DNA of 24,783 nt from positions 1 through 24,783 of IMG/VR virus record IMGVR_UViG_3300020192_000079; one strand, given 5' to 3'. A model generated the notes under the pieces. The model searched no databases, was not told the origin of the DNA, and worked only from the letters and a program-made list of their open reading frames with translations. Origin of the DNA: a virus. The position numbers and the translations under genes were made by a program. Below are positions 1-24,783 of the stretch, one piece after another; position 1 is the stretch's first letter; each line of letters begins with the position of its first letter.

Positions 1-505
1 GCAGGCAGAGGTTGTTCAGGTAGTAGATCGTCGCGCCGGTGGAGGCGGCCGCGTTCCCCGCGCCGTGGAGTTCCAGTCGCGGCACGTTGCCCGAGATCCA
101 GGGGCAGGTCACGAGCGCCGCGTACCACCCGCCCCCGAGCGCAGAACTGCCGACCACCGTCCCGCCGACGGTGCTGAACGTCGGCACCCCACCCGACCAG
201 GTGGCGAAGACAATCAGCGGATAGATCAGCGTGGTGTTGTCTTTGACGGAGAAGCGCGACTGTGTCGCGGTATCCGCCTTCAGACAGACCACCCAATCCA
301 GGCTCGTGGTCGCAAGCGCGGGGAGCACCTTGAACCGTGACGAGAATCCGGCGACGTCGTTATCGTCGATCTTGTAGGCGGCCGTTCCCCCGAATGGGTC
401 GGTTTGGCCTGCCGTGACCGTCGGCGTCGAGAAGTCAGCCCATGTGCCGGCGTTGATCGCTTCGGCGGTCCCGTAGGCGATCAACGGCAATCCGGGGCTC
501 GCCAT
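1..505 (-). CDS. Distal tail or virion surface protein, N-terminal part (runs off the left edge)
   Basis: The frame is open from an ATG at 505 to the window edge, giving 168 residues beginning MASPGLPLIAYGTAEA. Its ATG overlaps the tape-measure stop by one base (TGATG), so the two are probably translationally coupled. The protein is rich in Gly, Thr, Ser and aromatic residues with alternating hydrophobic stretches, as expected of a beta-sandwich, and has no membrane segment. A gene directly downstream of the tape measure usually encodes a distal tail, baseplate or fibre protein, and the composition would suit a carbohydrate-binding-like fold. The function is inferred from position. I do not recognise the family, and the C-terminus is not visible. 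Confidence 0.6.
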   Translation of the reverse strand, partial: MASPGLPLIAYGTAEAINAGTWADFSTPTVTAGQTDPFGGTAAYKIDDNDVAGFSSRFKVLPALATTSLDWVVCLKADTATQSRFSVKDNTTLIYPLIVFATWSGGVPTFSTVGGTVVGSSALGGGWYAALVTCPWISGNVPRLELHGAGNAAASTGATIYYLNNLCL

Positions 506-2631
506 CAGCGGGTCTCGAAGATGAGGTGACGGCCCTGCGCCTGCCGGGCCACATCGGCGAAGAACTCCTGAAAGCCCGGGTCACTCGCGCGCAGCATCGC
601 GCCCGCCGGGAGGATGACCGTGAGCGTGCTCGCCGCCTTGGCCGCTTCCTGGCTCGCGGTGAAGCGATCCGGTGACAGCGAGCCACCACCGCCGCCGAGC
701 GAGCCGCCACCCCCAGATCCGCCCCGCGCGCCACCGCCGCCGCCGCCGCCTAACGACCCGGCGAACGCCACCAGCGCACCGCCCGCCGCGATCTCCTTCA
801 AGCCGCCCGCGATCATCGCCGGGTTGAAATGGCCGATCCCCTTCGCCACCTGCGCCACACCGGACAGGATGTGGTGCTTGCCTTCCGCCGCCGCCTGCTG
901 CGCGATCGCGTGCTTGATCGCCCGGCTGAGCGCACCGAACACCGTCTGCCCCTGCCCAATCGCCTCGAACATGCGGATGAAGTTGTCCGTCAGCGCCGTC
1001 ACGGTTTCGCCCGCGATACGGCCGAGCGTCTGGTCGGTGTTCTCTAGCAGGGCATTGAACTCCTGCAGGGGGCCGGTGGCCGCGAGGAACGCATTGGCGA
1101 AGTTAGGCGGGCGGTCCGGACCGCCCTGGCCGATCCCGACGCCAGACCCTTGGGTTTCCACCCCTTCGCCGTTACCGGTGAACCCGATCTGCGGCCCCTG
1201 CGTCGCTGCCACTTGCGCGGCGTCGCTCCCCGGCACTGGCGCCGCGAGGATCTGGTTGCCGCGCCCGGTGGTGAGCCCCTCGTTGCGGCCCGCCAGCGCC
1301 TTCTCGATCGCCGCATACTCCGCCAGCGCCTTGGCCCGGTCCGCCACTGAGCGCGTCCCGTCATTCATCACCAGCGTCAGCGCCCGTTCCAGCGTGCTCA
1401 GGCGCGACAGGTCCTCGGCCGTCGCCTGCCGCGCGGTCGCGAGCGTCACCAGCGCGGCGACCTCCTTGCTGACCGCATCATCCAGGACGTTAAACGCCTT
1501 GCCCGGGACGGGGGGCGCTGACTGCGGGGACCGCGTCGGTGTCGGTACCGACAGCTTCCGCCCATGGCTGCGGTTGTAAATGTTCTGCAGTTCCTGATCG
1601 AGTTGCGCCGCCAGCCGGATGTGCTCCGCTTTGGCCTGTTGCACCATCTGATCGCCGACCTGGCGGAGCGCGACCCCGACATCCCCCGCGCCGATCTGCT
1701 GAAGAAAGTCGCCGAACGTCTGCGCCAGCTGCCCGAGCCCGCCCCGCACCCGCTCGACCATCTGCAGCCAGCCGACCGCAATCTCGTCCGACAGTGCCTC
1801 CAGCCCCCCGCCCGCAGTGCGGATAACGTTGATCGTGGCCAGCACCGCGCTGCCGAGCACACTCGCCAGATTGCCAAGCCCGGTCACCAGCGCGCCGATA
1901 CTGTCGGCGTTCCGGGTGATCCACTGTTCCAACTCAATCAACTTCGTGGTGAGGGCGCTCACGGTGCCGCCCGCGCTGTCCGCTCCCAGGATCGCCCGGC
2001 CCAGCGACTCTTTCACTTCGCCCCACTGGTTGCTTAATACGGTCAGCCGGCCGGACAGCGTCGCCGCCTCCCCGGCCGCGAACCCGCTGAACCGATCCCG
2101 CATGAGCTGGATCGCGTCCGCCCCGTCCCGGACAACAATTCCCATCCGCGCGAGGCTGCCGGTGTTCCCCGCCAGCACCTTGCCCACCGCGGTCGCCGCC
2201 GTGCCCAGGTCGATATGCTTGGCCGCCGCGAGGTCTGCCGCGAGCTGCAGCGCGTTCATGGACCCGCTGACGTTCCCGGAGATCGTTATGAGGGTCGTCA
2301 GCGCCGCGCTCAGGTCGTCATCGGTATAGGTCGAGAGCCGCCGCACGCCGGCAATCGTCGCGTCGAGCAGCGGCTTGAGCCCGGCGTAGGATCCGCCGAG
2401 GTTGCTGATGGATTGGGCCAGTTGCTGGTTGGCGACCTCGGCCTTGTTCGCTTCCTCAATGCTCGACTTGAAAAACGCGCCGAGCGCCACCGCGCCTAAC
2501 GTGGCGCCGAGGCCGACAAAGGCCGACTTGACCCGATCGCCAAACGAGACCACGCTCTCCCGCATCGTCCGCAGGCGGGAGCTGAAATCGTCTTTCGCGG
2601 TCAGTATAACTTCGAGCTTCTTGCTGGCCAT
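505..2631 (-). CDS. Tail tape measure protein
   Basis: This 708-residue protein is the longest in the tail block and follows the G/GT chaperone genes, the standard place for the tape measure that sets siphovirus tail length. It starts MASKKLEVILTAKDDFSS, a typical opening for this family, followed by alanine-rich helical sequence (about residues 20-330). A hydrophobic region with a GALVTGLGNLASVLGSAVLA stretch lies near residue 245. A Gly/Ser-rich linker sits near residues 630-655, before a short C-terminal domain ending LIFETR. At roughly 0.15 nm per residue it would imply a tail near 105 nm. Its start lies 3 bp after the GT stop, with a weak ribosome site. No lysozyme or peptidase motif was noticed. 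Confidence 0.9.
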   Translation of the reverse strand: MASKKLEVILTAKDDFSSRLRTMRESVVSFGDRVKSAFVGLGATLGAVALGAFFKSSIEEANKAEVANQQLAQSISNLGGSYAGLKPLLDATIAGVRRLSTYTDDDLSAALTTLITISGNVSGSMNALQLAADLAAAKHIDLGTAATAVGKVLAGNTGSLARMGIVVRDGADAIQLMRDRFSGFAAGEAATLSGRLTVLSNQWGEVKESLGRAILGADSAGGTVSALTTKLIELEQWITRNADSIGALVTGLGNLASVLGSAVLATINVIRTAGGGLEALSDEIAVGWLQMVERVRGGLGQLAQTFGDFLQQIGAGDVGVALRQVGDQMVQQAKAEHIRLAAQLDQELQNIYNRSHGRKLSVPTPTRSPQSAPPVPGKAFNVLDDAVSKEVAALVTLATARQATAEDLSRLSTLERALTLVMNDGTRSVADRAKALAEYAAIEKALAGRNEGLTTGRGNQILAAPVPGSDAAQVAATQGPQIGFTGNGEGVETQGSGVGIGQGGPDRPPNFANAFLAATGPLQEFNALLENTDQTLGRIAGETVTALTDNFIRMFEAIGQGQTVFGALSRAIKHAIAQQAAAEGKHHILSGVAQVAKGIGHFNPAMIAGGLKEIAAGGALVAFAGSLGGGGGGGARGGSGGGGSLGGGGGSLSPDRFTASQEAAKAASTLTVILPAGAMLRASDPGFQEFFADVARQAQGRHLIFETR

Positions 2632-2634
2632 CTC

Positions 2635-3302
2635 TTACCCCGGATAGGCTTCGCGCAGCGCCTCGCTCCGCATCGTGCTCGCCACCTGCTCCTGCGCCCA
2701 GACCATCGCGATCGCCGCCGCCATGTTCAGCCGGTCCATCGCCCGCAGCGCGGTCAGTGTCGCCGCGTAGCAGGCGAATACCCGCACCGGGATGAATCCG
2801 TCACCCGTCTCCCAGCGCGCCGGGCAGTGGTAGAGCCCCGGAAATGCGTGCTCCACCATGGCCCGCATCAGCCAGGGGGTGAGCTGACCGCCTCCGACGT
2901 GCTGTCCGGCGCGGGCGTCGATGCGCTCGCGTCCGCCGAGGAATCGCTCGCGGGCCTCGTCGGCGATGGTCCGGGCGACCGGGGCGCGCGGCCGGTCGCC
3001 TGGCAGACGAAAAAATCCGACAGCACCCGCTCCCGCACCGGCGGTGGCAACTGGTGGATCAGGCGGACGGGGTCGCCCTGCCAGCGGAACGGCAGGCGGT
3101 AGGGGAACGCGGCCCGCAGCACGGTGATCAGCGCCGCCTCCTGCGCCGCCTCCGGCAGCGTGCCCGCCGTGGCCGCCTCGACCGCGAGCTGGAACGTCCG
3201 CCACGCGGGGTGGCTGATGGGCCGGGCGACATACGCCCGGCCGCTCAGCGTGACCGTGAACGGTTCGAGCGCCGCCCGTTCCGCGTCGGCGTCGATATGC
3301 AT
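2635..3302 (-). CDS. Tail assembly chaperone GT fusion made by -1 frameshift
   Basis: Translation from the ATG at 3302 that slips back one base at the heptamer 3015-3009 leaves the short G-like frame after 98 codons. It continues in the overlapping frame for 124 more codons to the TAA at 2635, giving about 222 residues. The second frame is clearly coding after the slip (WLMRAMVEHAFPGLYHCPAR, then an Ala-rich helix ending SEALREAYPG) but has no convincing start of its own. In lambda and most siphoviruses the G and GT forms bind and chaperone the tape measure, and the G:GT ratio matters. The next gene is the tape measure, as expected. Confidence 0.82.
2868..3302 (-). CDS. Tail assembly chaperone G-like (unshifted form)
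   Basis: This is the unshifted product of the chaperone gene: 144 residues starting MHIDADAERAALEPFTVTLS and ending in a low-complexity Ser/Pro/Ala tail (SPGPSPTRPASDSSADAS...SPPG). The ordered part (residues 1-98) ends where the slippery heptamer lies. Everything after it looks like filler, which suggests that the useful C-terminal domain is the one reached by frameshifting. The ATG overlaps the tail-tube stop as TGATG. A longer in-frame extension upstream to 3437 is a shadow of the tail-tube gene and was not used. The family is recognised by position and by the frameshift architecture. Confidence 0.82.
   Translation of the reverse strand: MHIDADAERAALEPFTVTLSGRAYVARPISHPAWRTFQLAVEAATAGTLPEAAQEAALITVLRAAFPYRLPFRWQGDPVRLIHQLPPPVRERVLSDFFVCQATGRAPRSPGPSPTRPASDSSADASASTPAPDSTSEAVSSPPG
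3009..3015 (-). other. Programmed -1 ribosomal frameshift heptamer T TTT TTC
   Basis: On the minus strand the codons of the G-like frame read GAT TTT TTC, so the heptamer T-TTT-TTC is exactly in phase for simultaneous -1 slippage (TTT,TTC re-paired as TTT,TTT). The -1 frame then continues without a stop to 2635 and carries the conserved-looking second domain. GC-rich sequence follows and could form a stimulatory structure, but I did not fold it. Confidence 0.8.
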
Positions 3303-4312
3303 CAGTCGTTCGCGATGCTGATGTCGTCGTTGGAACCGGGCGTGCTGTTGTGGATCGAGCAGGTCACGTCCCAGAGCGGGACCGGACCATCCGCGCTTTT
3401 CTTGGCCTCGATCACCTGGCACTGCGGGAGCGTCCACTTCGTTCGATTGTACTGTGTGCCCCCCACCTGGAACGACACCGCGAACGCGGTGCCCGCCGTC
3501 CGGAGCGTGCGAGGATTGAACGTCGCGAATAGGCTCGCCTCCATCGTGAAGATGAGGACGGGTTTCCGCTCGCCCGGCTGAAAGCCCGCATGCGCCCCCG
3601 CCGCGTTCTGGTCAGGGTAGCGCTCCTGGATCATGCGGTTTCCCTTGACGTTGACCTTCCGGATCACCAGCGAGGACACCCCATTGACCACCATCACGAG
3701 CGGCGACGCGACCGGGGGGACGGGCGTCGCGGCATAGGTGATGCCGCTCCCGTAGGCGACCTCGGTCGGTTCGGCGTTGACGCGCCCACTGATCTGAAAC
3801 GTCCAGATCGCCGGCTTGCCATCCGACGCCTCGTACTCCCAGTCCGCATAGATCATGTTCAGCGGGTACTTCACCCAGGTCGCCGCGGTCGTGACCTCGT
3901 CGTAGAGGTCCATCGACAGTGTCGTGGGAGCGGCGGTGAAGGGCGTAGGCGTATAGGTGATTTTCTCCGCGCCGCCACCGCCGCTGAACACCGCATCAAA
4001 ACCCGCCGCCCGGCGGAGGAAGTGCGAATCTTTCGGGAACGCGGCGGCCGAATACGCCACGCCAAGTCCGCGATCCTCGATCTTGATCGGCAATCCCTTG
4101 ACGGTCCGCCCCTGCGGCGCCACGCGGATCTGTTGGCCGGCGCTACCGGGCATAACGGGGCGCTCGCCATCGAATCCGTAGCTCTCATCGAAGACCGGCA
4201 GCTCGGCGACCTGCACGCCATCGGTCGCGATCGCCGGGGCGGTATAGGTGCCGGCTGTCGTCTCCACTTTGTTGGTCGCACCGTAGAGGACGAGACTTTT
4301 CGGGCTAGACAT
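3302..4312 (-). CDS. Major tail tube protein
   Basis: This 336-residue protein starts MSSPKSLVLYGATNKVETTA and lies just upstream of the chaperone genes, the usual position of the siphovirus tail tube subunit. The sequence is beta-rich with repeated Thr/Val/Ala strands and no membrane segment. A segment near residues 200-225 (PVASPLVMVVNGVSSLVIRK) looks like the core of a tube-fold beta sandwich. A GGAG motif lies just before the ATG at 4312. Its TGA overlaps the ATG of the chaperone gene. It is longer than lambda gpV (about 246 aa). A minor tail protein with a related fold remains possible; order makes the tube the best reading. Confidence 0.72.
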   Translation of the reverse strand: MSSPKSLVLYGATNKVETTAGTYTAPAIATDGVQVAELPVFDESYGFDGERPVMPGSAGQQIRVAPQGRTVKGLPIKIEDRGLGVAYSAAAFPKDSHFLRRAAGFDAVFSGGGGAEKITYTPTPFTAAPTTLSMDLYDEVTTAATWVKYPLNMIYADWEYEASDGKPAIWTFQISGRVNAEPTEVAYGSGITYAATPVPPVASPLVMVVNGVSSLVIRKVNVKGNRMIQERYPDQNAAGAHAGFQPGERKPVLIFTMEASLFATFNPRTLRTAGTAFAVSFQVGGTQYNRTKWTLPQCQVIEAKKSADGPVPLWDVTCSIHNSTPGSNDDISIAND

Positions 4313-4315
4313 GCG

Positions 4316-4471
4316 TTACTCCTTGGCCGGCGCGGCCGGCGGGACAGGATGTCGGCGCGGCGGCGCGGCGTGGGCGGTGACGAATGCATCGACCGCCTCC
4401 GGGCCATCCGCTTCCACGGTCACGGGAATTTCCACGCGCCGGCCATCGGGGTAATCGACGAACTGGCCCAT
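4316..4471 (-). CDS. Small uncharacterised tail-region protein
   Basis: This is a 51-residue protein starting MGQFVDYPDGRRVEIPVTVE and ending in a Pro/Ala-rich tail. Two ATGs lie in tandem (4474 and 4471). The second was chosen because GAGGT then sits 5 bases upstream; the first would leave only 2. Longer in-frame extensions run back into the preceding gene and look non-coding. It stops 3 bp before the tail tube start. Its position between tail terminator and tail tube genes suggests a tail accessory role, but I do not recognise the family. Confidence 0.5.
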   Translation of the reverse strand: MGQFVDYPDGRRVEIPVTVEADGPEAVDAFVTAHAAPPRRHPVPPAAPAKE

Positions 4472-4485
4472 CATCCACCTCGGAG

Positions 4486-5010
4486 TTAGGGGGCGAGATC
4501 CCGCACGCGAAACGCGAGCAGCATCCCCCCGGTCATCACATTGTCGCCGATCGGATCCCACAGCGGCGCGATGTCGGCTGCCTCACCAAACCACACGACC
4601 ACGCTGTTCATCGTCCGGGCGGTGTCGACCCCGTTCAGCCACGCGGTGATGCACCGTTCGACCGCGCGAAACGTGTAGTAGGCGTCGCGCGCGCCCGCCT
4701 TACTGTCTTTCTGTCGCGCCGCGTAGCGGATCAGCAGATGCACCGTGCCGTCCCGAACGCCCTGATGCTGATGCGCGTCGAGCCGGTTGCCGGCGTCATG
4801 CAGACCGACCAGCAGGCAGGGGAACTGCGCGTCCAATTCCGGCAACTGCCCCCGCGCCGCGCTACTGTTCCGCGTCTCGTCGGTAATGAGTCCCAGCGTT
4901 GGCGGGATGGGGTCACCGGCGTCGAGCGGCACCGCCGCGAGCCGGGCATTCACGCCCGTCGTGCCATCCGTCAGAGCGTTAGTCAGGACCCGGATCGCCT
5001 CCAGCCTCAC
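4486..5010 (-). CDS. Putative tail terminator / tail completion protein
   Basis: This 174-residue protein starts at GTG 5010 (MRLEAIRVLTNALTDGTTGV), which overlaps the TGA of the gene before it as GTGA. The pattern of an N-terminal helix that counts loci, a central beta region (TVHLLIRYAARQ) and a helix with AYYTFRAVERCITAWL resembles small proteins that cap the tail end (lambda gpU-like, HK97 gp10-like). Its place between the head-tail joining genes and the tail tube gene supports this. The assignment rests on gene order and general fold impression rather than a diagnostic motif. Confidence 0.5.
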   Translation of the reverse strand: MRLEAIRVLTNALTDGTTGVNARLAAVPLDAGDPIPPTLGLITDETRNSSAARGQLPELDAQFPCLLVGLHDAGNRLDAHQHQGVRDGTVHLLIRYAARQKDSKAGARDAYYTFRAVERCITAWLNGVDTARTMNSVVVWFGEAADIAPLWDPIGDNVMTGGMLLAFRVRDLAP

Positions 5011-5345
5011 GCGGCCACCAGCGCCACGCGCAGCATGCCCGGATTGCCCGGATCGGCCAACACCTCGCGCACCAGGTAGCTGGTATCGGCCTGTCCTTTC
5101 GCCGCCTGCCAGCGCAGGATGACGGGCGCATCGCGGGCGGGCTGCGTGATCGCCCCGGCCCGATACCGCACCGCCGTGTCGAGCATCTGCGCGCTCTCGC
5201 GCAGGTAGTCCAGCGCCACCGTTTCCGCGTCATCGAAAAACGCCTGACATGATTCCGTCCCCGACACCAGTGTGACGACATCACCCTCGCAGGTCATGCC
5301 CTTGGCTATGTCGGCCATCATGGCGTCGAGCACCGGATCGTTCAT
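5007..5345 (-). CDS. Putative head-tail joining protein
   Basis: This is a 112-residue protein starting MNDPVLDAMMADIAKGMTCE and ending LRVALVAA. It has the size and position of the lambda FII or HK97 gp9-like head-tail stoppers, between the capsid and tail terminator genes. A helical N-terminus is followed by beta-prone sequence (GDVVTLVSGTES, DAPVILRW). The ATG at 5345 overlaps the TGA of the tiny upstream frame (ATGA), and its own stop overlaps the next GTG. The identity is inferred from gene order; no catalytic or metal motif is visible. Confidence 0.5.
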   Translation of the reverse strand: MNDPVLDAMMADIAKGMTCEGDVVTLVSGTESCQAFFDDAETVALDYLRESAQMLDTAVRYRAGAITQPARDAPVILRWQAAKGQADTSYLVREVLADPGNPGMLRVALVAA

Positions 5346-5404
5346 CCGCCATGCACCATCGCCAGCAGCGGCGTCACGTCCGTCATCACATCAACGTTAG
5401 CCAT
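5342..5404 (-). CDS. Tiny frame between capsid-region and head-tail genes (20 aa)
   Basis: An ATG at 5404 follows a GGGGGA ribosome site with 2-3 bases between. It encodes MANVDVMTDVTPLLAMVHGG, ending in a TGA that overlaps the start codon of the next gene as ATGA. The good ribosome site and the exact overlap suggest either a real micro-protein or a coupling leader that delivers ribosomes to the head-tail gene, which lacks a strong site of its own. No family is recognised. Confidence 0.4.
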   Translation of the reverse strand: MANVDVMTDVTPLLAMVHGG

Positions 5405-5422
5405 AGTCCCCCCGTTATCGTG

Positions 5423-5629
5423 TTACCGTGACCGCCTGACCAGCGGGTCCCGCGTCTCCACCACGTCCGGTGGGGTCGGCAGCGGGGCCTCCCGCTCCTC
5501 CCCGGCACGCCGGGCACGCCCATCGAACAGCAGGGCGTACCCGAACGCATCGGGCACCTCGTGTGTCTCGCCAGGCTGGGCCACTGCGTCGCCGCCGAGC
5601 CCAACCCCGCGCAGGAACGTGAGGCGCAT
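5423..5629 (-). CDS. Small head-region protein, possible connector accessory
   Basis: This 68-residue protein starts MRLTFLRGVGLGGDAVAQPG. Its ATG at 5629 overlaps the capsid stop (TGATG), favouring coupling. The pattern of a short beta strand, a glycine turn, then HEVPDAFGYALLFDGRARRA resembles the small proteins found just after capsid genes in many siphoviruses. Those typically have a short strand and a helix with a conserved A.AL...G.A ending. The C-terminus is charged and Pro-rich. The function is unknown; a role near the portal or connector is a guess from position. Confidence 0.5.
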   Translation of the reverse strand: MRLTFLRGVGLGGDAVAQPGETHEVPDAFGYALLFDGRARRAGEEREAPLPTPPDVVETRDPLVRRSR

Positions 5630-6951
5630 CAGACCGGCCGCGCGTCCTTCATGATGCTAAACGCGGTCGGATAGAGCAGGGCAACATCCACCATCTGAAT
5701 CGAGCTGAGCTTCACCTGTGACGGCCCGAGGCTGTACGGGTCCACCACCAACTGCATACTCGCCCACTCCCCGAGCACGGACTGGCTGAAATCGCCGCCG
5801 TAGATGTAGGACACGTCGGTCGACGAGCCCTTGGTGAGCGCGCTCGGCACGGCGCCCGACATGTAGCTCGGCATCCCGAGGATGCCGTTATCGCCTCGCC
5901 GGGTATCCCACAGCGGGGTATCCGTCGAGGTGAATCGCTGCGTCTGGACCAGCTTCGCCATGATGAGCGGATGCGTGATGTAGGAGAAATTGTCGGCCGG
6001 CACGTTAGCCGACGTCACATCCGAGAAGATCGCCATCAGATGCGCCAGCGTGGCCGCGAGTCCGTTGGTCCCGCCGACGGCGGACGCGCCGGTCCCGGCC
6101 GCGACCGAGATGCCGGTCGGCTGACCGGACGCGCCGGTGCCGGCGAGGACCGCCTTTTCCACCGCGACCGCGTGATTCTGCGCGATCTCGTTGCGGATCA
6201 GCGGTTCGAACGCCTCCTCGGACTGCTCGATCATTTTCCGGGACGCGATCAGCGAGTCCTGGTAGATTTTCGGCTGCAGTGTGATCGTGGTCAGCGCCCA
6301 CGCCGAGTTGGCCTGGTTGGTTATTTCCGTCGCCTGCCAGCTGCCGGTGGACCCCGAGGTCTTGCGGACCCACTGGAAATCGCTGCGGAGGCCGGGCAGG
6401 TACTGCGTGCCCGCCTTGAGCGTGACCAGCCGCTCGCGGAACAGGTCGATGAACCCGGCGTAGTCCGTGAATTTCAGGAACCCGCCAGCCGAGTTCGTCG
6501 CTACCGTGAGCTCGTTCGCGCGCTTGGCATGCGCCGCGCCGGCGAACGCCGAGGCCTGCACCTGCCACGGCAGGAACACGCCGGCCGTCTCGCGGCCGTA
6601 TGCCTTGGACAGATCGCGCGACACCTCCGACTCGAAGCCCGCGCTCTTGGGATCCAGCAGCCCCTTCAGCGCGCGGGTGATCGAGTACCGCTGGAACTCC
6701 TTGGCCGACAGCTCCGGCCCCTTGGGGCCGACGGGGGACGCCCCATTGTGGCGCTTGGCCACTTCGTCGTACAGCTCGATCCGCGCCTCGGAGACGCTGG
6801 TGCCCTTGCGGAGCCAGTCGCTCATGCGGCTCTGCGCGAACGGGCGCAGGGTGGGATCGGGCAGACCCGTGCCCGCCAGGGCCTCGAGGTCTGCGACGCG
6901 GGTGTCGGCGGCGGGCGGAGCGCCCGCAGCCGGGATAGTCACTTCACTCAT
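5629..6951 (-). CDS. Major capsid protein from an internal start (nested in the protease fusion)
   Basis: Codon 193 of the fusion frame is an ATG at 6951 preceded by a near-perfect GGAGGT (6961-6956) with a 4-base gap. This is a strong, apparently purposeful ribosome site inside a long coding frame. Initiation here gives a 440-residue protein (MSEVTIPAAGAPPAADTRVA...), a normal length for a HK97-fold capsid subunit with an N-terminal scaffolding (delta) domain. The charged region at about residues 25-100 is followed by the capsid fold. Making full-length protease fusion plus excess capsid subunit from one gene resembles lambda C/Nu3 nesting. The internal start is inferred from the ribosome site. 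Confidence 0.7.
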   Translation of the reverse strand: MSEVTIPAAGAPPAADTRVADLEALAGTGLPDPTLRPFAQSRMSDWLRKGTSVSEARIELYDEVAKRHNGASPVGPKGPELSAKEFQRYSITRALKGLLDPKSAGFESEVSRDLSKAYGRETAGVFLPWQVQASAFAGAAHAKRANELTVATNSAGGFLKFTDYAGFIDLFRERLVTLKAGTQYLPGLRSDFQWVRKTSGSTGSWQATEITNQANSAWALTTITLQPKIYQDSLIASRKMIEQSEEAFEPLIRNEIAQNHAVAVEKAVLAGTGASGQPTGISVAAGTGASAVGGTNGLAATLAHLMAIFSDVTSANVPADNFSYITHPLIMAKLVQTQRFTSTDTPLWDTRRGDNGILGMPSYMSGAVPSALTKGSSTDVSYIYGGDFSQSVLGEWASMQLVVDPYSLGPSQVKLSSIQMVDVALLYPTAFSIMKDARPV

Positions 6952-7527
6952 ACGAACCTCCGGTTTGACGCGCTCGATGATCCCGCTCGGAGTCGCCGCG
7001 TCGTCCGCGCTCCGCCCTACGCCGACCGTCACATCCGCCGGGATCGCGACTAACGACCCCTCCAGCGGCATCCAGCGCGTCGCCCGATAGATCGGGTTGG
7101 CCTGGTTTGTTTCGTCTACCGTCCACTCCGTGATCTGATACCCGATGCTGACGCCGGTGCGGATGCCGTCCTCGACGTCCGCTTTCACCGTCTGCGCCTC
7201 AGCGCTCCGGCTCCACCGCACCGTGCCGCGCAGCTTCCGGTCACCGCCGATCACGAGATCCTCGATGATGCCGACCTGCGCGCACGGGTCGTGATCCATC
7301 AGCAGCGCCAGTCCGGGCGTCGCGCGGGTCAGGTCCACCGCGCCCGCGTCGTGACTCAGAATCTCCGTGCCGAAATACCGCGCGATCGGCTCCTCACTGG
7401 AGAGCGCGAGGACGATCGCGCCCGCCGTGCCGTCAGGCGGCGATGCGCGCTCGAGCTGCGCCGTTCGCCGCTGCGGCGTCAACGGCGGCGCTGACGGCTT
7501 CACTAACCTGGGTGTTAACTCCGACAT
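5629..7527 (-). CDS. Prohead protease - major capsid protein fusion frame
   Basis: One 632-codon frame covers two head functions. Residues about 37-190 match a HK97-type prohead serine protease: LLMDHD (His79), TGVSIGY (Ser127) and LEGSLVAIPAD (about 155-165) sit where the catalytic His, Ser and nearby acidic residue are expected. From about residue 230 the sequence is a HK97-fold major capsid protein (ITNQANSAWALTTITLQPKI, then NEIAQNHAVAVEKAVLAGTG and GILGMPSYMSGAVP). The ATG at 7527 has a GAGGTGA site 7 bases upstream and lies 95 bp inside the portal gene. The protease normally matures the capsid by trimming the scaffold or delta region. Confidence 0.85.
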   Translation of the reverse strand: MSELTPRLVKPSAPPLTPQRRTAQLERASPPDGTAGAIVLALSSEEPIARYFGTEILSHDAGAVDLTRATPGLALLMDHDPCAQVGIIEDLVIGGDRKLRGTVRWSRSAEAQTVKADVEDGIRTGVSIGYQITEWTVDETNQANPIYRATRWMPLEGSLVAIPADVTVGVGRSADDAATPSGIIERVKPEVRMSEVTIPAAGAPPAADTRVADLEALAGTGLPDPTLRPFAQSRMSDWLRKGTSVSEARIELYDEVAKRHNGASPVGPKGPELSAKEFQRYSITRALKGLLDPKSAGFESEVSRDLSKAYGRETAGVFLPWQVQASAFAGAAHAKRANELTVATNSAGGFLKFTDYAGFIDLFRERLVTLKAGTQYLPGLRSDFQWVRKTSGSTGSWQATEITNQANSAWALTTITLQPKIYQDSLIASRKMIEQSEEAFEPLIRNEIAQNHAVAVEKAVLAGTGASGQPTGISVAAGTGASAVGGTNGLAATLAHLMAIFSDVTSANVPADNFSYITHPLIMAKLVQTQRFTSTDTPLWDTRRGDNGILGMPSYMSGAVPSALTKGSSTDVSYIYGGDFSQSVLGEWASMQLVVDPYSLGPSQVKLSSIQMVDVALLYPTAFSIMKDARPV

Positions 7528-8926
7528 TTGTCTTCACCTCACGAACGAGAGTAAAGCCGTACACGGCCGCGAGCTGCTCGTCGCGGCGGTTCGCGATCAG
7601 CAGATCCTCGAAGTCGAGGCCCTGCTCGGCGGCCAGCTGCGAGTAGCTGGTCTGGAACGTCGCCAGCGCCTCGCGGTTCGCCTCCATATCCTTGAGCGGG
7701 TCCACATACGGGAACCCGCGCGGCATCCACAGCGCGTCTAACGTGGCGCCGGGCGGCAGCGTGATCGTGCCGCGCAGCAGCGCGAGTTGGCTCCAGCGCG
7801 CGAACACCGGCCGACAGATCGATTCGATCACCAGCCCCTGCTCGGCGCGGTAATGGTCCCGCTCGCCGGTCACGCCCAGCCGACCCGAGGACCAGCTGGT
7901 CCCCTTCATGTCGCCGGTCAGGGTCGGATAGGAGTGGTTGAGGCCGGTGGCGATGCTGGTCGCGATGCTGGCGCAGAAATCGCCGAAGGCCTGCGTCGGG
8001 TGCTGCGGATCCCACTGCTGGAACTCGGTGTTGTGGGGCAGCTGGCTAATGACCCCCGCCTCCGCTTCCAGCGGCACGGCCACACGGGGATCCTCCCCAC
8101 CGATCCCGAGTCCGTCGTCTTTGGTGACGAGGAATCCCATTTTGGCGGCGGCGGTGCGGGCGGCCACTAGCTCCGCCTCACGGTAACCGTTCAACATCCT
8201 CATCGAAAACATCACCGGCGCGAAATCGGGGTAGCCGCGGACCTGGTGCGGACGCAGGAGGCGGTAGTAATGCAGCATCCAGCCCGCGTCGATCGTCAGC
8301 GGTTCGCGGCGGTCGTAGTCGCTCACGACGTGATAGCTCACCGGCCGCCCGGCCGCGTCCTGCTCCACGCCGAGGATGATCGCGTTAGCCTCCCGCGACG
8401 ACTGCCGGTCCTGTATCTGATTCATCAGGTCCGCATCCCAGAACTCCAGCGCGAGGCCGTCGGGATTGTCTTTGGTCGGGACCATGCGTATGAAGCACTC
8501 GCCGTCCCGCGCTCGCGTCCGCACGGCCAGGCGCAGCGCGTCCGTGAAGGACAGCCGCCCGTCGCGCATGCAGGACCCGCGCGCGGTCCACGCCAGCCAC
8601 TGCGCCGCCACCTGTGCCGTGCGGACCTTATCGAGATTCCCCTGTCGGTCCCAGACGCGCGGCTCGCAGCGGATACCCTGCGACCCGATCACGTTGTCTG
8701 CCATCAGCGCGAGGTAGCGGGCCGCGAGCGGCTCGTTGCGCTCCAGCTCACGGCACCGCGCCCGGAGCCGCGTGAGGTCAACTTTCAGTTCGTTGTTCGC
8801 CGACACCATCGGCGCGAAGATCCAGTCCGCCACCAGCCGGCCACCCGTCGCGCCGGCGAAGTAGGTCCGCTGGGCGGGCGCGACCGCGCCCCGCACCCGC
8901 GCGAGGAGACGCTGGGCCCAGTTCAC
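7433..8926 (-). CDS. Portal protein, lambda GpB family
   Basis: This is a 497-residue portal subunit starting at GTG 8926 (MNWAQRLLARVRGAVAPAQR) in a GTGA overlap with the preceding stop. The recognisable features are those of lambda-type portals: an early NNELKVDLTRLRARCREL followed by RNEPLAARYLALMADNVIGS, then RDGECFIRMVPTKDN, then the SYPTLTGDMKGTSWSSGRLG segment. Long helices with HYRAEQGLVIESICRPVFAR follow. The portal forms the dodecameric DNA channel at one capsid vertex and binds terminase. The long in-frame extension up to 9415 is shadow sequence. The 3' end overlaps the protease-capsid frame by 95 bp. Confidence 0.92.
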   Translation of the reverse strand: MNWAQRLLARVRGAVAPAQRTYFAGATGGRLVADWIFAPMVSANNELKVDLTRLRARCRELERNEPLAARYLALMADNVIGSQGIRCEPRVWDRQGNLDKVRTAQVAAQWLAWTARGSCMRDGRLSFTDALRLAVRTRARDGECFIRMVPTKDNPDGLALEFWDADLMNQIQDRQSSREANAIILGVEQDAAGRPVSYHVVSDYDRREPLTIDAGWMLHYYRLLRPHQVRGYPDFAPVMFSMRMLNGYREAELVAARTAAAKMGFLVTKDDGLGIGGEDPRVAVPLEAEAGVISQLPHNTEFQQWDPQHPTQAFGDFCASIATSIATGLNHSYPTLTGDMKGTSWSSGRLGVTGERDHYRAEQGLVIESICRPVFARWSQLALLRGTITLPPGATLDALWMPRGFPYVDPLKDMEANREALATFQTSYSQLAAEQGLDFEDLLIANRRDEQLAAVYGFTLVREVKTNVGVNTQVSEAVSAAVDAAAANGAARARIAA

Positions 8927-9534
8927 TGGTACGTGCCGAGGGCGGAGGTGGGGTCCGTGGGGCGGAACGTCACGGCCATGTGCCGCAAGCCGCCGCCGCT
9001 GATCTCGGCGCGGTACTGGTCGGCGTAGTACGCCAGCAGGAGCCGCAGTTCTCCGAGGTCGTTCTTGGTGTAGGCGCGGCCCTGCACCTGCGCGCTTTTC
9101 AGCCCACCCACCACCAGATCTTTGATCGCGGTGCGGATTAGAGCTACCATCGTCTGCGCGTGACTCTGGTAGCCGGTGGCGAGTTGGGCGGGGTCGGGCT
9201 GGACCAGCACGATGCCGGACAGGGCGGTGATGAAATCCGACGCCTTCGACACCTGCGCGTACCACCGCACCGGCTCCGGCTCTGGGCCATCCGCCGTGTC
9301 CTTCAGTTTCCGTGTATCGGCTGCGACCAGTGTGGTCCGCCACCCGCCGCCCTCCGTCGCCGCGACCACCTCGAATTGCGCCGTCCGCCCGACAAACCGA
9401 TAGGTCAGCGCCCAACCGTCCGTCGAGCTGAAACTCCCGTATTGGGCATGCGAAAGCGCGGGATCATCCCAGGTAGCGGAGTCCCCAGCGACCAACGCGA
9501 CGGGCGCGTACAGCGGGATTGTAGGCGGTGCCAT
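8923..9534 (-). CDS. Conserved head protein encoded between terminase and portal
   Basis: This 203-residue protein starts MAPPTIPLYAPVALVAGDSA. The N-terminal half reads as a beta sandwich (DGWALTYRFVGRTAQFEVVA). The C-terminal half is a helix bundle with YQSHAQTMVALIRTAIKDLV and a RAYTKNDLGELRLLLAYYAD motif. This two-part layout, with a helix followed by a short strand and an ...EL..L...Y..E helix, is common in proteins found between TerL and portal genes of lambda-like phages, the position of gpW. A connector or head-completion role is therefore plausible but not shown. An ATG 14 codons upstream (9576) is less convincing. The ribosome site is weak. Confidence 0.55.
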   Translation of the reverse strand: MAPPTIPLYAPVALVAGDSATWDDPALSHAQYGSFSSTDGWALTYRFVGRTAQFEVVAATEGGGWRTTLVAADTRKLKDTADGPEPEPVRWYAQVSKASDFITALSGIVLVQPDPAQLATGYQSHAQTMVALIRTAIKDLVVGGLKSAQVQGRAYTKNDLGELRLLLAYYADQYRAEISGGGLRHMAVTFRPTDPTSALGTYQ

Positions 9535-9603
9535 GTGCTGGCACGATAGGACCGCCCCGGGCCGTACGCAAGGCACCAGTGGCGGGAAGTGTATGGGGGA
9601 GCG

Positions 9604-9966
9604 TTACGGGGTCGGGACGGTGAGTCGGAACGTGGAGAAACACCGACCGCCTGGCTCGCAGTGTTTCGGACCGCGCGCGAGGTAGCCGGCCGTGACCAGC
9701 GCCCGCAGCACGCTGCTCGCGGTGCATCGGCTTTTCATGCGGCCCCGCAGCGTTAGCCACAGCAGTTTGACCGGTCGGTCGTCATCCCAGGTCAGGGCCG
9801 GGTAGAGGACCATCAGCGCCCTCGCCTGGAGCGGGCTGATCCGGGAATCGGCGGCGGCCCGGTCCAGGTAGGCGCCGCGGCGGCGGAGCGCGCCTAACTC
9901 GGCCAGCACTGCGCCGAGCGTGGCGGTCGCCGCCGCCACCCGGTCAGATAGCGCGTCCTCGTTCAC
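9604..9966 (-). CDS. Small winged-helix-like protein next to terminase
   Basis: This is a 120-residue protein from GTG 9966, which overlaps the TerL stop as GTGA. A helical N-terminus (VAAATATLGAVLAELGALRR) is followed by ISPLQARALMVLYPALTW and then a helix-turn-helix-like stretch, VLRALVTAGYLARGPK. It ends with a short beta hairpin (GRCFSTFRLTVP), the usual winged-helix order. It may be a DNA-binding regulator or a small packaging accessory. The frame upstream of 9966 is a shadow of TerL. The 69 bp between this gene and the next hold nothing I recognise. Confidence 0.5.
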   Translation of the reverse strand: MNEDALSDRVAAATATLGAVLAELGALRRRGAYLDRAAADSRISPLQARALMVLYPALTWDDDRPVKLLWLTLRGRMKSRCTASSVLRALVTAGYLARGPKHCEPGGRCFSTFRLTVPTP

Positions 9967-11843
9967 CAGTCCTTCACCCGGTAGCTGTCGCGTCGGGCCG
10001 GCGCCGCCCGCGGGGGGGCGGTGGGCTTCGCCTCTGCCGTCAGCGCAGCGACCAGCTCCGCCAGTTGCCCCCGGACGGGTCCGAGCAACAGCAGCGCCGC
10101 CCGCGCCATACACGCGCAGTCCAGCGCCTCGACGCGGTCGTAGCGCCGCTGATAGACCCGCACCGCGCGTCGGTTGACGTACTTCGTTCGGGCGCTTTCG
10201 CCGGTGAGTTGGCGGACATACTCCTCATCCACGAACGGCAGGTGACAGTAGCCGGGGCCTAACGTCGGCACGTTGAGCCCGGAATAGACCGCGTCTTTCA
10301 GCGCCTCGGTGCCGAGCAGGAACAGGCGTACTTTCAGCCGCTTATTCTTGGACGGCGGGCTGATCGGCGCTTTGCCAGGCGTGCTCTCCCCTTTCGTCGC
10401 GAACACGTTCAGCCCCGGCCGCGCGCCGACGTAGCGGTACACCTCCTCGGTATGATGGCCGCCCGAGTCGATACAGGTCCCACGGATCTTCACCAGCGCC
10501 CCGCCGGCGTGCTGCCACGGCCGAGTGAGGATCGCATCGTGCTGCCTCCACACCTCCGGCTGTCCCGGATCGCCCCACAGCACCTCGTGCCGGATCAGGC
10601 CGTGCTCGCCGTCGGCGCCCCAGCCCCAGACCGAACATTCGAGCCGGTCGCCCTGCACGTCGGACCCCATCGTCAGCGCCCCGCACCACGCCGGCACCTC
10701 CGCCGCGTAGGTCTCGCGCCGCGCCAGCAGCGAGCCGTGCTCGACCGTCTCGCCCGCGTCCTCCCAGGTTTCCGCAAGCACGGTGTTGACAAAAACCTTG
10801 AGCAGTTCCGGCTTGCCTTGCGCCGAGATGAACTCCTCCGCCATCCGCGCCCAGGAGCTGAGCAGCGAGTACGCGGCCCAGATGTGGTAGCCGCGAAGCG
10901 CGCGGCCCGGCCGATCGGCGCGCCACTCCCCCCGCGCCACCATCCACGGTTTGTGGTCCTCACCGATCGCCTGCCCGCAGCCGGTTATCAGCTCGCCGTC
11001 GGCGCTGATGTCACCACAGAGGTAATGCGCCGTGCTCGCGTCGGCGTTGTCCCATCGGACGTTGCGCCAGACCAGTCGCTGGAAATGCCCGCAATGCGGG
11101 CAGGGGACGTAGTAGTGCCGCTGATCCGAGAATAGGAACAGCGCCTCGATTTTCGAGCTGCCCTTGTCCGTCGGCGTGCTCCCCGCGATAAGTTTGCGAT
11201 CCCAGTAGTTCTGCGTGCGCTTTACGGCTAACGTCCATGGGTCGCCCTCATGCGCCCGGCCGCCCTTCGCGCTCATCGCGAACCCGTCAACCTCATCCCC
11301 GACCAGCACGCGGATCGATCGCCGCCGGAGACCAGCCGCCGCGTTGCTGCCCACCACCACGAGAAACCCGCCGCTGAACCGCTTGAACTGCATCGTATTC
11401 GAGGCATCGCGCCGCCCCGACTGGCGGACCTTGCCCCGCAACACCGGCGAGGCCCGCAGCATCGGGTCGAGGTTTTCCTTGCTCCACCCCTTCGCGTCCT
11501 CCACGGTCGGCTGCATAACCATCATTGCCGACGGCGCCTGGTGCATGTGAAACCCCACGATGTTACCCACCACGCCCTCGGTGTAGCCGACGCGCGCCGA
11601 CTTCATCACCACCACCTGCTCGATCGCCGGATCGGTGCACGCGTCCAGCACCTCACGGAAGTACGGCGTACGCGCCATGCGGAACCGCCCCGCCTCCGGT
11701 GACCCCTCCGCCAGGTAGCGGTAGGTGTCGGCCCACTGACTGCCCGTCAGCTTCGGCGGCGGCGCGAAGATCGTCCGGCGCAACGTGCGTTCCCGGTCGC
11801 GGGCGGCGAGGTGTCCGGTCAGGGAGTCGAGGGCGGAGGTCAT
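9963..11843 (-). CDS. Terminase large subunit, GpA family
   Basis: This is a 626-residue packaging motor of the lambda GpA type. It shows an ATPase domain with a Walker-A-like KSARVGYTEG (81-90) and Walker B IRVLVGDEVD (177-186). A CPHCGHF zinc-knuckle-like motif lies at 248-254, followed by a nuclease domain with acidic residues at SDVQGDR (Asp395) and CIDSGGHHTEEVYRYV (Asp459). The C-terminal tail is Ala/Pro-rich and ends YRVKDW, a likely portal-binding end. It cuts concatemers and pumps DNA into the prohead. The small terminase gene lies 46 bp upstream. GpA-family enzymes are usually, but not always, cos-cutting. Confidence 0.94.
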   Translation of the reverse strand: MTSALDSLTGHLAARDRERTLRRTIFAPPPKLTGSQWADTYRYLAEGSPEAGRFRMARTPYFREVLDACTDPAIEQVVVMKSARVGYTEGVVGNIVGFHMHQAPSAMMVMQPTVEDAKGWSKENLDPMLRASPVLRGKVRQSGRRDASNTMQFKRFSGGFLVVVGSNAAAGLRRRSIRVLVGDEVDGFAMSAKGGRAHEGDPWTLAVKRTQNYWDRKLIAGSTPTDKGSSKIEALFLFSDQRHYYVPCPHCGHFQRLVWRNVRWDNADASTAHYLCGDISADGELITGCGQAIGEDHKPWMVARGEWRADRPGRALRGYHIWAAYSLLSSWARMAEEFISAQGKPELLKVFVNTVLAETWEDAGETVEHGSLLARRETYAAEVPAWCGALTMGSDVQGDRLECSVWGWGADGEHGLIRHEVLWGDPGQPEVWRQHDAILTRPWQHAGGALVKIRGTCIDSGGHHTEEVYRYVGARPGLNVFATKGESTPGKAPISPPSKNKRLKVRLFLLGTEALKDAVYSGLNVPTLGPGYCHLPFVDEEYVRQLTGESARTKYVNRRAVRVYQRRYDRVEALDCACMARAALLLLGPVRGQLAELVAALTAEAKPTAPPRAAPARRDSYRVKDW

Positions 11844-11889
11844 CGGGTGCCAGTGTTGCCGTTAGGCCAGACACCCCATCGGCCGGTGG

Positions 11890-12375
11890 TCATACCGCCT
11901 CCTCCGATTCAGGAATGTCCGCCCCCTCGCACAACTCCGCCAACATCGCCCGCACGTGATCGTCGATGATCGACTCCGCTTCGGTCGCGGTTTTCGCTGA
12001 CAGCACCTCCGGCGCCAACTTTTTCTTCATCGCCTTCGCCTGTGCCGCCACCCGCTCAAACGCGGCGGCGATCTCCCGGGCGTACCGCTCGGTCGTCATC
12101 AAACGCCCTTGCTGCTCCGCCAGTTTCAGCTCGAGCAGCTCCGCTTTCGCGGCCTCCTGGCGTGCCTCCGAATCGGCGATCGGCGTCTTGTCCGGCTTCG
12201 CCGCGTCCCGCACCTTCCGCCGCTCGCGCTCCATCACCCAGACGTAAATCTCCGGCCAGAGGAATTTGTCACCCCGCCGGGGCAGCCCCTCGGTGACTAG
12301 CCGCGCGAGCGTCCGCTCGGGCATATCGCCCAGCTTCTCCCGCGCTTGCGCCCGGGTGAGGTGTTTCGAGGCCAT
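11890..12375 (-). CDS. Terminase small subunit (Nu1-like)
   Basis: This is a 161-residue protein immediately before TerL. The N-terminus (MASKHLTRAQAREKLGDMPE...FLWPEIYVWVM, about 1-50) looks like the winged helix-turn-helix that recognises the packaging site. A long charged coiled-coil follows (EARQEAAKAELLELKLAEQQ onward, about 70-125) that would drive oligomerisation, and an acidic tail ends PESEEAV. The size and domain order match lambda Nu1-type subunits. The ATG at 12375 has only a weak ribosome site. The non-coding gap just upstream is a reasonable place for a packaging or cos site. Confidence 0.78.
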   Translation of the reverse strand: MASKHLTRAQAREKLGDMPERTLARLVTEGLPRRGDKFLWPEIYVWVMERERRKVRDAAKPDKTPIADSEARQEAAKAELLELKLAEQQGRLMTTERYAREIAAAFERVAAQAKAMKKKLAPEVLSAKTATEAESIIDDHVRAMLAELCEGADIPESEEAV

Positions 12376-12518
12376 CAGGCTAACCGCGCCAATGCCATAA
12401 CGTTATGCGCTCCGGTTGTATAGCGATTGATCGATCTCTGCGCGGACCCGCATTCCAAAGCGCTGGGAGGACCCAAAAAAAAACCGAAGGGACCGTTAGA
12501 CGTATAACGCACTGTGCG
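12376..12518. promoter_or_regulatory. Non-coding gap before terminase; candidate packaging/late control region
   Basis: This 143-bp gap is one of the larger true gaps in the late half. It holds a perfect 12-bp palindrome CATAACGTTATG at 12396-12407, a run of nine A at 12475-12483, an inverted repeat ACGCAC-A-GTGCGT at about 12508-12520 and a minus-strand TATACA near 12420. No -35 element at a good distance was found. Given its place upstream of terS, a cos/pac or late promoter function is possible. I saw no canonical terminator, because the T-run on the minus strand is not directly preceded by a stem. Confidence 0.3.
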
Positions 12519-13202
12519 TCACCGCGCCGTGGCCGTCGCCCTGTCCCAGGCGGCGAGGATGAGCCGGTCCCAGTCGTTCGCGACCGCGCGCTCAACGGTC
12601 GAGGTGAATGCGAGGTTGGCGGGGATGGGCACAGACTTCTTGAATGCGTAGAGGACGCGGATCGAGCCGCCCGCGATCTCAACGTCTAACGTTCCGCCTT
12701 GGGCGCGTCGCCCGACGCGCTGGAGAATCAGGCCACCGCCGGCGCGCTTCACGGTGAAGGTGCGCTTGAGCCCCCGCAGACGCACCACGCCCGCGTTCGT
12801 GCGATAGGGACGGAGCTGCAGGGCACGGACGCGCATGCTGGCGATGATGACGTCGCTCTTGTTGCGCTTCACCGCGACCGGCACTGCGAGACTCGCGCCT
12901 CGCAGTGGCCGCTTCTCGCCCCCGCCCTCGAACTTCGAGAGCACGTCGCGCGCGGGATCGATTTGGATCACGCCCGTGAGCGTAGCCTTCGTCGCGAACG
13001 GGCTGATCTTAATCGAGCGGTCGATAAACACCGGCCGCCTGATCGTCATGGACTCGCGCAGGTGCGCCCGCTCGCGCTGTTGGGCCAGCTTGAGGGTGTC
13101 GTTGATGCCGGTCGCCAGTGCGAAGGGCGCCTGCCTGCTGAGGCTGGCGAACCACCCGAGCACCTCGGCGGCATCGACGTGGATCACGACGGGGCCGGTC
13201 AC
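12519..13202 (-). CDS. Putative virion morphogenesis protein (minor tail/head type)
   Basis: This 227-residue basic protein starts at GTG 13202 (MTGPVVIHVDAAEVLGWFAS) with AGGTGG just upstream and a GTGA overlap with the tiny frame before it. The helix FALATGINDTLKLAQQRERA, then a Arg-rich strand and IKISPFATKATLTGVIQIDP, is reminiscent of phage minor tail protein Z-like sequences. In those an N-terminal helix NA.N.TA......R is followed by basic beta strands. The C-terminus is helical (NDWDRLILAAWDRATATAR). Its place before terminase rather than among tail genes is unusual for that family, so the call is tentative. The in-frame extension to 13763 is shadow. Confidence 0.45.
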   Translation of the reverse strand: MTGPVVIHVDAAEVLGWFASLSRQAPFALATGINDTLKLAQQRERAHLRESMTIRRPVFIDRSIKISPFATKATLTGVIQIDPARDVLSKFEGGGEKRPLRGASLAVPVAVKRNKSDVIIASMRVRALQLRPYRTNAGVVRLRGLKRTFTVKRAGGGLILQRVGRRAQGGTLDVEIAGGSIRVLYAFKKSVPIPANLAFTSTVERAVANDWDRLILAAWDRATATAR

Positions 13203-13276
13203 GATACCACCTGCAGCCGAGGCGGGCCGAGCAGTTGGGCCAGTGCCTGCACTTGCGGTGGAAGGGTCGGTGCCAT
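13199..13276 (-). CDS. Tiny frame coupled to the next gene (25 aa)
   Basis: An ATG at 13276 with an AAAGGA site about 8 bases upstream opens a 25-codon frame, MAPTLPPQVQALAQLLGPPR and five more residues. It ends in a TGA that overlaps the next gene's GTG (GTGA). The frame fills the gap between the replication genes and the 12519-13202 gene, and is the only good ribosome site there. It may encode a small peptide or act as a coupling leader. No homologue is recognised. Confidence 0.45.
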   Translation of the reverse strand: MAPTLPPQVQALAQLLGPPRLQVVS

Positions 13277-13314
13277 CGTCGTTAGTCCTTTCCAGTGTTT
13301 GCGGTTGTGGGGTG

Positions 13315-13899
13315 TCACGCCGTGCCTCGTGGCCCGTCGCCGATGCCGGCGGTGAGCCGCTTGAGGCGTGCGTCATCGCTCGGCAATAGGGGCGGTTCCC
13401 GAACGGGCGGGGCGAGCCCCTTCGCGGCGGCCTGGTGCGCCCGCTGGTAGGCGTCGGCGAACGCGCGGCGGGTGAACGGCCGGTCCCGATCGGTGAGGGT
13501 GCCGAAGGCGGAGCTCCCGCCACAGGCGGCGAACGCTTCGGCTGCCGCCCAGCCCAGCTCACTACCGATGCGGACAATACCCCAGGCGGTGGCGCTGGTG
13601 CGGCGGTCAGTCTCCGCCTCGATGCGGTCGAAGAGTCGGCCCGCCTCGGCGGCGGCGTCCACGTAGGGCTGCGCGTGCCGGCGGATCGTGCTAGGAACCG
13701 GGAACATCTCGTTAGGCTGCGGCGTCCACCCGTCGCGGATGCGGATGATCGCGGACTGCACATCGGCGAGCGGCAGGTCGCGCAGGGCGTCGAAGTACAC
13801 CGACAACATCGGCCGGGACACCTCGCGGTTGAACGTGACGCCGAGGGCGGTGAGACCTGCGGCGAACAGCCTCCGGTGATCCAGGTTGTGGTAGTCCAT
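13315..13899 (-). CDS. Putative replicative helicase loader (P-like)
   Basis: This is a 194-residue protein starting MDYHNLDHRRLFAAGLTALG, with the ATG overlapping the O-like stop (TGATG). The pattern of an N-terminal helix, YFDALRDLPLADVQSAIIRI, then NEMFPVPSTIRRHA is characteristic of phage helicase loaders: a helix with Y...L.DLP...V..A and a PxPxxIR turn. Such loaders lack an ATPase domain and bring the host DnaB to the origin. The C-terminal part is helical and basic with FADAYQRAHQAAAKGLA. Its place directly after the initiator-like gene matches the lambda O-P order, which adds weight to both assignments. Confidence 0.6.
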   Translation of the reverse strand: MDYHNLDHRRLFAAGLTALGVTFNREVSRPMLSVYFDALRDLPLADVQSAIIRIRDGWTPQPNEMFPVPSTIRRHAQPYVDAAAEAGRLFDRIEAETDRRTSATAWGIVRIGSELGWAAAEAFAACGGSSAFGTLTDRDRPFTRRAFADAYQRAHQAAAKGLAPPVREPPLLPSDDARLKRLTAGIGDGPRGTA

Positions 13900-14825
13900 C
13901 AGCCCCCCTCAGCGAAGGCGCGGGCGGCGTCCAGCGTGGCCGCCTCACGCTGGGTGACGCCACGCCCGGGGCGGGAGGGGCGGGGCGCTTCGGGCGCGAG
14001 ACAGGCGCGGAAATACCTGGCGTTCCAGTCGGCGCCGGGCTTGGTCAGGAAATCCCGACAGACGGTCGCCAATCGCTCCGGGTCGACTGGCTGCCCAGCC
14101 GGCGTATCGAGCCCGTCGAGACAGGCGCTGAGCACGGCCACCCAACCGCGGACGCTGGTGCCCGGGGAGGCTTCGCAGAACTCGGTGACGGCGACCCGGG
14201 CCCCGCCGGTGTCGGGGAGACGGGTGAGCAGCGCCGCGAACCCCGGAACAGCCTCGCGCGGTGAGGGGTGTTGTAGTTCCGTATCGTCTACGTACCGTAT
14301 ACGCGGAGAATCCCCGCGGGGATTTGTCGGGGTTCCCCGGAGAATCCCCGCGGGGATTTGTCGGGATTCCCCGGAGAATCCCCGCGGGGATTTGTCGGGG
14401 TTCCCCGGAGAATCCCCGCGGGGATTTGTCGGGGTTCCCCGGAGAATCCCCGCGGGGATTTGTCGGGATTCCCCGCGGGGATTCTCCGGTAAGCCGTTCG
14501 GCCTGACCGGCTTACGGCGGCTGCGCTCCTGCTCACGGAGCACCCCTTCGTTGCGCCACCAGCCGCGGAGATTGCCGGACTCGTCCACGCACCGTTCCCG
14601 GAAGGCGGCGGCAAACCGCCCCGGCTTCCCCCGCCACATTGCCCACTGCTCGAGCAGCTCGTCGGAGACCTCTCCGACCCGCCCATCGGCCCTGTGCATG
14701 CCGAATCCACAGCAGGCTGCGGCGTAGTGTCCTAGGGCATGTGCCAGCGGAAGTTTGAGTCGGTCGGCGAGCCAGCCGACCACGTCCGACTGTGGCGTGG
14801 AGGTATCCCACCGAATCCAGGTCAC
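13899..14825 (-). CDS. Putative replication initiator (O-like) with embedded repeats
   Basis: This is a 308-residue protein from GTG 14825 (preceded by GAGGTGA and overlapping the previous TGA as GTGA). Residues about 1-95 (VVGWLADRLKLPLAHALGHY, RVGEVSDELLEQWAMWRGKP, NLRGWWRNEGVLREQE) match the N-terminal winged-helix region of phage replisome-organiser proteins. Residues about 115-180 are encoded by the tandem repeats and read as a Pro/Gly/Arg/Ser linker with a 34-residue period. The C-terminal domain (FAALLTRLPDTGGARVAVTE onward to about 300) is helical and probably contacts the loader. A linker-borne origin is the lambda O arrangement. The function is inferred from domain layout and neighbours. 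Confidence 0.6.
   Translation of the reverse strand: MTWIRWDTSTPQSDVVGWLADRLKLPLAHALGHYAAACCGFGMHRADGRVGEVSDELLEQWAMWRGKPGRFAAAFRERCVDESGNLRGWWRNEGVLREQERSRRKPVRPNGLPENPRGESRQIPAGILRGTPTNPRGDSPGNPDKSPRGFSGESRQIPAGILRGTPTNPRGDSPRIRYVDDTELQHPSPREAVPGFAALLTRLPDTGGARVAVTEFCEASPGTSVRGWVAVLSACLDGLDTPAGQPVDPERLATVCRDFLTKPGADWNARYFRACLAPEAPRPSRPGRGVTQREAATLDAARAFAEGG
14307..14476. repeat. Five tandem 34-bp palindromic repeats, candidate replication origin iterons
   Basis: Identical units begin at 14307, 14341, 14375, 14409 and 14443. Each contains the perfect 16-bp palindrome AATCCCCGCGGGGATT followed by TTGTCGGG, one variable base (G,A,G,G,A) and TTCCCCGG. The second half forms another dyad in the G variant. 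A partial inverted copy follows at 14468-14488. The units are head-to-tail with no unique spacers, so this is not a CRISPR array. They lie in the middle of the O-like gene, as lambda origin iterons do inside gene O. Confidence 0.9.
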
Positions 14826-15169
14826 TCATTCACCTCATACGTGGCGGCGGGGTTGCCGAGGGCGGAGCGGCCGACGCCGACGGGGCGGATCTGGCGGCCG
14901 TAGTCGAGGGAGGCGAGCTGGCACACGCGCGGCCGACACTGCAGCGGTTGCAGCCCACAGAGGGCGCCCGCCGCATCGGCGGTCAGCGTGCCGTGCGTGC
15001 GGAACACGGCGAGGATGCGAGCGCGGTGCTCCTCGTGCTCGCCGTCACGGGTGCCGAGGGCCTCGGCGCGGGCATCCTGCGGCGCGAGCAGCGGAGAGCG
15101 GAGCGAGTCAAAGAGCGCGAGCCCCCTCACCTGCTCAGACGGGAGAGGGTTGCCAGATCCGCGCTTCAC
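14822..15169 (-). CDS. Winged helix-turn-helix protein
   Basis: This is a 115-residue protein starting at GTG 15169 in a GTGA overlap with the methyltransferase stop. The C-terminal half reads EEHRARILAVFRTHGTLTAD, then ALCGLQPLQCRPRVCQLASL, then a wing around IRPVGVGRSALGNPAATYEV. This is the usual phage winged-helix arrangement for regulators that also appear next to replication initiators. The N-terminal 45 residues are polar and probably flexible. It could control the replication genes that follow or assist initiation; neither is shown. The longer frame to 15382 is a shadow of the methyltransferase. Confidence 0.55.
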   Translation of the reverse strand: MKRGSGNPLPSEQVRGLALFDSLRSPLLAPQDARAEALGTRDGEHEEHRARILAVFRTHGTLTADAAGALCGLQPLQCRPRVCQLASLDYGRQIRPVGVGRSALGNPAATYEVNE

Positions 15170-15870
15170 GCCGTCACCACGAAGTCGAGCGCGCCTTGCG
15201 CAAGCCGCTTGGCTGCGATCTCGCAGTAGCGCTCTTCGATCTCGATCCCAATGGCGCGACGGCCTAGGCTTTTCGCGGCGACTAGGGTTGTGCCGGAGCC
15301 CATGAAGGGGTCGAGGACAAGGCCGTCGAGCGGAGTCAGGCAGCGGATTAGCGTCTGGATCGGCGCAAGCGGCTTCTCGCACGGGTGCCCCCAGCCCTCA
15401 CCTCTGCGGTTTGGCGTCATGCCGATCCATCGGTTCGGCTCATAGCCCGTGCCGTACCATGCGCGCTTAACGCTGCGACGTTTCGCGATCACGCATTCTT
15501 CAACAGCAGAAACAAACGAGGGGCGAGGCGTGGGCGGTGGCGCTTGCTTCACGAGATAGAACTTCGCCCACGGCTCGAACCCGGCGGCCCGCATGGCGAT
15601 CTCCGCATCCGAGACTGTGGCGCTATCGACGAACGAAGCGACGTGAGCCGCGGTCTGCGGAGCGAAAGCTAGCCACCAATACGGCGACGCGGTCGCATTC
15701 CAGCCGCCCCGGAAATAGAGTTCCGCGCCCCCGCGCCGCACAAACGCGGCGCCGCTAGGGATTCCATACGGCGGGTCCGTAACGACGGCGTCAGCCTCAA
15801 GCGTCGGCATGATCTCCCGACAATCCCCGTGGTAGATCGTGATGCCGTCGCGCTCGTAGTAGGGGGTCAC
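15166..15870 (-). CDS. DNA methyltransferase, N6-adenine/N4-cytosine class
   Basis: This is a 234-residue enzyme starting at GTG 15870. Motif IV TDPPYG (31-36) precedes the AdoMet-binding motif LDPFMGSGTT (about 187-195), i.e. the permuted beta-class order, and GWGHPCEKPLAPIQTLIRCL lies between them as in this family. It would methylate an amino group of adenine or cytosine in phage DNA, probably protecting it from host restriction. It overlaps the upstream methyltransferase stop (GTGA) and the downstream regulator. No partner restriction enzyme is adjacent, so it is an orphan methyltransferase. DPPY favours adenine, but the target base cannot be read from the sequence. Confidence 0.88.
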   Translation of the reverse strand: MTPYYERDGITIYHGDCREIMPTLEADAVVTDPPYGIPSGAAFVRRGGAELYFRGGWNATASPYWWLAFAPQTAAHVASFVDSATVSDAEIAMRAAGFEPWAKFYLVKQAPPPTPRPSFVSAVEECVIAKRRSVKRAWYGTGYEPNRWIGMTPNRRGEGWGHPCEKPLAPIQTLIRCLTPLDGLVLDPFMGSGTTLVAAKSLGRRAIGIEIEERYCEIAAKRLAQGALDFVVTA

Positions 15871-16838
15871 GGCTGCCGCCGATAGGACTGGAGCAGGGCG
15901 TCAGCCACGCCCCCGAGGTCGAGCACTCCCTGACCGCCAAGGCAAGCGGGCGACAGCCAGAGCCGCTCACGCTGTCCGGCCCCGGCGTCGGCGTTGTATC
16001 CAGGTCCACCGCCTGCCCGTCCTCTCACCTTGCGCCAGCCGAGCGCCAGCAGATCATCGTGATCGTCGAGATACCCCGCGAGAACGATACGGAGCGCGGG
16101 GTCGGCTGTCCGGCACCACTCGCGGACCGCCGACGTGATGTCGGCGCCCCGGTGCCCGTAGATGTCGGGCGAAGTGGAATACGGTGGGTCGAGAAAAACG
16201 GCCCGCTTACCGTCGCCGCCGCTCCCGGAGTCAAAGGCGCTCGGCTGCACGACGCGCGCCCAATCCCCGCAGGTGATCCGCACGTGCGCAAGTCGCGATT
16301 GCAGCCGTGAGAAATAGGCAAGGAGCGCCCCTTGGCCCGCGTCGCCGAGGTGCGGCAGCTCGCGGGTCACCCCTTGGCCCGCGTCGCCCTTGACGAGGTG
16401 CCCGTCTACGACCCGCCACGGCCCCGCTTCCCACGGGTCGCCGATCCCGCACGCGCAGACGTACAGCCACCAGCCCGCAGCCTTGGCGTCGTGCGCCTCG
16501 GGGTCGCCTTCGAGCCACGCGACAAACGAAGTGCTACGCCGCTCCTGCAGCCACGCGCTGCGCGCGTGATAGTCGATCTCCGTGACGGGTCCGTATGCTG
16601 CATCCGCGACCCCGGCCGGGTCATGCTGGAGCGCTCTCCACATATTCACCAGCCAGCCGTCGGCGTCGTTGAGTGTCTCGACTCGTCGCGAGGCGACGCG
16701 CGGGCGCGCCAGCAGCACCGCTGCCGACCCCGCGAACGGCTCGACATATCCGGCCGGGTCGCCGAGCGCGGCCCATACAATCGGCGCGGCGCGACGTTTG
16801 CCGCCGAAGTACGGCATCGGGGCGGCGATGGCGGGCAT
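15867..16838 (-). CDS. D12-class (Dam-like) N6-adenine DNA methyltransferase
   Basis: This is a 323-residue protein with the alpha-class order: PYFGGKRR (9-16), AdoMet motif VEPFAGSAAV (32-41), then catalytic FLDPPYS (about 215-221). The FGGK and EPFAG signatures are diagnostic of the D12/Dam family. The ATG at 16838 was chosen because AGGAG lies 7 bases upstream; two more distant starts are less well placed. The likely role is adenine methylation of phage DNA as anti-restriction or timing mark. It is followed by a second methyltransferase of a different class in a GTGA overlap, an uncommon tandem pairing. Confidence 0.9.
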   Translation of the reverse strand: MPAIAAPMPYFGGKRRAAPIVWAALGDPAGYVEPFAGSAAVLLARPRVASRRVETLNDADGWLVNMWRALQHDPAGVADAAYGPVTEIDYHARSAWLQERRSTSFVAWLEGDPEAHDAKAAGWWLYVCACGIGDPWEAGPWRVVDGHLVKGDAGQGVTRELPHLGDAGQGALLAYFSRLQSRLAHVRITCGDWARVVQPSAFDSGSGGDGKRAVFLDPPYSTSPDIYGHRGADITSAVREWCRTADPALRIVLAGYLDDHDDLLALGWRKVRGRAGGGPGYNADAGAGQRERLWLSPACLGGQGVLDLGGVADALLQSYRRQP

Positions 16839-16840
16839 GG

Positions 16841-17266
16841 TCACGCTCCTGCAGGACGTGATGCCCGACCGACCGCGCACATAGCCGTCAGCAGATCACA
16901 GGCGGCGGCCTGCAAGGCTTCAACCGTCGGGGGGAGGGCGTCCCACGCGGCGGTGAGGCTGGCCACCGCGGCGCGGAGTTTGTCAGACTCGGCGCGGGCC
17001 TGCAGCGTGAGCTGCTCCTCTCGTTGGCCGTAGGCGTAGAGCCGCTGCGCCCGATCCCGCTCCGCCACCAACTCTACACGGAGGGCGTCACCCTGCGCCT
17101 CCGCGTCAGCGCACTGGCGCCGTACGCTGTCGTGACGCCCCATCCACTCGTCGCGGCTCCGCCTCATCCACTCCACCTCGGCCAGCGCCCGACCGAGGTC
17201 GCCTGAGCCAAAACTGTCGTTGCCACCCGACGTGGGGCCGTCCTGGCGTGCTGGACCAATCGTCAC
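16841..17266 (-). CDS. Coiled-coil early protein
   Basis: This is a 141-residue protein from GTG 17266, overlapping the previous TGA (GTGA). Residues 25-45 (GRALAEVEWMRRSRDEWMGR) are nearly identical to the last residues of the zinc protein at 18218-18583. The rest is a long charged helix (RQCADAEAQGDALRVELVAE, then LTLQARAESDKLRAAVASLT) with heptad character, ending ASRPAGA. An alternative start is the ATG at 17167. The shared segment suggests that this is the C-terminal part of an older, longer gene separated from its N-terminal part by inserted units. The function is unknown. Confidence 0.5.
   Translation of the reverse strand: MTIGPARQDGPTSGGNDSFGSGDLGRALAEVEWMRRSRDEWMGRHDSVRRQCADAEAQGDALRVELVAERDRAQRLYAYGQREEQLTLQARAESDKLRAAVASLTAAWDALPPTVEALQAAACDLLTAMCAVGRASRPAGA
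17146..17193. repeat. 48-bp repeat shared by the coiled-coil and zinc genes, copy 1
   Basis: This matches 18220-18267 with one mismatch (T at 17172, G at 18246). Both copies encode RALAEV(E/A)WMRRSRDE in the same frame. It ends the zinc gene and lies near the start of the coiled-coil gene. Confidence 0.9.
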
Positions 17267-17376
17267 AGGACCACGACCCGGCGGGCGCCGCAGTCTAACG
17301 CATGTCGGGCGAAGGCGAGACCAAAGGCGCCGGCCCCGCCGGCGAGAATGCGCGAGGCACTTGGGAGCGTCTTCAC
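17263..17376 (-). pseudogene. Short-chain dehydrogenase-like N-terminal remnant (37 aa)
   Basis: A frame from GTG 17376 encodes 37 residues including SRILAGGAGAFGLAFARHAL and then GARRVVVL before a TGA that overlaps the next gene's GTG. A GGAGAFG dinucleotide-binding turn, a helix and a VVVL strand reproduce the first beta-alpha-beta unit of an extended SDR (nucleotide-sugar dehydratase or epimerase type), and nothing follows. A real enzyme would need about 300 residues, so this is a fragment or a repurposed micro-protein. The match is by eye and short. Confidence 0.4.
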
Positions 17377-17380
17377 GGCA

Positions 17381-17716
17381 TCACCCCGCATTTTTCCGGG
17401 AAATCGGGCGGATTCTTAGTGACAAGAAGTCACGGTCCGCGATCAATCGTCTCGGAGCAGCGTTGGACGCCACCCTGGCGATTGCCTTTGCGGGCGCGAG
17501 CCAGGCGGCGAGCGTCTCGTCCCGGAGGATGGCGCGGCACAGTTGCGCGACGGGACCGGGGACGGGCCAGTCCCCCCGGAGGTAGCGTCGGACCGTGCGT
17601 TCATCGACTCGCAGCATGTGCTCGGCGAAGCCCCGGGACGAGTGTCCCGAGGCGGTGATCGCGGCGCGGAGGATCGGGTTAGGTGTCAGGCGTTCGGTGG
17701 GTGTCGGGGCGGTCAT
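17381..17716 (-). CDS. Helix-turn-helix DNA-binding protein
   Basis: This is a 111-residue protein from ATG 17716 with AGGAG 8 bases upstream. Residues 12-60 (PNPILRAAITASGHSSRGFA, then LRVDERTVRRYLRGDWPVPG) form a clear helix-turn-helix of the Cro/XRE-like type seen in small phage regulators. The last 25 residues differ in character. Their DNA includes a 30-bp block shared in another frame with the 18218-18583 gene, so the C-terminus probably arose by recombination. The first ten residues (MTAPTPTERL) and the whole promoter region are identical to those of the gene at 17811-18101. It may regulate the early promoters it shares. Confidence 0.6.
   Translation of the reverse strand: MTAPTPTERLTPNPILRAAITASGHSSRGFAEHMLRVDERTVRRYLRGDWPVPGPVAQLCRAILRDETLAAWLAPAKAIARVASNAAPRRLIADRDFLSLRIRPISRKNAG
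17432..17461. repeat. 30-bp exact repeat, copy 1 (3' part of HTH gene)
   Basis: This is identical to 18475-18504. Here it is read in a different frame (APRRLIADRD) from the zinc gene (CSETIDRGPS), so it is shared by DNA recombination rather than by protein homology. Confidence 0.9.
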
Positions 17717-17808
17717 TTGGGGCTCCTGGAGTGGGTCGGGCTGGATTGCCCTGACCCAACTAATATAGGCAGACTGTCCGGGGAGCGCAAGGGGCGGGTT
17801 TCCCCTTG
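17688..17808 (-). repeat. 121-bp direct repeat, copy 1 (promoter, leader and first codons)
   Basis: This block is identical to 18073-18193 (offset 385). It carries a complete promoter, an inverted repeat, a ribosome site and the first ten codons of the following gene. The identical N-terminus MTAPTPTERL of two otherwise unrelated proteins follows from this. Perfect identity implies recent duplication or continuing gene conversion. Confidence 0.93.
17732..17790 (-). promoter_or_regulatory. Sigma-70-like early promoter with inverted repeat over the start site (copy 1)
   Basis: On the minus strand -35 TTGCGC (17790-17785) and -10 TATATT (17767-17762) are separated by exactly 17 bp. A 27-bp imperfect inverted repeat (17732-17758), with arms TGGGTC and GACCCA and inner GGGC/GCCC, overlaps the expected transcription start. 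It could be an operator or a 5' leader hairpin. It ends 16 bases before the ATG, just upstream of the AGGAG site. Confidence 0.65.
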
Positions 17809-17810
17809 GT

Positions 17811-18101
17811 TCAGCCCTCCTGGGTGGCAGTGTACTCAGACAGGGGGTAGGTCCAGCCGTCGCGGATATCCACCGTCCGTGTGTCTCCGGCGTCCCAGCC
17901 TGTCGGCAGTCCGATCCGGACCAACTCATCCGAGCGGAACGACAACGCCTTACGGCCGCCGCGTTCGATCGAGGCCCGGCAAGCGAACGCCTCCTTCGAA
18001 TCGTAGAAATTGGTGCTCGTGGTCCAGCGGTAGCGCTGGGTGCCGCCGTTGCGCCAGACGACGACGTAGGCGAGGCGTTCGGTGGGTGTCGGGGCGGTCA
18101 T
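17811..18101 (-). CDS. Small early protein of unknown function
   Basis: This is a 96-residue protein from ATG 18101 with an AGGAG site 8 bases upstream. After the duplicated N-terminus (MTAPTPTERL) it reads AYVVVWRNGGTQRYRWTTST, then EAFACRASIERGGRKALSFR, ending WTYPLSEYTATQEG. This is a compact alpha/beta pattern with a W.NGG..R.RW strand pair and a helix with R.ERGGRKA. Similar small proteins occur among early genes of many phages without known function. It is flanked on both sides by identical promoter copies and so forms a self-contained promoter-gene unit. Confidence 0.55.
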   Translation of the reverse strand: MTAPTPTERLAYVVVWRNGGTQRYRWTTSTNFYDSKEAFACRASIERGGRKALSFRSDELVRIGLPTGWDAGDTRTVDIRDGWTYPLSEYTATQEG

Positions 18102-18193
18102 TTGGGGCTCCTGGAGTGGGTCGGGCTGGATTGCCCTGACCCAACTAATATAGGCAGACTGTCCGGGGAGCGCAAGGGGCGGGTTTCCCCTTG
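18073..18193 (-). repeat. 121-bp direct repeat, copy 2
   Basis: This is an exact copy of 17688-17808. It precedes the gene at 17811-18101. The right boundary is 24 bp before the stop codon of the 18218-18583 gene, so the repeat abuts a gene that appears truncated. Confidence 0.93.
18117..18175 (-). promoter_or_regulatory. Sigma-70-like early promoter with inverted repeat (copy 2)
   Basis: The elements match copy 1: -35 TTGCGC at 18175-18170, -10 TATATT at 18152-18147, 17-bp spacer, inverted repeat at 18117-18143, and ATG at 18101. It would drive the 17811-18101 gene, and readthrough would continue into the HTH gene. Confidence 0.65.
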
Positions 18194-18217
18194 CGGCGGG
18201 AGCTAGGCGTAGAACCG

Positions 18218-18583
18218 CTACTCGTCGCGGCTCCGCCTCATCCACGCCACCTCGGCCAGCGCCCGACAGAGGGGGTCCGTGCGCAGGTGGTTGACCCAGT
18301 CCGGGTGTTCCGGTTTCGGCGCGTACGGCGGCCGACCGCGATCGCAGCGCGCGCAGACTTCCACTGTATCGGCGTACGGGCCGTGTCCGAAGGCGTGCCA
18401 CGTCCGGTGTTCCCCGCAGAAGTGGAGGCCACACCCATGCGCGCCGCCGTTAGGCTCCCCGCCGCAGACAAAGGACGGTCCGCGATCAATCGTCTCGGAG
18501 CAGCCCGGATCGTCGCAGTGCGCAGGGACGCCGTAGCCGATCCACCGGGCCCATCGATCGTCGTAGCCGATCGCCCAACTCAT
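18218..18583 (-). CDS. Cysteine-rich zinc-binding early protein, probably truncated
   Basis: This is a 121-residue protein from ATG 18583 (ATGA overlap with the endonuclease stop). It contains many Cys/His pairs: CDDPGC, then FVCGG, CGLHFCGEH and VCARCDRG, the kind of spacing used in zinc ribbons. The C-terminus RALAEVAWMRRSRDE ends at a TAG exactly where the 48-bp block shared with 17146-17193 begins; there the same sequence continues as RDEWMGRH in the coiled-coil protein. This suggests that it once continued into a coiled-coil domain and was cut by insertion of the promoter-gene units. Confidence 0.55.
   Translation of the reverse strand: MSWAIGYDDRWARWIGYGVPAHCDDPGCSETIDRGPSFVCGGEPNGGAHGCGLHFCGEHRTWHAFGHGPYADTVEVCARCDRGRPPYAPKPEHPDWVNHLRTDPLCRALAEVAWMRRSRDE
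18220..18267. repeat. 48-bp repeat, copy 2
   Basis: This is the counterpart of 17146-17193, offset 1074. It lies at the 3' end of the zinc-protein gene, immediately before its stop codon. Confidence 0.9.
18475..18504. repeat. 30-bp exact repeat, copy 2 (zinc-protein gene)
   Basis: This is the counterpart of 17432-17461. It encodes SETIDRGPS within the Cys-rich part of the zinc protein, which is probably the source copy. Confidence 0.9.
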
Positions 18584-18930
18584 ATCCCGACACCGCCCGG
18601 CCGCGGGGGCGTCACGCGGCACCCCAGAGCGAGCGCCGCGCCGATCATGCGCGCGGTGTCGAACGTGGCTAACTGTTTCGGTGTCACCAGCAGGAGCCGC
18701 CAGCCCAGCAGGGCGCCGGCGTTGCGCTTCTCGTGATCCTTGACGATGCCACTGCCCCGCCCATGCCTCCCCCGCGTCCAGACACCGCCATCCTGTTCGA
18801 GCGCCAGCCTGTGGTCGGGCCACGCATAGTCCCAGCGCCACATCCTGACGGGGTGAAAGCGGTACTCGGCGACCGGCAGCGGCACCCCAACACTGTGCAG
18901 CAGTGCGAGGAAGCATGCACTGACGCTCAC
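18580..18930 (-). CDS. Putative PD-(D/E)xK-type endonuclease
   Basis: This is a 116-residue protein from GTG 18930 (GTGA overlap). The core reads YRFHPVRMWRWDYAWPDHRL, ALEQDGGVWTRGRHGRGSGI, then VKDHEKRNAGALLGWRLLLV. The order W..D.A.P..LA.E.DGG.W, a H.R..G...D..K segment and GWR..LV.P matches a widespread small phage nuclease-like family (Vsr/DUF559-like restriction fold). Asp in WDYAW and Glu in ALEQDG are the likely metal-binding acids, and the D..K segment provides further conserved polar residues. It may be a junction-resolving or DNA-processing nuclease; the substrate is not shown. Confidence 0.62.
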   Translation of the reverse strand: MSVSACFLALLHSVGVPLPVAEYRFHPVRMWRWDYAWPDHRLALEQDGGVWTRGRHGRGSGIVKDHEKRNAGALLGWRLLLVTPKQLATFDTARMIGAALALGCRVTPPRPGGVGI

Positions 18931-19343
18931 GCCCGCCCCCTCCCGCACGCCTGACAGGTGATACCGACGGTCGCGGCTTGGCAGTGCGAGCAGCGGACCC
19001 GGTGCGTCGCCAGCACCTCCGCCAACTCCGTGGCCATCTTCGATTCGAGCTTGGCGAGGTCCATGCACGGTGTGGTCGGTGGGCGCCCAACGATGATGCC
19101 GGCCAGGCGGTTCGCCGCCTTCTTGTCGCGCGCTTTGCCCCAGAGGTCACGCCGTTCCTCGACTGTCATCGTCGCCCAGCGCGCTTTGTTATCCCGGGTG
19201 CGGGACAGGTCACGGCAGGCCGGGCATCGGCGCGCCAGTGGGCCGTGCCGGCCCATGATGACGAGACCGCCGCACCCATCCATGCAGAGGACAAAGGCGG
19301 GCCGCGTGCTCCGGCCCCGGTCTGCGCTGCGTCGTGGTTCCAT
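18927..19343 (-). CDS. Zinc-ribbon early protein (intact copy)
   Basis: This is a 138-residue protein from ATG 19343, with a strong AGGAGG 5 bases upstream. Cys pairs occur at LCMDGCGG (about 20-25), RRCPACRD (about 39-44) and, at the C-terminus, VRCSHCQ and ITCQACGRG, flanking a basic helix (TVEERRDLWGKARDKKAANR). Four knuckles with a central basic region suggest one or two zinc ribbons that bind nucleic acid. DNA at 19254-19332 is repeated with two mismatches at 20663-20741, inside the foreign cassette region, where only the N-terminal 25 or so codons are kept. The function is unknown. Confidence 0.6.
   Translation of the reverse strand: MEPRRSADRGRSTRPAFVLCMDGCGGLVIMGRHGPLARRCPACRDLSRTRDNKARWATMTVEERRDLWGKARDKKAANRLAGIIVGRPPTTPCMDLAKLESKMATELAEVLATHRVRCSHCQAATVGITCQACGRGRA
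19254..19332. repeat. 79-bp repeat of the zinc-ribbon gene, phage copy
   Basis: This matches 20663-20741 at offset 1409 with two mismatches. It encodes the N-terminal part of the intact zinc-ribbon protein (18927-19343). Confidence 0.9.
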
Positions 19344-19398
19344 GCGTCCTCCTGTAGAAGCCCGCCGTGTTCGATCACGGAAGGGTCGGGACCCCGGG

Positions 19399-19419
19399 CA
19401 CGCCCCGCAACGGGGCGTG
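19399..19419. other. Strong GC-rich stem-loop in a gene gap
   Basis: A perfect 9-bp stem (CACGCCCCG / CGGGGCGTG) with a CAA loop lies 16 bp past the stop of the 19435-19602 gene in the direction of transcription. No T-run follows on either strand, so it is not a standard intrinsic terminator. It could be an RNA-stabilising or weak terminating hairpin. A GTTAGGC core-like heptamer follows at 19421-19427. Confidence 0.5.
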
Positions 19420-19434
19420 TGTTAGGCGCGGCGG

Positions 19435-19602
19435 TTACTTCTCCTGCTTCCCCTCCCACGGGGCGGCGAGTGCGTGGACCTGGCGGAGCGTCGCGGCCCG
19501 CTGCATCTCCAGCCCCGCTTCGCTCATCTTGCGGCGGGCCGACGCCTCCAGCTCCTCCGCCTCCCGTTCCGCGTGCTCGACCACGGCTAGCAGGACGTTC
19601 AC
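19435..19602 (-). CDS. Small helical early protein
   Basis: This is a 55-residue protein from GTG 19602, overlapping the stop of the preceding small frame as GTGA. It is almost entirely one charged helix (VVEHAEREAEELEASARRKM, then LEMQRAATLRQVHALAAPWE) with heptad-like spacing, ending KQEK. Probably a coiled-coil oligomer or partner protein. No family is recognised. The longer frame from 19623 has a worse start. Confidence 0.45.
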   Translation of the reverse strand: MNVLLAVVEHAEREAEELEASARRKMSEAGLEMQRAATLRQVHALAAPWEGKQEK

Positions 19603-19685
19603 TGCGGCGCCGTCGCGTCCCACGGGCTGTAGAAATTATCGGACAGGCTAACGACCGGCGTCCCATTCCGCTTGTGCTTTGCCAT
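19599..19685 (-). CDS. Small frame just after tRNA-Glu (28 aa)
   Basis: An ATG at 19685, five bases past the tRNA discriminator position, opens a 28-codon frame (MAKHKRNGTPVVSLSDNFYS then PWDATAPQ). It ends in a TGA overlapping the next GTG. The clean overlap with the following gene supports it; the lack of a proper ribosome site (only GGGGTA from the tRNA end) weakens it. No homologue is recognised. Confidence 0.4.
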   Translation of the reverse strand: MAKHKRNGTPVVSLSDNFYSPWDATAPQ

Positions 19686-19690
19686 GCTAG

Positions 19691-19762
19691 TACCCCATAC
19701 GAGACTCGAACTCGTTTTAGTCGCTTGAAAGGCGACGCTCTTAACCCGTAGAGGAATGGGGC
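19691..19762 (-). tRNA. tRNA-Glu (anticodon TTC)
   Basis: The minus strand folds as a full cloverleaf. Acceptor GCCCCAT/ATGGGGT (G-T at the first pair), D stem CTCT/AGAG, anticodon stem GTCGC/GCGAC with loop CTTTCAA, and T stem ACGAG/CTCGT with a TTCGAGT loop. The anticodon is TTC, reading GAA/GAG. CCA is not encoded. The discriminator base is A. Confidence 0.88.
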
Positions 19763-19839
19763 GCAGTTACCAAAACCCACGCCGCTGCGATGGCCGCCAG
19801 CGATACAAATACTAGCACTGCCCGCACCCACGTTTTCAT
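19741..19839 (-). CDS. Possible single-pass membrane micro-protein between the tRNAs (32 aa)
   Basis: An ATG at 19839, four bases past the end of one tRNA, encodes MKTWVRAVLVFVSLAAIAAA, WVLVTAPHSSTG, and stops inside the next tRNA. Residues 7-25 are strongly hydrophobic after a basic start, the profile of a small inner-membrane peptide. Only the GAGGG of the tRNA 3' end serves as ribosome site. It could be a real micro-protein (holin-like or anti-host) or chance coding between tRNAs. Confidence 0.3.
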   Translation of the reverse strand: MKTWVRAVLVFVSLAAIAAAWVLVTAPHSSTG

Positions 19840-19842
19840 AAG

Positions 19843-19914
19843 TACCCTCAAGGGGAGTCGAACCCCCGTACCCGCGCTGAGAACGCGGAGTCCTGACCGC
19901 TAGACGATGAGGGT
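19843..19914 (-). tRNA. tRNA-Glu (anticodon CTC)
   Basis: The minus strand gives acceptor ACCCTCA/TGAGGGT, the GTCTAGCGGTCAGGAC D-arm typical of bacterial tRNA-Glu, anticodon stem CCGCG/CGCGG with loop TTCTCAG, and T stem GGGGG/CCCCT with TTCGACT. The anticodon CTC reads GAG. CCA is not encoded. It lies 3 bp after the stop of the preceding gene. Confidence 0.9.
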
Positions 19915-19917
19915 GTG

Positions 19918-20172
19918 TTATCGGATTCGCCGGTCCAGCACCTTGAGCACGCCCTCGCGGCATATCTGCAGCTCGGCCCGGTCGCGCGCGGACTTGCCCA
20001 GCAACTTCGCCAGCGCCTCCGCCCTCGCCAGTTCCTGCGCCACATGCGCGAGGGTGTTCTGGTAGCGGATCTCGTGTAGGAGTTGCGGCACCTGGCTGGC
20101 TACCGTCCGATCCACGAACGACGTAAGGACCGCCCGCTGCTGCAGGGCCCGCACATGCTCATGCTGTGCCAC
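19918..20172 (-). CDS. Helical early protein of unknown function
   Basis: This is an 84-residue protein. GTG 20172 was chosen because AGGAGG sits 6 bases upstream; a GTG at 20178 would overlap the site. It reads MAQHEHVRALQQRAVLTSFV, then VASQVPQLLHEIRYQNTLAH and VAQELARAEALAKLLGKSAR, all amphipathic helix, ending LKVLDRRIR. No motif identifies a family. It overlaps the end of the membrane-protein gene, and its TAA nearly touches the tRNA-Glu gene, so tRNA processing must cut this transcript. Confidence 0.5.
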   Translation of the reverse strand: MAQHEHVRALQQRAVLTSFVDRTVASQVPQLLHEIRYQNTLAHVAQELARAEALAKLLGKSARDRAELQICREGVLKVLDRRIR

Positions 20173-20416
20173 GGTCACCCTCCTGCACACAGGACTCCTC
20201 CTGATCGGTCAGCCGCTCGCCGTCGTCACCCAGCACCTCGCCCGGCGTGACCTTGCGGGACCAGGTGTCCCCCGGCAGCATCGGCGGCGCGCTCGGCGCG
20301 GTGTAGTCGTCCCAGTACATCTCGTCCGGGGCGTGGTCGAGCACCGTGCCGACCACCCAGAAGCAGAGCAGCACGAACAGCAGCGCGCCGAACAGGATGC
20401 CGAATCCGATCAGCAT
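20159..20416 (-). CDS. Small membrane-anchored protein at the cassette junction
   Basis: This is an 85-residue protein starting MLIGFGILFGALLFVLLCFW. Residues 3-26 form one clear membrane helix, followed by a polar acidic tail (HAPDEMYWDDYTAPSAPPML to EGDRGTA), presumably cytoplasmic or periplasmic. No family is recognised. The ATG at 20416 directly abuts the GTTAGGC core at 20417-20423, so whatever preceded the gene before the cassette insertion was replaced. The start now overlaps the end of a truncated methyltransferase frame, which may supply ribosomes by coupling. Confidence 0.55.
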   Translation of the reverse strand: MLIGFGILFGALLFVLLCFWVVGTVLDHAPDEMYWDDYTAPSAPPMLPGDTWSRKVTPGEVLGDDGERLTDQEESCVQEGDRGTA

Positions 20417-20481
20417 GTTAGGCCGTCAGCAATCAGCGTCCTCATCGTGTCGCGGCAGTCGCCAAAAAATACGCGGTTCAT
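20410..20481 (-). pseudogene. Truncated 5' end of the cassette methyltransferase (23 codons)
   Basis: From ATG 20481, with AGGAGG just upstream, 20 codons (MNRVFFGDCRDTMRTLIADG) match the start of the split methyltransferase at 22505. The frame then crosses the core site and stops at a TGA overlapping the next gene's start (ATGCTGA). It lacks the TSPPY motif and all catalytic parts. It may now serve only as a coupled leader for the membrane-protein gene. Confidence 0.7.
20417..20423 (+). other. Left cassette insertion junction, core site GTTAGGC
   Basis: GTTAGGC fits the GTTRRRY integron core, but no attC hairpin lies to its left; phage coding sequence does. The same GTTAGGC occurs at the right end (22582-22588). 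This is the expected outcome of insertion between G and TTAGGC at a secondary site in the phage. Confidence 0.65.
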
Positions 20482-20514
20482 AGTTCCTCCTGTTTACCCA
20501 CCAAGCCATCTAAC
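20422..20514. repeat. 93-bp direct repeat, copy 1 (methyltransferase 5' end and attC core)
   Basis: This is identical to 22446-22538 except for one base (C at 20440, T at 22464). It spans the first 20 codons of the methyltransferase, its ribosome site and the ATCTAAC core of the adjoining attC. The two copies flank about 1.9 kb and could recombine. Confidence 0.93.
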
Positions 20515-20549
20515 CGGGCGCTCAAGCGGACGCTACACAGCGTGCCGCC
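20508..20549 (+). other. Broken attC site (left half only)
   Basis: ATCTAAC followed by GCGCTCAAGCGGACGC matches the left arm of the intact site at 22532 (TCAAGCGGACGC shared). The expected right arm stops after GCGTGCCGCC and is replaced by AAATAAAAAATT; no GTTRRRY core follows. Confidence 0.6.
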
Positions 20550-20761
20550 AAATAAAAAATTCTCCAGGTCTGGTGCATCGTCAAGATTCGTTCGCACCCT
20601 GGGACGCGAACGCGCAAATATCCGCCGCGGGCGCCTACGATGGTCCCGGCCCGGCCCTGGATCATGATGACGAGACCGCCGCACACATCCATGCAGAGGA
20701 CAAGGGCGGGCCGCGTGCTCCGGCCCCGGTCTGCGCTGCGTATCACCACTTTCTTTGCCAT
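20522..20761 (-). pseudogene. Truncated zinc-ribbon gene fragment inside cassette A
   Basis: This 79-codon frame from ATG 20761 opens MAKKVVIRSADRGRSTRPAL, VLCMDVCGGLVIM, matching the intact zinc-ribbon protein (18927-19343) over about its first 25 residues, and then diverges completely. The later zinc knuckles and basic helix are absent, and the end reads through the broken attC. DNA identity to 19254-19332 is high (two mismatches in 79 bp). This looks like a captured and truncated phage gene fragment. Confidence 0.6.
20663..20741. repeat. 79-bp repeat, copy inside cassette A
   Basis: This is the counterpart of 19254-19332. It encodes the start of the truncated zinc-ribbon fragment within the cassette region. 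Confidence 0.9.
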
Positions 20762-20792
20762 CTTCGCCTTTCAGTTGTTCGCCACCAGTGAA

Positions 20793-20850
20793 ACCTAACT
20801 TTAGGTGCAGCGGACTTGCCTACGGCAAGCCGCTGACCATGACGTTAGAT
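20793..20850 (+). other. attC recombination site, cassette A
   Basis: The cores are ACCTAAC (20793-20799) and GTTAGAT (20844-20850). The arms pair as GGT-CAGCGG-CTTGCC with single unpaired G and A on the left arm and a TAC loop. The extra A corresponds to the extrahelical T of the recombinogenic bottom strand. The 58-bp length is typical of short attC sites. The right core supplies the stop codon of the methyltransferase C-part. Confidence 0.78.
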
Positions 20851-21723
20851 GGCAAGCGCCGCCTGAGCAGTGCGTGCCCGTTGCAGTGGTGCGTACTCGG
20901 GGTTGAGTTCGCACCCGACCCATTGCCGGCCCAGGGCCTGCGCAACCTGTCCTGTCGTGCCCGACCCGAAGAACGGATCGAGCACCACGTCACCTGTCCG
21001 GCTGCCGGCCAGGATGCACGGCTCGATCAGTGCAGGCGGGAACGTGGCGAAGTGGGCGCCGCTGTAGGGCACGGTCGGCACGGTCCAGACGCTGCGGCGG
21101 TTGCGGGTTTCGCGTAGCTCCATGTCGCGTCTGCCGTTATCGCCCCGCTGTTCGCAGTCTCCCTTGCTCCTTGCATTGCCGAAGTTTTCGCGCCCTGCAC
21201 TCATTTCCTGCATCGCTTCCGCATCCCAAAAGTACCGCTCGCTCTTGGCCAGCAGGAACAGGTACTCATGCGCCTTCGTGCAGCGGTCGGTCACGCTCTC
21301 GGGCATGGGGTTTGGCTTGTGCCAGATGATGTCTTGGCGCAAGTACCAGCCGGCATCCTGCAGGGCAAAGGCCACGCGCCAAGGGATGCCGATCAGGTCT
21401 TTGTGTTTGAGTCCTATTTTGCTGGCGTTTCGATGCGCATGGACGGAGCCGTGCCCTCGGTGCGCGTCGGCGTCCCCGGCACCGCCCACGCCGCCCGCAA
21501 GAGTTTCAGCAGGCATGGCTGTTCCGCCGCGCTGCGCCGCATAGCTGTCGCCCAAGTTCAGCCACAGCACGCCATCGTCGGCCAGCAGCTCGCGCACCAG
21601 TCCGAATACTTCCACCATCGCGGCCACGAACTCGGCGGGCGTCTTCTCAAGCCCGATTTCAGCGGGCTCGAAGCACTCAAGCAGGTGCGGCGGAATCTGG
21701 CTTTTTAGGTAGACGTTACCCAC
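20845..21723 (-). CDS. DNA methyltransferase, C-terminal part (AdoMet-binding half)
   Basis: This is a 292-residue protein from GTG 21723, with AGGAG 7 bases upstream and the HNH stop overlapping (GTGGGTAA). It begins MGNVYLKSQIPPHLLECFEP and continues EFVAAMVEVFGLVRELLADD, GVLWLNLGDSYAA, LRQDIIWHKPNPMPESVTDR and the AdoMet motif VVLDPFFGSGTTGQVAQALG near the end. It lacks only motif IV, which sits on the N-part. Together the parts make a beta-class m4C/m6A enzyme of about 360 residues. It stops in the attC core. A two-subunit enzyme or a dead gene are both possible; the good ribosome site favours expression. Confidence 0.8.
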   Translation of the reverse strand: MGNVYLKSQIPPHLLECFEPAEIGLEKTPAEFVAAMVEVFGLVRELLADDGVLWLNLGDSYAAQRGGTAMPAETLAGGVGGAGDADAHRGHGSVHAHRNASKIGLKHKDLIGIPWRVAFALQDAGWYLRQDIIWHKPNPMPESVTDRCTKAHEYLFLLAKSERYFWDAEAMQEMSAGRENFGNARSKGDCEQRGDNGRRDMELRETRNRRSVWTVPTVPYSGAHFATFPPALIEPCILAGSRTGDVVLDPFFGSGTTGQVAQALGRQWVGCELNPEYAPLQRARTAQAALAI

Positions 21724-22306
21724 AGATAAACTCCTTGCTCGCGTTCTTTTTGCTGTGAACAAACAAATGGCATTTGCGGCACAGAACAGCCACATTCGAC
21801 AGATCAAAGCGCAGATCAGGATTCCCGGCCCACGCCTTCAGGTGGTGAACGTGTAGCGGGTTGGCGCGATCCTGTTTGCCGCCGCACCTGGCGCAGCAGT
21901 AACCGCCAGCGCGATGCGCCGCCCGCAAGAACTCCTTGCCCTCCGATTGCGCGTACATGCGCTGCCTCTCGGGGCTGCTGCCGTCTACATAGTTGTGATT
22001 CAGCGCGCCGATCTTTCCGTACATCGGATTCGCTGGCCCCTCTGCACCCCAATGCTTGATGGCGCGCGCACCAGCTACCGAGCGCCGTGGGATAGCGTGC
22101 TTTCGTAGCCAGAAAAAGATAGCAGCGCCACTGGTGCCGAACTGCTTTGCAATCTCGCCAGTGCTGCGCTGCTGCACCACATAGTTCTCAGTGAGCCAAT
22201 CCTTTTCTCGGAATGGTTGAGGCGTGCGCCAGTGTTGCCCTGGCTTGAACTCGGTCGCGGGCGACAGGCGTTGCCCCGCGACGAGTCGACCGTCATTCGT
22301 GGACAT
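21716..22306 (-). CDS. HNH endonuclease inserted in the methyltransferase gene
   Basis: This is a 196-residue protein from ATG 22306 (a GTG two codons earlier is possible). Residues about 36-72 (STGEIAKQFGTSGAAIFFWL) form a helix-turn-helix for target recognition. The C-terminus is a zinc-bound HNH nuclease: CCARCGG (137-143), LHVHHLKAWAG (151-161), LSNVAVLCRKCH (169-180) and VHSKKN. These are the signature HH, N and H positions plus two CxxC pairs. Mobile HNH genes of this type cut DNA at the site they occupy and spread by repair. It overlaps both methyltransferase parts by a few bases. Confidence 0.85.
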   Translation of the reverse strand: MSTNDGRLVAGQRLSPATEFKPGQHWRTPQPFREKDWLTENYVVQQRSTGEIAKQFGTSGAAIFFWLRKHAIPRRSVAGARAIKHWGAEGPANPMYGKIGALNHNYVDGSSPERQRMYAQSEGKEFLRAAHRAGGYCCARCGGKQDRANPLHVHHLKAWAGNPDLRFDLSNVAVLCRKCHLFVHSKKNASKEFICG

Positions 22307-22505
22307 GAACACCAGCCTCCCTTAGTTGCCGCTCTACCCACGCCTTTTTCTCTGGCGTCAGTGATGCTTTGATGCGAACGGCATCGCCAAAATATTGCCT
22401 AAGCCCAAAATACGGCGGGCTCGTCACGCAGCACTGCACCCGCACGCCGTCAGCAATCAGCGTTCTCATCGTGTCGCGGCAGTCGCCAAAAAATACGCGG
22501 TTCAT
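22293..22505 (-). CDS. DNA methyltransferase, N-terminal part (TSPPY half)
   Basis: This is a 70-residue product from ATG 22505 with AGGAGG 6 bases upstream. It carries MNRVFFGDCRDTMRTLIADG and motif IV CCVTSPPYFGLRQYFGD (about 26-42), then a charged helix (SLTPEKKAWVERQLREAGVH) and a stop just inside the HNH gene. TSPPY is the catalytic motif of beta-class N4-cytosine (sometimes N6-adenine) enzymes. The missing AdoMet half is encoded by 20845-21723 after the HNH insertion. Alone it cannot bind AdoMet. Confidence 0.8.
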   Translation of the reverse strand: MNRVFFGDCRDTMRTLIADGVRVQCCVTSPPYFGLRQYFGDAVRIKASLTPEKKAWVERQLREAGVHVHE

Positions 22506-22538
22506 AGTTCCTCCTGTTTACCCACCAAGCCATCTAAC
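22446..22538. repeat. 93-bp direct repeat, copy 2
   Basis: This is the counterpart of 20422-20514 (offset 2024, one mismatch). This copy is attached to the longer methyltransferase N-part and an intact attC. Confidence 0.93.
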
Positions 22539-22588
22539 ACTGCATTCAAGCGGACGCCGTGCCGGCGCCGCTTAATGCAACGTTAGGC
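22532..22588 (+). other. attC recombination site, cassette B (canonical)
   Basis: The cores are ATCTAAC (22532-22538) and GTTAGGC (22582-22588). The inner arms TGCATT(C)AAGCGG(A)CGCCG and CGGCGCCGCTTAATGCA pair perfectly, leaving only C and A extra on the top strand, i.e. extrahelical G and T on the bottom strand, with a 3-base loop. This is the textbook attC structure and gives its orientation. GTTAGGC is shared with phage sequence at the insertion point. Confidence 0.88.
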
Positions 22589-23401
22589 GGCATCGGAGTC
22601 CTCCAGCGCGACCGGCTCCGGGACCTGCCGTGCCATCTCCTCCCGCTCGGCATCGAGGTACGGGTCGCCGCTGGTGAGCTGATGCCGCCCGATCTCGCTG
22701 GCGAGCTTGGCCTGCTCGACCGTCTCGCGGGTCTGCTCCAGCACCCGGACCCCGAGCGCGGCGCCCGTCGTCTCCAGCCGTGCCATCTCCGCCTGCACCC
22801 GGGGGACGTGGCTGGCAATGATCCGCATGGCCCGGCGCGCCGCTCGGCTCGCGCTGCTCTCGATGGGGAACGCATCGCCCACCGGGTCACCCTTGCGGGT
22901 GCCGCCGCCGCACCACTTCACGCCGACAATCTCCTCGGTTAGACTGTGCAGCTTCACCCGGAAGCAACATGCGGCTGCGGCCGCATCGGGCACGGCGTGC
23001 TTGATGCGCTGCATGGCGCGCCGCTCATCCTCAGCGTGCGCTTCCGGTGTGCCGATCTTGAGCAGGCGGGGATCCACCTGGATATAGTCCGCGACGGCAT
23101 ATTCCACGAGCCCGGCTGCGATCATCTCGCCGAGTTTCCGCAGGTAGAACCTGGCGTTTGGGTAGATGTTGCCGCCGAGTAGATCAATTTCGGTAATTAC
23201 ATCGACGTTGTTATCCCGCCCCCAGTTGGCGACAGCGCGGCGGGTTTCAGCGTCCAGCGCCTTGCCCCAGTTGAGTGCGGCGAGTTGGGCTACGACGGCG
23301 TTCTGCGCTTTGCGGTGCTCGATCGCAGCCAGCACCTCGGGCGGCAGAATGGACGGGCGCGCTGCGGGCGTGGTCGCCGCCGTAGACTCGGGCGCGCTCA
23401 T
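22583..23401 (-). CDS. Putative single-strand annealing recombinase (RecT/Bet-like)
   Basis: This is a 272-residue protein from ATG 23401 (ATGA overlap). The centre reads TEIDLLGGNIYPNARFYLRK, then LGEMIAAGLVEYAVADYIQV, then VGVKWCGGGTRKGDPVGDAF and SRAARRAMRIIASHVP. A central region ending in a cluster of basic residues after KGDPVGD-like turns is typical of phage annealing proteins that act with an exonuclease. The identification is from overall pattern and early-gene position, not a diagnostic motif. Its stop codon TAA lies in the GTTAGGC core, so the cassette inserted exactly at its 3' end without changing the protein. Confidence 0.45.
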   Translation of the reverse strand: MSAPESTAATTPAARPSILPPEVLAAIEHRKAQNAVVAQLAALNWGKALDAETRRAVANWGRDNNVDVITEIDLLGGNIYPNARFYLRKLGEMIAAGLVEYAVADYIQVDPRLLKIGTPEAHAEDERRAMQRIKHAVPDAAAAACCFRVKLHSLTEEIVGVKWCGGGTRKGDPVGDAFPIESSASRAARRAMRIIASHVPRVQAEMARLETTGAALGVRVLEQTRETVEQAKLASEIGRHQLTSGDPYLDAEREEMARQVPEPVALEDSDAA

Positions 23402-24102
23402 GCCTCCACCCCCGAGGCCAGCTCGGAGACACCCAGCGCGGCGTCCAGATCGGAGGCCAGCGTGATCGCCGGTTCCACCGTGATCGAGACAAACTGCAGC
23501 TGCATCCCGCAGCTCTTCGCGAGCGCCGTCAGCGACTTGCCGTCCAGCGCCAGGCAGAAGCCGTTCTGTTTCGCCCAGGCGAACGCGGCCGCCGTATCGA
23601 TCACATGGACCGTCGTCGTCTGCCGCACACTGACACCCGGCGCTGGGTGGGTGTCGCCCGTCTCCTCGACCACGGCCAGCGCACACTCGCGCAAGGCGCG
23701 CTCGGCCACCTCCAGCACCTGCTTGCCGATCGTGAGCTGGGCCAGCTCATCGGCGTTAGACGCGGTGAATGCGTCCTGCTTCACTTTCACGACGTTGGCC
23801 AGCGCGGCGACATGCCGGCGCTGCTGCGCCACGAGGCGGACCTGGTCGAGTAAAATGCGGTCCATTGGGTGCTCTCCGGTGTACTGTTTGTGGTGGTACA
23901 ACGCCATCGCGCTGGCCGTGGCGTCGTCCTGCGTGACCTCCTCGCCGCAGTCGGGGCAGACTCCGGGCTCGACCGCCCACCCCACCACGTCAGCCGGGAT
24001 CGCTGGCGCCGTGCTGCTGGCCGCCTGCCCGGGGCGCACCTCGTACTCAACTCGCACCTCAGCCTGCCCCCCGCAGGGGCAGTCCGCTACCGTGACGATC
24101 AC
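23398..24102 (-). CDS. Early protein with N-terminal zinc motif, recombination-module partner
   Basis: This is a 234-residue protein from GTG 24102 in a GTGA overlap. The N-terminus has two Cys pairs (DCPCGG and VCPDCGEE about 45 residues apart) that could hold zinc. A helical middle (QQRRHVAALANVVKVKQDAF) is followed by a beta-helix region (TTTVHVIDTAAAFAWAKQNG, FCLALDGKSLTALAKSCGMQ). It directly precedes the annealing-protein gene, a position often taken by accessory proteins of phage recombination modules. I do not recognise a precise family. An internal ATG at 23865 would remove the zinc motif and is not preferred. Confidence 0.5.
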   Translation of the reverse strand: MIVTVADCPCGGQAEVRVEYEVRPGQAASSTAPAIPADVVGWAVEPGVCPDCGEEVTQDDATASAMALYHHKQYTGEHPMDRILLDQVRLVAQQRRHVAALANVVKVKQDAFTASNADELAQLTIGKQVLEVAERALRECALAVVEETGDTHPAPGVSVRQTTTVHVIDTAAAFAWAKQNGFCLALDGKSLTALAKSCGMQLQFVSITVEPAITLASDLDAALGVSELASGVEA

Positions 24103-24236
24103 GGACGGGGCGCCTCGGGCCACGTGTATGACGCCCAGATCCCCGCCACGAGCGCCGTCAGCACCAGCACCCAGCCCACGGCGAGCACCCACCGCTCGGC
24201 GAGGGTCACACGTGCCGCCGGCTCACGCCGGCTCAC
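24099..24236 (-). CDS. Single-pass membrane micro-protein (45 aa)
   Basis: GTG 24236 and a TGA at 24099 both lie in GTGA overlaps with neighbours. The product begins MSRREPAARVTLAERWVLAV, continues GWVLVLTALVAGIWASYTWP and ends EAPRP. Residues 16-37 make one strong membrane helix after a basic N-terminus, so the N-terminus should stay inside. The exact overlap at both ends is good support for a real gene. The function is unknown; similar tiny membrane proteins are common in phage early regions. Confidence 0.6.
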   Translation of the reverse strand: MSRREPAARVTLAERWVLAVGWVLVLTALVAGIWASYTWPEAPRP

Positions 24237-24415
24237 GCGGTCCCTCCGGTCAGGATCGCCCGCGCGCGGGCCAGCCGGGCGACCGCGCCGTCAATCGCGG
24301 CCGTCACATCGGCCGCCTGGAACATTTCAGGCGCGGAGGCGATCAGCGTGAGCGGCTGCAGCGCGTTGGCGACGTGCTCACGCCAGCCCTCCTCCCACAC
24401 GTCTGGAGCGGCCAT
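24233..24415 (-). CDS. Small helical early protein
   Basis: This is a 60-residue protein from ATG 24415 (GGAG 7-8 bases upstream); an ATG at 24433 is the alternative. It reads MAAPDVWEEGWREHVANALQ, PLTLIASAPEMFQAADVTAA, IDGAVARLARARAILTGGTA and is nearly all helix. No family is recognised. Its stop overlaps the start of the membrane micro-protein gene. Confidence 0.5.
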   Translation of the reverse strand: MAAPDVWEEGWREHVANALQPLTLIASAPEMFQAADVTAAIDGAVARLARARAILTGGTA

Positions 24416-24501
24416 ACGGTATCTCCGGTTCATGTTGGGTACGTCCACCTTCCTCGCGCGTCGGCTCGCGGGACAGGTCGGCGCGGAGCAGAGCAACGGC
24501 C

Positions 24502-24747
24502 TCAGGCATCGCCGAGCGCGGCGTCCAAATCGAAACCCTCAACCCGGCTCACCAGTTCACCGGTAAAATCGTCGTCGTCCGGCGTTCCTACCACCTCGTG
24601 CGTCCACTGGTCGTAGCCGCCGAGGTGGTCCACCAGCGCCCGGGCGGCGCGGTGGCACTGCGCCTCGGTGATCGGTGTGACGTAGCCGTCGGTCCAGTCG
24701 GAGATCAGGGCGCGGGCGTCGGTGATCGTGGTGATTCGGCGGTTCAT
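24502..24747 (-). CDS. Small acidic early protein
   Basis: This is an 81-residue protein from ATG 24747 with AGGAG 7 bases upstream, directly behind the third copy of the repeated leader. It reads MNRRITTITDARALISDWTD, then EAQCHRAARALVDHLGGYDQ, then DDDDFTGELVSRVEGFDLDA. This is a small helical protein with an acidic second half. Being the first gene behind the promoter element suggests early, regulated expression. The function is unknown. Confidence 0.55.
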   Translation of the reverse strand: MNRRITTITDARALISDWTDGYVTPITEAQCHRAARALVDHLGGYDQWTHEVVGTPDDDDFTGELVSRVEGFDLDAALGDA

Positions 24748-24783
24748 TGTCTGGCTCCTGAGTGGGTCGGGCTGCAGCGCCCT
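24748..24783 (-). promoter_or_regulatory. Third, partial copy of the early leader/inverted repeat (cut by window edge)
   Basis: The sequence matches the leaders at 17717-17758 and 18102-18143: CTCCTG near the start codon and TGGGTCGGGCTG beginning at 24763. The inverted repeat starts 16 bases from the ATG here, as in the other copies. The promoter itself would lie beyond the edge. Confidence 0.6.

Follow-up and report, generated by a model that had tools for sequence, protein, structure and literature searches.

An array of reversed, integrase-less gene cassettes in a tailed phage, very probably rearranged by an integron integrase in trans

The window analysed here, one entire IMG/VR contig of 24,783 bp with its genes on the - strand, is tailed-phage DNA (portal, terminase and capsid-protease genes confirmed by PHROGs, two tRNA-Glu genes). 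Between two phage genes, designated A and B, it carries an array of integron cassettes that lacks an integrase, in which the cassettes are reversed and which is very probably rearranged by an IntI acting in trans.

The attC sites and the genes of the array

Two attC sites are located 1.7 kb apart, both on the + strand: site 1 at 22532-22588 and site 2 at 20793-20850, the latter upstream, in the - sense, of the small cassette gene orfK. The covariance model R1, trained on 12 attC sites from class 1 integrons/plasmids and Betaproteobacteria and containing no phage sequence, attributes 52.3 bits (E 8e-12) to site 1 and 35.1 bits (E 3e-7) to site 2. In the 24.8-kb window only these two places were matched, the sole further match up to E=10 being the reverse strand of site 1, which scores 27.6 bits against the 52.3 of the + strand, the canonical top strand. 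The single-strand folds of the two sites, -21.3 and -16.6 kcal/mol, are equalled by no shuffle (z about -5; -5.2 for site 1 and -5.5 for site 2), and the bottom-strand extrahelical bases and loop of both sites give a dot-bracket architecture identical to that of the aadA1 attC. A simple finder of R-boxes and hairpins recovered these two sites alone in the window, and 40 dinucleotide shuffles of the whole window never yielded a short-loop match better than -11.1 kcal/mol. With R1, 77 other viral loci with related methyltransferases (635 kb) gave no match with E up to 1; the Rfam search returned no attC match. Site 1 is 79-82% identical to attC sites of the betaproteobacterial MS502 bins, and the contigs retrieved by a site-1-like attC pattern belong to bins of Betaproteobacteria; in two of these bins a full-score intI is present. 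The window sites are genuine attC: the two attC-like sites announced by the original prediction are borne out by the R1 scores, the folds and the shuffle controls, the structure that it attributed to the bottom strand of site 1 (extrahelical bases and loop) is that of aadA1, and a covariance model, the kind of check that it recommended, gives strong matches at both.

The array follows a simple order on the - strand. Gene A (22583-23401), which ends GCCGCCTAA|C, is 99-100% identical at the protein level in the sister contigs L001 and L002 and has no PHROG or Pfam match. It is followed by attC site 1, an HNH-split methyltransferase with its stop codon in ATCTAA|C, attC site 2, orfK, a half attC, a truncated methyltransferase start and GCCTAAC, directly after which comes the ATG of gene B (20159-20416), a junction found again in L001 and L002. 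The crossover of site 1, G|TT, falls at 22582/22583 and reads GCCTAA|C on the - strand, at the stop codon of gene A, the TAA of which is part of the recombination box; the ATCTAAC box of site 2 contains the methyltransferase TAA in the same way.

The methyltransferase, of the N6/N4 DNA type, is encoded on the - strand by an N-terminal part (22293-22505), which aligns with the methyltransferase N-termini of L005/L006 and others, and by a C-terminal part (20845-21720; Pfam N6_N4_Mtase, E 2e-44) whose stop codon lies in the attC box. Inside it is an HNH endonuclease gene (21716-22312, - strand; Pfam HNH, E 1.8e-8). Over 21716-22505, the HNH gene interrupts the methyltransferase after REAGV and before YLKSQIPP, and the stops and starts overlap; a similar HNH occupies the same sort of methyltransferase position in L003, and L005/L006 have no HNH match. 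No Pfam match was found for orfK (20522-20761, - strand). Over 79 bp (20663-20741) orfK is 97% identical to positions 19254-19332 of the phage gene at 18927-19343; it may have been built from that gene, or that gene from orfK.

Two copies of a 112-bp direct repeat (20422-20533 and 22446-22557; 95% identical) span the methyltransferase 5' end and a half attC. The first holds the truncated copy of the methyltransferase 5' end (20424-20481, - strand), and the repeat together with the sequence itself identifies a truncated attC half (ATCTAACCGGGCGCTCAAGCGGACGCTACACAGCGTGCCGCC) on the + strand at 20508-20549, between orfK and the methyltransferase fragment. In the window this half has no covariance-model match; the corresponding hybrid site of the L001 record scores 20.9 bits. 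The bare GTTAGGC core that had been noticed at 20417 is present (20417-20423, + strand) at the gene-B end of the insertion, for which the putative pre-insertion site is CATG|TTAGGCGGCATC. The original prediction had delimited two cassettes of 427 and 1738 bp. Its sites stand; its 427-bp cassette does not stand as a simple unit, since the third, truncated attC half makes of it a fusion of orfK with a methyltransferase fragment.

Two other features of the window lie away from the array. Its presumed early region contains a 121-bp perfect direct repeat (17688-17808 and 18073-18193), where the sister record G001 is arranged differently, and short, partly palindromic tandem repeats occupy 14304-14489, within an ORF (13899-14825) weakly matching a PHROG replication initiation protein.

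Exchange between sister phages

In the sister IMG/VR contigs L001 and L002 the flanks are about 99.5% identical to those of the window, whereas the cassettes at this position differ. Between genes A and B, the window has the methyltransferase with HNH followed by orfK; in L001 come orfK and then an apparent C5 cytosine methyltransferase gene; L002 carries orfK, the methyltransferase with HNH and a second orfK. L001 is the record G001, of 34,058 bp, apparently circular and complete because it ends in an exact 127-bp terminal repeat. After the common GC(C/T)GCCTAA|C of gene A comes attC site 1 in the window and the orfK attC in L001 and L002, so that the switch among the three phages coincides exactly with GCCTAA|C, the point of crossover by IntI. 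The gene-B junction is identical in all three, and some internal junctions, such as that of orfK with the C5 methyltransferase in L001, lie off a perfect box. The evidence at this locus is of exchange among phages and, since cassette content differs between nearly identical phages, natural phage genomes appear to be subject to integron recombination.

An alternative is that the cassette block was captured once, and that its variants arose by unequal crossing-over at the 112-bp and orfK repeats, through homologous recombination or tandem duplication and with no IntI at work in the phage. It would account for the 95% repeat and the duplicated orfK of L002, for the several junctions off attC boxes and for the gene-B junction shared by the three phages, and we regard it as unlikely while keeping it in the balance: the attC switches exactly at the GCCTAA|C of gene A while the flank stays, and duplication would not yield the C5 methyltransferase unit of L001, which is new.

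The predicted empty junction, in which the stop of gene A is joined to the start of gene B, is GATGC(C/T)GCCTAACATGCTGATC; from the joined flanks the empty site is expected to read GATGCCGCCTAACATGCTGATC, or G|TTAGGC on the + strand, and its sequence makes a secondary IntI site plausible. This empty site was found in no record, and scans of IMG/VR with gene A and gene C retrieved the two sister contigs alone.

As had been claimed, no integron integrase is encoded in the window, nor in the G001 and L002/G002 records of the sister phages; no attI was seen in the window, and a PF00589 recombinase is absent from G001 and L002. An integrase in cis was considered for the window phage and rejected on the absence of IntI from the sister phages. 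These absences point to an enzyme acting in trans, from a host integron or another phage. The proposed cluster of attC sites without integrase inside a tailed phage is thus upheld: the sites score well in the model, the flanks are those of a phage, and the sister phages differ in their cassettes at this locus, with the crossover at TAA|C.

Polarity of viral and bacterial cassettes

In a canonical integron cassette, the gene is on the top strand of attC and attC is at the 3' end of the gene. The window departs from this polarity. The model prefers + as the top strand and the array genes are all on -, hence on the recombining bottom strand, and each cassette consequently has attC at its beginning and the stop codon of its gene at its end. 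The reversed genes are co-oriented with the phage genes. The original prediction had missed that their direction is opposite to that of normal cassettes.

In two viral sets, both drawn by attC sequence patterns, the direction of the genes was assigned from the length of the ORFs and their GC content by codon position (GC3). Set 1 comprises 41 IMG/VR stretches found by a phage-type attC pattern, plus the window, L002, G007 and G008; set 2, chosen separately, comprises 49 stretches found by a canonical bacterial attC pattern and was counted with the IntI records left out. Reversed cassettes make up 101 of the 116 in set 1 (15 canonical) and 70 of the 87 in set 2 (17 canonical). The bacterial control arrays, from three MS502 bins with integrons and from class 1 plasmids, have 6 reversed and 44 canonical cassettes out of 50, and L227, an IntI-bearing isolate locus, has 12 canonical out of 13 and one reversed. 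Against the bacterial arrays, Fisher tests give p 8e-21 for set 1 and 2e-15 for set 2, figures to be read with the non-independence of cassettes within a record in mind; by the majority in each record, the reversed:canonical ratio is 27:1 in set 1 and 28:2 in set 2, and it is 47:8 in the TerL-positive records alone. Reversed polarity is general across many viral records, and suggests that the format of the cassettes has been adapted to phage operons. It is not universal: Qi et al. 2023 (PMC9892861) assign the usual polarity to the cultured phage TJE1.

In GC-rich DNA both strands carry long ORFs, and the reversal might be suspected of being a gene-calling artefact; this is very improbable, as the same procedure finds 44/50 canonical cassettes in the bacterial arrays and 12/13 in L227, and as the methyltransferases identified in the window and in the viral record G030 are on the reversed strand, like those read in G008 and L001.

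Among the reversed genes of set 1, 50 have their start within the attC that precedes them and 33 have their stop within the box of the following attC; none of the reversed genes of the bacterial control arrays starts inside attC. In G008, MTDEQTTNAGAGPVERGVRP... begins in the attC loop at L109:917, and other such starts occur at 2522 and 5870. The attC sites thus serve as intergenic leaders too. To go further and see in these hairpins transcription terminators or translation leaders that resemble attC and are not recombination sites is scarcely credible in view of the strong match to a bacterial attC model, the strand-specific extrahelical bases, the swap of content at the crossover point and the IntI encoded beside such sites in some phages. 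An assembly chimera of phage and bacterial integron fragments, the danger singled out by the original prediction and one to which metagenomic contigs with repeats within the region are open, is hardly conceivable, because the locus recurs with differing arrays in three contigs (the window and two others, one of these with the exact 127-bp terminal repeat), because unrelated phage contigs carry arrays too, including G007 with a terminal repeat, and because the array polarity is unlike that of bacterial arrays.

Phage integrases and a model for reversed cassettes

Terminase genes accompany such attC sites in at least 16 records outside the window family. G008 (32 kb, with TerL) has eleven model matches in its first 7.7 kb and more sites visible by eye, and genes reading as N6/N4, C5 and D12-type methyltransferases are among its cassette genes. 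G007 (47 kb, exact 114-bp terminal repeat) has model matches at both contig ends, so that its array spans the junction of the circle. The window has D12-type and N6 methyltransferase genes at 15166-16880 in the same order as two adjacent G008 cassettes (L109:4813-6724); parts of the D12 gene are 72-83% identical in DNA, the window copy is now without attC, and these genes are possibly former cassettes. The phage-type attC pattern also occurs in 7 of 300 genomes of the order of G003 (L245-L252), with two copies in one. By the model, attC is absent from phiAH14a, MD-2021a, QDWS and BgManors32, the cultured phages with the nearest methyltransferases, and from Rctr41k, a phage record with an integrase-like gene.

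A full-score IntI is encoded in only three of 39 set-1 records, G026, G030 and G032, the first two of which also encode TerL. The IntI of G026 and G030 are about 74% identical to each other and 53-56% identical to IntI1 and betaproteobacterial IntI; in the phage collection, no record has an IntI closer than 53% to this group. In G026, intI lies between the array and a gene reading as a phage integrase; in G030, it comes after the array and is preceded by early genes, exonuclease VIII among them. Both keep the usual layout of intI and attC, with flipped cassette genes. An attI-like stretch, AACTTCAATTCNNNGACACCNCCTGTC with small changes, is common to five records just before intI, and TerL is present in three of them (G026, G030 and G387). 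IMG/VR records with a related IntI and this common sequence directly upstream are L266, L267, L269, L270 and L177.

The model we propose places the array in a presumed early operon of the tailed phage, where its genes would be expressed early, and has cassettes gained and rearranged by IntI-type recombination in trans, the enzyme being provided by a host integron or an IntI-encoding phage. In gene direction, the reversed unit reads C-attC-(RBS/start)-gene-stop TAA|. Its crossover (G|TT as seen on the opposite strand) would fall right behind the stop codon of the preceding gene, so that gene A would stay whole and the incoming gene would join the operon. Lying in line with the operon, this gene would not need the integron promoter Pc, and the attC would serve as the leader of the next gene. 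The cargo DNA methyltransferases probably protect the phage against host restriction. On a broader proposal we are evenly divided: phages would keep their own pool of reversed cassettes in early operons, served in some members by a phage group of IntI and attI, and integrase-less phages such as that of the window would use this system in trans to exchange DNA methyltransferases.

Phage-borne attC clusters were known before. Qi et al. 2023 (PMC9892861) describe 17 phage CALINs, for example in Tetrasphaera phage TJE1, Polaribacter phage P12002L and Pseudoalteromonas phage PH101, and found five of six tested phage attC sites functional with IntI1. Like the window, these are attC sites without intI in tailed phages, with DNA methyltransferase cargo. 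The CALINs of TJE1 and PH101 are described there as having the typical orientation, whereas the window is reversed, and the sections covered here report neither sister-phage exchange nor systematic reversal. The best R1 match in TJE1 scores 16.2 bits, far below the window sites, and P12002L gives no match; R1 is therefore narrow and under-counts the attC of distant hosts. Bacterial integrons, both class 1 and those of the MS502 bins, share the attC structure and boxes of the window but have top-strand genes and their own intI, where the window has bottom-strand genes and none. The integrons of temperate phages cited in PMC9892861 (Vibrio anguillarum p16, P1, Shewanella M16-3) resemble G026 and G030 in uniting intI and attC in a phage; the Vibrio case, however, is described there as chromosomal integron fragments and P1 as a mosaic of class 1 integrons, whereas the G026/G030 IntI form a group of their own with a common attI-like sequence. 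Spirochaete integrons, mentioned in PMC9668308, share with G026 and G030 an unusual relative orientation of integron parts, but there it is intI that is inverted and here the cassette genes.

The open-access literature searched gave no report of a systematic reversal in phages, of a phage IntI/attI group or of a swap between sister phages, and the reversed variant of the phage cassette array appears to be undescribed so far. With the reversed format, the plugging of genes into a phage operon follows a simple logic. The trade in methyltransferases by which phages counter host restriction is given a testable explanation, and a group of phage integrases becomes available for assay.
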